Shown here: positions 1-64,000 of the stretch, piece by piece | Position numbering within the stretch: position 1 is the stretch's first letter | How the letters are laid out: every line of letters starts with the position of its first letter | Source of the DNA: Priestia megaterium NBRC 15308 = ATCC 14581 | Lineage (GTDB): Bacteria; Bacillota; Bacilli; Bacillales; Bacillaceae_H | Assembly (NCBI RefSeq): GCF_000832985.1 | Contig: NZ_CP009920.1 | Coordinates: forward strand, 1,674,001-1,738,000 | Direction: 5' to 3' | DNA: 64,000 nt | Translations under genes and position numbers: made by a program | The notes under the pieces: generated by a model | Told to the model about the DNA's origin: nothing | The model's database searches: none | The model's input: the letters and a program-made list of their open reading frames with translations, nothing else

Positions 1-1182
1 AGCTCCGCTGATTTTGCTTCGTAAATCTTCAATTGATAACTTACCTTGATGCTCACGAGCTGATCCAAAAATATCACATAGATATACTTTATCAGCGTGC
101 TGTAAGCTTGCTGCAAAGTCCTCTAAGAACGTTTGTGTACGCGTAAAAGTATGCGGTTGGAAAACAGCCACAACTTCACGGTTTGGATACTTTTGACGAG
201 CAGCTGAAATCGTTGCATTAATTTCCGTTGGATGGTGTGCATAATCATCAATTAGCACTTGTTTGCCAACGTTCTTTTCACTGAAACGACGTTTTACACC
301 TTGATATGTTTTAAAACGCTCTTGCAGCACAGCAACGTCAATTTCTTCATAATGACAAAGTGCAATAACAGAAAGTGCATTTAAGATGTTATGGTCGCCA
401 TACCCTGGAATTTCAAATGATGCGTGGAATGTATTACGAACGAACACATCAAATGTTGTGCCTGTTGTGCTTTTTACGATATTACGTGCTTGGAAATCAT
501 TTTCTTCGCCTAATCCATAATAAAGAACAGGTACCTTCGCCTGAATTTGCTGCAGATGTTCATCATCACCACAGGCAATAATTCCTTTTTTGACTTGAAG
601 TGCCATCTCTTGGAACGCGCTGAATACATCGTCGATATTGGCAAAATAATCAGGGTGATCAAAATCAATATTCGTCATAATTGCATAGTCTGGCGTATAA
701 GATAAGAAGTGGCGGCGATACTCACATGCCTCAAACGCAAAATACTTGCTGTCTTTTACACCTTTACCCGTACCGTCTCCAATTAAATATGAAGTAGGTT
801 CAGCTCCTTGAATCACATGCGCTAACATACCCGTTGTGGATGTTTTTCCGTGTGCTCCTGTTACGGCTACACTCGTATACTGTTTCATAAAGTCACCTAA
901 GAAACGGTGATAGCGTACAAGCTTGACTCCTTCTTTTGAAGCTGCTTCTGCAATTTCCTCATGCGTATCAGGAAAAGCATTTCCTGCAATTACAGTCATG
1001 CCGTCTTTAATATTATTTTTATCAAATGGTAAAACAGGAATTCCCTGCTGTTCTAGTGCTTTTTGCGTAAAAATTTCTTTTTCAATATCCGATCCTTGAA
1101 CTTGAAAGCCCATATCGTTTAGGATTTGCGCAAGCGCACTCATTCCTGTTCCTTTAATACCTACAAAATGGTAAACTGTCAT
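1..1182 (-). CDS. murC: UDP-N-acetylmuramate--L-alanine ligase, C-terminus cut by window edge
   Basis: Cytoplasmic ATP-dependent ligase that adds L-alanine to UDP-MurNAc, the first step of the peptidoglycan stem peptide. The 394 visible codons start [16 protein letters not shown], the Rossmann-like UDP-binding motif typical of MurC. The ATP loop GAHGKTSTT lies near residue 110, and [10 protein letters not shown] and a YAHHPTE segment follow, all characteristic of Mur ligases. The start ATG at 1182 has a strong GGAGG Shine-Dalgarno sequence. The family is about 430 residues, so roughly 40 C-terminal residues lie beyond base 1. Transcription runs leftward, as for sftA downstream in the window. 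The identification is very secure. Confidence 0.96.
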
Positions 1183-1367
1183 ATAAAGAACCTCCAACAT
1201 TCGTCTATCTGTAAGACAGTATATGACGGTTATCTAGAATTGCTCTTACAAACGTATATAAATGTCGTTTGATTGCTGATTTCACGATAACATCCGTACA
1301 TTATATCACTTCTTATAACATAACTCCATGACTCCATTTCTACTCTCTTCCCTTGCGAAACGGCCTT

Positions 1368-2021
1368 TTATTTTGGCTTCATCACATAGTATATAGCCTG
1401 CTGTTTTAAAAATGAGCGCCATGTCATTGCATTTTTTTTGTCATTATATTGCGTTACTAACTGTTCAATGCGTTGTTTATGTCCTAAAAAGAAAGAGTCA
1501 ATTAACACGTCATATCCGATTGATTTTATTTTTCGAATCCAAATTACTTGTTGTTCCTCTAAATTTGCAAATCTTCCTCTTACATCTTTGATGATAACCT
1601 GCTCATTTGTCAATGGGGTATATCCTTTTAAGAAAAACGAATTAGGTACTTTAGACACAATAATTGGCTCTAGTACACTCGTCAAAAAAAAGGCTCCTTG
1701 AATCAAAAACGACTCTGTTTTCTGCTTCGCCTGATCAGCTAAAAAAAGCTGCAGCAGGGTTTTCCCCTGAATGGTTACATATTCAAATGCAAACCACTGA
1801 AAAAATAATTGTTCATAGGAATCAGACAGAGGCGCCTCATGAGGTAAGTTTACTAACTCTTTAAATAAATGTGAAGCCCGCACTTTTTCTCGTATATTCG
1901 TATAGCGGTTCACAAAAAAGAAATATTGATTGTAAAAGTCGCAAATAGCATTATCAGACTGAAGCTGCTTTTGTTCACGAATTTCATTAAAGTTAATCAG
2001 TTCATGATTTTCTTCTCTCAT
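1368..2021 (-). CDS. hypothetical protein, possibly related to SEC-C-associated proteins
   Basis: A 217-residue soluble protein with no signal peptide or obvious membrane segment. I do not recognise a named orthologue. The central pattern (FFQWFAFEYVTIQGKTLL, then a leucine-rich helix, then a beta-rich stretch ending in a Leu-Gly-His turn) resembles the layout of uncharacterised SEC-C-associated proteins. No C-terminal cysteine/histidine SEC-C motif is present, so this link is only an inference. The start has a weak GAAGAG ribosome site 2 bases before the ATG. It lies between murC and sftA, where I recall no gene in B. subtilis, so it may be a lineage-specific insertion. Confidence 0.6.
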   Translation of the reverse strand: MREENHELINFNEIREQKQLQSDNAICDFYNQYFFFVNRYTNIREKVRASHLFKELVNLPHEAPLSDSYEQLFFQWFAFEYVTIQGKTLLQLFLADQAKQKTESFLIQGAFFLTSVLEPIIVSKVPNSFFLKGYTPLTNEQVIIKDVRGRFANLEEQQVIWIRKIKSIGYDVLIDSFFLGHKQRIEQLVTQYNDKKNAMTWRSFLKQQAIYYVMKPK

Positions 2022-2255
2022 TACTCTTCACTCGTACTCTAATTATTTTAGTTTGTCCTCTTTATACGCCTTCAGCTCATATGTTTCTGCTGGTGAGAAA
2101 TGATAGCAAACTATCACATGCTAAAAAAGCAACACACACATTATCCTTACATATAGTAAATCATTTTACTAGTTCTGACAAACCTTTTCCTTTTTTTCTT
2201 CATGGATTTCTTCCAAAATCTCTACTCAAATTCTGTATAAACGAACTTAAAGCAG
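2022..2255. other. intergenic region without recognisable gene
   Basis: About 230 AT-rich bases between the hypothetical gene and the sftA terminator. A short ORF here (2081-2293, plus strand) has no ribosome binding site and low-complexity sequence. A small inverted repeat (TGATAGcaaaCTATCA) is present near 2100. It probably holds the promoter of the leftward hypothetical gene, but I see no convincing -35/-10 pair. Confidence 0.4.
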
Positions 2256-2338
2256 AAAAAAAAGAGGCGACGGATACAGTGACAGAGCGTTAACTCACAC
2301 AATGCTGTATCCTGCTGATCTTGCATAGCCTCTTTTTT
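2256..2338 (-). terminator. long stem-loop terminator downstream of sftA
   Basis: Nested inverted repeat: AAAAAAGAGGC and GGATACAG on the left pair with CTGTATCC and GCCTCTTTTTT on the right. It sits just after the sftA stop codon (leftward) and has T tracts on both strands, so it may act in both directions. Confidence 0.75.
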
Positions 2339-2360
2339 AACCTACATGTAGAAAAACAGC

Positions 2361-5300
2361 TTAAAATGTAGAAGTGGCTGTTTGACTTTCCATTTCCTGA
2401 AGCTCGTTTTCGGTAATGAGCACATCTCTCGGCTTGCTTCCTCTTGCTTCTGAAATAATTCCTTGCTGCTCCATCATATCAATTAGGCGCGCAGCGCGAT
2501 TGTACCCCATTCTGAAGCGTCTTTGCAGACTGGAAGTAGATGCACCGCCTTGGTCTAGCACAAACTCGCATGCTTCATAGAAAAGCTCATCTTCTTCATT
2601 TGAAGCAAAGCTTTGCTGCTTTTTCAACAAATCTTCTTGATCAAATAGGTATGTTGGCTTCATTTGTTTTTTGACATGATCTACAACGCGGTCAATTTCT
2701 TCATCTGAAACAAAGTTCCCTTGAATGCGAACGCTTTTAGAAGAGCCGTTTTCAAGAAGCAGCATATCACCTTTACCTAGCAGCTTCTCTGCTCCCCCTG
2801 TGTCGATAATTGTACGTGAATCAACTTGCGAAGAAACAGAAAATGCAATACGCGTTGGCACATTCGCTTTAATTAAGCCCGTAATCACATCTACGGAAGG
2901 ACGCTGCGTTGCAAGCAATAAGTGAATGCCACATGCTCTTGCCTTTTGTGCAATACGGCAAATAGCTTCCTCTACTTCCCCAGGAGATACCATCATTAAG
3001 TCGGCAAGTTCATCAATAATAATAACTAGATATGGGAGCTCCCCGCTTTTTTCATTATGTTCTTTTACACGTTCGTTGTATTTTGTAATATCACGTACGC
3101 CCGCATGTGCAAACAATTCATAACGGCGCTCCATTTCCTCTACTGCCCATTTTAAAGCTGTAGTAGCTGCTTTAGCATCCGTGATAACCGGGCTGACTAA
3201 ATGCGGAATACCGTTGTAAGGAGCTAGCTCAACCATTTTAGGGTCAATTAACATAAGCTTGACTTCGTGCGGCGCAGCTTTATAAAGCAAGCTGACGATA
3301 ATAGTATTAATACACACGCTTTTACCAGACCCTGTCGCTCCGGCAATCAAACCATGAGGCATTTTATTCAAGTCAGTCACAACCGGCGTTCCTGAAATAT
3401 CTAACCCTAACGCCACCGTTAAAGGAGAGTTATCTTTTCTAAAAGAAGGATGCCTCAAAATTTCACGAATTAACACCGGCTTACTTTGACGATTTGGCAC
3501 TTCAATTCCAATCGTATTTTTCCCTGGAATTGGCGCTTCAATTCGGATATCACGCGCGGCTAGGCTCAGTTTAATATCATCTGTTAAATTCGTAATTTTG
3601 TTCACTTTCACACCGGGTTCAGGATGTACTTCAAATCTGGTCACGGTAGGACCTTGCGTGACGTTTACGACCTTAGCTCGAACGTTAAAGTTTTTTAATG
3701 TCATATCCAAAAGCTCACGCTGCTCATCCGCCCATTGATTATCTTCTTCAATAGTAGCTGGAGGAATGTTAAGCAAGTTCATTCCAGGAAATGCATAAGG
3801 AGAAGAAGCCTTTACATTTACAGGTTCTTCAGCTTTTAACGAAGCCTGCGGAACTGCTTCTTTGGTTTTTTCACCGTGAACTTCTTCTTGCCTACTTACT
3901 TCCGTTTTTTTTTGCAGAGCTTCTGTCTCCTGCCTTTGGTATGAACCTTGAGACGGCTGACTTTTTTCTCGAGGGCTGTTATTCATCTTTGTGCGGTCTT
4001 TTTTCAGCATCATCACGTTAAAAGGTACTAATCGCTTACCGCGAACTCGTTCAGCATTTCCTGGCTGTTCTGCAGGTACAAGAGGTTCTACAGTTGACTC
4101 TTGCTGTACTTGTTCTTGTAACTCTTGACTTTCCTGCATACTGCTCTCTTCCTCTTTTATCACCGAATTTTCAAGTTCTTGGTGAACAACAGCCGATGCC
4201 GCTTCTGGTTGCCATTCATCAGCTGCGGGTTGCGATGAATTTAAACTTTCAGAATTCAGCTCATGTTCTGCTTCCATATGAACACTGTTTGCTGGCTCTT
4301 CTAGAATGACGTCACTTTCTTTCTCAGCAGCTGGAGCTTCTTCTTTCTTTCTAGGCTTTAGTACTTCTACTTCTTCTGCTGCTTCTGCTGCTTCTGCTGC
4401 TTGTAAAAACCCTGCGCTTCCGTCCATCAACGTTTCTACTTCTTCAGTCTCATTTCCTATCTCTTGTTGGAGAGAAACTGATGGTTCAGACGGACGCGTT
4501 TCCTCTGAAATTGGAACTTCTTCGGGCGCTGTCATACCTTTCGCTAAATCCCAGTCAAGAGTGCTCTCTTGTCCGACTAACGGTTCGACCGCGTGTGATT
4601 CTTCAAAAGTTGGCACCTCTTCTTGTTCTTTTACGGCTACTGAAGAACTTGGCTTTTCTTCAGGAAATGATAGCTTCTCTTTTTGATTTTCCTCATATTG
4701 CTTCCACTGAGCAAAACGCTGAGAAGACAGTTGCATCATTTCTTCTGTTTCTTGAATCGGTGCTTCTTCGGCCATAGGCTTAGAAACTGGTTTTCTTAAC
4801 GGCTCTACAACAGCTGTATTCATCGCTCGTCGGTAAATTTCATCTTCAAACGCTGCTTTTGATAACTGTGTACTCGGAAGCTCATATTCTACTACTTCCT
4901 CACTTCCGTTTTGTCCAACATTAGAAGGCCGCTTATTAAACCCATAGACAGGTGAAGGAATTTCAGTCGGACGAAACGGACGTTTTCTTACTTGCGGAAC
5001 CGCTTCTTTCTTTTCAGATACCGTTTTTAACGGCTGAGATACTGACTTAGGCTGTGTTAGCGCCGACTTGCGAACAGGCTCTTGATAAAACGGAGCCGGT
5101 GCCTTTTTTGTTACAAGCCTTGGTTCATTTTTAGGCGGTGCTGCCTTTTTTGCTTCTCCCGTATCATCAATTAAAGGAAAACGAAACGTTCCTTTTGGAT
5201 ATTGATAAGCTACTTTTGTATGAACATCTTGCTGTTCTTCACTGTAACTCCGCTTTTGCGTTCTGGCTGAGTGTGGAACAGAAGGTTTTGGCGCTGCTTT

Positions 5301-5477
5301 CATCACTGGCTTTTGATGAACTGACTGCATTTGTTTAGGCTTAGGAGCCTTCTTTTTAGGAATTGTTTTTTCTCTATTTAAAGGGTATTCTTCCGTTGTA
5401 TTTCCATGTTCGTCTACAACAATTTCTTTCACTTCGTATCCTAGTAAATAATCCATTACTTTTCGTACAAAACCCAT
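2361..5477 (-). CDS. sftA: DNA translocase SftA (FtsK/SpoIIIE family)
   Basis: Hexameric ATP-driven DNA pump that clears chromosome DNA from the closing septum; SftA is the soluble Bacillus paralogue of SpoIIIE. Order of parts: a short N-terminal segment, a very long charged linker (about residues 60-520) rich in Glu, Pro and Ala, the FtsK motor with Walker A GATGSGKSV near residue 712 and Walker B IIIDELADLMM near 815, then a C-terminal winged-helix gamma domain (about 945-1010). No transmembrane helices, which fits SftA rather than SpoIIIE. About 1038 residues, longer than the roughly 950 of B. subtilis because of the linker. I choose the ATG at 5477 (MGFVRK) over the GTG at 5486 because AAAGAG is correctly spaced for it. 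Confidence 0.94.
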   Translation of the reverse strand: MGFVRKVMDYLLGYEVKEIVVDEHGNTTEEYPLNREKTIPKKKAPKPKQMQSVHQKPVMKAAPKPSVPHSARTQKRSYSEEQQDVHTKVAYQYPKGTFRFPLIDDTGEAKKAAPPKNEPRLVTKKAPAPFYQEPVRKSALTQPKSVSQPLKTVSEKKEAVPQVRKRPFRPTEIPSPVYGFNKRPSNVGQNGSEEVVEYELPSTQLSKAAFEDEIYRRAMNTAVVEPLRKPVSKPMAEEAPIQETEEMMQLSSQRFAQWKQYEENQKEKLSFPEEKPSSSVAVKEQEEVPTFEESHAVEPLVGQESTLDWDLAKGMTAPEEVPISEETRPSEPSVSLQQEIGNETEEVETLMDGSAGFLQAAEAAEAAEEVEVLKPRKKEEAPAAEKESDVILEEPANSVHMEAEHELNSESLNSSQPAADEWQPEAASAVVHQELENSVIKEEESSMQESQELQEQVQQESTVEPLVPAEQPGNAERVRGKRLVPFNVMMLKKDRTKMNNSPREKSQPSQGSYQRQETEALQKKTEVSRQEEVHGEKTKEAVPQASLKAEEPVNVKASSPYAFPGMNLLNIPPATIEEDNQWADEQRELLDMTLKNFNVRAKVVNVTQGPTVTRFEVHPEPGVKVNKITNLTDDIKLSLAARDIRIEAPIPGKNTIGIEVPNRQSKPVLIREILRHPSFRKDNSPLTVALGLDISGTPVVTDLNKMPHGLIAGATGSGKSVCINTIIVSLLYKAAPHEVKLMLIDPKMVELAPYNGIPHLVSPVITDAKAATTALKWAVEEMERRYELFAHAGVRDITKYNERVKEHNEKSGELPYLVIIIDELADLMMVSPGEVEEAICRIAQKARACGIHLLLATQRPSVDVITGLIKANVPTRIAFSVSSQVDSRTIIDTGGAEKLLGKGDMLLLENGSSKSVRIQGNFVSDEEIDRVVDHVKKQMKPTYLFDQEDLLKKQQSFASNEEDELFYEACEFVLDQGGASTSSLQRRFRMGYNRAARLIDMMEQQGIISEARGSKPRDVLITENELQEMESQTATSTF

Positions 5478-5486
5478 TTTTATCAC

Positions 5487-5756
5487 TCTTTCTATCAGAC
5501 TATCTTACTTCGTGTAGCCTCTTATACCGCAGTGCTGCGATATCTACAAAAAGCTATCCATGCATCCTTTATTTACCTTTGGCCTCAAAGTATTCTCTGA
5601 GATGGATATATATACTATCTTTTCATTTATCATTCTATCACGTATGCTTGAACTCTTACTATAAAATCTACTATTTTGCTTCCCTTATTTATACAGTAAA
5701 ATTCCTCTTTGCAAAAATATTTTTTTGCGTCTAGTTAGCACTCATAATTAAACGCG
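5487..5756. other. AT-rich intergenic region upstream of sftA
   Basis: About 270 bases between the start of sftA and the terminator of ytpR. It must contain the leftward sftA promoter, but no consensus -35/-10 pair stands out. The plus-strand ORF at 5363-5734 overlaps the sftA start, lacks a ribosome binding site and is not believed. Confidence 0.4.
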
Positions 5757-5790
5757 AAAAAAGCCACTAGTATATACTAGTGGCTTTTAA
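5757..5790 (-). terminator. intrinsic terminator downstream of ytpR
   Basis: A perfect 22-base palindrome (GCCACTAGTATATACTAGTGGC) flanked by A and T runs. Read leftward it ends in TTTTTT. It marks the end of the ytpP-ytpQ-ytpR transcription unit; about 115 bases lie between it and the ytpR stop codon. Confidence 0.85.
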
Positions 5791-5906
5791 TTTTATCAAA
5801 CCTTTTTAAGAATTGACAATTGCTTTTCAGCAACTGTAACGCTTTGAAATATACGTGTAAAAAAACATCATGCTTTTGCCCTATAAATCAGTATCGCACT
5901 CTGCTT

Positions 5907-6512
5907 TTATGCTTGAAAAGGCTGACCTACTTCATATTTGTCTTCAAGTACTAGAATTCCTTTTTCTTGAGGAGCGTTCGGAAGCGCCAGCTCTTTAGCA
6001 GAGCAAATCATACCTGAAGAAGGCACACCGCGCAGCTCTGCATCTTTAATGATCATACCACTTGGCATAACCGCTCCTACTTTTGCTACCACGACTTTTT
6101 GACCTGCGTCTACATTTGGTGCTCCACACACAATTTGAAGTGTTTCTGTGCCAACATCTACTTTACAGATGTTCAGCTTATCTGCATTCGGATGCTTTTC
6201 TTTTTCTTGAACGTATCCCACTACAAATTTAGGAGATAAATCCACTTCAAGTTTACCTTCAAAACCGCTTTCGCTAAGTACACGATTTACTTCTTCGACC
6301 ATTTCTTCTGTTAATTCAAGAGAACCATTTCCCTCTACTTTTAACTTAGAAGAAGCATGAAAAATGTTATAGCCAGCTGTTGTATTTGATTTTTGATCAA
6401 AGATACGCACAACGTCGCCTTTTGTTTCAAACGTGCGATTTTCAATTGCGATATCTTCTAGCTTGACGATTAACGTATCGCCGATACCTTCTTTATTATA
6501 AAAAAGATTCAT
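5907..6512 (-). CDS. ytpR: tRNA-binding-domain protein YtpR
   Basis: A 201-residue protein with an N-terminal domain of unknown role (about 1-90) and a C-terminal EMAP/Arc1p-type tRNA-binding OB fold (about 93-198). The latter has the hallmark run [16 protein letters not shown], then IVCGAPNV, and later PSSGMICS. The same module is found at the N-terminus of PheRS beta, hence frequent misnaming as a PheRS subunit; it has no synthetase core. It starts 2 bases after the ytpQ stop codon, so it is the last gene of ytpP-ytpQ-ytpR. The cellular role is not established. Confidence 0.92.
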
Positions 6513-6514
6513 AA

Positions 6515-7327
6515 TTAGTCCCGTCCTTTACTGCGATTTTTCCCTAGAATAAAAATAGGTTCTAGCTCACCGTTTTCGTATAAAAATGAAAGAGCTGTGA
6601 TGGGTACACGTCCACTTGCAAAAAAGCTCATGGTCATTTGCGCAAGAATATCATAACCCGTTTCGTTTTGGATATCAGCTAGAATCAGCACATCTTGATG
6701 AGGTACTGCTACAGCCATTGTGCCCGAAACACTAGAAGCAAAATCTTGCAAAAATGCCTCGTTAAGAATTCGGCTTGCATCGTATCCATCGTTCTGATTT
6801 ACAAAATAAAAGTCATTGCCTGCTACCGTATCTTTTTTATGTGAAATCGGCAAAGAGCGAAGATTAAATTTAGCCATTTCCCGCACTGCGGATAGATCTA
6901 AATTTTCCTTACGAATTAGTTTCTCATCTAATAGACGATATGTATTGCCTAAATCAAGCGCATAATAAATGCGTGTTTCAGCTGTATGTTCATCATAAAT
7001 CAACGGCACGTCTTCATTCGATTTATCTGGAAAAGACGTTGAGCGAATAACTGGATAAATGCGCTTTTCTTTTCCCGTTACCTGCTGTTCATCGTTCATA
7101 ACACGAAGAGCTTCTTTTATATAATATACCATTTCATCTAGAGCCGCTTCCTTTTTTTCTTCCCATTTTGCAATTAGCCCAGGTAAAGAAATGGTTACAC
7201 CTTTTTTCGTTTCCTGATGTTCAACGCGCAGCGTATCTTTTTCACGATCAAATAAAAATGACCAATCCGCACCCGTTAATCGCTCTTCTAGTAGTTTTCT
7301 CATCTTTTGACTATTCATTTTCGCCAT
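6515..7327 (-). CDS. ytpQ: DUF1444 family protein YtpQ
   Basis: Soluble protein of about 270 residues of the DUF1444 family, matching YtpQ by position and sequence character ([14 protein letters not shown] at the start, a [18 protein letters not shown]-type end). No catalytic motif is recognisable. A longer reading would begin at 7348, but an AAAGGAGGCGTAAAT ribosome site directly precedes the internal ATG at 7327, so that is chosen. It sits between the thioredoxin-like ytpP and ytpR in one transcription unit. Function unknown. Confidence 0.88.
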
Positions 7328-7358
7328 ATTTACGCCTCCTTTTCTCATTTTTATGTAT

Positions 7359-7392
7359 GAAGACTGATAGCTGTAGATCGCTATCAGTCTTC
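7359..7392 (-). repeat. strong stem-loop between ytpP and ytpQ without T tract
   Basis: A perfect 13-bp inverted repeat (GAAGACTGATAGC / GCTATCAGTCTTC) with an 8-base loop in the gap between ytpP and ytpQ. Neither strand has a following T run, so it is more likely an RNA-stability or processing element than a terminator. Confidence 0.6.
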
Positions 7393-7399
7393 ACTTGAT

Positions 7400-7717
7400 T
7401 TATGCATTTAAGCCGTTAATAAACTCTTCAATTTCTTCTTTTGTTTTACGGTCTTTGCTGACAAAACGCCCTGTTTCTTCTCCGTTGCTGTAACCAACAA
7501 AGCTTGGAATTCCAAAGATGCTTAATTCTGCACAAAGATCGATAAAGTCGTCGCGGTCGACATAGTGAAATGTATACTCGCTATGATTCGCCTCAATTTC
7601 TGGGAGCACGGGCTCGATTACTCGGCAATCTGGGCACCAGTCTGCTGAAAACATCATGATATGTTTTCCTTCTTTAATGATTTCTTTGTATTGTTCAATT
7701 GTTTGCATTTTTTCCAT
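7400..7717 (-). CDS. ytpP: thioredoxin-like protein YtpP
   Basis: Small cytoplasmic thioredoxin-fold protein, 105 residues, with the redox motif WCPDC (Cys28 and Cys31) after a beta strand MMFSAD, and the cis-proline segment FGIPSFV. The Pro-Asp between the cysteines differs from the Gly-Pro of thioredoxin, which is typical of the YtpP group. A GTG at 7732 would add five residues, but it lies inside the GTGGAGGAAAG ribosome site, so the ATG at 7717 is the start. First gene of ytpP-ytpQ-ytpR. It probably acts as a thiol oxidoreductase; the substrate is unknown. Confidence 0.92.
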   Translation of the reverse strand: MEKMQTIEQYKEIIKEGKHIMMFSADWCPDCRVIEPVLPEIEANHSEYTFHYVDRDDFIDLCAELSIFGIPSFVGYSNGEETGRFVSKDRKTKEEIEEFINGLNA

Positions 7718-7870
7718 TTTTCTTTCCTCCACTTTTTCTTTTACTTTCGTATTTAAACGGCTAAAGCCCTATACATTATTTAATCCTTCTACATCAAAAC
7801 ATAGTATATGAGTTGTTGCAACTATCATACACTGATGCTTTTCTATTATAAAGGGTTACAAAGAAATTTC

Positions 7871-8395
7871 CTATTGAACAGCTTGATTTTTCCTAAAATC
7901 AAGCTGTCCTTTTAGCATTAAAACAACCTGATAAAACATAGCGGTCCGATCTAAATTCCCATTGGTGAAAATACCGATTGCTCCTTCTTTTTTTCGAATA
8001 TTCTTTTGGTTTGTATACACTTCCATAGCTTCGGCTAATTCTTTTTTATCATGACGAAGCATACCGGCTACCGCTTCAGGAAGCCGAATACGAGCCCCTC
8101 CACCTAAAATCGGTTCAAGGTCCTGAGAGGTAACAAGACTTCCCCAATTGCAAAGGAATAAGCCATGAGGCGTTTCCTGCACCCCTCCTTCAAGCCCAAT
8201 ACCAATATCAGCACCTGTCTCTTTCACAGCAGCACGCGCGCGATTAACCGCTCCTTGGATGGTTTCTTCGTCAGAAAAAGGCTGTGGCGACACCCCGGAC
8301 TGCACGGCTACCTCTACATATGTAAAAGTATCTCCAAATACTTTTTTTACTGCATTTACTTTTGTTGGATTTTTCGTTCCGATTGCAATTTTCAT
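7871..8395 (-). CDS. inosine/xanthosine triphosphatase family protein (YjjX/DUF84-type)
   Basis: A 174-residue protein opening with MKIAIGTKNPTKVNAVKKVF, the signature of the YjjX/DUF84 non-canonical purine NTPase family. Related enzymes hydrolyse ITP and XTP to clean the nucleotide pool. The GIGLEGGV segment near residue 70 forms the nucleotide/metal pocket in this family. The assigned length matches the family. It lies between ytoP and ytpP, all leftward. Substrate preference cannot be read from the sequence. Confidence 0.85.
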   Translation of the reverse strand: MKIAIGTKNPTKVNAVKKVFGDTFTYVEVAVQSGVSPQPFSDEETIQGAVNRARAAVKETGADIGIGLEGGVQETPHGLFLCNWGSLVTSQDLEPILGGGARIRLPEAVAGMLRHDKKELAEAMEVYTNQKNIRKKEGAIGIFTNGNLDRTAMFYQVVLMLKGQLDFRKNQAVQ

Positions 8396-8453
8396 TTTTT
8401 TCTCCTGTCATTATGAAACAAAGCAACCGCAAAAGCAGCTGCTTTGTTCTTTT

Positions 8454-9527
8454 TTATCCGTTTTGCTTAATCGTATCGAGCGTTGTTTGGTCTGTAGAAC
8501 GTACAAGTTTGACTAGTAATTCTTTTGCAGCTGCATAGTCATCTACATGAATCATAGAAGCATGAGTATGAATATAACGTGAACATACGCCGATGACCGC
8601 AGAAGGAACTCCATTATTAGAAGTATGAACGCGCCCTGCATCCGTACCTCCTGGAGAAACAAAGTATTGATAAGGGATGCTGTTTGTCTCAGCTGTATCT
8701 AAAATAAATTCTCTCATTCCTCTATGTGTGACCATCGTACGGTCAAAGATACGAAGTAATACGCCTTTTCCTAATTGTCCAAACGCATTTTTGTCGCCTG
8801 ATGTATCGTTAGCTGGACTAGCATCTAGTGCATAAAACAAATCCGGTTTAATCATATTCGCAGCTGATTGAGCACCGCGAAGTCCTACTTCTTCTTGCAC
8901 AGTAGCTCCAGAATATAAGATATTTGGCAATTTTTCATTTTTTACTTCTTTTAATAATTCAATCGCAAGTCCGCACCCATAGCGGTTATCCCATGCTTTC
9001 GCCAGTATTTTCTTTTCATTTGCCATTGGCGTAAACGGACAAATCGGTACAATTTGATCGCCAGGACGAATGCCCATTTCTGCTACTTCCTGCTTACTAT
9101 CTGCGCCCACATCAATCATCATATTTTTAATGGCCATTGGCTTGTTGCGCTGTGATTCGTCTAATAAATGAGGAGGGATAGAAGCAATTACGCCGGTGAT
9201 AGAACCTTTTTTTGTAACAACATGGACGCGCTGAGCTAGCAGTACTTGACTCCACCATCCTCCTAGAGTTTGAAAACGAAGCATTCCTTTATCTGTTACA
9301 GACGTCACCATAAATCCTACTTCGTCCATATGTCCCGCTACCATTACTTTAGGACCTTTTTCCTCATTATAGCGAACGCCGAATAAACTTCCTAACCCAT
9401 CTTGAATGACTTCATCTACAAGGGGTTCAATTTGCGAGCGCATAAATGAACGTACTTGATGTTCGTTTCCAGCGGCACCTGGTAACTCCGTTAATGTTTT
9501 AAATAGAGATAGCGTTTCATTGTTCAT
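8454..9527 (-). CDS. ytoP: M42 family glutamyl aminopeptidase YtoP
   Basis: Dinuclear-metal aminopeptidase of the M42 (TET/PepA-like) family, 357 residues, cytosolic. Metal and catalytic motifs are visible in order: [12 protein letters not shown] (about residue 62), [15 protein letters not shown] (about 178), QEEVGLRGA (about 212) and the DASPAND segment (about 236). The start ATG at 9527 has a clear AAGGAGAG site. It is divergent from ytzB, with about 150 bases between. It likely trims N-terminal acidic residues from peptides. Confidence 0.93.
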
Positions 9528-9614
9528 ATATACTCTCCTTTATGTATCATTTTCTTTATTGTATCGAAAACCGGAAATAGTTGCTAGTTCCGTCCTTCTC
9601 TTCTACAACTCAAC

Positions 9615-9644
9615 TTAACAAAGCATTCGACAATTTGATATAAT
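9615..9644 (+). promoter_or_regulatory. predicted sigma-A promoter of ytzB
   Basis: TTAACA and TATAAT separated by 18 bases, about 35 bases before the ytzB start. Confidence 0.55.
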
Positions 9645-9679
9645 GATGAAAACATATCCTTAAAAAGCAGGTGAATAAC

Positions 9680-9991
9680 GTGAAATGGACTCAACTAATA
9701 GCAGGAGCTGCAGTCGGATTTGCAAGCGCTTATATTCTTCAAAAAAGAAAGTCGTCAATTTCCTCATCGGAAGCCCTTACGATTGTTAAAAGCGCTTTTA
9801 AACAAAATGGGGCAATCGATGGCTCATGGATTGAAACAACGACTAAAGTCATTCAAAAACATGGTCTCTCTTTTTATGGTTATACAGGTGGAATTAGCAG
9901 AACACGTGATGCAAAACAGGAACATTACGAGTTTTTCATTGATAAAAAAAGCGGTTCTATTATTGAATTGACGCTGAATGCACCCGTTTAA
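9680..9991 (+). CDS. ytzB: small PepSY-domain-like membrane-anchored protein YtzB
   Basis: About 103 residues. An N-terminal hydrophobic segment (LIAGAAVGFASAYIL) suggests one membrane anchor. The rest has the PepSY-like pattern of short helix, beta hairpin and a conserved EHYEFFIDKKSGSIIEL strand pair. Position and size match B. subtilis YtzB. I place the start at GTG 9680, 6-7 bases after AGGTG, although an upstream in-frame GTG at 9671 is possible. Its last 32 bases overlap the end of ytnP on the other strand. Confidence 0.8.
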   Translation: MKWTQLIAGAAVGFASAYILQKRKSSISSSEALTIVKSAFKQNGAIDGSWIETTTKVIQKHGLSFYGYTGGISRTRDAKQEHYEFFIDKKSGSIIELTLNAPV

Positions 9992-10817
9992 TTTCGTCAA
10001 CTATTTCTCCTTTGTTATCCCATTTTACAGCTCGATAAAAAGCATCATGATAAAAACTTAGCCAAGCTTGATTCTCATAGGCATAAGCTAGCCACTGCTG
10101 CTTTTGTTCAATCGAAGTCATTGGATAATCATCATATGCCATTACCCATAAGACATTTTGATGTGCATGTGTTGGCAAAAGATCGCCCATGTGCACTAAG
10201 ATGTCATTGTTTCCTTTTAATACAACTACAGCATGACCATCGCTGTGACCGCCGGTATGATGAACCGTTACTCCAGGCACAATTTCATCTTTATCGCTAA
10301 ATGTTATTACTTGATGCTGAATAAATTCCCAATTTTGTTTCCAATACGTATTTTTAGAACGTATATTAGGATTTCTCATTTCATTCCACTCGATTTCACT
10401 AACAAAGATTTTTGCATTTGGAAAAACAGAGGAAAAATGTCCGTTGGTACACTTTGTTAAGCCTGACGCATGATCAAAGTGAAGATGCGTCATAATGACA
10501 TGAGTAATATCTTCGCACGTAAACCCTAACTTTTGTAAATCTTCAGCAATAAATGATTCTTCTGTTACACCAAAATGACGCTTTTTTTTCTCATCCAACA
10601 TACCATTCCCTATACCTGCATCAATTAACATGAGGTGTTTTTCAGTTTGAACGAGCAAAGGATCAGTCCTCATTGGAATTCGATTTCCTTCTGAGATAGG
10701 ATATTTTTTTGTCCAAAGCTCTTTTGGAACAACACCAAACATTGCTCCTCCGTCTAAATGATTATTCCCTCCACGAAGCCATGTCACTTTTAACTCGCCT
10801 ATTGTTAACGTTTCCAT
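9960..10817 (-). CDS. ytnP: metallo-beta-lactamase-fold lactonase YtnP
   Basis: A 285-residue zinc hydrolase of the AHL-lactonase/AiiA-like branch. The dinuclear metal motif THLHFDHASGL lies near residue 110, with later ligands in HTGGHSDGH (about 190) and HMGDLLPTHAH. YtnP of B. subtilis is described as a lactonase that degrades signalling lactones and interferes with streptomycin production in Streptomyces. The exact substrate here is inference. Strong GGAGGTG ribosome site. It is leftward and convergent with ytzB (32-bp overlap). Confidence 0.92.
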   Translation of the reverse strand: METLTIGELKVTWLRGGNNHLDGGAMFGVVPKELWTKKYPISEGNRIPMRTDPLLVQTEKHLMLIDAGIGNGMLDEKKKRHFGVTEESFIAEDLQKLGFTCEDITHVIMTHLHFDHASGLTKCTNGHFSSVFPNAKIFVSEIEWNEMRNPNIRSKNTYWKQNWEFIQHQVITFSDKDEIVPGVTVHHTGGHSDGHAVVVLKGNNDILVHMGDLLPTHAHQNVLWVMAYDDYPMTSIEQKQQWLAYAYENQAWLSFYHDAFYRAVKWDNKGEIVDEIKRVHSASIQ

Positions 10818-10873
10818 TTTGCACCTCCATTATATTCCTTTTTATTTTATCACTATCTCCTTCTCTTTTTGAA

Positions 10874-10903
10874 CAAAAAAAGACTGAGGAACTCAGTCTT
10901 TTT
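10874..10903 (-). terminator. terminator at end of trmB
   Basis: AAAAAAAGACTGAG-GAA-CTCAGTCTTTTTC stem-loop overlapping the last codons and stop of trmB, with T runs on both strands. Confidence 0.8.
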
Positions 10904-11543
10904 CGTTCAGGTATTTTACTTCACAGCGGTAAATACGGCTGCCTTTTTGTGAAAATTTCTCTTCATATTCCGTCATAACATTGCCTTCAAAATCGCTTTT
11001 ATGCAAATCTAAGCTAATGTATTTGAGAAGAAGCCCATATTCTGAAAAGCTTGTCAATGAATATTCAAATAGCTCTTGATTATCTGTTTTAAAGTGAATT
11101 TCTCCACCATCAACCAGCAGGTTTTCATACATGCTTAAGAACGTTTTGTATGTCAAACGGCGTTTGGCATGTCTCTTTTTTGGCCATGGATCAGAGAAAT
11201 TGAGATAAACGCGATCCACGTCATTTTTTGCAAAAAACTCACTAAGCTGGTTAGCATCTACATTCAACAGCTTTAAATTTGGAAGCTCTTCTTCAATCAA
11301 TCGTTCTAGAGCACTTAAGATGACACTTTCATACATTTCAATTCCAATATAGTTGATATGCGGATTTTGTTTAGCCATCCCTACTAAAAATTGGCCTTTT
11401 CCTGTTCCTACTTCAATATGGAGAGGATTTTCGCTTCCAAAAACCTCTTTCCAGTTCCCTTTATACTCTGCTGGGTTTGGAACCACGTATTGGGGATTTT
11501 CAGCAATTTTATCTTTTGCCCAAGGTTTGTTTCGTAATCTCAT
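10893..11543 (-). CDS. trmB: tRNA (guanine-N7-)-methyltransferase
   Basis: SAM-dependent methyltransferase that makes m7G46 in the tRNA variable loop, 216 residues. Motif [13 protein letters not shown] lies near residue 48, and the family signature [15 protein letters not shown] near 115 carries the catalytic Asp. I choose the ATG at 11543 ([11 protein letters not shown]) because AAAGAGGTG is placed correctly before it; a longer reading from 11573 has no ribosome site. Neighbours ytnP and ytzH match B. subtilis order. Confidence 0.96.
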
Positions 11544-11574
11544 GTTGCACCTCTTTAATGTATTTTGACGCATT

Positions 11575-11609
11575 GAAAATGTCGGTTATTCGAAACAACC
11601 GACATTCTC
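11575..11609 (-). terminator. stem-loop between ytzH and trmB
   Basis: Inverted repeat GAAAATGTCGGTT / AACCGACATTCTC just upstream of trmB. Read leftward it is followed by only a short ATTTTC run, so it is a weak terminator or a leader structure of trmB. Confidence 0.45.
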
Positions 11610-11670
11610 ATGCATAATTGTGTTTAGATAGAAAAAAATAAGAGCATCATACGAGAAAGGATGATGCTTA

Positions 11671-11949
11671 ATGCCTTTAAATGCCGAACACCAAATGAAT
11701 ATATTAAAAGATATTTTATCTAATCATCAAAGTGATTGCTGCGGAACGGTTGCGGAATGTGAACAGGTTGAACGTTTAATTCAATCAATGTTAGCAAAAG
11801 GATACGCTAGCACAGACGTACAAGCAACACTACAAAACGTGTATAAATACACGCAAGATGCAAAAAGTGCTGCTCATTTAGACGAACATATTCAAACCAA
11901 TCAACAAAATTTATCACAATGGGTCCAAGAACTATCTACCTTGTCATAA
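11671..11949 (+). CDS. ytzH: YtzH-like family protein
   Basis: A 92-residue, mostly helical acidic protein, matching the YtzH-like family by size, position and content (MNILKDILSNHQSDCCGTVAEC near the N-terminus with a vicinal Cys pair). AAAGGATGATG precedes the ATG. It is transcribed rightward, against its neighbours trmB and ytmP. Function unknown. Confidence 0.82.
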   Translation: MPLNAEHQMNILKDILSNHQSDCCGTVAECEQVERLIQSMLAKGYASTDVQATLQNVYKYTQDAKSAAHLDEHIQTNQQNLSQWVQELSTLS

Positions 11950-11955
11950 TCTTTG

Positions 11956-12798
11956 CTACTGTGCTTGAATGTCGTTGACGAGCAAAATCCGGAGATATTC
12001 AAGCCAGTAATTCATTTCAGAATGTTCATTTTTCGAACGATGCCATTCAATGAATAAAATGGTTTGACTTATCACATACCACTTCATTCTCTTTTTCAAG
12101 TTCTCGGTTAGTTCAACCCCATAATGCTCAAGCCATTCTTCCCACTGAGATGGATTGATGTACCAATAAAGCAATAAACCTAAATCAATAGCAGGATCTG
12201 CAATCATCGCTCCGTCCCAGTCGATTAAATATAGCTGCGTATTCTCTCCAAGCATCCAGTTATTGTGGTTCACATCACAATGACACACAACATATTTATC
12301 TGTCTGAACGGACAGAAGCTCTGCTTGTAAATAACTGATTCCCTGCTCTACAATACTTTCTTTTTGAAGTCGCTCGTCCACATTCTCTACAATATCGGCT
12401 AGCACGTCTTCGGGAAGAAGCGGTGTTTTCCCCAACCTTTTCAACATATCTAATAACTCGTTTGAATGATGAATTTTACTAAGCAATTCTGTCACTCGAC
12501 TCGAATTCATATCTTTTGGTTTTAATTCTCGACCATCTAGCCAGTGCTGAGCTGTGATCACATCTCCATTTTCCATTCGTCTTGTCCACACGAGCTTCGG
12601 TACAATTCCTTCAGCTGACAATACTGCTAAAAAAGGTGATGAATTACGCTTTAAAAAAAGCTTTCGGTCTTGAAATTTTGCAAAATAAGCTTCTCCTGTC
12701 GCTCCGCCAGCAGGAGTAATTTCCCATTCGCTTCCTAATATATCTTCCAACCAATTCACCTTCAATTTCAACACACACATTTCGTTTAAAAATTTCAC
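11956..12798 (-). CDS. ytmP: phosphotransferase (choline kinase/APH-like fold) YtmP
   Basis: Kinase-like phosphotransferase of about 265-280 residues. The catalytic loop is VVCHCDVNHNNWML (Brenner HxDxxxxN motif) near residue 170, and the metal-binding LIDWDGAMIADPAIDLG follows about 20 residues later; the N-lobe has GGATGEAYFAKF. Substrate not known; family members phosphorylate amino alcohols or aminoglycosides. The start is uncertain: the listed GTG at 12798 has no good ribosome site, and a TTG preceded by AAGGTGAATTGG, giving LEDILGSEWEI, is an attractive shorter alternative. It lies just upstream of amyX's terminator region. Confidence 0.85.
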   Translation of the reverse strand: MKFLNEMCVLKLKVNWLEDILGSEWEITPAGGATGEAYFAKFQDRKLFLKRNSSPFLAVLSAEGIVPKLVWTRRMENGDVITAQHWLDGRELKPKDMNSSRVTELLSKIHHSNELLDMLKRLGKTPLLPEDVLADIVENVDERLQKESIVEQGISYLQAELLSVQTDKYVVCHCDVNHNNWMLGENTQLYLIDWDGAMIADPAIDLGLLLYWYINPSQWEEWLEHYGVELTENLKKRMKWYVISQTILFIEWHRSKNEHSEMNYWLEYLRILLVNDIQAQ

Positions 12799-12846
12799 TC
12801 AATAAAGCAATCTATTAAGACATCATGACGTTATTTTCTTAGTAAA

Positions 12847-12890
12847 TAAAAAAGACGGCTATTGAGGATATGTATCAATAGCCATCCTTT
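12847..12890 (-). terminator. amyX terminator
   Basis: GGCTATTGA / TCAATAGCC stem with flanking AAGG..CCTT pairing. Read leftward it ends in TCTTTTTTATTT, downstream of amyX. Confidence 0.8.
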
Positions 12891-12941
12891 ATAAATATTA
12901 TCTCCATCATACTTTTTTCGTCAAGTGGTTGAAGACAATAA

Positions 12942-15083
12942 TTACGTTTGAAATAAAATAAGAACGCTAAGCTTTGAAACGTTTATAGCATTATCCTCTA
13001 TAGTAGGATACCCATTTTTATATACTTTACAATGATCAAGTGCTATTTTCCATGGTCCTTCTGGCAAAACTACTTTTTCTTCCATTAGGCCTTGATTAAA
13101 AAACACAATAATATTCTTCCACGGACCGTAAGCCAATACGTTTGATAAGCAATAGCCAATAACGGATTGCGGCGTATTTAGGAAAGAGATATGCTGCCTA
13201 ATCGCTGAAGCATCTCCCAAGCGAAATGCACCGTGCTGTTTGCGAATACGAATCAGCTCTTGAACCCAATTCACGTCAGGAGAAAATTTGATCCGTCGAT
13301 TCCAATCAAGTGCATTAATATCATCGGGTGAATTATAGCTGTTCTCTACGCCTTGTTTAGTGCGGTAAAACTCTTGACCACTATGAAGAAACGGTATGCC
13401 TTGCGAAAGAAGTACAATAGCAGTAGCAAGTCGGTGACGACTTCTACGTGTATCTTCGTGTTCTTCTCCATTTGAATTCGTTAACTTATCCCACAGCGTA
13501 TGATTATCATGTGATTCAACGTAATTAACTGATTGTGCTGGATTTATAAATAAAGCCCGGCTGTCTTCTTTATCCAGAATGCTCCCCGCTATCACAGATT
13601 GCACGGTCTCTTTTTGATGAATACTTCCGCTGATAAAACCTTTTTCATATACATCAAACGTGCTTCCTTTTACAGAATCTCGAAAGCGATCATTAAAATA
13701 GCCGATTTGAGGCGTTTGGCGGGCATTCGCCATAATTGCTTTTTGATTATAGGGAATAGGAGTATTTAAATCCCAGCCTTCGCCAAACACCAAAATAGTA
13801 GAATCAATTTCATTTATTTTTTCCCGAATAATGTTCATCGTTTCTATATCTAAAATCCCCATGAGGTCAAAGCGAAGCCCATCAACGTCGTACTCTTTTA
13901 TCCAAAACAATACTGAATCGATAATAAACTTTTGCGCCATTTTCCGTTCAGAAGCAAAATCATTTCCTACTCCCGTCCCGTTCGAAGGCATCCCAAACTC
14001 ATCATGTCGAAAATAATAGCCCGGAACAATTTTTTCAAAAGGTGATTCCTCTCGTACAAATACGTGATTATAAACTACATCTATAATAACACGGAATCCC
14101 TGTTGATGAAGTGTTGATATTAATTGTTTCACTTCAGCAATACGAGTGGCAGGATTTGAAGGGTCAGCGGAGTAGCCTCCTTCTGGTACATTAAACAACA
14201 ATGGATTATACCCCCAATTATAAGAAGCATGAGGGTTTAATTCATCTACTCCGCCAAAGTCGTTAATAGGAAGAAATTCAAGGTGGGTCACTCCTAGCTC
14301 TTTTAAATAATGAAGACCTGTTGTTTTGCCTGGCTGCCCGCTTGATTCAGTAACAGCTAGGTACGTGCCTTTTTTTTCTATCCCGCTTGAAGGGTGAATA
14401 GAAAAGTCGCGAACGTGCATTTCGTAAATAACGGCATCCGTTGGCTGAAGGAAAGGTGGCTTTTCATGGGGATGAACATAAACTGTATGAAGATTTATCA
14501 GAACTCCGTATTCACTATTTGCTGTAGCTGCAACGGCATAAGGATCCACCGCTTCATTTGTCCGGCCGTTTACATCTATTAAAAATCGATAATAATACCC
14601 TTCTTTATCTAAGGGAAGTTTCTTTTCCCATACGCCTTTTCTTTGACGAGCCATGACGTACAGTTCTTCTTTGCCGCTGTTTGCATGTATTAATTTTAAA
14701 ATCACTGCTGATGCAGTCGGGGCCCAAATTTTTATCATAATATGATCTGAATAAAAGGCTGCACCCAAATCATTTTGATTATAATAAAATCTCTCATCAA
14801 ACTCTTTGGTTCGTATAACAGCCCCTACCTGCAGCGGAACTTTCTCTCCGTAATTATCACAGATAACGTACGACTGTCCAATTTCTATGCTACCTTCGAC
14901 CTTGCCTTCATATTTGATAAATCCTTCTAATTCATGTACGTTTTCAATAGAGATGGTCTCATGCATTTGTGTACTTTTAATCACAAAAAAATCAATTTGA
15001 CCTTCATGATAAGAAGTTGGAACTAAAAGAGTAATACGATCTATTTGATCTAAATAAGCTTGAAACTTATTATCACCAGTCAT
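12942..15083 (-). CDS. amyX: type I pullulanase
   Basis: Debranching enzyme that hydrolyses alpha-1,6 links in pullulan, glycogen and amylopectin; 713 residues, no signal peptide, so intracellular. An N-terminal starch-binding region and CBM48 (about 100-190, YYRFLIDVNGRTNEAVDPYA) precede a GH13 barrel. The four GH13 regions are visible: DVVYNHVF, GLRFDLMGI with the nucleophile Asp, FGEGWDL with the acid Glu, and ESHDNHTLWD. The YNWGYNPLLFNVPEGGYS segment is the type I pullulanase signature. AAGGAGGAGAAAAGG precedes the ATG. Position matches amyX of B. subtilis. Confidence 0.96.
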   Translation of the reverse strand: MTGDNKFQAYLDQIDRITLLVPTSYHEGQIDFFVIKSTQMHETISIENVHELEGFIKYEGKVEGSIEIGQSYVICDNYGEKVPLQVGAVIRTKEFDERFYYNQNDLGAAFYSDHIMIKIWAPTASAVILKLIHANSGKEELYVMARQRKGVWEKKLPLDKEGYYYRFLIDVNGRTNEAVDPYAVAATANSEYGVLINLHTVYVHPHEKPPFLQPTDAVIYEMHVRDFSIHPSSGIEKKGTYLAVTESSGQPGKTTGLHYLKELGVTHLEFLPINDFGGVDELNPHASYNWGYNPLLFNVPEGGYSADPSNPATRIAEVKQLISTLHQQGFRVIIDVVYNHVFVREESPFEKIVPGYYFRHDEFGMPSNGTGVGNDFASERKMAQKFIIDSVLFWIKEYDVDGLRFDLMGILDIETMNIIREKINEIDSTILVFGEGWDLNTPIPYNQKAIMANARQTPQIGYFNDRFRDSVKGSTFDVYEKGFISGSIHQKETVQSVIAGSILDKEDSRALFINPAQSVNYVESHDNHTLWDKLTNSNGEEHEDTRRSRHRLATAIVLLSQGIPFLHSGQEFYRTKQGVENSYNSPDDINALDWNRRIKFSPDVNWVQELIRIRKQHGAFRLGDASAIRQHISFLNTPQSVIGYCLSNVLAYGPWKNIIVFFNQGLMEEKVVLPEGPWKIALDHCKVYKNGYPTIEDNAINVSKLSVLILFQT

Positions 15084-15175
15084 CCTTTTCTCCTCCTTAT
15101 GCCAATTACCTCTTTAGTAGCATTATATGTAGTAAACGCAAAAACGAAAGCACTTTCATAGCTTGAATGTTCGTA

Positions 15176-16102
15176 TTATTCACCTGCTTCGAATTCCCGG
15201 TCAAAATAAATACTCTGGCTGTGTTCGAGCAATACTTGAGCTGCTTTCATCTGCTTAAACTTTAAAGGTGCTTTAGATTTCCTAAGTTCATAAAACCACT
15301 CTTCGTACTTTCTAGCATCTACAAATTCAACCTGATAAGGCTCAGCAGCGTAATCAATATATCCATTTCTGCTCAGTAATATTTTCTTTACGTTATGTTC
15401 AATATCGTGAGTACGATAGATGCTTCGGACAATTTGCTCCGTTCGATTTAACCCAATTAAAGGATTTAATATCTTTTTTTGATCTCTTCCTCTTAACTCT
15501 GTCCAAAAATTTTCTTTTGAATACTGAAAAACAGCGCTTTTATATGTTTCTATTAAACAAATACAGAGGGTTTCCGTTGGAGTAACAATAACGATATCTC
15601 CTTCTACCGGAGCTTTATTAATCATGAAAACAGGCTTGTACATCACGAGACACGTATCAGGAAAGCGCTGAATAAAATAACGGAGAGCTTCATCATGGTA
15701 ATATTTACGATCTGCTTGTGAGAACTCAAATAAAGTGGATGTAGCCCATTTCATTTGAAGATCAAATACATTTTCTAAAAACAATATTTTCAAGTCTTCC
15801 GCTGTTTGTGGAAGAGTTGTAAACCTCAATAGCTCTTGATTTTCCACGCTATCGCTAGAGAACGCTTCTTCCACTTCACACGTTTCTTTTTTTCTTGTAA
15901 ACCGCTCTTTTGCCTTTTGCAAAAATGAACGTTGAGCTTTTATTTCTTCTTGTACAGGCGGCTCATGTAATAGCCCTTCTTCAAATAATTGCTTTGCTTT
16001 CTTCCAATTATGCTTTTTTAAGTGATTAAACTGAGACGTGTAGTGATAAACGTCTTTTTCATAACGGGAAATATAATCTTGCACCTTAAGTAGCTGCGCC
16101 AC
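15176..16102 (-). CDS. ytlQ: NERD-domain-like protein YtlQ
   Basis: A 308-residue cytosolic protein. The middle part (about 135-235) has the NERD pattern: a glutamine/aspartate-rich helix, GDIVIVTPTETLCICLIETYK as the nuclease-like core strand, then NPLIGLNRTEQIVRSI. NERD is a nuclease-related fold of the PD-(D/E)XK class. The N-terminal 100 residues are charged and helical. It matches YtlQ by size and position between amyX and ytlP. GTG start at 16102. Whether it cuts nucleic acid is unknown. Confidence 0.75.
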   Translation of the reverse strand: MAQLLKVQDYISRYEKDVYHYTSQFNHLKKHNWKKAKQLFEEGLLHEPPVQEEIKAQRSFLQKAKERFTRKKETCEVEEAFSSDSVENQELLRFTTLPQTAEDLKILFLENVFDLQMKWATSTLFEFSQADRKYYHDEALRYFIQRFPDTCLVMYKPVFMINKAPVEGDIVIVTPTETLCICLIETYKSAVFQYSKENFWTELRGRDQKKILNPLIGLNRTEQIVRSIYRTHDIEHNVKKILLSRNGYIDYAAEPYQVEFVDARKYEEWFYELRKSKAPLKFKQMKAAQVLLEHSQSIYFDREFEAGE

Positions 16103-16145
16103 GTTTACATCAATCCCCTAATTAAAATTCCTCTAAAACTTTCTT

Positions 16146-16176
16146 CGCCGATGATTTCTCTATTATCATCGGCGTT
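16146..16176. repeat. stem-loop between ytlP and ytlQ
   Basis: CGCCGATGAT / ATCATCGGCG inverted repeat with a 9-base loop. A GTTTTCTTTT run follows only on the plus strand, so it is not a convincing terminator for the leftward genes. Confidence 0.5.
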
Positions 16177-16237
16177 TTCTTTTCTTTGATAAGAGCGATT
16201 TTTAAATAACCTCTCTCCATGCTTTTATGTTCATATG

Positions 16238-16792
16238 CTACTGTGACTGCAAGGAAAAAGATAGTATTTTTTTATATTTAGGTTTGCTAGCAGGATGAAC
16301 TTCAAAAAGGGCAAACGAACTTACTTGAAACTGTTCTTCAATCGACGTTTGCCTTAACTGTTCTTCCAAAAGTCCGGCTTCCCCTCCCCACTTCTTTGCA
16401 ATCGTAATATGAGGACGATAAGGACGTTTTTCGTACAGGCCGCTTAGATCTTCCCATACGGCCTGTATATCCCTTTGCAGATTCATAAGCTTATCATTTG
16501 GCCTAAGGCTTACATAAAGCACTCTAGGCTTGTTATACGCACCGAACACATCGTACTGACCTGTCTGCAGCGAAAAACTTGAATGACGGGAGGCTACTTC
16601 TTTTAAGCGCGTAATCAGCTTTTCCTTTTTGTCATCTAAAAACCCTAAAAATTGTAGCGTTATATGATAATCGTCAGAGTATGTCCATTGTTTGAAAGGA
16701 AAAGGTATTAATTCCTTTGCCCAATTTTCTGCCTGATGTGCAATGGATACAGGCACGTTGATTCCAATAAAATAATGTTTATCGCCTTTCAT
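16238..16792 (-). CDS. thpR: RNA 2',3'-cyclic phosphodiesterase (2'-5' RNA ligase family) YtlP
   Basis: 2H phosphoesterase of about 184 residues with the two paired motifs YHITLQFLG (near residue 46) and RPHITIAKK (near 129), the catalytic HxT pair. The family opens 2',3'-cyclic phosphates on RNA ends. A longer reading from 16909 adds 39 residues with no ribosome site, whereas AAAAGGAGAG precedes the ATG at 16792 (MKGDKHYFIGIN), so the short form is annotated. It is divergent from the cysteine synthase-like gene. Confidence 0.9.
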   Translation of the reverse strand: MKGDKHYFIGINVPVSIAHQAENWAKELIPFPFKQWTYSDDYHITLQFLGFLDDKKEKLITRLKEVASRHSSFSLQTGQYDVFGAYNKPRVLYVSLRPNDKLMNLQRDIQAVWEDLSGLYEKRPYRPHITIAKKWGGEAGLLEEQLRQTSIEEQFQVSSFALFEVHPASKPKYKKILSFSLQSQ

Positions 16793-16982
16793 CAAATCTC
16801 TCCTTTTCTTTTTATTATCTTTCCCCAATTGGTTATGTTCAAAAAGAGCTAGATCTATTTTAAAGGTTTTTTCGGATGAAATAGAGAGGTTTTTCTGAAA
16901 ATCTGTCATGTGCTTAAAAAATAAGAATTTGTGTTATCATAGAAACAATACAGAGAATTTTTATAAGAAAAGGATGAGAAGA

Positions 16983-17915
16983 ATGAAAGTTGTTAATAGT
17001 ATGGCTGATTTGATTGGCGAGACACCTCTTGTTAAGTTGAATCGTCTTCAACCTGCAGATGGAGCATCCGTTTACTTAAAACTAGAGTTTTTTAATCCAA
17101 GCCGTAGTGTGAAAGACCGTGCTGCTTTTAATATGATCGTGGAAGCTGAAAAAGCAGGCTTGCTCAATGAAAATTCTACTATTATTGAACCAACGAGCGG
17201 AAATACAGGTATTGGCTTAGCAATGAATGCAGCGGCAAGAGGTTATCGTTCTATTTTAGTTATGCCAGATACCATGACTCAAGAACGAATTAACTTGTTA
17301 AAAGCATATGGTGCTGAAGTTGTTCTAACACCGGGCGATGAGAAAATGCCAGGAGCAATTCGCAAGGCAGAAGAGCTTACAAAAGAAATTCCAAATGCAT
17401 TTATGCCCATGCAGTTTGAAAATAATGCAAACCCTGACGCTCATCGAAAAACGACTGCTAAAGAAATTATCGAGGCAATGAACGAGTTAGGCAAAGACCT
17501 ATCTGCTTTTGTTGCTACTGCTGGAACAGGCGGAACGATTACAGGAACTGGTGAAGTACTAAGAGAAAACTATCCAAATATGACCGTTCATGTTGTGGAA
17601 CCAGCCGGGTCTCCTGTATTATCTGGAGGAAGACCTGGGAAGCACAAGCTTGTAGGAACAAGCCCTGGATTTATTCCTGATACGCTTAATGTAGATGTTT
17701 ACGACGAAATTTTAAAAATTAAAGATGAACAAGCCTACGATATTACGCGACGCTTGGCTTCTGAAGAAGGAATTTTAGTCGGTCCTTCATCTGGCGCTGC
17801 GTGCTATGCTGCTATCGAGGTAGCCAAAAAATTATCTCCTGATCAAGTGGTCGTATGTATTGCTTGCGATACAGGTGAACGTTATTTATCAAGTGACCTG
17901 TTCTCATTTGAATAA
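16983..17915 (+). CDS. ytkP: cysteine synthase-like PLP enzyme YtkP
   Basis: Fold type II PLP enzyme of 310 residues, homologous to O-acetylserine sulfhydrylase. The PLP lysine is Lys44 in NPSRSVKDRAAFN, the substrate loop is TSGNTGIGLA, and the phosphate-binding loop is GTGGTITGTGE. The usual CysK loop reads NPGGSVKDR, so the Ser-Arg change marks the YtkP branch, whose in vivo donor is not settled. An AAAAGGATGAGAAG site fixes the start at ATG 16983 rather than 16908. It sits between ytlP and pepV as in B. subtilis. Confidence 0.9.
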   Translation: MKVVNSMADLIGETPLVKLNRLQPADGASVYLKLEFFNPSRSVKDRAAFNMIVEAEKAGLLNENSTIIEPTSGNTGIGLAMNAAARGYRSILVMPDTMTQERINLLKAYGAEVVLTPGDEKMPGAIRKAEELTKEIPNAFMPMQFENNANPDAHRKTTAKEIIEAMNELGKDLSAFVATAGTGGTITGTGEVLRENYPNMTVHVVEPAGSPVLSGGRPGKHKLVGTSPGFIPDTLNVDVYDEILKIKDEQAYDITRRLASEEGILVGPSSGAACYAAIEVAKKLSPDQVVVCIACDTGERYLSSDLFSFE

Positions 17916-17949
17916 TAAAAAAGCGAACGCAAAGGCGTTCGCTTTTTTT
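17916..17949. terminator. bidirectional terminator between ytkP and pepV
   Basis: AAAAAAGCGAACGC-aaag-GCGTTCGCTTTTTT. It serves both converging genes; the right arm touches the pepV stop codon. Confidence 0.9.
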
Positions 17950-19351
17950 ATTTAGCTAATTCGTAAATAGCCTGTGCATAAATAGCTGTTGCACGAAGTA
18001 AATCTTCAATTACCATGTACTCGTCTTTTTCGTGCGCTACTTCTTCACGGCCTGGGAAAAGAGGTCCAAATGCCACACCCGCTTCCAATGCTCTGGCATA
18101 CGTTCCTCCTCCAATTGAAATAAGTGTAGGTTCTTCATTTGTTTGTTCTTGGTAAACCTTTTGAAGCGTTTGAATAAGCTCATGTTTTTGATCGACATGA
18201 TGTGGCTTAGAATCTGTAAAATGTTTGATGGTCATTTGATAAGATTCACTTTTTTCTTTAATCGTATCAATAATGTCGTCAATATGAGCTGATACAGGAT
18301 AGCGAATGTTTAAACCAAAGTGCCCCGCTTCTTCTTGATTGTAAGACATGATTCCAACATTTATCGTTAAATCACCCGTGACCTCATCTTTGCGATTTAA
18401 GCCCATTTTTTCTCCTAGTGCATCTTGGACTAAATACGCATTTGCATAACCTACAAACTGATTAGCTTGTTCATCAAGTTCTAATGTGTGTAAAAAGCGA
18501 AGAAGCATAAGTCCAGCATTTTTCCCTTTATCAGGCACACTGCCATGTGCTGAAACGCCTTCTAAAGTAAGTGTGTATACACCGCTCTTTTCTGTTATTG
18601 AACCTTTTAAAGACTGATCCTTTAAAAATTGATCATATTTATTTTTAATATCCGTTTCACTATGGAATTCAAGAACAGCTGTTGCAAGATCAGGAACCAT
18701 ATTGTAGCGTCGCCCAGAGACAAATGATGTAAGCTGAACGCTTCCCTTTGTTCCTTCAATTGGCTGCTGGCGAATTTCTACGTCTGTAATGCCTTTTTCA
18801 GCAAAAATGATAGGAAAATCGGCATCGGGCGCAAACCCCATAGTTGGCATCTCTTCATGATTGAAGTAGTGGTCCACACATCTCCAGTCACTTTCTTCAT
18901 CCGTTCCAATGATCATTCGAACCCGTTTAGATAGAGGAAGCCCTAAATCTTTCACAATTTTCATTGCATAATAAGCAGCCATCGTCGGGCCTTTGTCATC
19001 GATTGCTCCTCTAGCAAAAATTTTCCCGTCTTTTATTTCACCGCCGTATGGATCAACCGACCACCCGTCTCCTTCAGGAACAACGTCTACGTGACAAAGA
19101 ATGCCAAGAAGGTCTTTCCCTTCTCCTGCTTCAATATGACCTGCATATCCGTCTACGTTCTTGACAGAAAACCCGTCATTTTTTCCTTTATTTAAAAGAA
19201 AGTCAAGCGCTTGAGCAATTCCAGGTCCAAATGGCTCTTCTTGTTTTTCTGTGCTTGTCAAAACACTTTTAATTTGTAAAAAACGCTGCGTATCAGCTAG
19301 AATTTCAGCTTCTCTTTTTTGAACTTCCTCTTTCCAATTAATTGCCGTCAT
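17948..19351 (-). CDS. pepV: dipeptidase PepV
   Basis: M20-family dinuclear zinc dipeptidase, 467 residues, cytosolic; it cleaves unspecific dipeptides with a free N-terminus. Ligand motifs in order: ILCHVDVVPEGDGW (about 84), GAIDDKGPTMA (about 115), GTDEESDWRC (about 150), APDADFP (about 175) and AHEKDEY near the C-terminus. The insertion between the catalytic halves matches PepV rather than short M20 enzymes. AAAAGGAGAC ribosome site. B. subtilis calls the syntenic gene ytjP. Confidence 0.93.
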   Translation of the reverse strand: MTAINWKEEVQKREAEILADTQRFLQIKSVLTSTEKQEEPFGPGIAQALDFLLNKGKNDGFSVKNVDGYAGHIEAGEGKDLLGILCHVDVVPEGDGWSVDPYGGEIKDGKIFARGAIDDKGPTMAAYYAMKIVKDLGLPLSKRVRMIIGTDEESDWRCVDHYFNHEEMPTMGFAPDADFPIIFAEKGITDVEIRQQPIEGTKGSVQLTSFVSGRRYNMVPDLATAVLEFHSETDIKNKYDQFLKDQSLKGSITEKSGVYTLTLEGVSAHGSVPDKGKNAGLMLLRFLHTLELDEQANQFVGYANAYLVQDALGEKMGLNRKDEVTGDLTINVGIMSYNQEEAGHFGLNIRYPVSAHIDDIIDTIKEKSESYQMTIKHFTDSKPHHVDQKHELIQTLQKVYQEQTNEEPTLISIGGGTYARALEAGVAFGPLFPGREEVAHEKDEYMVIEDLLRATAIYAQAIYELAK

Positions 19352-19759
19352 CTGTTTGTCTCCTTTTCCTGCTTTTACAGATTGTATCTATCGTTACTAT
19401 TGGTAAATTTAACTTTATCATACCTTTATATAGAAAGAAATAATTGTCTCTTTCCTTTCATATCAAAGGTTTACAGAGTCAAAATTCCGGGAAATAAATT
19501 GTAGGCACAATCGATAAAAACGGATTCTATTTGTTTATTGTTTACATATACTATAAAAAATGTGCAAATAGAGGAAGGAGATGTTACGAAAGGATTACAT
19601 ATTTATATCATTTTTTGTAAATATTGTGTTAATTTGCGTTTTCTCTTTTATTTTTCTGTCGATTTTGTGTACAATAAGGATAAGGACTGAAATAGTGCTT
19701 GACATCTCAGAGTTATAAAGAAGTTGTGCCTTACGAAAAACGAATAAGGAAGTGGTTTT
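19352..19759. other. intergenic region between pepV and ytzE-like gene
   Basis: About 400 AT-rich bases holding the divergent start regions of pepV and the DeoR-type gene. GTGTACAAT (about 19667) could be a -10 element. A possible 45-codon hydrophobic ORF begins at the ATG near 19581, but its GGAAGGAG is directly adjacent to the ATG with no spacer, so I do not annotate it. Confidence 0.4.
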
Positions 19760-19981
19760 TTGAAACCTTCAACTAATCGAATGCTAACTCGTATCAAATC
19801 GGTCTATATGTTCATTTGTAAAAATGGAACAGTTACAACGCAAGAGCTTGTAGACGAATTTGGTATTACACCAAGAACCATTCAGCGTGACTTGAATGTG
19901 TTAGCATATAATGATTTAGTTCGCAGCCCAAGTCGCGGTACATGGACGACTACGCAAAAGAAGGTCAAGATGTCATCCTAG
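19760..19981 (+). CDS. ytzE: small DeoR-type helix-turn-helix regulator (YtzE-like)
   Basis: A 73-residue stand-alone DeoR winged helix-turn-helix. Recognition helix region TTQELVDEFGITPRTIQRDLN spans residues 27-47 and the wing is LVRSPSRGTW. There is no sensor domain, so it is either a DNA-binding module that works with a partner or a phosphorylation-independent regulator. TTG start with AAGGAAGTGG upstream. It matches B. subtilis YtzE by size. Target unknown. Confidence 0.82.
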   Translation: MKPSTNRMLTRIKSVYMFICKNGTVTTQELVDEFGITPRTIQRDLNVLAYNDLVRSPSRGTWTTTQKKVKMSS

Positions 19982-20154
19982 TAAGTTTATTTCAAGGGTA
20001 GTAAGTGATTTATATATAGAGATAAAATTCTACGCAGTAGAAAGTCAAGACTTGGACGAGTGCATAGTCCCCCGCTCCATTTGCACGTCAAGCAGAGTTG
20101 GTACTCGTTTAAGTGCTTTAACGTGAAATGTTTCACTTGTCTAACAAAGTGGAC
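19982..20154. other. no gene recognised
   Basis: Short gap after the DeoR gene. A minus-strand ORF (19987-20211) reads across it and the terminator; it has a lysine-rich low-complexity start, no ribosome site and overlaps the rsuA-type gene, so it is rejected. Confidence 0.4.
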
Positions 20155-20190
20155 AAAAAAAGGAACCATTTTAGACTTAGGTTCCTTTTT
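20155..20190. terminator. bidirectional terminator
   Basis: AAAAAAAGGAACC / GGTTCCTTTTT stem-loop with a 12-base loop between the ytzE-like gene and the leftward pseudouridine synthase gene. Confidence 0.85.
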
Positions 20191-20203
20191 CTTTCGCCTC
20201 TTC

Positions 20204-20920
20204 TTAGGCATTTGATTTTTGCAATAAAGCTAGTTCTTCTTCCGTTAACTCCCTATACTCTCCTAAATCTAATGACTCGTCTAACAGCAAAGCTCCCATA
20301 GATAAACGTTTTAAATACGTTACTTTTTTTCCTCTTGCTTCAAACATACGCTTCACTTGATGAAATTTTCCTTCAACGATCGTTAATTCAATTTCTGATT
20401 CCACACCGCTTGTTAGTATCTTTAACTCTGCTGATTTTGTTACATATCCATCATCAAGAGTGACACCTTGTCTAAATGCTTCAGCATCTTCTTCAGTCAC
20501 CGGTGCATTAATTTTTGCAAAATATGTTTTAGGAACGTGTTTTTTAGGAGATAGCAGCTGATGTGCAAGCTGACCGTCATTCGTCAGCAGCAAGAGCCCT
20601 TCTGTATCTTTATCTAAACGCCCTACCGGAAATGGGTCATACACAGCATCGTCAAGTTCAAGTAAGTCCAAAACTGTTTCATGAAGAGAATCTTCTGTTG
20701 CTGATATGACGCCTTGAGGCTTATGAAGCATAAAGTAAACAAATTCTCGGTAAGAAACGGCTTCGCCATGCACAGTGATTTCTTGTTCATCTGGATTAAC
20801 GTGGACCTTAGCATCTTTAACTGCTGAACCGTCTACCTTAACAGCTCCAGTCTTTAAAAGACCTTTAACTTCTTTTCGGCTTCCGTACCCAATGGTAGAA
20901 AGCAATTTATCCAAACGCAT
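20204..20920 (-). CDS. ytzG: 16S rRNA pseudouridine synthase (RsuA family)
   Basis: Makes pseudouridine in small-subunit rRNA. 238 residues: an N-terminal S4 RNA-binding domain (MRLDKLLSTIGYGSRKEV, residues 1-60), then the RsuA/RluB catalytic domain with PVGRLDKDTEGLLLLTND near residue 105, whose Asp is the nucleophile, and KVTYLKRLSMG near the C-terminus. AGAGGAGGATATTAC precedes the ATG. It lies directly downstream of the ytgP terminator. The symbol follows the syntenic B. subtilis gene and is less certain than the function. Confidence 0.88.
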   Translation of the reverse strand: MRLDKLLSTIGYGSRKEVKGLLKTGAVKVDGSAVKDAKVHVNPDEQEITVHGEAVSYREFVYFMLHKPQGVISATEDSLHETVLDLLELDDAVYDPFPVGRLDKDTEGLLLLTNDGQLAHQLLSPKKHVPKTYFAKINAPVTEEDAEAFRQGVTLDDGYVTKSAELKILTSGVESEIELTIVEGKFHQVKRMFEARGKKVTYLKRLSMGALLLDESLDLGEYRELTEEELALLQKSNA

Positions 20921-20943
20921 GTAATATCCTCCTCTTTTTTGAA

Positions 20944-20973
20944 AAGAAGATGACTCTAACGAGTCATCTTCTT
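20944..20973 (-). terminator. ytgP terminator
   Basis: AAGAAGATGACTC-taac-GAGTCATCTTCTT stem-loop, followed leftward by TTTTC, in the 55-base gap between ytgP and the pseudouridine synthase gene. Confidence 0.8.
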
Positions 20974-20975
20974 AC

Positions 20976-22619
20976 TTAGGCACTGCGCTGTTTATTTCGG
21001 CGCAGTATCTTTCTTTCAATTGCACCAGTTACCCTCGCTCCCATTACTTTTTCAAGCAGGCTTGAACGATAGGTAATAATAAAGTAAATAAGGCCGCCTA
21101 CTGCTGCTCCTATAATTGTAATAACAGTGGCAGAGAATCGTCCTGGCGTTGTAAACAGACCAATCACTGCTGCGACAATTTTTACGCTGATTCCCATAAT
21201 CGCAACAAAAATGAGAATAAGCACAGAGCGTTTTATAAACTCACTGTAGTTATATTTTGCGTGTTTTTGAATAAGCACAAACATATAAACAAGAGATACG
21301 ATATAGCCTAGTGCAGTCGCTAAAACTGAACCAATCTCGTGGAACATAAGAATAAATGGAACGTTCACGACAATTTTCACAATCAATCCAAATAATAGAC
21401 TTAAAACAGCATATTTTTGTTTGTTGATTCCTTGTAAAATAGCTCCATTCACCGTAAAAAATGAGAACAATAAAGCTACCGGTGCATAGTAAAGCAAGAC
21501 ATTTCCACCCGCATCCGATGCATCTGTTCCAAAGAAAAACGTATAGGCTGGGCCAGCTAAAGCCATTAATCCTACAGATGCTGGCAGCACAAGAAACATA
21601 ATCGTTTGATATGTTTGGTCAATTTGCTTTTGCAGTACGTTATAATCTTTATTCACAAAGGAACGTGTAATCGTTGGTACAAGAGTCAAACCGAACGCAG
21701 TAGCTAATGAAACGGGAATCATCACAAGCTTTGGAACATAAGACTGAACAATTCCGTTCATTGACTCTGCTATTTCTTTTTGTCCAGCCGCTACCATTGC
21801 ACGGTTAAATGTGAATTGGTCCACATATTGATAAAGCGGAATAGCCAAGCTGACAAAGACATATGGCAATGAATACGTAAGCAGCTCTTTAAAAATGGAT
21901 ACGGTAGAAATACGCGTAGGCGTTACCGTCTGCTCGTTCACCATTTTATCAAGATAAGGCTTTCGTTTTTTCCAGTACCAAATTAATACAGCCAGTCCAG
22001 CAAGAGCTCCTACAAAAGCCCCCATCGTAGCAAATCCAACGGCTAATGCAAGACTTCCATGGACAACTTTGATGACGATATAGGTAGATGCCAATAAAAA
22101 GACAACCCGCACAAGCTGTTCAACTACTTGTGAAACAGCTGTTGGTCCCATAGACTGGTGACCTTGGAAAAATCCTCGCATTAAACTCATCATCGGTACT
22201 ACAATTAACGCAACACTAACCATTCGCATAACCATTACTACATCTTCTAAGGAGTTATTTAAATCAGAACCTCCCAGTGTAATTCTAGACATAACAGGAG
22301 CTAACGAATATAAAAGTAAAAATGCAAGTATTCCTGTGACAAGCATTAATTTCATGCCGGCCCGATACATTCTTCTACTCGTATAGTAATCACCGAGTGC
22401 ATTATATTTTGATACAAATTTCGATACGGCCATTGGCATACCGGCTGTAGCAATACTTAAATAAATAGCATATTGGTTATATCCGTAACCAAACAGTGCT
22501 CCCCCTACGGTTCCAACAAGGATCGCAAATGGAAATAAATAAATCATTCCCAAGATTCGGGATACATAAGTGCCAAGCGTTAGCACAAAGGTCCCTCTTA
22601 ACAATTTTGAATCAGACAT
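20976..22619 (-). CDS. murJ: lipid II flippase-like MVF/MATE protein YtgP
   Basis: Polytopic membrane protein of 547 residues with about 14 hydrophobic segments, of the polysaccharide-flippase branch of the MOP superfamily. YtgP of B. subtilis complements MurJ loss and is regarded as one of two lipid II flippases (the other is Amj). The N-terminal GTFVLTLGTYVSRILGMIYLFP and the AGMPMAVSKFVSKYNALGDY loop are family-typical. Clear AGGAGGC-type site at the ATG. It is divergent from ytfP. Confidence 0.9.
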   Translation of the reverse strand: MSDSKLLRGTFVLTLGTYVSRILGMIYLFPFAILVGTVGGALFGYGYNQYAIYLSIATAGMPMAVSKFVSKYNALGDYYTSRRMYRAGMKLMLVTGILAFLLLYSLAPVMSRITLGGSDLNNSLEDVVMVMRMVSVALIVVPMMSLMRGFFQGHQSMGPTAVSQVVEQLVRVVFLLASTYIVIKVVHGSLALAVGFATMGAFVGALAGLAVLIWYWKKRKPYLDKMVNEQTVTPTRISTVSIFKELLTYSLPYVFVSLAIPLYQYVDQFTFNRAMVAAGQKEIAESMNGIVQSYVPKLVMIPVSLATAFGLTLVPTITRSFVNKDYNVLQKQIDQTYQTIMFLVLPASVGLMALAGPAYTFFFGTDASDAGGNVLLYYAPVALLFSFFTVNGAILQGINKQKYAVLSLLFGLIVKIVVNVPFILMFHEIGSVLATALGYIVSLVYMFVLIQKHAKYNYSEFIKRSVLILIFVAIMGISVKIVAAVIGLFTTPGRFSATVITIIGAAVGGLIYFIITYRSSLLEKVMGARVTGAIERKILRRNKQRSA

Positions 22620-22830
22620 ACGTTTGCCTCCGATACTTAATGTTACATACTGATAATAATGATAGAATTGAAAAGAAGCAAGTGACAGTATACACTAAGA
22701 AAGGTCTTATACTCACTCGCACTCGTCAACAAACTAAAAAAACAAAGACTATAGCCCATTTTATCCAATGTTGAGAGATTTGTCAGTGAACAAACTAAAT
22801 TTTTTTAAGAATAGACAGGTTGGTGAAAGT

Positions 22831-24102
22831 ATGATATATGATGTAGTCGTAATCGGAGGAGGACCTTCTGGTTTGATGGCATCGATTGCAGCTGGTGAGT
22901 CAGGTGCAAACGTATTATTAATTGATAAAGGCAATAAACTTGGACGAAAGCTTGCCATTTCTGGAGGCGGACGCTGTAATGTGACAAACCGTCTTCCCAT
23001 CGATGAACTTATTAAACACATTCCAGGAAACGGACGCTTTTTATACAGTGCGTTTTCTGTTTTTAATAACGAAGATATCATCTCTTATTTTGAAGGCCTT
23101 GGAATTAAATTAAAAGAAGAAGATCACGGCCGTATGTTTCCGGTCAGCAATAAAGCGCAATCTGTTGTTGACGCATTAATTAGCGAACTTCACCGTCTTC
23201 GTGTGACAATTCGCACAAACACAGCCGTTAAACGCGTACACTATGAGAACAACACCGTGAAAGAAGTTGTGCTTCAAAACGGGGAAGCAATCCAAACAAA
23301 AAGCGTTGTGATTGCAGTAGGTGGAAAATCAGTACCTCATACAGGTTCCACAGGAGACGGTTATCAATGGGCAAAAGATGCGGGGCATAAAATTACTGAA
23401 CTTTACCCAACAGAAGTTCCTATTACATCTAGCGAACACTTTATTAAAACCAAAACGCTTCAAGGTCTATCGCTTCGCAATGTAGGACTAAGCGTGCTTA
23501 ATAAAAAAGGCAAGCCTGTCATTACTCATCAAATGGATATGATTTTCACTCACTTTGGCATCTCTGGCCCTGCCGCTCTTCGCTGCAGCCAATATGTTGT
23601 TAAAGAGTTAAAGAAACAAAAAAGCAATACTGTTCAAATGTCTCTTGATTTATTTCCTAGCCAAAACGACGAAGATATTTTCCAAAAATTAGTCAAAACA
23701 ACAAAAGAAGAGCCGAAAAAAGCAATTAAAAATGTCTTAAAAGGTTTTGTATCTGAACGCTATCTATTGTTTTTACTCGAGCAAGCAAGCATTGATAGCC
23801 AAGCGCTAGCAGGACAGCTTCAGCATGAGAAACTGAGAGAATTTGCAAGACTGTGCAAACGATTTGAATTTGCTGTAAACGGCACGCTTTCTTTAGAAAA
23901 AGCATTCGTCACAGGAGGCGGCGTATCTGTTAAAGAAATTCACCCAAAAGAAATGTCTTCGAAATTTATGCAAGGCCTTTACTTCTGCGGGGAAATTCTT
24001 GATATCCATGGATACACTGGAGGATATAATATCACTTCTGCTCTTGTAACAGGCCGTTTGGCTGGAAGTAATGCAGGAGAATTTGCAACAAGCCTAGCAT
24101 AA
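22831..24102 (+). CDS. ytfP: NAD(P)/FAD-dependent oxidoreductase of the HI0933 family, YtfP
   Basis: A 423-residue flavoprotein. The dinucleotide fold begins at residue 5 ([20 protein letters not shown]); [13 protein letters not shown] near 47 and the C-terminal [19 protein letters not shown] (about 385-405) are the HI0933 family signatures. I use the ATG at 22831, preceded by GGTGAAAG, rather than the in-frame ATG at 22768. Reaction unknown; the family is often called a putative sulfide/thiol-linked flavoprotein without proof. It is convergent with cse60. Confidence 0.92.
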
Positions 24103-24116
24103 TATGCTAGGCTTTA
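24090..24116. terminator. palindromic terminator between ytfP and cse60
   Basis: AAGCCTAGCATA / TATGCTAGGCTTT palindrome overlapping the ytfP stop codon; the T run is short on the plus strand. Confidence 0.6.
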
Positions 24117-24286
24117 TACATAACCATGGCTGAAAAACAGTACACCTGCTCATCACGATCAACATCCACTGTCACTTGGTATTTAATATCAACGACGTCT
24201 TCATCCTCTAATTTCCGTAAAAATCGGTTCACCGCAAATTCTAAATCTTTTTCGTGCTCTTTATCAAACATTTTCACTTGTATCAC
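24107..24286 (-). CDS. cse60: sporulation protein Cse60 family
   Basis: A 59-codon acidic protein (VIQVKMFDKEHEKDLEFAVNRF ...) that matches the Cse60 family of small mother-cell sporulation proteins (sigma-E dependent in B. subtilis). I set the start at GTG 24286, 8 bases after AGGTGG, which gives the family length; the upstream GTG at 24298 lies inside that ribosome site. I could not find a convincing sigma-E promoter by eye. The molecular role is unknown. Confidence 0.8.
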   Translation of the reverse strand: MIQVKMFDKEHEKDLEFAVNRFLRKLEDEDVVDIKYQVTVDVDRDEQVYCFSAMVMYKA

Positions 24287-24465
24287 AGCTTCTACCACCT
24301 TGTCCTATCAAATTTGTTTCAATCAGAATGGACTGTTTCTCTTGATGATGGTTTTTGTACGGATTTTCAATCTCTTACTACCTCTATTTTTATGAGAGCT
24401 TTTATAGATTTAGTCATCATTTGTTTTCCTGCTATCATTTTAGTCGGATGGCAGAAGTGTCATTC

Positions 24466-24808
24466 AAAAAAGAGGTTGAGACATAACGAAATGAACTCAA
24501 TCTAAAGACGAACAAATGGGATACATGAGCTGAAACGCTTGTGACACGGCAGTCAATTTCCTTTCAAGACTTCGCTTTCCGCGGGCGGCCGGTGATCCTC
24601 CTCGCTTGTGCTCCTGGGGGGTCTCACCTTTTCCGCTTTTCTCGCAGGAGTCTTCGCCTTGCCTTCCAATCAGCTGCTAGAGGAGAGGAAACGAAACAAA
24701 TAAAACCTATGTTCACCCTAACAAAAAAAATGAACCACTAATCAAACATGTTGATCAATGGTTCATTTTTCACTTCAGCTAAGATACTTTTGTCCCAGCC
24801 TCTTTTTT
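24466..24808. repeat. dispersed intergenic repeat, copy 1
   Basis: A 343-bp element homologous along its length to 28217-28540. Its ends are imperfect inverted repeats: AGAGGTTGAGACA at the left and TGTCCCAGCCTCT at the right. Shared internal blocks include AAAGACGAACAAATGGGATA, GGGGTCTCACCT and CAGGAGTCTT. A hairpin (ATGAACCA ... TGGTTCAT with T/A runs, 24723-24770) lies near the right end and would terminate the leftward rhodanese transcript. The right end abuts the rhodanese stop codon. I recognise the central GC-rich part as belonging to a repeat seen between genes in many Bacillaceae; its function is not known. Confidence 0.85.
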
Positions 24809-25118
24809 ATTTATTAACCGTTTTTCCTTCCCACTCTAACATACCGCCAACCATATTTGTTACTTTATATCCTTGTTCTTGAAGGTAGTAACATACGTTT
24901 TCACTGCGGCGGCCCGAACGGCAAATGAAAATATATTCTTTGTCTTTATCGAAATAATCCACATTACCTGGAATATCATTCATACGAATGTGTTTAGCAG
25001 TTGGAATCATTCCTTCTGCTACTTCTTCATCTTCGCGCACATCAACTAAATGAAGTTCTTCTCCATTTTCAACGCGTTTTTGAAGTTCTTCAGGCGTAAT
25101 TACTTTTACTTCTTCCAT
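24807..25118 (-). CDS. rhodanese-like domain protein
   Basis: A single rhodanese domain of 103 residues. The active-site loop FICRSGRRSENVC carries the catalytic Cys with the CRSGRR pattern typical of GlpE/PspE-like sulfur carriers. It probably moves sulfane sulfur in the cytosol. The start is placed at ATG 25118 (MEEVKVITPEEL), spaced from AGAGAGGA; an ATG three codons earlier abuts that site. The gene ends exactly at the dispersed repeat. It resembles B. subtilis YtwF, but the symbol is not assigned. Confidence 0.88.
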   Translation of the reverse strand: MEEVKVITPEELQKRVENGEELHLVDVREDEEVAEGMIPTAKHIRMNDIPGNVDYFDKDKEYIFICRSGRRSENVCYYLQEQGYKVTNMVGGMLEWEGKTVNK

Positions 25119-25204
25119 CTTCGTCATTCCTCTCTATTCTTTCATTCAGCTTGCTATCGCTATTGTAGCAAATTCAAATACCTTTATGCCACTAAATAAG
25201 AAAA

Positions 25205-25228
25205 GCTTAAGCAGCAGCCTGCCTAAGC
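25205..25228 (-). terminator. leuS distal terminator
   Basis: GCTTAAGCAG-cagc-CTGCCTAAGC stem. Read leftward it is followed by TTTTCTTATTT. It is the third and last of three successive stem-loops downstream of leuS. Confidence 0.65.
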
Positions 25229-25254
25229 CCTTCCAATCGTAGTTAAAGGTTTGA

Positions 25255-25300
25255 CTAAGCGCCTGATGTCAACCCGGAAAGGCGGACATCAGGCACTTAG
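25255..25300. repeat. long stem-loop downstream of leuS, distal
   Basis: CTAAGCGCCTGATGTC pairs with GACATCAGGCACTTAG (15 of 16), with a 14-base loop. No T tract follows on either strand. Confidence 0.7.
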
Positions 25301-25304
25301 GTCT

Positions 25305-25347
25305 AGAACAGAACCCCTGACTAAAGAGCAGTCAGGGGTTCTGTTCT
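25305..25347. repeat. long stem-loop downstream of leuS, proximal
   Basis: An 18-bp perfect stem (AGAACAGAACCCCTGACT / AGTCAGGGGTTCTGTTCT) with a 7-base loop, 10 bases after the leuS stop. No run of T follows on either strand, so it is not a classic terminator. Confidence 0.75.
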
Positions 25348-25357
25348 ACATCAATAC

Positions 25358-27772
25358 TTAATTAGCTACGATGTTTACTAATTTACCAGGCACAGCAATC
25401 ACTTTGCGCACTGTCTTACCTTCAATGAACTCTTGAACATCTTCATTAGCCATTGCAATATCTTGAAGCTCTTCACGAGACGCCTCAGCAGGTACGTTTA
25501 CTTTCGCACGTACTTTACCGTTAATTTGAACGACAATTTCCACTTCATCATCTACAAGTTTTGCTTCGTCAAACGCAGGCCAAGCCTCATACGAAATTGT
25601 ATCTTCGTGACCTAGTTTGCTCCATAATTCCTCAGTCGTATGAGGACAAATTGGTGCTAATAGCTTCACAAATCCTTCTACGTATTGCTTTGGCAGCACG
25701 TCAACTTTGTATGCATCATTGATGAATACCATAAGCTGAGAGATACCTGTATTAAAACGGAGGCCTTCGTAATCTTCCGTTACTTTTTTCACCGTTTGGT
25801 GATACACGCGTTCAAGCGTAGTGTCATTGCTTTCTTGAACCTTGCTGCTTAATTCACCGTTATCGTCAACAAGTAAGCGCCATACACGATCTAAGAAACG
25901 GCGTGCACCATCAAGCCCTTTTGTTGACCAGGCGATTGACGCATCTAAAGGCCCCATGAACATTTCATAAAGGCGAAGCGTATCTGCTCCGTGGCTTTCT
26001 ACGATCTCGTCTGGGTTTACAACGTTACCTTTTGACTTACTCATTTTTTCGTTGTTTTCTCCAAGAATCATACCTTGGTTAAACAGTTTTTGGAACGGCT
26101 CTTTTGTTGGAACTACGCCGATATCATATAAAAACTTATGCCAGAAACGAGCATATAATAAGTGAAGAACAGCGTGTTCAGCTCCACCGATATAAATATC
26201 AACCGGCAACCATTCTTTTAATTTATCTGCATCTGCTAACGCTTCACTGTTTGTTGGATCAATGTAGCGTAAGTAATACCAGCAGCTGCCTGCCCATTGA
26301 GGCATTGTATTTGTTTCGCGGCGCCCTTTTTTGCCTGTTTCCGGATCTACTACGTTCACCCAGTCATCAATGTTTGCTAACGGAGATTCACCTGTGCCTG
26401 ACGGTTTAATTTCAGTCGTTTTTGGTAACACAAGCGGAAGCTGATCTTCAGGAACTGCAGTCGTTGTGCCATCTTCCCAGTGAATAACAGGAATTGGTTC
26501 ACCCCAGTAGCGCTGACGACTGAATAACCAGTCACGCAGACGGTATGTTACTTGTTTTTCACCTTTTTCATTTGTTTGAAGCCACTGAATCATATTTGAA
26601 ATTGCTTCTTCTTTATCTAAACCATTTAAGAAGTCTGAATTAACGTGCTCGCCGTCGCCTGTATAAGCTTCTTTTGAAACGTCTCCGCCCGCTACTACTT
26701 CTTTAATCGGCAGTTCAAATTTAACAGCAAATTCATAATCACGCTCATCATGAGCTGGAACAGCCATAATTGCACCTGTGCCATAGCTCATTAAAACATA
26801 GTCAGCAATCCAAATTGGCATTCTCTCGCCGTTTACAGGGTTAATTGCATAAGCACCAGTGAATACGCCAGTTTTGTCTTTAGCTAAGTCTGTACGTTCT
26901 AAATCGCTTTTGCTTTTAATTTGATCTAAATACGCTTCTACCGCTTCTTTTTGTTCGGCTGTTGTAATTTTTTCTACAAACGGATGTTCAGGTGCTAAAA
27001 CGGCATACGTTGCTCCAAATAGCGTGTCAGGACGCGTTGTGAACACAGTAAATGTGTCCTTGTATCCATCGATTGTGAAGTGCACGTGAGCTCCTTCAGA
27101 GCGGCCAATCCAGTTGCGCTGCATTTCTTTAATACTTTCTGGCCAATCAAGCTCATCTAAATCTTCTAGTAAACGATCTGCATAAGCTGTGATTTTAAGC
27201 ATCCACTGCTTCATTGGACGACGCTCAACCGGATGTCCCCCACGCTCACTTTTGCCGTCAATAACTTCTTCGTTCGCAAGTACTGTTCCTAGAGCAGGAC
27301 ACCAGTTAACAGCTACTTCATCCACATAAGCTAAGCCGTTTTTATATAGCTGTAAGAAAATCCACTGTGTCCATTTGTAGTAGTTTGGATCAGTTGTATT
27401 AATTTCTCGCTCCCAATCGTAAGAGAAACCTAACGATTTGATTTGACGACGGAAATTATTAATGTTAAGTTCAGTGAATTCAGCCGGGTCGTTTCCTGTA
27501 TCTAATGCATACTGTTCAGCAGGTAGTCCGAATGCATCCCATCCCATCGGATGAAGTACATTGTATCCTTGCATACGCTTCATACGAGATAAAATATCCG
27601 TTGCTGTATAACCTTCTGGATGCCCAACGTGTAAACCAGCGCCAGATGGATAAGGGAACATATCTAATGCGTAAAATTTACGCTTTCCTTCATCTTCTGT
27701 TGTTCTAAATGTTTTATTTTCTTCCCAAACTTTTTGCCATTTTTGTTCGATCTTTTCATGATTAAAAGCCAT
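25358..27772 (-). CDS. leuS: leucyl-tRNA synthetase
   Basis: Class I synthetase charging tRNA-Leu, 804 residues. The HIGH-type motif is [12 protein letters not shown] near residue 48; the CP1 editing domain contains [13 protein letters not shown] and [28 protein letters not shown] is the second ATP motif. The ORF can be extended to 27880, but that part is the T-box leader; the AAGGAGGATTATGT site fixes ATG 27772 ([12 protein letters not shown]). It is controlled by the T-box riboswitch directly upstream. Confidence 0.98.
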
Positions 27773-27814
27773 ACATAATCCTCCTTGTACGCTCCAGCTG
27801 TATTTAATTAAACT

Positions 27815-28045
27815 AAAAAACCCCTCATCCCTCAAACAAAGGGACGAGAGGTTGAATAAACTTCCCGCGGTACCACCCAAATTAGCACAATTATGTACTC
27901 ACTCATTTTCCTTAACGCGGATAGACGGCAAATGTTACTTTACTTCACATTTACAACTCCAAGGTGAGTTCATGAACGCTCGTTTGCTGACTCGCACCAC
28001 CCGTCAGCTCTCTTAGCTCGCTTCGTTCACTACTATTCCTTATCA
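27815..28045 (-). promoter_or_regulatory. T-box riboswitch of leuS with terminator
   Basis: The leftward leader contains the T-box core GGGTGGTACCGCGG (27865-27878), which pairs with the acceptor end of uncharged tRNA, and an intrinsic terminator at 27815-27852 (CCTCTCGTCCCT / AGGGATGAGGGG followed by TTTTTT). A stem I with the distal GGTGGTGCGAGTCAGC loop lies near 27990-28010. A CTC triplet in GAACTCACC is the likely leucine specifier codon. Uncharged tRNA-Leu would favour antitermination and leuS expression. Confidence 0.93.
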
Positions 28046-28216
28046 TAGTTTTTACATCATACTACCTTGTATTGTAAATAATATGTTCGTAAACTGCAAG
28101 TTGTTCAAGGGATTTTGTAAAAGTTTCTGCAATGCAGCACTGCTTTGTTGCTAAATCCTCTCTTTCATTCTTATATATGAACAACTTCTCCCAAAAACAT
28201 ACATCCACGGCCAAAC

Positions 28217-28540
28217 AAAAAAGGGATTGAGACATAATTAAATCAATCCAATTTAAAGACGAACAAATGGGATAAATGCGCTAGTATGAATTTCTTGGTT
28301 ACACCGCTGTTGATTTCCGTGCAAGACTTTTTCCGCTGGCAGCCGATGAGCCTCCTCGTTTCTTACACTCATGCGGGGTCTCACCTACTTCAGGAGTCTT
28401 TACCTTGCCCTCCACTCCGCAGCTAGAAGCACCTAAACAAATGAAACCTACGTTCACCATAAACATGAAAAGATCCGAACGATTCATCGTTCGGATCTTC
28501 CTTCAACTAAAATACTTTTATCCTAGTCCCTATTTTCTTT
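28217..28540. repeat. dispersed intergenic repeat, copy 2
   Basis: A 324-bp homologue of 24466-24808 in the same orientation. End arms are AGGGATTGAGACA and TATCCTAGTCCCT. Relative to copy 1, two positions in the left arm and their partners in the right arm have both changed, keeping the pairing. A different but equally placed hairpin (GATCCGAACGA / TCGTTCGGATC, about 28468-28499) lies near the right end and would terminate the leftward permease gene, whose stop is 11 bases away. The short ORF inside (28299-28487) is not a gene. Confidence 0.85.
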
Positions 28541-28551
28541 AGCTGCTATTA

Positions 28552-29874
28552 TTAAATGCCAAATCCAAAAGAAAACAGGATGATCGCAAGTACAAGACCA
28601 ACAAGCGGCACAATCACCGTCATTGCTGCAACTGATCCATACGCATCTTTATGAGTTTCTCCGCAAATAGAATTAATTGTTGTTACGACATAACCATTAT
28701 GAGGCAAGGAATCTAATACTCCAGAGGAAATAGCTACTACGCGATGGAGAGCTTCTGGATTTACACCAGCATCTAGATAGTGAGGTGCTAAAATTGGCAA
28801 AGCAATCGCCTGACCTCCTGAAGCCGAACCTGTCATCCCTGCGATAACACTCACGGCAATAGCTCCTCCAATCAACGGACTTCCTGGAATATGCGTCATG
28901 GCATCTACAGCCACTCCAAACGCGGGAACAGCCTTAGCAACTCCTCCAAAACCTACGACAGCCGCTGTATTCCCAATAGCAATTAACGCACCCAGTGTTC
29001 CTTCTGAAGCTGCATTCCAAAATCCTTTAAAATGCTTTCGGTTCACAATATAAGTGACAATGATCCCGCTTAAAAGTGCGACAATCAGCGCAGATTGCTG
29101 AAGTGGCTTATGAAGTGCAAAAGAAATAATGAGCACGACCACAAGCGGAAGCAAACTTAATAAAGGATTAGGAAGAGACTGATTTTCCGTTACTACTGGA
29201 TCTTTCTTGCGTGATATAAAACGCTCTCCATTTTTAACTGCTTTTGAAATCAAGCGCTTTAACCACCAGTAGCCGAATACAGCCATCACTACTGCTACAA
29301 CTAAACTAACTTCCCATCCTGCATACGGACTAGTCTTTAAGTATTCAATTGGAATCCAGTTTTGGATTTCAGGCGATCCAGCCGAGGTCATCGTAAACGT
29401 AACGGAACCGAATGCTAAAGCAGCAGGGATAAACCGCCTCGGCAAATCGGCCTGTTTGAATAAGCTTAAAGCCATTGGATAGACAGAGAATGCTACTACA
29501 AACAGACTGACTCCTCCGTATGTCAAGACCGCACAGGCAAGTACAATCGCCAACACTGCTCTTTTCATTCCTAGTTTACTGACAATCCAGCGAGAAACAC
29601 TATCAGCAGCCCCGCTGTCTTCCATCACTTTTCCAAAGACGGCGCCCAATAGGAACATTAAATACCAAGAAGCAATAAATCCTGTGAAACCAGACATGTA
29701 ATTTCCAACAAAATTTGCTTCTCCTTCTTTCACCAGCTGTGGAAATAAAGGCATTCCGCTTGTTAACGCAACAACTAAAGCACTGAGCGGACCTGCTATA
29801 AATAAATTCATGCCTCTCATCGTTAATACAATGAGCAGCAATAATCCTCCAATTAATCCAATCATACTAAGCAT
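28552..29874 (-). CDS. GntP-family permease
   Basis: A 440-residue polytopic inner-membrane transporter with about 12-14 hydrophobic segments, of the gluconate:H+ symporter (GntP/DsdX) type. Family-like features include GMTGSASGGQAIALPILAPHYLDAG and SSGVLDSLPHNGYVVTTINSICGETHKDAY toward the C-terminus. No sugar-acid kinase or regulator lies beside it, so the substrate (gluconate or another hydroxy- or keto-acid) is open. This gene is not part of the B. subtilis order and may be an insertion between leuS and yttB. Confidence 0.85.
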   Translation of the reverse strand: MLSMIGLIGGLLLLIVLTMRGMNLFIAGPLSALVVALTSGMPLFPQLVKEGEANFVGNYMSGFTGFIASWYLMFLLGAVFGKVMEDSGAADSVSRWIVSKLGMKRAVLAIVLACAVLTYGGVSLFVVAFSVYPMALSLFKQADLPRRFIPAALAFGSVTFTMTSAGSPEIQNWIPIEYLKTSPYAGWEVSLVVAVVMAVFGYWWLKRLISKAVKNGERFISRKKDPVVTENQSLPNPLLSLLPLVVVLIISFALHKPLQQSALIVALLSGIIVTYIVNRKHFKGFWNAASEGTLGALIAIGNTAAVVGFGGVAKAVPAFGVAVDAMTHIPGSPLIGGAIAVSVIAGMTGSASGGQAIALPILAPHYLDAGVNPEALHRVVAISSGVLDSLPHNGYVVTTINSICGETHKDAYGSVAAMTVIVPLVGLVLAIILFSFGFGI

Positions 29875-30030
29875 GTTTAGCCCCCCATGAAGTCATATAA
29901 TTAGAAAACGCTTACACATTTACAGGTATATACTCCTTTCTTTGCTTGTCACAACCCTTATTATATTATTAAAGGAATACTGAAGACATTCCTACGTTTA
30001 TTAAGCATTCAAAAATAAAACCATCTCTAT

Positions 30031-31218
30031 TTATTTAGAGATGGTTAATGAACGCTGACGTTTTTCTTTTAATTTATAATCGTATATCCATGTTGTACAC
30101 ATGCTGAATAGCAATAGTCCAATTAATAAATAGCACAGTGTAGACATATTAAACGCATCGAAAATAACGCCTCCAAAGAGAGGACCAATCATTTTACCTG
30201 CAGTAGCCATGCTGTTAACTACACCTTGATAAAATCCTTCTTTTCCAGATGGAGCCAAATGACTTGCAACAGCCGGAATGGCTGGCCAAACGAACATTTC
30301 TCCAATTGTTAACACAACCATTGCTGTTAAGAACTGCGGAAATGTTGTAGCATTCACCACGATAACAAAAGAAGCCACAAAAATAACCGTTCCAATTAGG
30401 ACCTGTACTTTTAATGTTTTTGCTACTTTTTGAATGATGGGTACAATCAAAGGCTGACCGACTACAATTAAAATCCCGTTAATTGTCCAAAGCAAACTGT
30501 AGCTAGAAAGAGGTATATTCAGCTCACGCGTATGCGTAGCAATCGTTGTTTGCCACTGAACATACGCCACCCAGCATAAGACATACCCCGTACATAAAAT
30601 AAGAAGAGCAGTCAGCTTCGTTTTATGCCCAATGCTCCCTGCTTCATTAAGGACATTCGTTTGTCCAACGGTAACCGAAATATGACGATATGAAAAAATA
30701 GCAATAAGCAGAAAAATAACGTATAAAATTGTATTAGCTAAGAAAATATACGTAAATGAATAAGACGCTACAATGCCCCCTACCGCGGCGCCAATAGCTA
30801 CTCCTGCATTTTGAGCAACGTACATCGCATTAAATGCTTTTCTTCCGCCTTGTGGCCAAACGGACCCTGCCATTGCATACATAGATGGAAACACAATACC
30901 AGATCCAAACCCTACAACAACCAAGAGAACAACGTATGTAGGCCAACCATGGAAAAACACGAGTCCCACTAATGCAATAAGAGTAATAATAATTCCTGAT
31001 AAAATGGATTTATATCCTCCGATTTTGTCAAAAAGCGTTCCTCCAAGCAAATTTCCTACTACGCTTGCCGCAGAATTCAGCATAAGAACCACTCCTGCGA
31101 CGGATAACGACTTTCCTAAATGTTCATTTATATAAATTGTATTGAGAGGCCATAAAAATGAAGCTCCCGTTACGTTTACAAGCATACCAATAATCAAAAA
31201 CCAAAGTGATTTGGGCAT
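30031..31218 (-). CDS. yttB: MFS transporter YttB
   Basis: Major facilitator of 395 residues with 12 predicted membrane segments and the loop 2-3 motif GGTLFDKIGGYKS. Similar to drug:H+ antiporters. AGGGGGGAG precedes the ATG. In B. subtilis yttB also lies near leuS, which supports the symbol. Substrate unknown. It is convergent, with about 100 bases between it and the gntP-type gene's start. Confidence 0.85.
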   Translation of the reverse strand: MPKSLWFLIIGMLVNVTGASFLWPLNTIYINEHLGKSLSVAGVVLMLNSAASVVGNLLGGTLFDKIGGYKSILSGIIITLIALVGLVFFHGWPTYVVLLVVVGFGSGIVFPSMYAMAGSVWPQGGRKAFNAMYVAQNAGVAIGAAVGGIVASYSFTYIFLANTILYVIFLLIAIFSYRHISVTVGQTNVLNEAGSIGHKTKLTALLILCTGYVLCWVAYVQWQTTIATHTRELNIPLSSYSLLWTINGILIVVGQPLIVPIIQKVAKTLKVQVLIGTVIFVASFVIVVNATTFPQFLTAMVVLTIGEMFVWPAIPAVASHLAPSGKEGFYQGVVNSMATAGKMIGPLFGGVIFDAFNMSTLCYLLIGLLLFSMCTTWIYDYKLKEKRQRSLTISK

Positions 31219-31327
31219 TGATCTCCCCCCTATCTATTCGAATGCCAACGTACATTCTAGTCTTTTCTTAAAGGGTTCGCAATGCTTTTACATATAGACA
31301 ATTTATTTGAAATTCGCTGACTATTTA

Positions 31328-31372
31328 AAAAGGTGATTCCACATGACAATATCATGCAAAATCACCTTTTTA
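31328..31372 (-). terminator. terminator after the ytzC operon
   Basis: AAAAAGGTGATT / AATCACCTTTTT outer stem with an inner CATGA/TCATG stem. Located just downstream (leftward) of the 51-codon gene. Confidence 0.8.
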
Positions 31373-31376
31373 TCGC

Positions 31377-31532
31377 TTATTTTTGCTTCGAACGAACCGG
31401 CTGTGCACGCTTGCTGTTTCGTGCTTTTAATTCTTTTACCGGATCAAAATCTTTTCCTAGCTCAATGTCATTGCTGTTGATCCCGTTTTTTGTTTTTTGT
31501 TCCGGATTATTTTGATTTGAACGCGTTGCCAT
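31377..31532 (-). CDS. small basic hydrophilic protein, 51 residues
   Basis: An ORF too short for common cut-offs: MATRSNQNNPEQKTKNGINS at the start, LKARNSKRAQPVRSKQK at the end; 51 residues, rich in Asn, Gln, Lys and Arg, with no hydrophobic core. An excellent ribosome site (AAGGAGAGGA, 4-6 bases before the ATG), a start 12 bases after the ytzC stop and a terminator right after its own stop all support it as a real gene. The composition resembles small spore or coat proteins of Bacillus, but I cannot name a family. Confidence 0.72.
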   Translation of the reverse strand: MATRSNQNNPEQKTKNGINSNDIELGKDFDPVKELKARNSKRAQPVRSKQK

Positions 31533-31544
31533 AAAATCCTCTCC

Positions 31545-31808
31545 TTAATGCTGAGTTGTGATCAATTTATTTTGCAGCTGCTGAACTTGCAGGCGCATGC
31601 GATATAGCTGCTCTCTTTGCTGTGCATTTGCACTGTGAGAAAACTCTTCAATTTCTTTATAAGCATTTTCTAATTTTTCCTGTGCTTTTGTATATTCAGT
31701 GTCGTTATAATGTTCTTGCTTCATGCCTTCCTGCAACTGACCTTGTCCAAAGCGAATAGCATCTTCACACTGTTGCATAAGTTGATCCACTGCTTGACGA
31801 GTTGTCAT
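31545..31808 (-). CDS. ytzC: DUF2524 family protein YtzC
   Basis: An 87-residue, all-helical, glutamine- and glutamate-rich protein (MTTRQAVDQLMQQCEDAIRF start, ELYRMRLQVQQLQNKLI-like coiled-coil end). It matches YtzC by size and by position upstream of yttB and divergent from ytqA. AGGAGGAATAG precedes the ATG. It forms a two-gene unit with the 51-codon ORF. Function unknown. Confidence 0.82.
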   Translation of the reverse strand: MTTRQAVDQLMQQCEDAIRFGQGQLQEGMKQEHYNDTEYTKAQEKLENAYKEIEEFSHSANAQQREQLYRMRLQVQQLQNKLITTQH

Positions 31809-31909
31809 TCTCTATTCCTCCTATTCGTTCATTTCTGTCTTATTTTGCGCAACTTTACTTCCCTTTACGACAAGAAGAACCTGTTAAATATAAGCATCCT
31901 TAAATTTGT

Positions 31910-31938
31910 TTGGCACTTTTTCACGTTTTTGATACAAT
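31910..31938 (+). promoter_or_regulatory. predicted sigma-A promoter of ytqA-ytqB
   Basis: TTGGCA and TACAAT with a 17-base spacer, 39 bases before the TTG start of ytqA. Confidence 0.65.
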
Positions 31939-31977
31939 TTGTTGATGTATATTGCATGTAAAAAGGAGGTTGCTGAT

Positions 31978-32982
31978 TTGAGTCAGACAAACCCATTTCC
32001 GTATAAATCTGAAAACAAACGTTATCACACCTGGAATTACCACTTACGTAACCACTTTGGCCATAAGGTATTTAAAGTAGCCTTAGATGGAGGATTTGAT
32101 TGTCCAAACAGAGACGGCACGGTAGCTCACGGCGGCTGTACGTTTTGCAGTGCTGCTGGCTCAGGGGATTTTGCTGGAAACAGAGCGGATGACCTCGTGA
32201 CACAATTTAATGAAATCAGTGAAAAAATGCATCATAAATGGAAAGACGGAAAATACGTTGCTTATTTTCAAGCATTTACTAATACTCATGCTCCTGTCGA
32301 GGAGCTTCGTGAAAAATATGAAGCCGTCTTAAAGCTTCCCGGAGTTGTTGGGCTTTCTATCGCCACGCGCCCTGACTGTCTCCCCGACGATGTGGTGGAA
32401 TACTTGGCTGAATTAAATGAACGAACTTATCTATGGGTAGAACTTGGACTGCAAACTGTTCATGAACGAACTTCACTGCTTATTAACCGGGCACACGATC
32501 ATCAATGCTATGTAGATGGGGTAGCAAAGCTTCGAAAACACGGTATTCGCGTATGTTCTCACATCATTAATGGTTTGCCTTTAGAAACACCTGATATGAT
32601 GATGGAAACCGTACGTGAAGTAGCAAAATTAGACGTTCAAGGAATTAAGATTCATCTGCTTCATTTACTAAAAGGAACTCCTATGGTCAAACAGTATGAA
32701 AAGGGCCTTGTTGAATTTCTTTCATTTGAAGAATACGTAAAGCTTGTATGTGATCAGCTCGAAGTAATCCCTCCTGAGATGATTGTTCATCGTATTACAG
32801 GCGATGGACCGATAGACCTCATGGTTGGACCGATGTGGAGCGTAAATAAGTGGAGCGTATTAAATGCCATTGATCAAGAGCTCCAACGTCGTCAAAGCTA
32901 TCAAGGAAAATATTACGAAAAAGAGTTGATGGAAAATGAAAATAGAACGTATCCTGCCTTTTGCCCGCACATTGCTGACTAA
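31978..32982 (+). CDS. mnmL: radical SAM protein YtqA (MnmL), tRNA wobble uridine modification
   Basis: A 334-residue radical SAM enzyme (TIGR01212 type). The cluster cysteines are in FDCPNRDGTVAHGGCTFC near residue 37, with a spacing longer than the usual CxxxCxxC. YtqA has been reported to act in mnm5s2U34 synthesis in Gram-positive bacteria, removing the carboxymethyl group of cmnm5s2U; I rely on recalled literature for this. AAAAGGAGGTTGCTGAT precedes a TTG start at 31978, so the ATG at 31939 is rejected. It overlaps ytqB by 47 bases. Confidence 0.87.
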   Translation: MSQTNPFPYKSENKRYHTWNYHLRNHFGHKVFKVALDGGFDCPNRDGTVAHGGCTFCSAAGSGDFAGNRADDLVTQFNEISEKMHHKWKDGKYVAYFQAFTNTHAPVEELREKYEAVLKLPGVVGLSIATRPDCLPDDVVEYLAELNERTYLWVELGLQTVHERTSLLINRAHDHQCYVDGVAKLRKHGIRVCSHIINGLPLETPDMMMETVREVAKLDVQGIKIHLLHLLKGTPMVKQYEKGLVEFLSFEEYVKLVCDQLEVIPPEMIVHRITGDGPIDLMVGPMWSVNKWSVLNAIDQELQRRQSYQGKYYEKELMENENRTYPAFCPHIAD

Positions 32983-33505
32983 TGCTGTGGCCCAAGGAGA
33001 TGTCGCGATTGATGCCACAGCAGGAAATGGACATGATACATTGTTCTTAGCTAACTTAGTCGGAGATACAGGTCATGTATATGGATTTGATATTCAACCT
33101 CAAGCCATTCAAGCAACTCAACAGCGATTGACAGAACACCATGTAGAAAACAGAGTAACACTTATCCAAGAAAGCCACAGCAATATAAACTTGCTTCCTC
33201 GTTCTATCAAAAGACGAGTCACGGGCGCTGTCTTTAATTTAGGTTATTTACCAGGTGGAGATAAAGACATTGTCACCACTTCTGAAACAACAATCTCTGC
33301 AATTGAGCAGTTACTTGATTTGCTAGCACCTGAAGGAGTGATTGTGCTCGTTATTTATCATGGACACGAACAAGGGAAACAAGAAAGAGACGATTTACTA
33401 ACGTATGTCCAAAATCTTGACCAAAAAGACGTTCACGTTTTACAATATCGTTTCATGAATCAGCAAAACAACCCTCCCTTCATCATTGCTATTGAAAAAA
33501 GATAA
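32936..33505 (+). CDS. mnmM: tRNA methyltransferase YtqB (MnmM)
   Basis: Class I SAM-dependent methyltransferase of 189 residues. Motif I region is VAIDATAGNGHDTLFLANLVG (about residues 22-42), followed by GHVYGFDIQPQAI for the adenosine end; VFNLGYLPGGDK carries the family NLGYLPGGDK signature. YtqB/MnmM methylates nm5s2U to mnm5s2U at position 34. The start inside ytqA gives the family N-terminus MKIERILPFARTLL. Translational coupling with ytqA is likely. Confidence 0.9.
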   Translation: MKIERILPFARTLLTNAVAQGDVAIDATAGNGHDTLFLANLVGDTGHVYGFDIQPQAIQATQQRLTEHHVENRVTLIQESHSNINLLPRSIKRRVTGAVFNLGYLPGGDKDIVTTSETTISAIEQLLDLLAPEGVIVLVIYHGHEQGKQERDDLLTYVQNLDQKDVHVLQYRFMNQQNNPPFIIAIEKR

Positions 33506-33528
33506 GCCGCATATGGCTTATCTTTTTA
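33501..33528 (+). terminator. terminator of ytqA-ytqB
   Basis: GATAAGCC-gcatat-GGCTTATC followed by TTTTTAA, overlapping the stop codons of both ytqB and the convergent ytpB. Confidence 0.85.
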
Positions 33529-34576
33529 ACATTCGGTACAAGCGTCCGTTGATATAGAAAAAGTAGCTGAGGGCTCCCCCCGCTTTTATTAACCTACGTG
33601 CATTCACATGAACATGTTTTTGTGCCCGCACTTTTTGATCCGACAAATAAACGCCCAAGAGTCCTTTATAGATAAAGCAGTGAAAGTGATAATCCGGCAG
33701 TTTTTTAGCATATTCGTCTGCTTTTACGACAAAATGCAAAAAGCGATCCATCATTTGCTGATAATGAGGATAATAAAAACAAAAGTTCAAATCTCCTCCT
33801 GCTTTATCTTCTTCTTGGTCAATTAAATAATCGAGTAAAATATGTAAGCCTTGAATATAAGGAAAATATCCTGCTTTTATTTTCTGCGTCATTTCTTCCG
33901 TCATCTCTTCTTGAAAGCTATAAGCAACTAAACAAAAAATTCCTAACGTTGAACCAGAGCACGCTGAAAATTCATACCACTCCATTTCAGGAACACTGTG
34001 CCGGTGAGCATCGAACCAATTCTCTAATCGTGGAACTCTTTCCTTGATTTCAACATGCTTATGTATTTGCAAATCACAATAATAATTAGCTAGTTCTAAT
34101 AAATGTGAAGAGACTATATGGTAATTACAAGCTTTTCGCAAGGACTGCTGACAAGTCTGGACAAGTCCGGCTAAGTATCCTCCGTCGTCTTTATCCGCTC
34201 GAAAACGATAGTAATCCCCAAGAGGTGCATGAGGAGTCAACGCATCTGGCATCGATTCATGTAAGGCGGCAAAATCTTTAGGGTCTAGCGAATTGCTGCG
34301 GTCACATAAGTTATCTAAGTAATCGCTGATTGTTTGGTAGGCAACAATAAATTTCACGCATTCAATCATGTTTTCTTTCGCTAAAATCGATAGGATACCG
34401 CCTCCTTCACAATGAAAAGTTTTTGTATCGATACTTGCCAATGCTTGAGTACGCAATTCTTTATTAGGAATCTCTTTTGCTCGTTCGCGCCAATGATTAA
34501 GCTCATGATGAACGACAGGAAACACTTCTCGATAAATTTTTCTCATTAATGAAATAGGATGAGACGGAATCTTCAT
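33518..34576 (-). CDS. ytpB: tetraprenyl-beta-curcumene synthase YtpB
   Basis: A large-family terpene synthase (DUF2600) of 352 residues that cyclises C35 heptaprenyl diphosphate in Bacillus, giving sesquarterpenes found in spores. An Asp-rich stretch ISDYLDNLCDRSNSLD near residue 84 and further Asp/Glu patches suit metal-diphosphate binding. GAGGTGAAAATAA precedes the ATG. It lies 31 bases after ytpA in the same direction, as in B. subtilis. Well supported by synteny and sequence. Confidence 0.9.
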   Translation of the reverse strand: MKIPSHPISLMRKIYREVFPVVHHELNHWRERAKEIPNKELRTQALASIDTKTFHCEGGGILSILAKENMIECVKFIVAYQTISDYLDNLCDRSNSLDPKDFAALHESMPDALTPHAPLGDYYRFRADKDDGGYLAGLVQTCQQSLRKACNYHIVSSHLLELANYYCDLQIHKHVEIKERVPRLENWFDAHRHSVPEMEWYEFSACSGSTLGIFCLVAYSFQEEMTEEMTQKIKAGYFPYIQGLHILLDYLIDQEEDKAGGDLNFCFYYPHYQQMMDRFLHFVVKADEYAKKLPDYHFHCFIYKGLLGVYLSDQKVRAQKHVHVNARRLIKAGGALSYFFYINGRLYRMLKR

Positions 34577-34607
34577 TTATTTTCACCTCAATTTCTTACC
34601 GCATTTA

Positions 34608-35384
34608 TTAAATGTGAAGATCGACAAAACTTTTCGCATATGTAAAAACGTATTCTCTTTCAGGCTCATTAAAGATTTCGTGATACAGCTGAGACCATTC
34701 TTTGTAGATTTTTTCACTTAGCTCTATTTCATCAAACCACTGCCTAACAATCAGCTTTTCAATAATTTTATCTTCTCCTGCCTGCATCACAAGAAGCGGG
34801 ACATCAGGCAAACGATCGATATCTTTAAAAGCTAAGTTGACAGCTTGGATCAATTCCCGGTACCATCTTACAGAAACTTTTGTAACATACAGTGAGTCAT
34901 TTTCATCTTCATCTCGAACTTCTTGGTTTCTTGTTGCTTTTTCAACAGTGAGACCTAAATCGAAAAGTTTGTTCGGCATGACTTTATTTAACCCTTTAGA
35001 TAGCATATCTAAATAAGCCGGTACTTGCTCTTTTAATCCTAGACAAGGAGAGGAAAGAATCGCACCCCATATAGGAAGGTTTTTTGTCTGGAGCGTACGA
35101 ATAACCGCCAGTCCTCCCATACTGTGGCCTAACAGGAAAATAGGCAAATCATATTTTTGCGCTTCACGTACCCATTCTTCCACTTCATACACATATTCAT
35201 CAAAGGATAGGATATGTCCTCTTCTTCTTGTTGTTAAGCCTTGGCCAGGAAGGTCTCCCATAATTACGTGCATTCCAACCGAACGCCACATCTCAATCAG
35301 CCAGCGATAGCGTCCGTGATGCTCCGCTGCTCCATGGACCATGACAATAACGCCTTTTGGATTTACTGCTTCCCATTTATGCAT
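34608..35384 (-). CDS. ytpA: lysophospholipase YtpA
   Basis: Alpha/beta hydrolase of 258 residues. The nucleophile elbow is LLGHSMGGLAV near residue 93 with an HGAAEHHGRYRWLIE oxyanion region at 18. The B. subtilis protein makes bacilysocin, a lysophosphatidylglycerol-type antibiotic produced on sporulation. The C-terminal NEPEREYVF segment is conserved. AGAAGGAGTAACTCAA precedes the ATG. First gene of ytpA-ytpB, divergent from ytoA. Confidence 0.9.
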   Translation of the reverse strand: MHKWEAVNPKGVIVMVHGAAEHHGRYRWLIEMWRSVGMHVIMGDLPGQGLTTRRRGHILSFDEYVYEVEEWVREAQKYDLPIFLLGHSMGGLAVIRTLQTKNLPIWGAILSSPCLGLKEQVPAYLDMLSKGLNKVMPNKLFDLGLTVEKATRNQEVRDEDENDSLYVTKVSVRWYRELIQAVNLAFKDIDRLPDVPLLVMQAGEDKIIEKLIVRQWFDEIELSEKIYKEWSQLYHEIFNEPEREYVFTYAKSFVDLHI

Positions 35385-35491
35385 TTGAGTTACTCCTTCT
35401 TCCTTTTTTTGTTTACCTGCTTAAAAAACCTTTGTACACTTACATTAGAAGATTTACTACTTTTTTTCAACTAATAAAGGGAGATGATTTG

Positions 35492-36019
35492 ATGATTTAT
35501 CCGTATAAAGAAAAAATGCCTACCATTGCACCCAGCTGCTTCATCGCAGACTATGTCACGATTACTGGAGATGTCACCATTGGTGAAGAAAGCAGCATTT
35601 GGTTTAACACTGTTATTAGAGGAGATGTTTCACCTACGATTATTGGTAAACGAGTAAATATACAAGATCAATCAACACTCCATCAAAGTCCAAATGCTCC
35701 TTTGCTTATTGAGGATGATGTAACAGTAGGACATCAAGTTATTTTACATAGCTCCATCATCCGCAAACGCGCGCTCATTGGCATGGGTTCTATTATTTTA
35801 GACGGGGCGGAAATTGGTGAAGGTGCTTTTATCGGTGCTGGAAGCTTAGTGCCTCCCGGTAAAAAAATACCCCCTAATACTCTCGCACTCGGCCGACCTG
35901 CTAAAGTGATCCGCACTCTGACAGAAGAGGATTTAAAAGATATGCAGCGCATTCGTACAGAATATGTAGAAAAAGGGCAGTATTATAAATCTATTAAGAA
36001 ATCTGATTCTTCATTATAA
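35492..36019 (+). CDS. ytoA: gamma-carbonic-anhydrase-like hexapeptide protein YtoA
   Basis: A left-handed beta-helix protein of 175 residues with many hexapeptide repeats (ITGDVTIGEESSIWF, VTVGHQVILHSS, IGMGSIILDGAEIGEGAFIGAGS). Histidines in STLHQSPN, VGHQV and LHSS correspond to the metal ligands of Cam-type gamma carbonic anhydrases, so zinc or iron binding is likely; enzyme activity is unproven for this group. Start at ATG 35492 after AAAGGGAG; the longer ORF from 35357 is an untranslated leader. Confidence 0.9.
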   Translation: MIYPYKEKMPTIAPSCFIADYVTITGDVTIGEESSIWFNTVIRGDVSPTIIGKRVNIQDQSTLHQSPNAPLLIEDDVTVGHQVILHSSIIRKRALIGMGSIILDGAEIGEGAFIGAGSLVPPGKKIPPNTLALGRPAKVIRTLTEEDLKDMQRIRTEYVEKGQYYKSIKKSDSSL

Positions 36020-36027
36020 AGGAAACG

Positions 36028-36062
36028 TTCCCTCAGAAAGTCATACTGAGGGAATTTTTTTA
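36028..36062 (+). terminator. ytoA terminator
   Basis: TTCCCTCAG / CTGAGGGAA followed by TTTTTTT. Confidence 0.9.
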
Positions 36063-36210
36063 TTATCTCCACAAACTCTCCAATCATGCTCTATTCTCTC
36101 CACAATTGTAAAGAAATTTCCATATTAATTTACATCGTTTTAGTACTGCCTACACAATTAAAGATTAAACTGAATAATAAAGACGTATTTATTGAAAAGG
36201 GAGCGACTCT

Positions 36211-36735
36211 ATGAAAGCCAAGTTAATTCAGTATGTATATGATGCCGAATGCCGATTATTCAAAAGCGTAAACCAACATTTTGATCGAAAGCACTTAAAT
36301 AGATTTTTACGTTTACTAACTCACGCTGGCGGAGCCACGTTTACCATTGTGATAGCGTGCTTACTGCTATTTCTGCATCCTTCATCTGTCGCTTACGCTT
36401 GTGCGTTTTCTCTAGCCGTTAGTCATATTCCTGTCGCCATTGCTAAAAAACTATATCCGAGAAAACGACCTTATATTCAATTAAAATATACAAAAGTATT
36501 AGAAAATCCATTAAAAGATCATTCATTTCCATCTGGGCATACAACAGCTATTTTTTCGTTGGTTACCCCTCTTATGATTGTTTATCCAGCCTTCACTACC
36601 GTTCTTTTGCCTCTTGCAGTAACGGTAGGAATTTCAAGAATTTATCTCGGTCTGCACTATCCGACGGATGTCATGGTAGGCCTGATACTGGGCATCTTTT
36701 CAGGTACTGTGTCACTGAACATATTTTTAACTTAA
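36211..36735 (+). CDS. PAP2-family membrane phosphatase
   Basis: A 174-residue membrane protein with five or six hydrophobic segments and the complete three-part PAP2 signature: KKLYPRKRP (KxxxxxxRP), PSGHTT, and SRIYLGLHYPTD (SRxxxxxHxxxD). Such enzymes dephosphorylate phosphatidate or undecaprenyl diphosphate. The GAAAAGGGAGCG ribosome site is clear. The glycosyltransferase gene starts 18 bases after the stop, so the two probably act on one lipid pathway, a guess from context. Confidence 0.88.
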   Translation: MKAKLIQYVYDAECRLFKSVNQHFDRKHLNRFLRLLTHAGGATFTIVIACLLLFLHPSSVAYACAFSLAVSHIPVAIAKKLYPRKRPYIQLKYTKVLENPLKDHSFPSGHTTAIFSLVTPLMIVYPAFTTVLLPLAVTVGISRIYLGLHYPTDVMVGLILGIFSGTVSLNIFLT

Positions 36736-36753
36736 TTGATAGGAGGAGTACTA

Positions 36754-37899
36754 ATGAGAATTGCTTTATTTACGGATACATTTGCTCCAGAAGTTAACGG
36801 AGCTGCTAAAACACTTTATCAGTTTACCCAGTATGTCAAATCAAAGCAAATTCCCATCCAGGTATTTGCTCCTGAATTTGCTCATGATCAGTCATTTTCA
36901 ACGTATGTTCACCGTTCGCCCAGCATGCCGTTTTTCCTTTATCCAAACAGCCGCTTTTCATTGCCAAACGTTCTAAAAATTAAAAAGCAGCTGCAGGAAT
37001 TCAATCCTTCTATTATTCATTTGGCCACTCCTTTTACAATGGGGCTTTGCGGCTCCTATTACGGGAAAAGATTAGGTGTTCCTCTTGTCGGCTCTTATCA
37101 TACCAATTTTGATGATTATTTATCTCACTATGAACTTGAAAAAATGCGTGTACCACTGCAAAAATATATGAAATGGTTTTATAAACCTGTACAAAAAATA
37201 TTCGCTCCCTCTGAAGTGACCAAACAGCAGCTAGAAGAACAAGGGTTTCACAACGTATCTATTTGGTCGCGAGGAGTAAATCATAAATTATTTCATCCCC
37301 ACTATGACCGCTTCGATATTCGTATTAAATATAATATTAAAAAGCCCTACATTTTAACATATGTAGGAAGATTAGCTAAAGAAAAGAACGCTGATTTTTT
37401 AATAAAAATTGCACGATCTCTACCTGATCATATCCGCCATCAAATTCACTGGGTTATTGTGGGAGACGGCCCTTTAAAAGAACAAATGCAACAGCAAGCA
37501 TCTGAGCATATGACATTTACAGGCTTCCTTGAAGGTAAGCAACTTGCTCATATCTATTCATCATCTGATTTGTTTGTTTTTCCTTCAGAAACAGAAACCT
37601 TCGGAAATGTTGTACTGGAGTCTCTTGCTTCTGGAACTCCTGTAGTGGCAGCAAATGCAGGAGGAGTTAAACAGATGGTTCAGCACGGGCGAAACGGCTA
37701 CCTTTGCAAACCTCACTCCTTAGAAGAATTCAGTTCGGCTATTACAGGTTTACTCGATGATTTGCACCAGCGGCTTCACTTTGGCCATGCAGCGAGACAC
37801 TATGCTCTTACTCAATCATGGGACGCCATTTTTCAGCATTTGCTTTCAGAATATGAAGGCGTCGTAGAAAAATCTGCTGCAGGTATTCAATGGGCATAA
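36754..37899 (+). CDS. GT4-family glycosyltransferase
   Basis: A 381-residue GT-B glycosyltransferase. N-terminal MRIALFTDTFAPEVNGAAKT is typical of lipid glycosyltransferases such as SqdX/MgtA-type enzymes, and the donor-binding region has FVFPSETETFGNVVLESLASG (EX7E motif) near residue 280. A longer reading from 36736 is rejected because GATAGGAGGAG is well placed for ATG 36754. It follows the PAP2 gene in one operon, so glycolipid synthesis is a reasonable inference. The donor sugar is unknown. Confidence 0.87.
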   Translation: MRIALFTDTFAPEVNGAAKTLYQFTQYVKSKQIPIQVFAPEFAHDQSFSTYVHRSPSMPFFLYPNSRFSLPNVLKIKKQLQEFNPSIIHLATPFTMGLCGSYYGKRLGVPLVGSYHTNFDDYLSHYELEKMRVPLQKYMKWFYKPVQKIFAPSEVTKQQLEEQGFHNVSIWSRGVNHKLFHPHYDRFDIRIKYNIKKPYILTYVGRLAKEKNADFLIKIARSLPDHIRHQIHWVIVGDGPLKEQMQQQASEHMTFTGFLEGKQLAHIYSSSDLFVFPSETETFGNVVLESLASGTPVVAANAGGVKQMVQHGRNGYLCKPHSLEEFSSAITGLLDDLHQRLHFGHAARHYALTQSWDAIFQHLLSEYEGVVEKSAAGIQWA

Positions 37900-37930
37900 A
37901 AAAAATCTCCGTTTTCACGGAGATTTTTTT
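37898..37930. terminator. bidirectional terminator between GT4 gene and metK
   Basis: AAAAAAATCTCCG / CGGAGATTTTTTT with a TTTTCA loop; it serves both converging genes. Confidence 0.9.
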
Positions 37931-37931
37931 A

Positions 37932-39134
37932 TTATTTAGCTAAAGCTTGAGTTTTTAATGCTTCCGCTTTGTCTGTGAACTCCCAAGGAAGCTCCACATC
38001 CGTACGACCAAAGTGGCCGTAAGCTGCTGTTTGCTTATAAATTGGGCGACGTAAATCAAGCATTTTAATGATGCCTGCTGGACGTAGGTCAAAGTTTTTG
38101 CGTACTACGTCTACTAGTACTTCTTCGGAAACTTTTCCTGTACCGAATGTATCAATTGAAATAGATACTGGTTGCGCAACACCAATCGCATATGCTAGTT
38201 GTACTTCACATTTATCAGCAAGATCAGCTGCTACAATGTTTTTCGCAACATACCGAGCTGCATAAGCTGCTGAACGGTCTACTTTTGTTGCGTCCTTACC
38301 AGAGAATGCACCGCCGCCATGACGAGCATATCCGCCGTAAGTATCAACGATAATTTTACGACCAGTTAAACCAGCATCTCCTTGAGGACCGCCGATTACG
38401 AAACGGCCTGTTGGGTTAATGAAATACTTTGTATTTTCATCAATTAACTCGTTTGGAACAACTGGATTAATAACATATTCTTTTAAGTTACGTTGAATTT
38501 GCTCTAACGTTACTTCTGGATGATGCTGAGTTGAAATAACAATTGTATCGATGCGAACAGGTTTGTTGTTTTCATCATATTCAACTGTTACTTGTGTTTT
38601 ACCATCCGGGCGAAGGTAAGGAAGAATTTCTTCTTTACGTACTTCTGTTAGACGGCGAGCAAGTTTATGAGCTAATGAAATTGGAAGAGGCATTAATTCT
38701 TTTGTTTCGTTACATGCATAACCAAACATTAAGCCTTGGTCTCCAGCTCCGATTGCTTCGATTTCTTCATCTGACATTTGACCTTCACGTGCTTCTAACG
38801 CTTGGTCTACACCAGCAGCGATATCAGCTGACTGCTCGTCGATAGATGTTAATACTGCACAAGTTTCAGCATCAAATCCGTATTTTGCACGAGTATAGCC
38901 AATTCCTTTAATTGTTTCGCGAACTGTTTTAGGAATATCTACGTAAGTAGAAGTTGTAATTTCACCACTTACTAAAACTAAACCAGTTGTTACGCTTGTT
39001 TCACAAGCAACACGAGCATTTGGATCCTTTGCTAGGATAGCATCAAGAATTGAGTCAGAAATTTGGTCACAAATTTTATCGGGATGTCCCTCTGTAACAG
39101 ATTCTGACGTGAACAGACGACGTTGTGTTGACAT
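37932..39134 (-). CDS. metK: S-adenosylmethionine synthetase
   Basis: Makes SAM from methionine and ATP, 400 residues. Visible motifs: [23 protein letters not shown] at the N-terminus, the hexapeptide [16 protein letters not shown] (about 130) and the P-loop-like [19 protein letters not shown] (about 270). The leader carries a SAM-I riboswitch, so the product represses its own gene. Convergent with the GT4 gene. Confidence 0.98.
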
Positions 39135-39211
39135 CAGTTTTCCTCCTTATAAATACGATACATTGTGATACGGTACTCATTCCCTTATTTTCATTACACG
39201 CTAAAAAATAT

Positions 39212-39388
39212 AAAAAAACCTTTCCTTGTATCGAGGAAAGGTATCAAATTCTACATAAGCCTTTCACTCTTATCGATCAAGGTTGTGCCCTTGCATCAGG
39301 TTAGCACCTTATCGTCTACACAAAAAAATGACGATGGTTGCTGGGTTTCATAGGGCCTGTCCCTCCACCAGCTCGGGATAAGAGAGTA
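39212..39388 (-). promoter_or_regulatory. SAM-I (S-box) riboswitch of metK
   Basis: Leftward leader with the S-box core: CTCTTATCCCGAGCTGG at its 5' end, then AGGGACAGGCCCTATGAAACC and CAGCAACC, AAGGTGCTAACCTG, then GATCGATAAGAGTGAA closing P1. A terminator (AACCTTTCCT / AGGAAAGGTT followed by TTTTTT) occupies 39212-39243. SAM binding would favour the terminator. Confidence 0.96.
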
Positions 39389-39403
39389 TCCGTTCAAGGA
39401 CAT

Positions 39404-39434
39404 ATAATACATGAAAAAGCGCTTCACTGTCAAC
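39404..39434 (-). promoter_or_regulatory. sigma-A promoter of metK
   Basis: Perfect -35 TTGACA and -10 TATTAT with an 18-base spacer on the minus strand, about 15 bases before the S-box begins. Confidence 0.8.
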
Positions 39435-39689
39435 AACATTCAAATGGAAATCATCTCTTTAGGTTTGAATCTGTTTTAATGTAACATACTCAAATTCCGA
39501 AATAGTACACCTTATTAAGAATCATCACTAAGTTTAGTTAATAAGACAGATCAAAATGAGGCTTTCACTTAAAATAGCTTCACTTTTTTCGCTCCTAGCA
39601 CATATACAGGTGTCCAAAATAGGTATAACGTACATTTTTTTATAATACACAAACATTTTTAGTTAAATAGTATAGAATAATTAAATAAA
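39435..39689. other. divergent control region of metK and pckA
   Basis: About 250 AT-rich bases without a gene. Near 39624-39634 the minus strand reads TACGTTATACC, 9 of 11 to the CcpN motif, a possible second operator for pckA. Confidence 0.4.
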
Positions 39690-39700
39690 TGTGTTATACT
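39690..39700 (+). promoter_or_regulatory. candidate CcpN operator overlapping the pckA -10 region
   Basis: TGTGTTATACT fits the CcpN motif TRTGHYATAYW (as I recall it) at all 11 positions, and contains TATACT, a plausible -10 element, 59 bases before the pckA start. CcpN represses gluconeogenic genes such as pckA and gapB on glucose in B. subtilis. Confidence 0.6.
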
Positions 39701-39758
39701 AATTATAAATTTCAAACATTAATGAATAAATAATAGCTAAAAAAGGAAGGTAGTGCAC

Positions 39759-41348
39759 ATGAGTACTGTTGATATGTCTATCGAATTAAATGGTTTGCTT
39801 CAATTAAAAACAACAAAACACCAATTATCTGTTCCACAACTTGTTGAAAAAATTCTAGCTCGACGCGAAGGAACGTTGACTTCTACAGGTGCTGTGTCAG
39901 TCGAAACCGGAAAATATACAGGTCGCTCTCCTTTAGATAAATTTATTGTAAGCGATGCTGTGTCTTCAAAAACGGTTGAATGGGGACCTGTCAATCAGCC
40001 AATTTCTGCTCAGCGATTCGATGCGCTATACAAAAAAGTCTTAAACCACTTAAAGAAGCAGGATGAACTTTTTGTTTTTAATGGATATGCTGGAGCTGAT
40101 AAAAAGTATCAGTTACCAATTCAAGTAGTTAATGAATTTGCATGGCACAACCTATTCGCTCAGCAGTTATTCATTCGCCCTTCAGCCGAACAAAAAACAA
40201 ATGATGATGTGAAGCCGTTTACAATTGTAGCAGCTCCAACGTTCAAAGCTGATCCTGAAACAGACGGGACGAATTCTGAAACCTTCATTATTCTTTCGTT
40301 AGAGCGACGTATTGTGCTAATTGGAGGAACTGAATACGCTGGTGAAATGAAAAAATCTATTTTCTCAGTGATGAACTTCTTGCTTCCTCAAAACAATATT
40401 CTATCCATGCACTGTTCTGCCAACGTAGGAGAAGAAGGTGACGTTGCATTATTCTTTGGTTTATCTGGAACGGGTAAAACAACGCTTTCTGCTGATGCAA
40501 ACCGTCGTTTAATCGGAGATGATGAGCACGGTTGGTCAAGCTCTGGTGTATTTAATATTGAAGGAGGATGCTACGCGAAGTGCATTCAGCTTTCCGAAGA
40601 AAAAGAACCGCAAATTTTCAATGCAATTCGCTTCGGCGCCGTACTGGAAAATGTAGTGTTAAATCAAAATACGAAAGTAGCAGATTACAATGATAATAGT
40701 TTAACAGAGAATACTCGTGCCGCTTATTCAATTGACTCTATTGATAATACGGTATTGCCAAGCGTTGCTGGGCACCCTACAGCTATTGTCTTTTTAACTG
40801 CTGATGCTTTCGGCGTCTTGCCTCCAATCAGCAAGCTTACAAAAGAACAAGCGATGTACCATTTTCTGAGCGGATACACTAGTAAGTTAGCTGGAACAGA
40901 GCGCGGCGTAACATCGCCACAGGCTACTTTCTCTACATGCTTTGGTGAGCCTTTCTTACCTCTTGCTCCAACAACTTATGCAGAAATGCTAGGAAAGAAA
41001 ATCGATGAACATAATGTAAATGTCTACCTTGTAAATACTGGATGGACCGGTGGTGAATACGGCATCGGCGAACGAATGAAGTTAAGTTACACTCGAGCTA
41101 TGGTTCAAGCAGCCCTTGAAGGAGAACTAGCTAATACCGAAACAGTAACAGACGCTATTTTTGGTTTATCGATTCCAACTCATGTTCCGGGAGTTCCTGA
41201 TGAAGTGCTTCAGCCTTCTAAAGCATGGAACGATGCAACAGCTTATAATCAAAAAGCAACTGAGCTTGCTGCTAAATTCAAAGCTAATTTCAAGCGTTTT
41301 AATGATGTGGCATCTGATATTTCAACATTAGGCGGACCTAGGGTCTAA
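39759..41348 (+). CDS. pckA: phosphoenolpyruvate carboxykinase (ATP)
   Basis: Gluconeogenic enzyme converting oxaloacetate to PEP with ATP; 529 residues, cytosolic. The kinase-1a P-loop [13 protein letters not shown] lies near residue 238 with LIGDDEHGW as the kinase-2 motif, and substrate residues in [15 protein letters not shown] near 48. AAGGAAGG with 8 bases of spacing selects ATG 39759 over the GTG at 39753. Likely repressed by CcpN on glycolytic carbon. Confidence 0.97.
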
Positions 41349-41349
41349 T

Positions 41350-41384
41350 AAAAAACCGATCGTCTTAGAGACGATCGGTTTTTT
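41350..41384. terminator. bidirectional terminator between pckA and ytmB
   Basis: AAAAAACCGATCGTCT / AGACGATCGGTTTTTT stem-loop. Confidence 0.92.
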
Positions 41385-41625
41385 AGTTAGTCGAATGTAA
41401 TTTTGTCAGTTCATATGTGACAATGGTTTTTTCCTGCTCCATTTCTACCTTACGCACAACAGCAGTTCCAATACATTCTCCAGTTTTCGTTTTGTGAATG
41501 TTTAATGGAATATCTAACGGATACAAGCGATATCCTTTTTTCTCAATTTGAAAAATGTTATCCGTTACACGTTTTTCATTGCCTTTTGTCACAATCATTG
41601 TATTTAATTCTAGCGGCATCCCCAT
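41383..41625 (-). CDS. ytmB: DUF2584 family protein YtmB
   Basis: An 80-residue small beta-rich protein (MGMPLELNTMIVTKGNEK start) matching YtmB by exact size and by position next to pckA and ytmA. GAGGAGTGAG precedes the ATG. No catalytic residues or membrane segment seen; function unknown. Confidence 0.85.
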   Translation of the reverse strand: MGMPLELNTMIVTKGNEKRVTDNIFQIEKKGYRLYPLDIPLNIHKTKTGECIGTAVVRKVEMEQEKTIVTYELTKLHSTN

Positions 41626-41679
41626 TTTTTCTCACTCCTCACTGTTATTCTACTTGTTTTCTCTATCGTAGCATATCTT

Positions 41680-42462
41680 TTATTGCGCTTTCATCCACTT
41701 CGTTAACTTCTTCACCGTTTCTCGGTTTTCTTTTGGTGGAAAAGCATGTGGAAAGTTTTCGAAGTACCAGCTGGTAACTTTTTTATTGGACTTCTTTAAT
41801 TTAGATTCGAGCTGATAAGAATGATCAATCGATACGTTTTTATCTTCTAAACCATGAATAAGCAAGACCGGCGGCTTGACGAGATGAGCACGATGCAAAG
41901 GTGTCCTCCATTCATATCTTTCAGGATATTTAGAAGGAGTTCCTCCAATCACTCGCTTCATCATTCTTCTTAAATCTTCTCTTTCTTCATATGTCAGCAC
42001 CATATCCGTGACGCCTCCCCATAACACAAGAGAGCGGCTGTCGTTTTTTTCAATGGCTGTGAGTAAAGCCATCACTCCCCCTCTTGAAAACCCAAAAATA
42101 TGAATGCGGTCACGGTGGACGTTAGGGAGCTGTTTCAATAAATCGTAAGCAGCAAAAGCATCGTAACGATCATCTCCTGCAAAATCTTCGTTTCCTTCGC
42201 CTCCTTGATTTCCCCTATAGAACGGAGCCATCACAATAAAACCTTGAGAAGCAAATTGAATGAGTCGAGCAGGACGAACCGTTCCTACGTTCTTAATACC
42301 TCCTCTTAAGTATAAAAAGCCGTCATACATTCCTTTTTCTTTTGGCTCTGCGAGCATTCCTTTAATCTTGAGCCCTTGACATGCATATGTAATCACCCAC
42401 AGCGCCACGCGAGGGTTTGATGATGGGAAACGCTGTTTATGAAGAATTGTTCCATCTTTCAT
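41680..42462 (-). CDS. ytmA: alpha/beta hydrolase YtmA (S9-like)
   Basis: A 260-residue serine hydrolase of the prolyl-oligopeptidase-like branch. Nucleophile elbow IFGFSRGGVMAL near residue 123, the acid in LIHGLEDKNVSIDHS near 203, and the His in NFPHAFPPKE near 238 complete the triad. No signal peptide, so cytosolic. GGAGGAAAAAA precedes the ATG. It lies upstream of ytmB in the same direction and divergent from ytlA. Natural substrate unknown. Confidence 0.87.
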   Translation of the reverse strand: MKDGTILHKQRFPSSNPRVALWVITYACQGLKIKGMLAEPKEKGMYDGFLYLRGGIKNVGTVRPARLIQFASQGFIVMAPFYRGNQGGEGNEDFAGDDRYDAFAAYDLLKQLPNVHRDRIHIFGFSRGGVMALLTAIEKNDSRSLVLWGGVTDMVLTYEEREDLRRMMKRVIGGTPSKYPERYEWRTPLHRAHLVKPPVLLIHGLEDKNVSIDHSYQLESKLKKSNKKVTSWYFENFPHAFPPKENRETVKKLTKWMKAQ

Positions 42463-42634
42463 TTTTTTCCTCCATTCTTTATATGACTGGTATATTTTTT
42501 CCCGCCACGGTGGACTTTCAATCGTTGGCTAATACTTCTTTGATTTTCCACATAGTTATGTAAGCACTCACCTTCTTCTACTTTCTTACATACATTATCA
42601 TAAAATATTTTATTCTTTTAAGGAGGTTTGCTTT

Positions 42635-43633
42635 ATGAAACCAATCAAATGGCTCTTTTCTTTGCTTGCTATTATGATTTTACTCATCCCAATAATTAGC
42701 TGCGGCAAAACAACATCTGTACAGACGGTTCGTGTCGGCGAAGTAACTCGCTCTATCTTTTATGCTCCCCAGTACGTTGCTATTTCAAAAGGCTTTTTTG
42801 AAGAAGAAGGACTAAAGGTAGATTTAAAAACAACGTGGGGCGGAGATAAGACAATGACGTCACTTTTATCTGACGGCATCGACGTCGCCTTAGTCGGCTC
42901 GGAAACTTCAATCTACGTATATGCACAGGGGTCTAGTGATCCCGTCATCAACTTTGCACAACTAACCCAAACCGACGGAACATTTCTAGTATCGCGTAAA
43001 AAGGTCGATCAATTCTCATGGGATCAGCTTAAAGGCAAAACGTTTCTTGGTCAACGTAAAGGCGGCATGCCGCAAATGGTAGGGGAATATGTGTTGAAAC
43101 AGCATAATATTGATCCTAAAAAAGATGTAAAACTCGTTCAAAACATTGATTTTGCTAATGTTGCGAATGCTTTTGCTTCTGGTACTGGAGATTATGTTCA
43201 ATTATTTGAGCCAACGGCTAGTATTTTAGAGCAACAAGGAAAAGGACATATCGTTGCTTCCTTCGGAAAAGAATCAGGAACAGTTCCTTATACAACATTT
43301 ATGGCCAAAGAAAGCTATTTAAAAGATAACCCTGAAGCAGCGGCTAAATTTACTCGAGCTATTTACAAAGCACAAAAATGGGTGAATACACATAGCACAG
43401 ATGAAATTGCCGAAGTGGTTGCACCGTATTTCGAAGATACTCCTAAAGAAACGCTGAAAACTGTTATTGACCGCTATAAATCTCAAAAATCCTTTGCAAC
43501 TAACCCTTTATTAGATCAAAAAGAGTGGGATCATTTACAAAAAATCATGGACGAATCTGGAGAACTTCCAAGACACATCGATTACAACAAGCTAGTCAAC
43601 ACAAAATTCGCAAAAGATGCAATGAGTGAGTAA
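42635..43633 (+). CDS. ytlA: ABC transporter substrate-binding lipoprotein YtlA
   Basis: A 332-residue lipoprotein with a hydrophobic signal and lipobox IISC (Cys at residue 24), then an NMT1/THI5/SsuA-like periplasmic-binding fold (VRVGEVTRSIFYAPQYVAIS, GLKVDLKTTWGG). Relatives bind aliphatic sulfonates, taurine or thiamine precursors; the ligand here cannot be told. AAGGAGGTTTGC precedes the ATG. First gene of ytlA-ytlC-ytlD. Confidence 0.88.
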   Translation: MKPIKWLFSLLAIMILLIPIISCGKTTSVQTVRVGEVTRSIFYAPQYVAISKGFFEEEGLKVDLKTTWGGDKTMTSLLSDGIDVALVGSETSIYVYAQGSSDPVINFAQLTQTDGTFLVSRKKVDQFSWDQLKGKTFLGQRKGGMPQMVGEYVLKQHNIDPKKDVKLVQNIDFANVANAFASGTGDYVQLFEPTASILEQQGKGHIVASFGKESGTVPYTTFMAKESYLKDNPEAAAKFTRAIYKAQKWVNTHSTDEIAEVVAPYFEDTPKETLKTVIDRYKSQKSFATNPLLDQKEWDHLQKIMDESGELPRHIDYNKLVNTKFAKDAMSE

Positions 43634-43634
43634 T

Positions 43635-44405
43635 ATGACAAAACTTCACATTCAAGATGTTCAGCATATGTATCTTACGACAAAGTCTGCTACCACTGCA
43701 CTTGAACATATTAATTTGTCTATTGAAGAAGGAGAATTTGTTTCCTTTCTCGGCCCAAGCGGATGTGGAAAAACGACGCTTCTATCGATTATTGCAGGCT
43801 TGATTGAACCAACGTCCGGCTTTGTCACAATAGACGGTGAAAATATCGGAACATCAGTCCCAAACATCGGTTATATGCTTCAACAAGATTATTTGTTTCC
43901 GTGGAAAACCATTAAAGAAAATATTTTACTTGGGCTTGAAATTCGCGGACAGCTAACAGATAAAACAGAGAGTAAAGCACTGTTACTCCTAAAAGAAATT
44001 GGTTTACAGGGCGTAGGTGACCTATATCCGCATCAGTTATCCGGAGGCATGAGACAGCGTGTCGCTTTAGTCCGAACACTTGCCATTGACCCCGCTATTT
44101 TACTCTTAGATGAACCTTTTTCAGCACTTGATTTTCAAACAAAACTTAAGCTTGAAGAACTTGTCTCCAAAACGCTGATGACCTATCAAAAAACGGCCGT
44201 TTTGGTCACGCATGATATCGGCGAAGCTATTGCCATGAGCAGCCGAATCTTTTTATTCTCAGCAAAACCGGGAAAAATCGCAAAAACATTTACGGTTCCT
44301 TCTATTTTACGAACTCTCTCTCCGTTTGAAGCACGACAGCATCCTGTCTATAACGATTTATTTATGGACATATGGAAGGAGCTTGATCAACTTGAAACCC
44401 ACTAG
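43635..44405 (+). CDS. ytlC: ABC transporter ATP-binding protein YtlC
   Basis: ATPase subunit of about 256 residues: Walker [13 protein letters not shown] near 38, Q-loop [10 protein letters not shown], signature [13 protein letters not shown] near 139, Walker [13 protein letters not shown] near 157 and switch His VTHDIGEA near 193. The start is placed at the ATG immediately after the ytlA stop; an upstream GTG at 43626 would overlap ytlA by 8 bases. It pairs with ytlD. Confidence 0.93.
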
Positions 44406-45198
44406 CTCCCTAGATACTCTTCACGAAAGCTACCTTCGCAAGGTTCGGGGTGAAAAACGATTAGTACTGAGCGTACAGCTGGTCATGTTCTTAGCCTTTT
44501 TTAGCTTCTGGGAACTGGCTTCTCGTTTAAAGTGGATTGACCCTTTAATTTTCAGTTCCCCTACTAAAGTATGGCATTTATTTTTAATTAAACTTACCGA
44601 CGGCTCGCTGGCAGCGCATATTGGTTTTACATTATTTGAAACGATTCTTGGCTTCATTTTAGGCACATTACTAGGTATTTTACTTGCAACGGCCCTTTGG
44701 TATTCAACGAGGCTTGCAAACATATTAGACCCTTACCTCGTTATTTTAAACGCCATGCCAAAAGTAGCGCTGGGCCCTATTTTAATTGTAGCGATCGGTC
44801 CAGGATTTTTCTCAATCTTAACGATGGGGGCGATTATATCCGTTATTATTACATCCATCGTCGTTTACACAGCATTTAAAGAAGTTGATCCAAACTATAT
44901 TAAATTACTAAAAAGCTTTGGGGCAACGAAAACCCGCTGTTTTAAAGAAGCCATTTTGCCAGCTTCCATGCCCGCTATTATTTCCACATTTAAAGTAAAT
45001 GTCGGCTTATCTTGGGTAGGAGTCATCGTAGGAGAATTTTTAGTTTCTTCGAAAGGGCTTGGATATATGATTATTTATGGTTTCCAAGTCTTCAACTTTA
45101 CTCTTGTTCTTCTCAGCTTATTATTAATTGCCATTTTCGCTACGATTATGTATCAAGGCGTTGCTTATTTAGAAAAGAAATTGATCCGACGCTCATAA
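44392..45198 (+). CDS. ytlD: ABC transporter permease YtlD
   Basis: A 268-residue inner-membrane permease of the BPD transport type with about six membrane segments and the EAA-loop-like [19 protein letters not shown] followed by [20 protein letters not shown] precedes a TTG start at 44392, so the gene overlaps the end of ytlC by 14 bases; the earlier ATG at 44326 is read inside ytlC and rejected. It forms an importer with YtlA and YtlC. Confidence 0.9.
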
Positions 45199-45230
45199 AA
45201 AATCCCCCCGTACAAACGGGGGGATTTTCA
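45196..45230 (+). terminator. ytlACD terminator
   Basis: AAATCCCCCCGT / ACGGGGGGATTTT stem-loop at the end of ytlD; A and T runs on both sides may also serve ytkD. Confidence 0.88.
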
Positions 45231-45244
45231 TTGATAGGACACTT

Positions 45245-45715
45245 TTACAAAAATGTTCGCTTTACATATTTCATTACATATTGTAAAACATTATCTTTCA
45301 TGATGAAGCTGTATGCATCATCTTGTTGAATGCCCGAAGGTAATTCATCAATCATTACGGGACCATCCGTTTCCATGTAGTCTTCTTTTTTAATTACATT
45401 TCCAATAGTAGCAAAATAAATGTTTTTAATAATGGTCTTTCCTTTACTTACTACTTTATATTGCCCAATATAAGTTAAAGAAGAGACTTCTCCGCCTGTT
45501 TCTTCAAATACTTCTCGAACCGCTGCTTCTTCTGGTACTTCATTGCCTTCTAGTTTTCCTCCGGGAAATTCTAAACCTCGTTTTGAGTGATTCGTTAGCA
45601 ACCATTGATTTTCATACCTGCATACGACCCAAACATGACGTGGAGTTTTCGAGAATGGATTTTTTTCAAATGATAAAAATACTTGATTATGATATGCATC
45701 CTTAAATGTGTACAT
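45245..45715 (-). CDS. ytkD: Nudix hydrolase YtkD
   Basis: Nucleotide pyrophosphohydrolase of about 156 residues with a full Nudix box, GGKLEGNEVPEEAAVREV followed by FEETGG (about residues 55-80). B. subtilis YtkD hydrolyses 8-oxo-dGTP and other nucleoside triphosphates and protects dormant and growing cells. The N-terminus MYTFKDAYHNQVFLSF matches the family, so ATG 45715 is preferred; ATG 45733 would add six residues and neither has a strong ribosome site. Confidence 0.9.
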   Translation of the reverse strand: MYTFKDAYHNQVFLSFEKNPFSKTPRHVWVVCRYENQWLLTNHSKRGLEFPGGKLEGNEVPEEAAVREVFEETGGEVSSLTYIGQYKVVSKGKTIIKNIYFATIGNVIKKEDYMETDGPVMIDELPSGIQQDDAYSFIMKDNVLQYVMKYVKRTFL

Positions 45716-45819
45716 GGTCGACTCAAACTCCATTTGATTTTTCCCTTATTTTATCATACATTACGGCCATACCTGATAAGAAAAGTATGCTCGTACTTTT
45801 TTTGTTTGCTTTTTACTCC

Positions 45820-46140
45820 TTATTCCATTCTATCTGAAGATAAAATATTCATCTGTTTGATATGTGATTTTGTTTCATCGTCTCCTAGCTGATAAAGCAT
45901 GGCATATATTTCAACTGTCGTTTTATCGTACATATCATTTTGAGAATCATGATGATATTCCAGATACGGAATATGTGATCGCCAAAAGCTTGACCAATCG
46001 CTTGAAGCACGCTGATCTAAATACGTTCTCAGCTTCTCGACTTCTTCATCTGTTGCTTCAATCGCATAATTCCAATCTGAAGCAGTATTTGACTGATTGA
46101 TTTCTCCTGAACTCAGAGATATATAATATTTTTTTGTCAT
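45820..46140 (-). CDS. conserved hypothetical protein, 106 residues
   Basis: A 106-residue acidic soluble protein (MTKKYYISLSSGEINQSNTA start, LGDDETKSHIKQM near the end) with several Trp and Tyr residues and no membrane segment. A GGAG lies about 13 bases before the ATG, somewhat far. It sits between ytkD and ytkC. I do not recognise the family; function unknown. Confidence 0.7.
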   Translation of the reverse strand: MTKKYYISLSSGEINQSNTASDWNYAIEATDEEVEKLRTYLDQRASSDWSSFWRSHIPYLEYHHDSQNDMYDKTTVEIYAMLYQLGDDETKSHIKQMNILSSDRME

Positions 46141-46214
46141 GAAAGATATTCAGCTCCTTCTTTCTAGTGCCAACTTATCTTTCTTATTTGTATCTTATTC
46201 TTTTTTTATACACT

Positions 46215-46616
46215 TTACGATTTAAAGCGGTCTTTTAAAATCGCTATTGCTTTTTTTAGCGGCTCTGGAATTGGAATTCCTACAATTCCTGCATTTTCTG
46301 TAATTGAAATCATTTCGTTTAAAATATAGAACAAAGTAGCTCCATCTCGAATAATATGACCGTTTTCCCAGAATACGGAATCGATAAAGTTTGCTACAGC
46401 AATCATGGCAAAAATAAAAATCTTTTTGGCAATTCCTTTAAAACCTACTTTGCTAGATAAACGTTTATTTATAAAAGCTGCAATCGTGCCTGTCAAATAA
46501 TCCATTGTCACTAATGCTGCTAAAGCCATTAGTAAATAGTCCCACTCTCCAAATAAAAAAAAAGCCAGTGAACCTAAACTTGAGATTATCAAGACAGAAA
46601 GCTTCTGCATATCCAC
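46215..46616 (-). CDS. ytkC: holin-like membrane protein YtkC
   Basis: About 133 residues with three or four membrane segments, of the phage holin family 4 / toxin-secretion holin group (LLMALAALVTMDYLTGTIAAF, SKVGFKGIAKKIFIFAMIAVANFID). Chromosomal copy without phage neighbours. AAAGGGTGA is 6-7 bases before GTG 46616, which is chosen over the in-frame ATG at 46682. It lies next to dps as in B. subtilis. Confidence 0.82.
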   Translation of the reverse strand: MDMQKLSVLIISSLGSLAFFLFGEWDYLLMALAALVTMDYLTGTIAAFINKRLSSKVGFKGIAKKIFIFAMIAVANFIDSVFWENGHIIRDGATLFYILNEMISITENAGIVGIPIPEPLKKAIAILKDRFKS

Positions 46617-46690
46617 TTTTTTCACCCTTTCAGCAGTCATATCTCTACAGTATATGCCGGTGAAAAAAAAGTGTTCGTCCATCTTACCAT

Positions 46691-46717
46691 AAAAAAACCT
46701 GCGATTACTCGCAGGTT
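46691..46717 (-). terminator. dps terminator
   Basis: AACCTGCGA-ttac-TCGCAGGTT; read leftward it ends in TTTTTTT. Confidence 0.88.
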
Positions 46718-46719
46718 AA

Positions 46720-47160
46720 TTACTTGCCTAGGAATGATTTTAACATCCACGTATGCTTTTCTAAGCTTTGATGAATGGCTAACAGCATGTCTCCTGTTGT
46801 TTCGTCGCCCGCTTCACCGGCTGCGTCCATTCCTTCTTTTAATTCAGCAGTTAGCGTATCAAAATCGCTTACTAAAGAAGCGACCATATCTTTAGCCGTT
46901 TCGCTTCCATCCGCTTCTTTAATAGAAGAAAGTTCTAACGATTCTTTCATTGTTGCCACAGGTTTTCCTTCTAATGCTAAAAGGCGTTCTGCAAGGTCAT
47001 CAATAATTGTAGCTGTTTCCGTATACAGCTCTTCAAACTTTTCATGAAGAGTGAAGAATTGTTCACCTTTTACGTACCAGTGAAAGTTATGAAGTTTTAT
47101 GTACATTACACTAAAATTCGCTACTTGTTTATTAACGATTTCATTTACATTTACTGCCAT
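46720..47160 (-). CDS. dps: Dps family DNA-binding ferritin-like protein
   Basis: A 146-residue mini-ferritin that stores iron and protects DNA in stress. Ferroxidase ligands are in [10 protein letters not shown] (His near 32) and [20 protein letters not shown] (Asp/Glu near 58-62). AAAGGAGCG precedes the ATG, and a sigma-B-type promoter lies upstream, matching the general-stress control of B. subtilis dps. Confidence 0.94.
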
Positions 47161-47199
47161 GTTTTTCGCTCCTTTGTGAAGTCTTTGTATAATATAGTT

Positions 47200-47224
47200 G
47201 TACCCTTTTTTAGTTCATTAAAAC
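47200..47224 (-). promoter_or_regulatory. predicted sigma-B promoter of dps
   Basis: GTTTTA and GGGTAC separated by 13 bases, close to the sigma-B consensus GTTTAA-N13/14-GGGTAT, about 40 bases before the dps start. Confidence 0.7.
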
Positions 47225-47293
47225 ATTTTTTTCATAAAAAGAGACATTTCCCTTTCTTTAGACTTAGAGAAACTTCTTCATCTTTTTTCAAAT

Positions 47294-47325
47294 AAAATAA
47301 GCAGCCCAGCGGACTGCTTATTTTT
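47294..47325 (-). terminator. luxS terminator
   Basis: AAAATAAGCAG / CTGCTTATTTTT stem-loop at the luxS stop codon. Confidence 0.82.
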
Positions 47326-47797
47326 AGCCAAATACTTTTTCTAAATCTTCTTTGTCCTGTTCTAGCCAGAACTTCATCAAGCGTTTTGCTCCTTCTAAAT
47401 CGTGAAGTTTCGCTTGACCGCACTGCTTTTCGTTTGCTGCTGGAATTTCAGTAATGTTAATTGCATCTTTTAACGTATCGTCTAACAAATCAATAATTTC
47501 ACGTACAGTCGGCTCACCGCTCACTACTAAGTAGTACCCTGTTTGACATCCCATAGGCGAAATATCAATAATATCAAAGTGATCGTATTTTTCTACATGA
47601 GTACGAATATTAAAAGCTAATAAATGCTCTAGCGTATGAATAACGTCCGGCTTCATTGCTTGTTTGTTTGGCTGGCAAAAACGAATATCAAATTTATTTA
47701 CAACGCCGTCGCTTCCCACTTTGTGAACACCGCAGTGTCTTACGTAAGGTGCTTTAACCGCATTATGATCTAGCTCAAAACTTTCTACTGATGGCAT
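47324..47797 (-). CDS. luxS: S-ribosylhomocysteine lyase LuxS
   Basis: Metal enzyme of the activated methyl cycle that yields homocysteine and the AI-2 precursor DPD; 157 residues. Metal ligands His54 and His58 in HTLEHLLAF and the Cys in [11 protein letters not shown] are present. AAGGAGTGG precedes ATG 47797 ([12 protein letters not shown]); a longer reading to 47824 is rejected. It links functionally to metK in methyl recycling, although it is not in the same operon. Confidence 0.97.
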
Positions 47798-47947
47798 AAT
47801 ACCACTCCTTTTTTCTTCTTTCACCTATCATAACATGCAATTCCGATATATTTCATCCATTTAATAACCTTTATTTCTTTTAGTTGCTTTTTATTCCTTC
47901 TATCCCTTATAGTATGAGCAAACACGAAAGAAAGAACGTGATAATAA

Positions 47948-48175
47948 ATGATTGCAAAGCTTTTGCTTTTACTTATAAAAGGATATCAAAAAGGAATTTC
48001 ACCTTTTCTTCCGGCAAGGTGCCGGTTTTACCCTACTTGCTCCCAGTACGGAGTTGAATCCATTAAACGCTTTGGTGCCGTAAAGGGATCTTATTTGACT
48101 GTAAAACGCATTTTAAAATGCCACCCGTTCCATCCGGGTGGCATCGATGAAGTACCTGAGAAAAAATCACACTAA
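47948..48175 (+). CDS. ytjA: membrane protein insertion efficiency factor YidD
   Basis: A 75-residue YidD-family protein ([28 protein letters not shown]), with the conserved RCRFYPTCS motif and the [12 protein letters not shown] end. The family assists YidC/Oxa1-type insertion at the inner face of the membrane. The ribosome site is weak (GAAAGAACGTGA). Convergent with ytiB, with 3 bases between stop codons. Confidence 0.93.
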
Positions 48176-48178
48176 GCT

Positions 48179-48751
48179 TTAGTTGTTTTCGATTGCTTCA
48201 TACCCATTTACAACAACATCTAGCTTTCCTGTATTTGGATCAATAACTAGTCCATGTACAGGAGTATCTTTTGAAAATAGAGGATGATTACGGATTGTCT
48301 CTACACTATGCTGAACAGTCTCTTCTACTGAATCAAAACCCGTTAACCATTGTTTCAAGTCCATAGAATATTCAATAGTATTAATCACTTCATCTGAGAT
48401 GCCTTTTGCTCTTACTTTCTCTAAAAAAGGTTCCGCTTGAAGTTTACCTGCTCCACAGTCGTGGTGACCAATTACACATACCTCATCTGCTTGAAGCTCG
48501 TACACAGCTACTAAAATGCTTCTCATAATACTTCCAAATGGATGTGAAACAAGCGCTCCTGCGTTTTTAACAATTTTCACGTCTCCGTTGCGCAAATTCA
48601 AAGCGTGTGGAAGTAATTCTACCAATCTTGTGTCCATACACGATAAAATAACCATTTTTTTATCAGGGAATTTGCTTGTTTCGTAAAGTTCATACTTCTT
48701 TTCTTCTACAAATTTTTGGTTGAATTCTAAAACATCTTGTAATAAGCTCAT
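48179..48751 (-). CDS. ytiB: beta-type carbonic anhydrase YtiB
   Basis: Zinc enzyme interconverting CO2 and bicarbonate, 190 residues. Zinc ligands and the catalytic dyad are visible: Cys38-Met-Asp40-x-Arg42 in LSCMDTRLVELL, and His-x-x-Cys in IGHHDCGAG near residue 95. AAGGAGAAGACAGC precedes the ATG. The position next to yidD matches ytiB. Confidence 0.93.
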   Translation of the reverse strand: MSLLQDVLEFNQKFVEEKKYELYETSKFPDKKMVILSCMDTRLVELLPHALNLRNGDVKIVKNAGALVSHPFGSIMRSILVAVYELQADEVCVIGHHDCGAGKLQAEPFLEKVRAKGISDEVINTIEYSMDLKQWLTGFDSVEETVQHSVETIRNHPLFSKDTPVHGLVIDPNTGKLDVVVNGYEAIENN

Positions 48752-48824
48752 CTGCTGTCTTCTCCTTCATAAAAAAAATTCTTTCTTGTATTATAATACT
48801 TTTTCCTATAAGATGAAAAGTGTT

Positions 48825-48845
48825 AAATCGTAATCATTATTATTT
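48825..48845 (+). promoter_or_regulatory. candidate Zur operator upstream of the COG0523 GTPase gene
   Basis: AAATCGTAATCATTATTATTT: a strong left half (TCGTAAT) and a degenerate right half compared with the Bacillus Zur box TCGTAATNATTACGA, 26 bases before the start codon. Confidence 0.7.
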
Positions 48846-48870
48846 ATAAACAAGAAAGTAGGTTATAACA

Positions 48871-50058
48871 GTGAAAAAAATTCCCGTTACCGTTTTAAGC
48901 GGATACCTTGGTTCAGGTAAAACAACTCTTTTGAACCATATTTTAAAAAATAAAGAAGGTTTAAAGGTCGCGGTCATTGTCAATGACATGAGCGAAGTAA
49001 ATATTGATGCAGACTTAGTTAAACAAAGCGGATTCTCTCGAACAGAAGAAAAACTTGTTAAAATGCAAAATGGCTGTATTTGCTGTACGCTTCGAGACGA
49101 CCTAATGACAGAGGTAGAACGCCTAGCAGACAATGGTGATATTGATTATATTGTCATTGAATCTTCCGGAATCAGCGAACCTATCCCTGTTGCTCAAACA
49201 TTTACTTATATTGATGAAGAGCTTGGCATTGATTTAACTCAGAAATGTTCGTTAGATACGATGGTCACTGTAGTAGATGCCAATCGCTTTTGGGAAGACT
49301 TTTCATCCGGCGAAAGCTTATTAGACCGCAAAGAAGGAACGGATGAAAACGATACAAGAGAAGTGATTGATTTGTTAATCGATCAAATTGAATTTGCAAA
49401 CGTCATTTTGTTAAACAAAGTTGATTTGTTAACAAAAGATGATGCAGATGAGCTGCAGGCTGTTCTTCACAAATTAAACTCAGAAGCCACTGTTATCCAA
49501 ACAATTAATAGTGACGTAAGCCTTGAAGCCATACTTCATACCGACTTATTCGACTTTGAAAAAGCTAGTCAAGGAGCCGGATGGATTAAAGAATTAAATG
49601 AGGAGCACCATACGCCTGAAACGGAAGAGTTCGGTATTTCTTCTTTTGTATACAGAAGGAATCGTCCCCTTCATCCTGAACGCTTTATGAAATGGTTAGA
49701 GAACTGGCCGGTTGATATTGTACGTGCAAAGGGATTTTTCTGGCTTGCTTCGCGTAATAATATGGCAGGACTTCTTTCTCAAGCCGGTACGTCCATTATG
49801 ATTCAAGCAGCGGGTGAATGGATAGCAACTTACGAACCGGAAGAAAGAGAACAAACCTTAAAAGAAGAGCCTGAATTACGAGCAAAATGGGATGAACAAT
49901 TTGGAGATCGTATTAACGAGCTTGTGTTCATTGGTATTGATATGAACAAAGCTGAAATAATTGAAACTTTAGACCGCTGTTTGCTGACAAATGAGGAAAT
50001 GAATCAAGATTGGGCTACTCTCAAAGATCCCCTTCCTAAATTTACAGTAAGTGCGTAA
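48871..50058 (+). CDS. COG0523 family GTPase, zinc metallochaperone-like (YciC/ZagA type)
   Basis: A 395-residue G3E GTPase with Walker A LSGYLGSGKTTLLNH at residue 9, metal motif GCICCTLRDD (CxCC) near 69, IESSGISEP and LLNKVDLLTKDD for guanine binding, and a CobW C-terminal domain. Family members deliver zinc under starvation; ZagA in B. subtilis is activated with ZTP. The Zur box upstream supports zinc control. GTG start with AAGTAGG 8 bases before. The exact orthologue (YciC versus another COG0523 protein) is uncertain. Confidence 0.9.
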   Translation: MKKIPVTVLSGYLGSGKTTLLNHILKNKEGLKVAVIVNDMSEVNIDADLVKQSGFSRTEEKLVKMQNGCICCTLRDDLMTEVERLADNGDIDYIVIESSGISEPIPVAQTFTYIDEELGIDLTQKCSLDTMVTVVDANRFWEDFSSGESLLDRKEGTDENDTREVIDLLIDQIEFANVILLNKVDLLTKDDADELQAVLHKLNSEATVIQTINSDVSLEAILHTDLFDFEKASQGAGWIKELNEEHHTPETEEFGISSFVYRRNRPLHPERFMKWLENWPVDIVRAKGFFWLASRNNMAGLLSQAGTSIMIQAAGEWIATYEPEEREQTLKEEPELRAKWDEQFGDRINELVFIGIDMNKAEIIETLDRCLLTNEEMNQDWATLKDPLPKFTVSA

Positions 50059-50071
50059 ATTTTTAGTTTTC

Positions 50072-50092
50072 AAATCGTAATAATTACGATAT
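50072..50092 (+). promoter_or_regulatory. Zur operator upstream of the znuA-like gene
   Basis: AAATCGTAATAATTACGATAT, a complete match to TCGTAATNATTACGA. It overlaps TATAAT (50090-50095), the likely -10 element, so repression would block RNA polymerase. Confidence 0.88.
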
Positions 50093-50141
50093 AATAACAT
50101 AGGTCATAAATGGTTACGATACGAACGGAAGGAGCAACATA

Positions 50142-51101
50142 ATGAAATTCAAACCACTTTTAATGGTGCTTGCATTAGGAATTGGAACAGCTCTTGCAGG
50201 GTGCAGTTCAAGCAGTGCAAATAACGCATCTGATAATAAAAACAAAAAATTAGAAGTTTATACAACAATCTACCCTTTACAGGACTTTACTGAAAAAATC
50301 GGTGGAAAATATGTAGAAGCTAAAAGCATTTTACCAACCGGTGTAGACGCGCACTCATTTGAGCCTACAACAAAAACAATGGTCAAAATCGCCAACGCGG
50401 ACGCATTTGTTTACTCAGGAATTGGACTTGAAGGTTTTGCAGATAAAGCACAGTCTACACTTAAAAATGAAGATGTAGCTTTAGTAGAAGCTGCAAAAGG
50501 AATTAAATTAGCAAAGAGTTCTGAAGATGAGCATGCCCACGAAGACGAACATGCCCATGAAGAAGAGCATAACCACGGAGATACAGACCCTCACGTTTGG
50601 CTTGATCCTGTTTTAGCTATTCAATTAGCAGAAAATATTAAAGACGAACTTATTGAATTAAAACCAGATAAAAAAGCAGAGTTTGAAAAGAACTTCCAAT
50701 CGTTAAAGACTCAGCTTGAAGATGTGGACCAAGAGTTAAAAACAACGATTGGCGACGCACCTCATAAAGAAATTTTAGTATCACATGCAGCCTATGGCTA
50801 CTGGGAAAAACGATACGGCTTAAAACAAATTAGCGTAGCGGGTTTATCTCCTACAAATGAGCCTTCTCAGAAACAATTAGAAAACATCGTAAAACAGGCA
50901 AAAAAAGACCATATCAAATACTTTATCTTTGACCAAAATTTAAAGCCTAAAGTGTCTACGCTTGTAAAAAATGAAGTAGGAGCTCAAGCTTTAACACTTC
51001 ATAACTTAGAGTCATTAACAAAAAACGATGTTAAAAATAAAGAAGATTATTTCTCCATTATGCAACACAACATTGATACGTTGAAAAAAGCATTATATTA
51101 A
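50142..51101 (+). CDS. znuA: zinc ABC transporter substrate-binding lipoprotein (ZnuA/AdcA-like)
   Basis: A 319-residue lipoprotein with lipobox LAGC (Cys at residue 21) and a cluster A-I metal-binding fold. Ligand histidines: TGVDAHSFEPT (about 70), TDPHVWLDPV (about 148), VSHAAYGYW (about 210) and an Asp near 283. A His/Glu-rich acidic loop (EDEHAHEDEHAHEEEHNHGD) lies at 127-147, typical of zinc-specific members. No znuB/znuC genes follow, so it depends on a permease elsewhere. Zur operator upstream. Confidence 0.93.
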   Translation: MKFKPLLMVLALGIGTALAGCSSSSANNASDNKNKKLEVYTTIYPLQDFTEKIGGKYVEAKSILPTGVDAHSFEPTTKTMVKIANADAFVYSGIGLEGFADKAQSTLKNEDVALVEAAKGIKLAKSSEDEHAHEDEHAHEEEHNHGDTDPHVWLDPVLAIQLAENIKDELIELKPDKKAEFEKNFQSLKTQLEDVDQELKTTIGDAPHKEILVSHAAYGYWEKRYGLKQISVAGLSPTNEPSQKQLENIVKQAKKDHIKYFIFDQNLKPKVSTLVKNEVGAQALTLHNLESLTKNDVKNKEDYFSIMQHNIDTLKKALY

Positions 51102-51102
51102 T

Positions 51103-51133
51103 AAAAAAACTAGCCTCCCGGCTAGTTTTTTTA
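51103..51133. terminator. bidirectional terminator between znuA-like gene and rpmE2
   Basis: AAAAAAACTAGCC-tccc-GGCTAGTTTTTTT stem-loop. Confidence 0.92.
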
Positions 51134-51376
51134 TTGTAATTTATATTTTTGCTTAAAGCGTTCTACACGGCCGCCTTTATCAGCAAATTTTTGCTTTCCT
51201 GTATAAAATGGATGTGTATCCGAACTGATTTCAACTTTTAAAAGCGGATATGTGTTGCCATCTTCCCATTGAACGGTCTCATTTGATTGTTTTGTAGATC
51301 CTGATAAAAATGATGTTCCGCTATTTGTATCCATGAATACAACTTTACGATAGTCTGGATGAATATTTGTTTTCAT
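51131..51376 (-). CDS. rpmE2: 50S ribosomal protein L31 type B (zinc-independent)
   Basis: The 81-residue paralogue (YtiA) of L31 that lacks the zinc-ribbon cysteines; no Cys at all is present ([20 protein letters not shown] start). Under zinc limitation it displaces the zinc-containing L31 and frees its metal. A Zur-like operator lies upstream. AAAGGAGAG precedes the ATG. Confidence 0.95.
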
Positions 51377-51412
51377 TAAATATCTCTCCTTTAAAACAAT
51401 ATATACTTATTA

Positions 51413-51433
51413 TAATCGTAATGATTACTATTT
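51413..51433 (-). promoter_or_regulatory. Zur operator upstream of rpmE2
   Basis: TAATCGTAATGATTACTATTT: 14 of 15 to TCGTAATNATTACGA-type symmetry except for the last GA. It lies about 37 bases before the rpmE2 start. Confidence 0.8.
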
Positions 51434-51528
51434 TCAAGTTATATGTTTTACCAATTCTGATGCATAAAGCGTGGTAAAAAGTGGACAATAAGGTTTATCA
51501 ATACTTTACTGGAAAGGTTGAAAAATGA

Positions 51529-52896
51529 ATGGATCATTTAGTTACTGCACGTTCAATGTTTGGTCTGAACATGGGAGTACATATCATTTTTGCCACTCTT
51601 GGCGTCGGCATTCCTCTCATGATTTTATTGGCTGAAATTCTTTACTACAAAACAAAAGATAAAGATTATGAACTTATGGCACAGCGTTGGACAAAAGGAG
51701 CTGCTGTCCTGCTTGGAGTCGCCATTCCTACGGGAACGATTGCTGGTGTACAATTAGCGTTGCTTTGGCCGGGTTTTATGGAAATCGTAGGAAAAGTGAT
51801 GGCTCTTCCCTTTCAAATTGAAATTTATGCTTTCTTTATTGAGGCTCTGTTTCTCTCTATTTATGTATACGCAGCGGACCGTATTTCTCGAAAAATGAGG
51901 ATTATCAGTCTAATTTTAGTAGCAATAGGCGCTCTTGCCTCTGCCGTTTTAATTACCAATGTGCACGCATTTGAAGGAACACCTGCTGGCTTTCGAATTT
52001 TAAATGGAGACATTGTAAGCGTAGATCCTTGGGCAGCTTTCTTTAATCCGAGCTTCTTTGTAACGTCCGGTCACGTAGCGGTTTCTGCTTATACAACCGG
52101 AGGCTTCGTCATTGCTTCAGTCGCTGCCTTTAAAATGCTTCGTGCGCGAAAACATAATCCAAGAGAATATAAGTTTCATCATAAAGCGTTGATGATGGGG
52201 TTAGTAATCGGCGGGATTTTCTCTTTTGTAACGGCTTTGAATGGACATGAATCTATGCAAAAAGTATACGAATATCAACCCGAAAAACTTGCAGCAGCTG
52301 AAGGTCTATTTGAAACGCAAGATCATGCGCCATTAGCTTTAGGCGGATTCACAGATGAAAAAGAACAGCGAGTCAAGTATGGAATTGAGTTTCCATGGAT
52401 GCTCAGCTTCTTGTCGGGTAATAGCTTTAATACAGTGATTACTGGACTCAATGACTTCCCTAGGGATTATTGGCCGCCGCTTTTTGTGCATACCTTGTTT
52501 AACGGTATGGTCATTATCGGATCGATTTTAATTTTAGTGGCGCTAGTGGGCGTTGTTTGGTACAAGTTTTTAAAGAAGAAAAGCTTCCCTAAAATTTTCA
52601 TGTGGGCATTTGTCGCAACGGGCCCTCTCGCGATCATGGGCATTGAATTCGGATGGATTTTCGCATGTACCGGAAGACAGCCCTGGGTCATTTACCGCAT
52701 CATGCGTACATCAGAAGCAGTTACCACTTCTGCTAATTTGCATATTTTATTTTTTTATTTTTGCTTGTTTATATCGTACTCGTGGCCGCAGTCGCCCTTG
52801 TACTGGTGTTTTATTTTAGAAGAAATCCGCTTTCTAAAGAGCTTGCTGCGCAAGCAGATTAAAAAGGATGTGAGAATATGGGTGATTCATTACTAG
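51529..52896 (+). CDS. ythA: bd-type terminal oxidase subunit I YthA, C-terminus frameshifted
   Basis: Membrane subunit of a cytochrome bd-like quinol oxidase. The N-terminus RSMFGLNMGVHIIFATLGVG with heme ligand His18, a short Q-loop region and the GRQPW motif identify it. The conserved Glu two places before GRQPW is replaced by Cys here (FACTGRQPW). From the T7 tract at 52750-52756 on, the frame is wrong: one extra T would restore HILFFLFLLVYIVLVAAVAL and a stop at 52862, 15 bases before ythB. As given, the frame runs to 52896 with an unrelated polar tail overlapping ythB. Sequencing error or a true frameshift cannot be told apart here. Confidence 0.88.
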   Translation: MDHLVTARSMFGLNMGVHIIFATLGVGIPLMILLAEILYYKTKDKDYELMAQRWTKGAAVLLGVAIPTGTIAGVQLALLWPGFMEIVGKVMALPFQIEIYAFFIEALFLSIYVYAADRISRKMRIISLILVAIGALASAVLITNVHAFEGTPAGFRILNGDIVSVDPWAAFFNPSFFVTSGHVAVSAYTTGGFVIASVAAFKMLRARKHNPREYKFHHKALMMGLVIGGIFSFVTALNGHESMQKVYEYQPEKLAAAEGLFETQDHAPLALGGFTDEKEQRVKYGIEFPWMLSFLSGNSFNTVITGLNDFPRDYWPPLFVHTLFNGMVIIGSILILVALVGVVWYKFLKKKSFPKIFMWAFVATGPLAIMGIEFGWIFACTGRQPWVIYRIMRTSEAVTTSANLHILFFYFCLFISYSWPQSPLYWCFILEEIRFLKSLLRKQIKKDVRIWVIHY

Positions 52897-53915
52897 CAAT
52901 TACTGTAATATGGGGCTTCATTTTTATCTATGCCGTAATGGGAACGATGGACTTTGGAGCTGGCTTTTGGTCGATGGTATATATTAATCGTACGAAAACA
53001 AATGCTACAGATGTAGCAAACAGATATCTATCGCCTACTTGGGAAGTAACCAATGTATTTATCGTTGCGATTGTTGTTGCGCTGTTTAGTTTTTTTCCTC
53101 GAGCTACATTTACGCTTGGCACAGTGTTACTAATACCCGGAAGTATCATTTTACTTCTCTTATCTATTCGAAGCGGATTTTTAGTGTTTTCACACTATGC
53201 TAGCAGCTTCAAATATCGGAGAGCGTTGGTTTATATATCCGGTATATCCGGCGTGTTAATTCCTGCTTTTTTAATCGCTGTACTGCCAGTAAGTCAAGGT
53301 GGATTTATTGATATAATAGATGGCACGCAGCAATTAAATTTAGCAAAAGTATTTTCAAGTCCGCACGTCTATTCATTTATCGGATTTGCCATAAGCTCTT
53401 CGCTGTTTCTATCGTCTCTGTTATTAGCAGATTACTCGAAGTCATCTGACGAAATGGAAGCTTATGCGGTCTATCGGCGTGATGCGCTCATTACAGGACC
53501 TCTTTCCCTGCTAATGGCTATCTTTATTATGATTACAATGCAATCAGAAGCAAGCTGGTTATATGATAAAATGATGCAGTTTAAGCCCCTTCTTTACGGA
53601 TCTGTAGGTCTATTTGTAGTAGCTGGTATTGCTCTGCTGCTACCTTCTCAAAAAGGAAAAGGCATGCCTCGTTTAGCCGTGGTATCCATTATCCTTCAAT
53701 ATTTCTTAGCAAGTTACGTATACGGACGAAGTCATTTACCTTATGTTGTCTATCCAAACGTAACGATTGAGAATGGATTTACACATCCCGATGCGTTTCA
53801 TTCTTTATTTATTGTGTATATTGTTGGTTTTGCTATTTTATTTCCTGGATTCTTTTATTTCTGGCGTCTATTTATGAAAGATAATAAAGAATACAGCAAA
53901 AAGAAGCCATATTAA
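52878..53915 (+). CDS. ythB: bd-type terminal oxidase subunit II YthB
   Basis: A 345-residue polytopic protein with about nine membrane segments. The YAVMGTMDFGAGFWSMV segment near residue 15 is the subunit II quinol/heme-region signature. AAAAGGATGTGAGAAT is correctly placed before the ATG; this site lies within the frameshifted tail of ythA but just after its expected stop. It partners YthA in the cytoplasmic membrane; in B. subtilis this oxidase is secondary to cytochrome bd (CydAB). Confidence 0.9.
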   Translation: MGDSLLAITVIWGFIFIYAVMGTMDFGAGFWSMVYINRTKTNATDVANRYLSPTWEVTNVFIVAIVVALFSFFPRATFTLGTVLLIPGSIILLLLSIRSGFLVFSHYASSFKYRRALVYISGISGVLIPAFLIAVLPVSQGGFIDIIDGTQQLNLAKVFSSPHVYSFIGFAISSSLFLSSLLLADYSKSSDEMEAYAVYRRDALITGPLSLLMAIFIMITMQSEASWLYDKMMQFKPLLYGSVGLFVVAGIALLLPSQKGKGMPRLAVVSIILQYFLASYVYGRSHLPYVVYPNVTIENGFTHPDAFHSLFIVYIVGFAILFPGFFYFWRLFMKDNKEYSKKKPY

Positions 53916-53946
53916 AAAACCCGGTCAGCACTTGACCGGGTTTTCT
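53914..53946. terminator. bidirectional terminator after ythAB
   Basis: AAAAAACCCGGTCA / TGACCGGGTTTTC, between convergent ythB and the flavodoxin gene. Confidence 0.9.
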
Positions 53947-54404
53947 TATGAAGCAGCAGATTTTGCTACTACTTGAGCAAAACCTTTAGCAAATATCTTA
54001 CATTTTTCTATATCTTCTCCAAAGGGAGAGAGCTCGATTTTCAAACCGGGAACGGCTATATTTCCATTACGTCTCTTTATTTTTTCTTCAATTAAATCAA
54101 CTGCTCCGCAAAAAACATCATATGATGAATCACCTGAGCCAAATACAGCCATCTGCTTTTGACTGAGATCTATATCATCCATTTCATCATAAAGATCTAA
54201 AAAATCATCTGGCAGCTCTCCATCTCCCCACGTATAAGCTCCAAAGATAATAGATTCTGCGGATACAAGGTCAGAAGCATCAATGTCATATACTTCTGCT
54301 CGTTTCACATGTAATCCATGCTTGACTAATTCTTCTTCGATCAAATCGGCTATCGCTTCTGTGTTACCTGACATACTCGCATAAGCTAGTAAGATTTCCT
54401 TCAT
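53946..54404 (-). CDS. flavodoxin
   Basis: A 152-residue FMN-binding electron carrier (YkuN/YkuP type). The phosphate loop is ASMSGNTEAIAD at residue 9, and the isoalloxazine loops are GAYTWGDGELPDDF and GSGDSSYDVFCGAV. Flavodoxins replace ferredoxin when iron is scarce, and this gene lies 15 bases after the PD-(D/E)XK-like gene, downstream of a Fur-like operator. AAAGGAGCG ribosome site. Confidence 0.94.
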   Translation of the reverse strand: MKEILLAYASMSGNTEAIADLIEEELVKHGLHVKRAEVYDIDASDLVSAESIIFGAYTWGDGELPDDFLDLYDEMDDIDLSQKQMAVFGSGDSSYDVFCGAVDLIEEKIKRRNGNIAVPGLKIELSPFGEDIEKCKIFAKGFAQVVAKSAAS

Positions 54405-54419
54405 GTATATGACGCTCCT

Positions 54420-55175
54420 TTACACCAGCAGTGTCGGCCGCATATCCCCTTCTTCAACGCATTCTCGTTGAAGAGGACAGTTTTCACACTCACTGGATGC
54501 ATAATTCTTTTGAAAATGTTTTGGTTCCATTAACACACTTTTGACAATATGTAGTTGAAGTATGGATTTTTGATAATCGGCTGGTGCAATATGATAAGTT
54601 GTTGTTTCTCCAGTTAATAATGAATAAAAACGAATTTGTTCAGGAACCTTTTTAAAAGCTTGTTTCGAAAAAACGATAATAAAGTCTTTCATGGCGTTTT
54701 TCACTTCTTCATGGTCATCTAGAATGAATTTTGTTACCGTATAAGACTTCTCTGTCCATGCAGCAAAATCAATGGTTAGAGAAAGGTTGCTTTGAATTTC
54801 TTCTACATAAACGCTGTATTTCTCAAACACAAAAAGCGGTAATTCCATATGTGCTTTCTTTCCTAAAAACCTTAGTAAATAATCACTTACTTTAGCTAAC
54901 ACATCGTAATAGTGAACGGGTGATGAAAACATATTTGGCTTTAGACGCCAATATTTTTCAATAAGCTGTAAAACATAGAGGTTTGAGCGATACTCAACTG
55001 GCTTGCTATAGTATGTTTTAATGATTTGATGGACAGTTACTTGAACGAGCTGTTTCCAATCTATAGATGTTTTTTTCAAAAGAAGCTGCTGCTGATAAAA
55101 TTTGTACGGACATCGAATAAATTGTTCGATGTGGTCGTTAGAGAGTGTCTTTATATGCACTTTTATCGGTTCCAC
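54420..55175 (-). CDS. PD-(D/E)XK nuclease-like protein with Fe-S cysteine pattern
   Basis: A 251-residue protein with the arrangement of AddB/Cas4/RecB-like nucleases that carry an iron-sulfur staple: one Cys near the N-terminus (FIRCPYKFYQQQLL, Cys about 22) and a C-terminal trio CENCPLQREC (about 233-242). The nuclease core is degenerate: LTIDFAAW supplies an Asp but the expected D/E-x-K strand reads YTVTKFI. It may therefore be inactive or a structural DNA-binding protein. GTG start after GGTGGTGA. It forms an operon with flavodoxin and has a Fur-like box 21 bases upstream. Confidence 0.72.
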   Translation of the reverse strand: MEPIKVHIKTLSNDHIEQFIRCPYKFYQQQLLLKKTSIDWKQLVQVTVHQIIKTYYSKPVEYRSNLYVLQLIEKYWRLKPNMFSSPVHYYDVLAKVSDYLLRFLGKKAHMELPLFVFEKYSVYVEEIQSNLSLTIDFAAWTEKSYTVTKFILDDHEEVKNAMKDFIIVFSKQAFKKVPEQIRFYSLLTGETTTYHIAPADYQKSILQLHIVKSVLMEPKHFQKNYASSECENCPLQRECVEEGDMRPTLLV

Positions 55176-55195
55176 CTATGTCTCACCACCCTAAT

Positions 55196-55210
55196 TGAAA
55201 TTCATTCTCA
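55196..55210 (-). promoter_or_regulatory. candidate Fur operator upstream of the nuclease-like gene
   Basis: TGAAATTCATTCTCA on the plus strand, 11 of 14 defined positions of the Bacillus Fur box TGATAATNATTATCA, in the 54-base gap before the start codon. Confidence 0.55.
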
Positions 55211-55229
55211 ATAATAAATAAAAATTAAA

Positions 55230-55511
55230 TCATGAAATTTGCTCAATCACTTTACGAATAGCACTCCATGAATGTTTGACGAAATAAATCGGTTTTTTTT
55301 GTTTTTTTGCTTTCTCTTTAATGACTTTTGCCATATTGTGATTAATAAAATCCGTAATAACTAATACAAACCCAATATGTTCGGGTATTTCTCGCTTCAC
55401 CATATTGCTTTTACGGCCATCTAAATGAATTACTTCATTAAATCCTTCTCCCTCTAAACGATCTGTAATATGCTTTAACCTGTCTCCTCCTACAACCATA
55501 ACTGATGACAT
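55230..55511 (-). CDS. DUF2325 family protein
   Basis: A 93-residue DUF2325 protein: MSSVMVVGGDRLKHITDRL start, VVGGD, a HLDGRK turn, VLVITDFINHNMAKVIKEKAK and a VKHSWSAIRKV end. DUF2325 proteins have a small Rossmann-like fold; the role is unknown. GGGAGGGAACAAAC precedes the ATG. A TTGACA promoter containing a Fur-like box lies upstream, so expression under iron limitation is likely. The nuclease-like gene follows 54 bases later. Confidence 0.82.
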   Translation of the reverse strand: MSSVMVVGGDRLKHITDRLEGEGFNEVIHLDGRKSNMVKREIPEHIGFVLVITDFINHNMAKVIKEKAKKQKKPIYFVKHSWSAIRKVIEQIS

Positions 55512-55580
55512 GTTTGTTCCCTCCCAATTAATTATTCATTTAATGATTTGCCAACAACTTGTATTCTTTACTATATACAC

Positions 55581-55610
55581 AGTTTAATTGAGAATGATTA
55601 TCTTTGTCAA
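55581..55610 (-). promoter_or_regulatory. promoter of the DUF2325 gene with embedded Fur box
   Basis: Minus-strand TTGACA (55605-55610) and TAAACT (55581-55586), 18-base spacer, with the Fur-like box between the two elements. Confidence 0.6.
55589..55603 (-). promoter_or_regulatory. Fur operator upstream of the DUF2325 gene
   Basis: TGAGAATGATTATCT, 12 of 14 defined positions of TGATAATNATTATCA, within the promoter spacer. Confidence 0.82.
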
Positions 55611-55618
55611 TGTTTAAT

Positions 55619-55633
55619 TGATAAAAATTCTCA
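55619..55633. promoter_or_regulatory. second Fur operator in the DUF2325/DUF1540 divergent region
   Basis: TGATAAAAATTCTCA, 12 of 14 to the Fur box, 30 bases from the first one. It overlaps the region upstream of the -35 of the DUF2325 promoter. Confidence 0.72.
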
Positions 55634-55718
55634 ATTAAAATGAAAGTCTACCACCTTTCTTATAAGTTAGTTGAATTTTGACCATACTATAGCTATCACA
55701 TACAAAGGAGGGTTAACG

Positions 55719-55877
55719 TTGGAACAAAACATTCTTTGTGAAGTAAATAACTGTCACTTTTGGAAAAATGGAAATCACTGCAGCGCAGAAGAAATTTACG
55801 TGGTAAGTCATAGCGGAAAACATGCAGCAAGCAGTTATGAAACAGACTGTAAAACGTTCAAGCCAACTGAAGCGTAA
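55719..55877 (+). CDS. DUF1540 family protein
   Basis: A 52-residue cysteine-rich protein (CEVNNCHFWKNGNHCSAEEI, then a late Cys in ETDCKTF), the four-cysteine pattern of DUF1540, probably metal-binding. AAAGGAGGG precedes a TTG start at 55719; the longer ORF from 55671 is rejected. DUF1540 proteins are common in spore-formers and of unknown role. It is divergent from the DUF2325 gene. Confidence 0.82.
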   Translation: MEQNILCEVNNCHFWKNGNHCSAEEIYVVSHSGKHAASSYETDCKTFKPTEA

Positions 55878-55882
55878 CCCGC

Positions 55883-55912
55883 AAAAGGACAGCCTCTGGG
55901 TTGTCTTTTTTC
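55883..55912 (+). terminator. terminator of the DUF1540 gene
   Basis: AAAAGGACAGCC / GGGTTGTCTTTTTT imperfect stem-loop right after the stop codon. Confidence 0.7.
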
Positions 55913-55943
55913 TCTCTTCAAGATCATAAAAAAGGAGACTATT

Positions 55944-56147
55944 ATGAAAACTGAACAACTGATTCATTTTTTTAAAGAAGAAGCAATAAAAGCAAATGAA
56001 CAAACCTTTCCAATCTATGTACAATCTTTTACTCATTTATGGACATATAAATGGGGAACACTTGAAAACATTCCAGAAGAAATTGATGACTTAATTACCA
56101 CACGTGCGTTAGAACTTGGACTTATTCACTTAAAAAAAGCTGACTAA
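55944..56147 (+). CDS. conserved hypothetical protein, 67 residues
   Basis: A small acidic, mostly helical protein (MKTEQLIHFFKEEAIKANEQ start, ALELGLIHLKKAD end). An excellent AAAAAAGGAGAC ribosome site and a terminator-like stem just after support expression. No family recognised. Convergent with nrdB. Confidence 0.75.
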   Translation: MKTEQLIHFFKEEAIKANEQTFPIYVQSFTHLWTYKWGTLENIPEEIDDLITTRALELGLIHLKKAD

Positions 56148-56169
56148 TCAATAAGGAAATTAGTCAGCT
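56139..56169 (-). terminator. nrdB terminator
   Basis: AGCTGACTAAT / ATTAGTCAGCT stem; read leftward it ends in TTTTTTT. It overlaps the end of the convergent 67-residue gene. Confidence 0.85.
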
Positions 56170-56176
56170 CTTGTAT

Positions 56177-57220
56177 TTATAGATCATCAAATCCATTCGC
56201 ATCTGATGCTTTTGTATATTGTCTTGATTTCTGTTCAAAGAAATCCGTTTTCCCTAAATCTACCTCTTGATAAGCAATAATCCAACGAAGAGGATTTTCA
56301 ATCGGTGCTTCTGGGAAAGCAGCTCGGCCAAAGCCTAATTGATTACAGCGTTTATTAGCCATGTATTCAATATACTGCTGCAGTTCTTTCATCGTGATCC
56401 CGTCGAATTTTTCTCCGATAACAGATTCTGCCCATTCAATTTCAAGACGAGCTGCCTCTTGGAACGTTTCAACTACAAATGTTTCTAGCTCCTCCGTACG
56501 ATAAGCTGGATTTTCATTTAGGACTTCCTTGAAAATCTTTTCAAATAACCCAACGTGAAGCTGTTCATCACGATTGATATAGTTAATCATCGTAGATGTC
56601 GCCACCATCTTTTGATTTCTCGCAAGATTATAGAAGAAAGCAAATCCGCTATAGAAGAAAAGGCCTTCTAAAATAACATCATATACCATAGACTTCAAAA
56701 AGTTTTCAACCGTTGCTTCTTCGCTAAATGCTTTATATCCGTTTGTAATAAAGTCATTTCGAGCACGAAGCTTTTCGTCTGTGCGCCAGTATTCAAATAC
56801 TTCATCTTGTTTTCCTTTTGGTACAAGACTTGATAAAACATATGAATACGAATGATTATGAACCACTTCTTGCTGCGCTAAAATAATCATTAGAGCATTA
56901 ATCGAAGAGTCGGTTACATAATCAGCTACTTTGCTAGCATAATCTGATTGAATACTGTCCAGTAGCGCCAGCAGGCCAATAATTTTTAAAAAGCTCTCTT
57001 GTTCGTCAGCCGTTAACCGAGGGAACTGCTTAATATCTTGACCCATATTAATTTCAAACGGCGTCCAGAAGTTAGCTAGCATACGCTTGTATTTAGGGAA
57101 CGCCCATGAAAATCGGACGTCATCCCAGTTTAGAATATTTGAGCTCTTGCCGTTGATGATTCCTGTCGAACGGTTCGGAGCTGTTTCGTTCATTAATTCT
57201 CGTTTTAACATGCTTGTCAT
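56177..57220 (-). CDS. nrdB: ribonucleoside-diphosphate reductase class Ia, beta subunit
   Basis: Radical-generating subunit, 347 residues. All diiron ligands of the E. coli class Ia protein have counterparts: Asp in LLDSIQSDY, Glu and His in AQQEVVHNHSYSY, Glu in DVILEGLFFYSGF, Glu and His in NRDEQLHVGLF; the radical Tyr is in HNHSY. The sequence is NrdB-like, not NrdF-like, and no nrdI is adjacent. AAAGGAGTG precedes the ATG; it follows nrdA by 16 bases. Confidence 0.9.
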   Translation of the reverse strand: MTSMLKRELMNETAPNRSTGIINGKSSNILNWDDVRFSWAFPKYKRMLANFWTPFEINMGQDIKQFPRLTADEQESFLKIIGLLALLDSIQSDYASKVADYVTDSSINALMIILAQQEVVHNHSYSYVLSSLVPKGKQDEVFEYWRTDEKLRARNDFITNGYKAFSEEATVENFLKSMVYDVILEGLFFYSGFAFFYNLARNQKMVATSTMINYINRDEQLHVGLFEKIFKEVLNENPAYRTEELETFVVETFQEAARLEIEWAESVIGEKFDGITMKELQQYIEYMANKRCNQLGFGRAAFPEAPIENPLRWIIAYQEVDLGKTDFFEQKSRQYTKASDANGFDDL

Positions 57221-57236
57221 TAATTATTCACTCCTT

Positions 57237-59480
57237 TTAACTATGACAGCTTTCACATTCTTCAATCACTTCACTTGATGTTGAACGTACGTAGTAGGTC
57301 GTTTTTAACTTTTCTTTCCATGCCGTCATATGAAGATCCAGCAGCTCTTTTGCTCGGATATCATTTTGTACATATAAGTTGAATGAAATGGATTGATCAA
57401 TATGGCGCTGGCGCTTGGCGTTTTGCTTAATACTCCAGTGCTGATCAATTAAATAAACGGACTTATAATACCAGTTTGTTGCTGGCGATAAATCTGGTGC
57501 CGTCACTGGGATTTTATAGTTTTTCTTTTCCTCTGAATAAAACTTACGGAAAATCGGATCAATACTTGCAGTAGAACCCGCGATAATAGATGTTGATGAA
57601 TTAGGTGCTACAGCCATTAAGTAGCCATTTCTTATCCCATTGCTTTGAACTTCGTTACGCAGTTCACTCCACGCTTCGCTTGTGTATTTACGTGTTTCAA
57701 AATAAGCGCCTGACTCAAAATCTGAGCCTTTAAATAATGGATATGCACCTTTTTCTTTAGCTAAGTTCATGCTTGCCTGTACGGTTAAGTAAGCAATTTG
57801 CTCGTACAATTCATCGCAATATGCTACCGCTTCATCTGTTTCCCATGCTATTTTCTTTAAGGCAAGCAAATGGTTCCAACCAAATGTGCCAAGTCCTACT
57901 GCGCGGTACTTTTGGTTTGTTAGTTTTGCTTGAAGTACTGGCAAATCATTTAACTCAATAACGTTATCAAGCATGCGTACTTGAATTGGAATTAAACGTT
58001 CAAGCACATCTTCAGTTACGGCTCTCGCTAAGTTGATAGAAGAAAGATTACATACAACAAAATCGCCCGGATTCTTTGTAATAATAATTTTTCCGTCTTC
58101 CGTAATTTCCTCTGTTACGACCGTTGTGCTTTGGTTTTGCGTAATTTCTGTACATAAGTTGCTGCAGTAGATCATGCCCTCGTGGCGGTTTTGATTAGCT
58201 CGGTTAACCGTATCACGATAAAACATATAAGGCGTTCCGGTTTCAAGCTGGGAAAGCATAATGCGCTTGAAGATTTCAATAGCAGGTACTGTTTCTCTTG
58301 AAAGCTGTTCATTATTTACACACTCAGCGTAACGAGTGCGGAACGAACCGCTGCCTTCTTCTTCATCATAAAAATCTTCTAACGAGTAGCCCATCAGCGT
58401 ACGAACTTCGTGAGGATCGAATAAGTGCCAGTCTTCACGTGCCTCTACTTTTTCCATAAACAAATCTGGCAAACATACACCAGTGAATAAATCATGCGTG
58501 CGCTGACGTTCGTCACCATTGTTCAAACGCGCATCTAAGAATGAAAAGATGTCTTTGTGCCATACGTCTAAATATACGGCAATAGCTCCTTGGCGTTGAC
58601 CTAGCTGATCGACACTTACAGCCGTATTATTTAGCTGTTTCATCCATGGAATTGTTCCTGATGATACGCCTTTAAAACCTTTTATATCACTTCCTCGGCT
58701 TCTAATATGACCGAGGTAGACACCAATTCCGCCTCCATTTTTACTAAGCGTGGCCAAATCTGTATTGCTATCATAAATACCGCGTAAGCTGTCATCAATC
58801 GTATCAATAAAGCAGCTAGATAGCTGTCCGTAGCTCTTTCCTGCATTTGAAAGTGTTGGTGTGGCAACCGTCATATATAGACTAGAAAGCGCCCAATACG
58901 CTTCTTTTACTAATGCTGTTCGATTTTCTTTCTTTTCTTGAGACATCAGCGTCATAGCAATGATAAGAAAACGTTCTTGCGGTAATTCGTATACGCGCTT
59001 ATCATGTGATGTCGCTAAATAGCGATCTGCTAATGTCAACAATCCAATGTATGTAAATAAACGATCGCGTTCAGGAATAATGACTGAAGCAATTTCATTA
59101 ATTTCTTCTTCTGTATATGTTTTTAATAGCTGCTTATTATAAATGCCGATTTTTGTTAGTTCTTGAATAAGCTGATAAAACGAACCGTACTTCTCTTTTT
59201 TATCGTAACCTCGGTTGTCCGCTGCTTTTCGATATAGTTCGTTTAAGTAGACGTCTGCCGCTACGTACGTCCAATCGGGTTCTTCCATTGAAATACGCTC
59301 TAAGGCTGCCAAAATTAGGACGTTTGCAACCTTTTCGTCCGTCATATTTTCCTTTACTGTAACAGTTTGAATAACCTTTTCCTCATACAAAGAAAAATCA
59401 AGCTGCGTAAATTCTTTTTTTAAACGTTCAATATATGCAGTTAATTCATGTAGAATTGTAGGCTTTAATGTATTCACCAT
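57237..59480 (-). CDS. nrdA: ribonucleoside-diphosphate reductase class Ia, alpha subunit
   Basis: Catalytic subunit reducing NDPs to dNDPs, 747 residues. Active-site cysteines are in GQLSSCFIDT (about 217) and NLCTEI (about 435), with VVCNLSSINLA for the third. The C-terminal radical pathway tyrosines are in KTTYYVRS, followed by the shuttle pair CESC. An N-terminal ATP-cone is not recognisable, so dATP inhibition of the classic type is doubtful. AGAGGAGCC fixes ATG 59480. The leader holds a cobalamin riboswitch and NrdR sites. Confidence 0.92.
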   Translation of the reverse strand: MVNTLKPTILHELTAYIERLKKEFTQLDFSLYEEKVIQTVTVKENMTDEKVANVLILAALERISMEEPDWTYVAADVYLNELYRKAADNRGYDKKEKYGSFYQLIQELTKIGIYNKQLLKTYTEEEINEIASVIIPERDRLFTYIGLLTLADRYLATSHDKRVYELPQERFLIIAMTLMSQEKKENRTALVKEAYWALSSLYMTVATPTLSNAGKSYGQLSSCFIDTIDDSLRGIYDSNTDLATLSKNGGGIGVYLGHIRSRGSDIKGFKGVSSGTIPWMKQLNNTAVSVDQLGQRQGAIAVYLDVWHKDIFSFLDARLNNGDERQRTHDLFTGVCLPDLFMEKVEAREDWHLFDPHEVRTLMGYSLEDFYDEEEGSGSFRTRYAECVNNEQLSRETVPAIEIFKRIMLSQLETGTPYMFYRDTVNRANQNRHEGMIYCSNLCTEITQNQSTTVVTEEITEDGKIIITKNPGDFVVCNLSSINLARAVTEDVLERLIPIQVRMLDNVIELNDLPVLQAKLTNQKYRAVGLGTFGWNHLLALKKIAWETDEAVAYCDELYEQIAYLTVQASMNLAKEKGAYPLFKGSDFESGAYFETRKYTSEAWSELRNEVQSNGIRNGYLMAVAPNSSTSIIAGSTASIDPIFRKFYSEEKKNYKIPVTAPDLSPATNWYYKSVYLIDQHWSIKQNAKRQRHIDQSISFNLYVQNDIRAKELLDLHMTAWKEKLKTTYYVRSTSSEVIEECESCHS

Positions 59481-59510
59481 AAATATGGCTCCTCTCTTCA
59501 CTTCAAAATA

Positions 59511-59540
59511 AAAAATCGCTCACCGTACCTCGGTGAGCGA
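59511..59540 (-). terminator. regulatory terminator in the nrdAB leader
   Basis: TCGCTCACCG / CGGTGAGCGA stem; leftward it is followed by TTTTTTATTTT, 31 bases before nrdA. Upstream leader segments GAGCGA and GGTGAG can pair with its 5' arm and are candidate antiterminator strands. Confidence 0.85.
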
Positions 59541-59624
59541 ATAGAACGAAGATAGAAGAAGACACTAAGTCTTTTCTCAATCCTCGCTCTACCCTCTCAC
59601 CTCCCGAAGAAGATAAAACGACAT

Positions 59625-59787
59625 AAAAAAGGCAGGTCTCCTGACTTATGCTTCTTTTTACTTTAAGGCCTTCCCATGATGTTTACTCACAGTGGATCTC
59701 CTTATTTCATCAGCATTCACAGTTGCGGGAACAGCTTTGGATTTTCACCAAATTCCCTTTTAAGTCTTTTTATCAGACACCTTTTTC
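59625..59787 (-). promoter_or_regulatory. cobalamin riboswitch controlling nrdAB
   Basis: The leftward strand carries the B12-element in order: AAAAAGGTGTCTGAT, AAAAGGGAAT, GGTGAAAATCC, AGCTGTTCCCGCAACTGT (the B12 box core), ATGCTGATGAAATAAGGAG, CCACTGTG, GGGAAGG, then AAGTCAGGAGACCTGCC. It lies between the nrdA promoter and a terminator. Cobalamin binding would reduce nrdAB expression. Confidence 0.95.
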
Positions 59788-59795
59788 ACTGGAAA

Positions 59796-59811
59796 ACACA
59801 AAATATAGTAT
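59796..59811 (-). promoter_or_regulatory. NrdR box, proximal
   Basis: Minus strand ATACTATATTTTGTGT, 14 of 16 to the NrdR box ACACWATATATWGTGT; it covers the -10 element TACTAT of the nrdAB promoter. Confidence 0.75.
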
Positions 59812-59833
59812 TTTATTATAGATTCCAAAACAA
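59805..59833 (-). promoter_or_regulatory. predicted sigma-A promoter of nrdAB
   Basis: Minus strand TTGTTT and TACTAT with a 17-base spacer, directly upstream of the riboswitch. Confidence 0.7.
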
Positions 59834-59843
59834 CATATTGTGT
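59828..59843 (-). promoter_or_regulatory. NrdR box, distal
   Basis: Minus strand ACACAATATGTTGTTT, 14 of 16 to the NrdR consensus. It overlaps the -35 element and lies exactly 32 bases from the proximal box, the spacing known for tandem NrdR sites. Confidence 0.78.
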
Positions 59844-60043
59844 TATGTTATAAACACATTATATAGGACAACTTAGAAAACTATCAACCTATTTTCAAAA
59901 ATAATTTTGTTTTTTACGATAAAACTCTTCGACTTTTTTCATCAAACTATTCCATCATAACATGTTTTGACACGCTTGATGGAACAATGTGCTCTTTTTA
60001 AAAAATTTGTCCTATTTTTCTACTAAACATTGACAACCTCAAT

Positions 60044-60080
60044 AAAAAAACCGTTTTTCATCAAAAAACGGTTTTTAATT
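60044..60080 (-). terminator. menC terminator
   Basis: AAAAAAACCG(TTTTT) / (AAAAA)CGGTTTTT stem-loop at the end of the men operon. Confidence 0.85.
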
Positions 60081-61182
60081 ATTTGTATTCTTTTTCAAAT
60101 GATTTGATTGTTTTGATAAACTTTTTATCAATATCGTATCCTATCCCCGGTTTTCCCTTCACCTTTATTACTCCGGCTTCTACCTCTACTTCGGGCTTAA
60201 TAATATCTTTTTCCCAATAGCGAGACGACGCAGAAATATCACCTGGTATCGTGAAAGAAGGGAGTGTGGCAAGGGCGATGTTATGAGCTCGTGAAATCCC
60301 TGCTTCTAACATTCCTCCAACCCAAAGTCTTACACCATGCCGGACGCATAAATCATGAATTTGCTTTGCTACGGACATTCCGCCAACTCGCCCGATTTTC
60401 ACATTGATAATCTTACAGCTTTCTTGTTCGATTGCATGACGTGCATCTTCACAGCTCACAATACTTTCATCTAAGCAAATTGGCGTCTTTATTTGCTTTT
60501 GTAACAATCGATGATCAAGGATATCATCAGAACTTAACGGCTGTTCGATCATCATTAAATTCAATTCATCTAGTTTCTTTAATGAATCACTATCGCTTAA
60601 AGTATAGGCTGAATTGGCATCAGCCATAAGAGGAATGCTTGGAAATTCATCTCGAATTTGTTTCAGTAGCTCATAGTCAGCACCCGGCTTAATTTTCACT
60701 TTAAAGCGCTTATAGCCATCTTTCATGTAAGTCTTTATTTGTTCTTTCATTACGGAAATGTCATTTAAGCCAACTACCACTCCAGCTTCTACAGCAGACC
60801 TTACTCCGCCAATTACTTCAGATAACGGCTTGTTTTGCCGCTTTGCATACAAATCCCATACAGCACAGTCCAAAGCTGCTTTAGCCATGTTATTTCGCTT
60901 TAGAGGTTTGAATAACTTTTGAACATCCTCTGGTTTTTGAAGCTGCTGATGAAGAAGCGAGGGAATTAAAAAATCGTCTAACATATGAAAACATGTCTGA
61001 ATCGTTTCTTCCGTATACCAAGGAGATGAAAAAGCAACGACTTCTCCCCACCCTGTAAATCCTTGTTCATCTTCTACTTCAAGCAAAATCAATTCTCGAT
61101 CCTGTACTGTACCATAGCTTGTTGAAAAAGGAGAAAGAAGCTTCATGTCAATTTTATAAAGATGTACTTTTTTTATAATCAT
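60079..61182 (-). CDS. menC: o-succinylbenzoate synthase
   Basis: Enolase-superfamily enzyme that dehydrates SHCHC to o-succinylbenzoate in menaquinone synthesis, 367 residues. Catalytic Lys in KRFKVKIKPG (about 164), metal ligands in LMADANSAYT (Asp about 190), MIEQPLSSDD (Glu about 214) and LDESIVS (Asp about 239), and the second Lys in INVKIGRVGG (about 263). AAAGGAGC precedes the ATG; 3 bases separate it from menE. Last gene of the operon. Confidence 0.95.
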   Translation of the reverse strand: MIIKKVHLYKIDMKLLSPFSTSYGTVQDRELILLEVEDEQGFTGWGEVVAFSSPWYTEETIQTCFHMLDDFLIPSLLHQQLQKPEDVQKLFKPLKRNNMAKAALDCAVWDLYAKRQNKPLSEVIGGVRSAVEAGVVVGLNDISVMKEQIKTYMKDGYKRFKVKIKPGADYELLKQIRDEFPSIPLMADANSAYTLSDSDSLKKLDELNLMMIEQPLSSDDILDHRLLQKQIKTPICLDESIVSCEDARHAIEQESCKIINVKIGRVGGMSVAKQIHDLCVRHGVRLWVGGMLEAGISRAHNIALATLPSFTIPGDISASSRYWEKDIIKPEVEVEAGVIKVKGKPGIGYDIDKKFIKTIKSFEKEYK

Positions 61183-61185
61183 CGA

Positions 61186-62649
61186 TTAGCTCCTTTTCTG
61201 TATGAACGATGATAGCTTCCGGCGTATGATTTTATTAGAAGCTGTTCGCGGCAGCTCCTCTACTCGAACGAAATACTTTGGAAGTTTGTACTTTGCTAAA
61301 AATTGTTGAATGTGTAAAGATAATTCTTCATCTGAAACGTCTTCGTTTACAACAATACATGCAGCTGGAACTTGTCCCCATTTTTCATCACCTACTCCCG
61401 TTACACCGGCCTCTTTAACAGCGGGATGCTTCAACAAAACATTTTCAATTTCAGCTGGATATACATTTTCTCCACCTGAAATAATAAGGTCTGAACGTCT
61501 GTCTAACACATATAGAAAGCCTTCTTCATCCACTTTCCCGATATCTCCTGTATAGAACCAGCCTTGTTGAAGGGCTTTTTCAGTAGCTTCTGGTTTATTT
61601 AAATATCCTTTTGTAACATTTGGACCTTTAACAATGATTTCTCCTGCTTCGCTGGTCTCATTTCCTTTTTCATCTACAATTTTCATTGCACATGGAAACA
61701 ATGGTTTACCTGCTGATCCCAGTTTTCGCAAACTATCTTCAGGTGAAAGCGTAACGAACTGTGAAGATGTTTCTGTCATTCCATACGTTTGATAAACAGG
61801 AATTTCTTTATTCACACAAGCCTCTAAAATAGTAAGCGGTGCAGGTCCTCCTCCTAAAAGCATGCATCGAAACGTATGCGGATATTTTCGTTCCCCTAAC
61901 TCATCGAGCATGTTGGACAGCATGGAAGTGACAACCGAAATAATCGTTACCTCTTTGTTTTCAATTGCTTCATTTACTGCTCTTGCTTCAAACCGTTCTT
62001 CTAAAATGATTTTCATTCCGTAAAAGACGCTCCGCATTAAAATAGATAAGCCGCTAATATGAAACAAAGGAACCGCTATAAGCCAGCAGTCTTTTTCGTT
62101 TAATCCTAAATTAAGCGCTGAGCCAACGGAACTCCACCAGTGATTTCCATACGTCTGCAGCACTCCTTTTGGATGACCTGTTGTTCCGGACGTATACATA
62201 ATGGTAAATGTCTCCTCGAGATTCCACGTTTTTTGAAAATCCGTTTCTGCTTCTGGAGAACTTTTTAAAGCAGGTAAAGTAAGCTGAGTAATGGAACTTT
62301 GGAATTCTCTCATTAAAAATGTTTCATCCGCAATAAGCAACGACACGTTTGCATCTGTTAGCTGATAATTAATTTCTTCGTTTGTCAAACGCGTGTTGAC
62401 GAGCAGCAACCTTGCACCAATATAAGAAACCGCATGTAAAATCTCAATAAACTCCACTCTATTTTTCATGTATAAAGCAATGGTATCGTCTTGCTTTACA
62501 CCGTTAAACGAAAGCTGCTGTGCTACTTTTTGAACACGTTTATGAAGCTCTTGAAACGTAAGAGACGTTTGGGATGTTTCTACCGCCACTCGATTTGGCG
62601 TCAAATATGCTCTTTGCATAAGCCCATTGGGAATCGTTTGGCTACTCAT
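61186..62649 (-). CDS. menE: o-succinylbenzoate--CoA ligase
   Basis: Adenylate-forming enzyme making OSB-CoA, 487 residues. The ATP motif is TIMYTSGTTGHPKGVL near residue 150; YQTYGMTETSSQF (about 290), GWFYTGDIGKVDEEGFLYVLDR (hinge, about 370) and the late PRTASNKIIRR with the catalytic Lys are all present. AAAGGAGAG precedes the ATG. It lies between menB and menC. Confidence 0.96.
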   Translation of the reverse strand: MSSQTIPNGLMQRAYLTPNRVAVETSQTSLTFQELHKRVQKVAQQLSFNGVKQDDTIALYMKNRVEFIEILHAVSYIGARLLLVNTRLTNEEINYQLTDANVSLLIADETFLMREFQSSITQLTLPALKSSPEAETDFQKTWNLEETFTIMYTSGTTGHPKGVLQTYGNHWWSSVGSALNLGLNEKDCWLIAVPLFHISGLSILMRSVFYGMKIILEERFEARAVNEAIENKEVTIISVVTSMLSNMLDELGERKYPHTFRCMLLGGGPAPLTILEACVNKEIPVYQTYGMTETSSQFVTLSPEDSLRKLGSAGKPLFPCAMKIVDEKGNETSEAGEIIVKGPNVTKGYLNKPEATEKALQQGWFYTGDIGKVDEEGFLYVLDRRSDLIISGGENVYPAEIENVLLKHPAVKEAGVTGVGDEKWGQVPAACIVVNEDVSDEELSLHIQQFLAKYKLPKYFVRVEELPRTASNKIIRRKLSSFIQKRS

Positions 62650-62689
62650 GAATTTCTCTCCTTTTTATACTGATTAACTAAATTAAATT

Positions 62690-62723
62690 GAAAAAACAGC
62701 CTGATGATAATCACCAAGCTGTT
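62690..62723 (-). terminator. terminator-like stem between menB and menE
   Basis: Leftward AACAGCTTGGTGA / TCATCAGGCTGTT (with G-U pairs) followed by TTTTTTC, 9 bases after the menB stop. It probably lets only part of the transcripts continue into menEC. Confidence 0.65.
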
Positions 62724-62731
62724 TCAGCTGT

Positions 62732-63550
62732 TTAAGGGAAACGTGGGAACTGTTGGAAGTCTGGATTGCGTTTTTCCTTAAATGCATCGCGACCTTCTTT
62801 TGCCTCATCGGTTGTGTAATAAAGAAGCGTTGCGTCACCCGCAAATTGCTGGATACCAGCTAAGCCATCCGTATCAGCATTAAATGCTGCTTTTAAGAAA
62901 CGAAGAGCGGTTGGACTTTTTTCTAACATCTCTTCACACCATTGAATTGTTTCAGCTTCAAGCTGTTCTAATGGAACGACCGTGTTTACTAATCCCATGT
63001 CTAGTGCTTCTTGAGCGTTGTACTGACGGCATAAGAACCAGATCTCACGCGCTTTCTTATGACCTACGATGCGAGCTAAGTAACCAGAGCCATATCCTGC
63101 ATCGAAGCTTCCAACTTTAGGACCTGTTTGTCCAAATACTGCGTTATCCGCTGCAATTGTTAAGTCACATACAACGTGAAGAACGTGGCCACCACCAATT
63201 GCATAGCCTGATACCATCGCAACAACCGGCTTTGGAATTACGCGAATTAAACGCTGTAAATCTAGAACGTTTAGACGTGGAATTTCATCTTCTCCTACAT
63301 AGCCGCCGTGGCCGCGAACTCTTTGGTCTCCGCCTGAGCAAAATGCTTTATCTCCAGCACCTGCTAATACAATTACTCCAACGCTTGCATCGTCACGAGC
63401 ATAAGCAAATGCATCGATCAATTCCATTACTGTTTTTGGACGGAATGCATTGTGCACTTCCGGACGGTTAATCGTAATTTTAGCGATTCCGTTATATGTT
63501 TCGTATAAAATGTCTTCATACTGACGTACTGATGTCCATTCAACTGTCAT
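62732..63550 (-). CDS. menB: 1,4-dihydroxy-2-naphthoyl-CoA synthase
   Basis: Crotonase-fold enzyme that closes the second ring from OSB-CoA, 272 residues. [16 protein letters not shown] near residue 72, [17 protein letters not shown] (oxyanion loop, about 115) and [17 protein letters not shown] (catalytic Asp region, about 145) identify MenB. AGGAGGAAATAAAG precedes the ATG. 16 bases after menH. Confidence 0.97.
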
Positions 63551-63566
63551 CTTTATTTCCTCCTAA

Positions 63567-64000
63567 TTATGTAGTAGCTAAGAACTCACTTACTATTCTA
63601 CCAAAAATCTCGGGTTGTTCCACGTGAATTGCATGGCCTGTCCCTAAAATAATTCTAGAAGTAGCATTTGGTATTAATGTTTGCATTTCTTTGGAAATTA
63701 AACAAAACTTTTGATCTACTTCTCCTGTAATAAGCAAAACCGGCATCAACAGATCGTCCAGCTTCTCCCAAAGGGACGGCTGGACTCCTGTTCCCATTCC
63801 TTTCAAACTGTTGGAAAGGCCGATTTCTGTATGCGAAAGTCTTTCTTTACGCACCGCTTCTTGAACATGGCTAGGCAATTGCTTTTGAGAACGAAAAAGA
63901 GGAATTTCCTCCCAAAATTTAACAAATTCTTCAATTCCATTTTTCATAATGCGGCTCGCCAGCTGTTCATCTTTTTCTTTTCTTAGCTTTTGTTCTTCCC
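63567..64000 (-). CDS. menH: 2-succinyl-6-hydroxy-2,4-cyclohexadiene-1-carboxylate synthase, 5' part beyond window
   Basis: The C-terminal 144 codons of an alpha/beta hydrolase; the reading frame stays open to base 64000. The visible part has the acid in LLITGEVDQKF and the catalytic His in GTGHAIHVEQPE, the MenH/SHCHC synthase pattern. The product SHCHC feeds MenC. The gene order menH-menB-menE-menC matches B. subtilis, with menD and menF expected beyond the edge. Confidence 0.93.
   Translation of the reverse strand, partial: EEQKLRKEKDEQLASRIMKNGIEEFVKFWEEIPLFRSQKQLPSHVQEAVRKERLSHTEIGLSNSLKGMGTGVQPSLWEKLDDLLMPVLLITGEVDQKFCLISKEMQTLIPNATSRIILGTGHAIHVEQPEIFGRIVSEFLATT

Follow-up and report, generated by a model that had tools for sequence, protein, structure and literature searches.

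In Streptomyces coelicolor, the class Ia operon nrdABS reportedly carries a coenzyme B12 riboswitch, in the account of Borovok et al. from 2006, and is also said to be under NrdR control. A proposal made in 2004 for delta-proteobacteria, as given in the accessible part of PMC545781, states that B12 represses the B12-independent reductase where the B12-dependent enzyme NrdJ exists. In Propionibacterium acnes, nrdAB displays an NrdR box at the promoter and a cobalamin riboswitch in the 5' UTR, with nrdJ located elsewhere, and much of the nrdAB transcription seen by RNA-seq appears to stop ahead of the first gene (PMC3848588, available sections). A review on P. megaterium DSM319 counts, in the portion at hand, eight cobalamin riboswitches, one of them on class I nrd genes, and lists NrdJ (PMC8390425). 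An AdoCbl riboswitch was likewise placed on nrdAB of B. methanolicus MGA3 by inspection of 5' UTRs defined by RNA-seq (PMC4342826, partial text).

The locus described here lies in a stretch of 64,000 nucleotides of the soil bacterium P. megaterium NBRC 15308 = ATCC 14581, hereafter called the window. Its class I nrdAB operon very probably carries a two-input off switch, in which an NrdR layer is joined to a cobalamin riboswitch layer, and the nrdAB enzyme is probably turned off when B12 lets NrdJ take over.

The Operon and Its Partner Genes

Both genes of the operon are read from the minus strand and are separated by 16 bp. The large subunit of 747 aa, encoded by nrdA (57237-59480), is recognized by NF006665 with 1399.2 bits (cut-off 1057) and by Pfam models, and the small subunit of 347 aa, encoded by nrdB (56177-57220), by NF007184 with 406.5 bits (cut-off 310) and by PF00268. 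The preliminary description had called the enzyme class Ia. The assignment to class I holds with these models, whereas neither subclass is favoured, as the class 1a NCBI model NF006578 and the class 1b NCBI model TIGR04170 both stay below their cut-offs. No ATP-cone was found in NrdA by a Pfam domain search. The closest named nrdA belongs to Priestia aryabhattai, with 99% identity in a list from which records of the own genome may have been left out. A Shine-Dalgarno-like GAGAGGAG (59489-59496, minus strand) can be read from the sequence 8 nt ahead of the ATG.

A B12-dependent class II partner, which had been supposed from the start, was found by searching the genome: nrdJ, a gene interrupted by a group I intron, is located on contig C6 at 1291177-1293540 and scores 573.9 bits against NrdJ_Z when neighbours in frame are included (cut-off 399.95). 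NrdD and NrdI were not found in the genome searches. A single NrdR is encoded (C6:1604618-1605058, 236 bits), with the Zn ribbon PF22811 and the ATP-cone PF03477. As weaker NrdR-like pairs also precede nrdJ and the genome has this one nrdR gene, NrdR may, judging from sequence, control both nrdAB and nrdJ, with the riboswitch acting on only one of the two.

Architecture of the Leader

The nrdAB leader spans 59480-59887 on the minus strand and includes a promoter, a pair of NrdR-like boxes, an aptamer, and a terminator. The best promoter combines a -35 TTGATA (59887-59882) and a -10 TATAAT (59863-59858) with an 18-nt spacer, matches the consensus at 11 of 12 positions, and is the sole minus-strand promoter-like site in the scan. 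Its -10 ends 14 bp ahead of box 1, and the boxes occupy the stretch between promoter and aptamer. Box 1, ACACAATATGTTGTTT (59828-59843, minus strand), and box 2, ATACTATATTTTGTGT (59796-59811, minus strand), each score 14/16 against the NrdR-box consensus, and box 2 shares 4 positions with the start of the aptamer match. They stand 32 bp apart from start to start, with 16 bp between them, and their pair score of 28 was reached by none of 2000 dinucleotide shuffles of a 280-nt stretch (shuffle maximum 24), which agrees with the earlier claim of two such boxes at this distance. Of 62 leaders across the order, 61 have a pair with 30-33 bp spacing no more than about 15 nt from the aptamer, the spacing being 31 or 32 bp in 59 of those 61; no pair was found in leader L103. 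These spacings match the 15-16 bp between NrdR boxes described as common in the accessible part of PMC12051234.

The boxes had been thought to lie exactly on the -35 and -10 elements. For the main promoter this placement fails, as the best promoter stands upstream of box 1 and the hexamers inside the boxes fall below the scan threshold. The best promoter is also upstream of box 1 in 16/16 leaders of the same family, with 9 to 11 of 12 matches. A promoter-score profile over 52 leaders, from which near-identical relatives had been dropped, is highest for a -10 positioned between -20 and -11 relative to box 1 (at least 9/12 in 23 leaders and at least 10/12 in 12). A second, smaller peak has the -10 inside box 2 (8/52 at the former level, 3/52 at the latter) and may, from the sequence, reflect a second promoter there. 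With the position of NrdR on these leaders corrected, the expected mode of repression changes.

The riboswitch had been described as complete, and the Rfam covariance model RF00174 bears this out: the match at 59799-59614 (minus strand) reaches 119.9 bits, far over the gathering score of 31.5, and covers all model positions from 1 to 189. It is one of eight cobalamin riboswitches in the genome. Downstream of it stands the intrinsic terminator that had also been announced, UCGCUCACCG-AGGUA-CGGUGAGCGA with its U tract (59509-59540, minus strand; -17.6 kcal/mol). Its stem at 59540-59516 has 10 pairs, 7 of them G-C, followed by TTTTTTATTT, and is the single terminator-like site in 59470-60080 (shuffle mean 0.2). 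A terminator scan of 62 leaders gave a match in 57, the one in L067 being weak (-4.2 kcal/mol), and none in the other five (L034, L035, L083, L105, and L112).

Between aptamer and terminator, two further helices can be drawn. A P13-type hairpin (59590-59615, minus strand), proposed as the ligand-stabilised anti-antiterminator, pairs UAUCUUC (59615-59609) with GAGGGUA (59596-59590) around a loop with UUCGGG, at -6.7 kcal/mol alone. The antiterminator joins GGUGAGAGGGUAGAGCGAGGAU (59580-59601, minus strand), which overlaps L13 and the 3' strand of P13, to AUCUUCGUUCUAUUCGCUCACC (59532-59553, minus strand), which overlaps the 5' arm of the terminator; this 22-nt helix with one mismatch (21 pairs) gives a hairpin of -38.2 kcal/mol. 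These overlaps make up an expression platform with alternative terminator and antiterminator, whose switching is predicted. The antiterminator score was equalled by 0/2000 shuffles, whereas that of P13 in the window is weak, being reached by 12/2000. In a pairing test on 51 leaders, again without near-identical relatives, antiterminator strands fitted their own partner better than that of other genomes (mean 27.3 vs 21.0; 0/2000 permutations), as did P13 strands when partners were swapped between genomes (18.6 vs 16.8; 0/2000), the own partner ranking first in 12/51 rows for the antiterminator and in 3/51 for P13. CGGG directly follows the aptamer in 62/62 leaders, and in all of them 6 or more positions around it can form a helix if one mismatch is permitted. 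It looks likely that this CGGG pairs with CCCG of the aptamer core, both being invariant among the aligned leaders. An anti-antiterminator with a UUCG tetraloop, present in the minimum-energy fold of the window's platform, was dropped as the general form because by eye it does not form in genomes G005 and G006 (leaders L034 and L035), whereas the CGGG helix is found in all 62.

Co-Occurrence of Riboswitch and NrdJ

An association across the order supports the earlier reading, in which B12 turns off the B12-independent enzyme of genomes that also encode a class II enzyme. Two of the checks proposed with that reading likewise came out in its favour, nrdJ being present in the genome and the riboswitch scoring far over its threshold. 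Of the 50 NrdJ-positive genomes tested, 48 have a riboswitch ahead of nrdA or of the operon to which it belongs; of the nine NrdJ-negative ones, none has (Fisher 4e-9, kinship not corrected). In the three families tested with both NrdJ states, the counts are 7/8 and 0/7, and all 16 genomes of the same family possess riboswitch, box pair, and nrdJ. Cobalamin riboswitches do occur elsewhere in six of the nine NrdJ-negative genomes, none of them near nrdA. NrdR pairs are kept at 7/10 nrdA genes of NrdJ-negative genomes and in both NrdJ-positive genomes, G161 and G048, in which a whole-genome riboswitch search found none on nrdA.

These counts come from a screen of 249 genomes for NrdA at E 1e-200 and NrdJ at E 1e-60, in which 11 had NrdA without NrdJ; nine of them, with 10 nrdA genes, were tested (G073 and G132 were left out). 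The 50 NrdJ-positive genomes were picked by hand among the NrdA matches listed, one to four per family, before the leader search, genomes with a best NrdJ value between 1e-60 and 1e-77 being excluded. In six of the 50 (G023, G043, G116, G117, G184, and G186), the best NrdJ piece reaches only 1e-91 to 1e-97; similarly weak best pieces in G011 and G015 belong to split nrdJ genes. Within 1.3 kb of nrdA, the riboswitch is found in 46/50 NrdJ-positive genomes (Fisher 6e-8). The end of the aptamer is at most 400 nt from the nrdA match in 43 of these 46, and at 652 to 780 nt, with a reading frame between, in the other three (G092, G044, and G045). G089 and G147 were added to reach 48 after a distant riboswitch had been discovered, 2.5 kb upstream and ahead of a metE that adjoins nrdA in metE-nrdAB operons. 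Their best box pairs are poor (27/500 and 5/500 shuffles as good), the pair of G147 lying away from the aptamer. Since the whole-genome riboswitch search covered all nine NrdJ-negative genomes and the four misses, both groups had an equal chance of showing a more distant riboswitch.

With a covariance model derived from 28 leaders, the riboswitch was placed at 78/80 named loci, a count that is made irrespective of NrdJ status and in which some loci evidently are records used in model building. The two misses are L175, for which only 358 bases before the match were present, and L189. Pattern matching on the B12 core by regular expression, which the model replaced, had found 48/80 named loci and was too strict, as it missed L127, whose contig agrees in length and place with that of L094, where Rfam had found the riboswitch.

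A Probable Two-Input Switch and Its Alternatives

Transcription would start from the TTGATA-TATAAT promoter. When deoxynucleotides abound, NrdR loaded with dATP/ATP would occupy the two boxes, which closely follow the -10, and would thus cover the start site and the first transcribed bases and keep RNA polymerase from initiating or escaping. An RNA polymerase that gets past NrdR would make the aptamer, in which binding of adenosylcobalamin is expected to stabilise P13. The anatomy for this step is the one described above. With the GGUGAG...GAGGAU strand withheld from the antiterminator by P13, the terminator could form, and transcription would stop before nrdA. When cobalamin is missing, the 21-pair antiterminator would capture the 5' arm of the terminator, and nrdAB would be read. 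The likely purpose is to shut a B12-independent, oxygen-dependent enzyme when B12 allows NrdJ to work. In none of the genomes tested was the riboswitch layer found in the absence of NrdJ; the NrdR layer often persists in genomes that lack this enzyme.

The NrdR layer could be arranged otherwise, with a promoter TTGTTT-17-TACTAT whose hexamers lie inside the two boxes, so that NrdR and RNA polymerase would compete for the same bases; we hold this to be unlikely. Its 17 bp spacing is suitable, and the smaller profile peak inside box 2 would fit it, but by hand count the site has only 7/12 matches in the window, under the scan threshold. Besides, several relatives retain box 1 with an altered TTGTTT half, the box cores look like TATAAT on their own, and the larger peak belongs to the upstream site. 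The start point that goes with this promoter, a few bases ahead of the aptamer, appears equally unlikely. That the boxes are chance matches in an A+T-rich region, leaving NrdR without a role here, is extremely improbable. They are known here from sequence, and 11/61 pairs score below 24, inside the shuffle range of the window; against this, the pair of the window outscores all its shuffles, a pair with 30-33 bp spacing stands in the same place beside the aptamer in all but one leader, and the spacing equals the gap called common in the available text of PMC12051234.

Another explanation touches the riboswitch layer, which might have been inherited with nrdAB as a mere marker of B12 users, with no tie to NrdJ. 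The riboswitch is indeed widespread among the named loci, and kinship alone could yield much of the association. This reading is nonetheless highly unlikely given the contrast between NrdJ-positive and NrdJ-negative genomes, which is repeated within three families. Moreover, MetH, which depends on B12, is present in the NrdJ-negative G052 and G056, and these genomes have a cobalamin riboswitch at another place but none on nrdA; the NrdJ-positive G185 lacks MetH and carries the riboswitch on nrdA. The preferred two-input switch could also be extended. NrdR operator and aptamer might form one conserved cassette, usually downstream of the best promoter, in which NrdR, bound on the first transcribed bases, acts as a roadblock or pause and sets the speed of aptamer synthesis. 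We regard this as quite unlikely; if true, the dATP signal would tune the vitamin sensor, beyond a mere addition of the two.

Relation to Described Systems

Compared with nrdABS of S. coelicolor, the locus carries the same kind of riboswitch in another phylum and with another leader. P. megaterium DSM319 has the same riboswitch class on class I nrd genes and the same genome count of eight, as far as the available part of PMC8390425 goes; the genes are named nrdEF there, whereas the models used here favour a large subunit of the PRK09209 type. Neither NrdR boxes nor any connection of the riboswitch with NrdJ come up in the accessible portions of PMC8390425 and PMC4342826. The B12 elements of delta-proteobacteria sit on nrdDG rather than on nrdAB, and the term NrdR is absent from the part of PMC545781 at hand.

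According to the sections available of PMC3848588, P. acnes resembles the present case by its NrdR box and riboswitch on nrdAB and by the same reasoning from B12 to NrdJ. It differs as an actinobacterium with a single box that overlaps the nrdAB promoter, with nrdR and nrdJ in one operon, and with a riboswitch on nrdDG as well. The riboswitch half of the control is already in print for P. megaterium, and the combination of riboswitch and NrdR box is in print for an actinobacterium. The preliminary description had considered the layering of a dATP sensor and a vitamin sensor special, a view not borne out, given how widespread the arrangement is across the order and that P. acnes has a described equivalent; the control of nrdAB here is ordinary, widespread regulation. 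What the order offers beside the described systems is a clean comparative case, in which the riboswitch is on one enzyme only where the B12-dependent partner is present, and in which contrasts inside families and inside one genus are natural experiments.

Architecture of the nrdAB leader

The leader of nrdA (57237-59480, (-) strand, ATG at 59480) takes up about 400 bases on the (-) strand and is bounded on its far side by menC (60079-61182). The two NrdR-like boxes, the complete cobalamin riboswitch and the intrinsic terminator that the preliminary description had placed there were all recovered. Each box (59843-59828 and 59811-59796, (-) strand) matches 14 of 16 positions of what we take to be the NrdR consensus. 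Their starts lie 32 bp apart, and when the upstream stretch was dinucleotide-shuffled 2000 times, a pair this good never arose. The gap between them is 16 bp, in agreement with the 15-16 bp given as common in excerpts of PMC12051234. The riboswitch (59799-59614, (-) strand) matches the Rfam Cobalamin model over its full length with 119.9 bits, far above the gathering score of 31.5, and is followed on its 3' side by the terminator (59540-59516, (-) strand) and by a Shine-Dalgarno-like GAGAGGAG ahead of the ATG.

The boxes had also been said to lie on the -35 and -10 elements, and this geometry has to be corrected. The best promoter of a consensus scan, TTGATA-18-TATAAT (59887-59858, (-) strand, 11/12 matches), stands instead upstream of box 1, as it does in all 16 leaders of the family (9 to 11 of 12 matches), with G005 and G006 having a shifted TTGTAA-17-TAGAAT. 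Promoter-like scores of at least 9/12 were profiled over 52 leaders of the order by the position of the -10 relative to box 1. In ten-base bins they peak at -20 to -11, with 23 leaders. Further upstream the bins hold 0 to 3 leaders (-90 to -31) and 8 (-30 to -21), and the bin just before box 1 (-10 to -1) holds 5; from the start of box 1 on, each bin as far as 29 has 1 to 5, the one from 30 to 39, which falls inside box 2, has 8, that from 40 to 49 has 4, and those beyond have 0. The NrdR-like boxes thus mostly fill the space from promoter to aptamer. At a distance of 26 bp from box 1, a weaker NrdR-like sequence, GTCCTATATAATGTGT (59869-59854, (-) strand, 12/16), shares bases with the -10 element of the TTGATA-TATAAT promoter.

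The joint between boxes and aptamer is fixed. When spacings of 30-33 bp are permitted, a box pair adjoins the aptamer in 61 of 62 leaders, its end lying anywhere from 15 bases short of the match to 9 bases within it. The spacing is 32 bp in 36 pairs and 31 bp in 23; 11 of the 61 score below 24 of 32, a range that shuffles of the window reach too.

Proposed switch mechanism

Directly after the aptamer, CGGG is present in 62/62 leaders at P13, a hairpin proposed as anti-antiterminator, whose 3' half also belongs to the 5' strand of the antiterminator. The latter pairs GGUGAG-A-GGGUAGAGCGAGGAU with AUCUUCGUUCUAUUC-G-CUCACC (21 pairs, one mismatch, -38.2 kcal/mol). The terminator, whose 5' arm contains the far end of this helix, folds at -17.6 kcal/mol. 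The three helices are predicted to be mutually exclusive, as expected of a ligand-off switch in which they would compete. Over 51 leaders, strands of the same genome pair better than strands of different genomes, both for the antiterminator (27.3 vs 21.0; 0/2000 permutations) and for P13 (18.6 vs 16.8; 0/2000). The evidence for P13 is the weaker: its own partner ranks first in 3/51 rows, against 12/51 for the antiterminator, and 12/2000 shuffles equal its score in the window.

B12-related genes of the genome

The class II reductase supposed in the preliminary description exists, as nrdJ lies at C6:1291177-1293540. The genome carries one nrdR gene; genome searches found no second NrdA/NrdE, NrdD or NrdI, and Pfam no ATP-cone in NrdA. 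Upstream of nrdJ, a weaker NrdR-like pair stands 94 to 104 bp from the start in 14/16 family genomes and, in G005 and G006, 47 bp from it. Its score is equalled by 0/300 single-base shuffles in five genomes, by 2 to 11/300 in nine (10/300 here), and by 87/300 and 179/300 in G010 and G008. With such uneven results, NrdR control of nrdJ is likely, yet not secured by this test.

A group I intron (RF00028, 74.8 bits; L014:4765-5134, (-) strand, C6 ~1292764-1293133) interrupts the nrdJ gene. By tblastn, nrdJ is split in 8/16 family genomes, near residues 265-277 and 484, and Rfam calls a group I intron in seven of these eight. The enzyme on which the B12 switch relies would therefore need splicing in such strains. 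The nrdA matches of G003 and G004 are also broken into separate pieces, probably by introns again.

Eight cobalamin riboswitches occur genome-wide. From a reading of neighbouring frames, the others precede metE, a cbi operon and other probable cobalamin genes; Pfam confirms MetE, and MetH is present. Ahead of metE, a SAM riboswitch is followed by a cobalamin riboswitch (L018:8194-8572, (-) strand), a tandem known elsewhere. Two cobalamin riboswitches about 120 bases apart stand in tandem upstream of the cbi operon (L017:10259-10735, (-) strand). Elsewhere in the window are a T-box leader (27837-28055, (-) strand, 141.4 bits) and a SAM riboswitch (39267-39384, (-) strand, 74.6 bits).

Distribution of the two layers

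All 16 family genomes carry this nrdA type, nrdJ, the riboswitch and the box pair, and, since the family offers no variation, the comparison was widened to 249 genomes of the order (NrdA over cut-off in 191, NrdJ in 199). Leaders were compared for 50 genomes with NrdJ and nine without (10 nrdA genes). Rfam places a riboswitch no more than 1.3 kb from nrdA in 46/50 of the former and 0/9 of the latter (0/10 genes). Among the remaining four NrdJ genomes, G089 and G147 carry it further off, 2.5 kb upstream and in front of metE, which nrdA and nrdB follow immediately; in G161 and G048, Rfam found no nrdA riboswitch. The total is 48/50 vs 0/9 (Fisher 4e-9, uncorrected for kinship), and 7/8 vs 0/7 within the three families tested in both states (f14, f36, f42). 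Whole-genome search found cobalamin riboswitches elsewhere in 6/9 NrdJ-lacking genomes, none near nrdA (that of G052 partial, 38.6 bits). MetH is still present in NrdJ-lacking G052 and G056, and G185 has NrdJ and the nrdA riboswitch with no MetH match. Among named relatives, from Priestia to Geobacillus, Metabacillus and Halalkalibacter, 78/80 have a riboswitch upstream of nrdA. Loci L109 and L111 hold, between riboswitch and nrdA on its strand, a frame of 155 and 169 aa that by eye resembles an acyl-CoA thioesterase; L073 has a similar 54-aa fragment.

In G089 and G147, one cobalamin riboswitch heads metE-nrdA-nrdB (L115:1399-7573 and L116:1493-7472, both (-) strand), apparently one operon, with metE-nrdA gaps of 30 and 12 bases. 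Two B12-independent isozymes would thus stand under a single sensor. Within genus g61, G089 has MetH, NrdJ and this riboswitch; G171 and G196 (L117, L118) keep the metE-nrdA adjacency and have no MetH or NrdJ match and no riboswitch there.

The NrdR layer is more widely kept than the vitamin layer, though not everywhere. Pairs (0/200 shuffles as good) remain at 7/10 nrdA genes of NrdJ-lacking genomes, the exceptions being the second copy of G234 and the genes behind metE in G171 and G196, and also in G161 and G048. Upstream of the riboswitch-metE-nrdAB operons of G089 and G147, the best pairs are poor (27/500 and 5/500 shuffles equal), that of G147 lying 82 bases from the aptamer. These operons slightly lower our confidence in a two-input off switch on nrdAB, with NrdR at the box pair and the cobalamin riboswitch and terminator below it, which we still hold to be very probable.

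Comparison with known systems

The nrdAB leader is a real, well-built regulatory leader, ordinary for the order. The isozyme logic was proposed already in 2004 (PMC545781, seen in excerpt). Among the titles and abstract openings listed from open-licence literature, none pointed to NrdR boxes joined to this riboswitch in Bacillales. What computation adds here is the revised position of the promoter, the constant junction of operator and aptamer, the association of the riboswitch with NrdJ, and the operons in which a single riboswitch heads both metE and nrdAB. According to excerpts of the respective papers, the nrdAB genes of P. acnes carry an NrdR box together with a cobalamin riboswitch, nrdJ being elsewhere, and much of their transcription appears to end ahead of the first gene (PMC3848588); an AdoCbl-nrdAB riboswitch is reported in B. 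methanolicus (PMC4342826). For P. megaterium DSM319, the excerpted review PMC8390425 lists NrdJ and eight cobalamin riboswitches, those of metE and nrdEF among them, the same number as here and likewise including the class I nrd genes.
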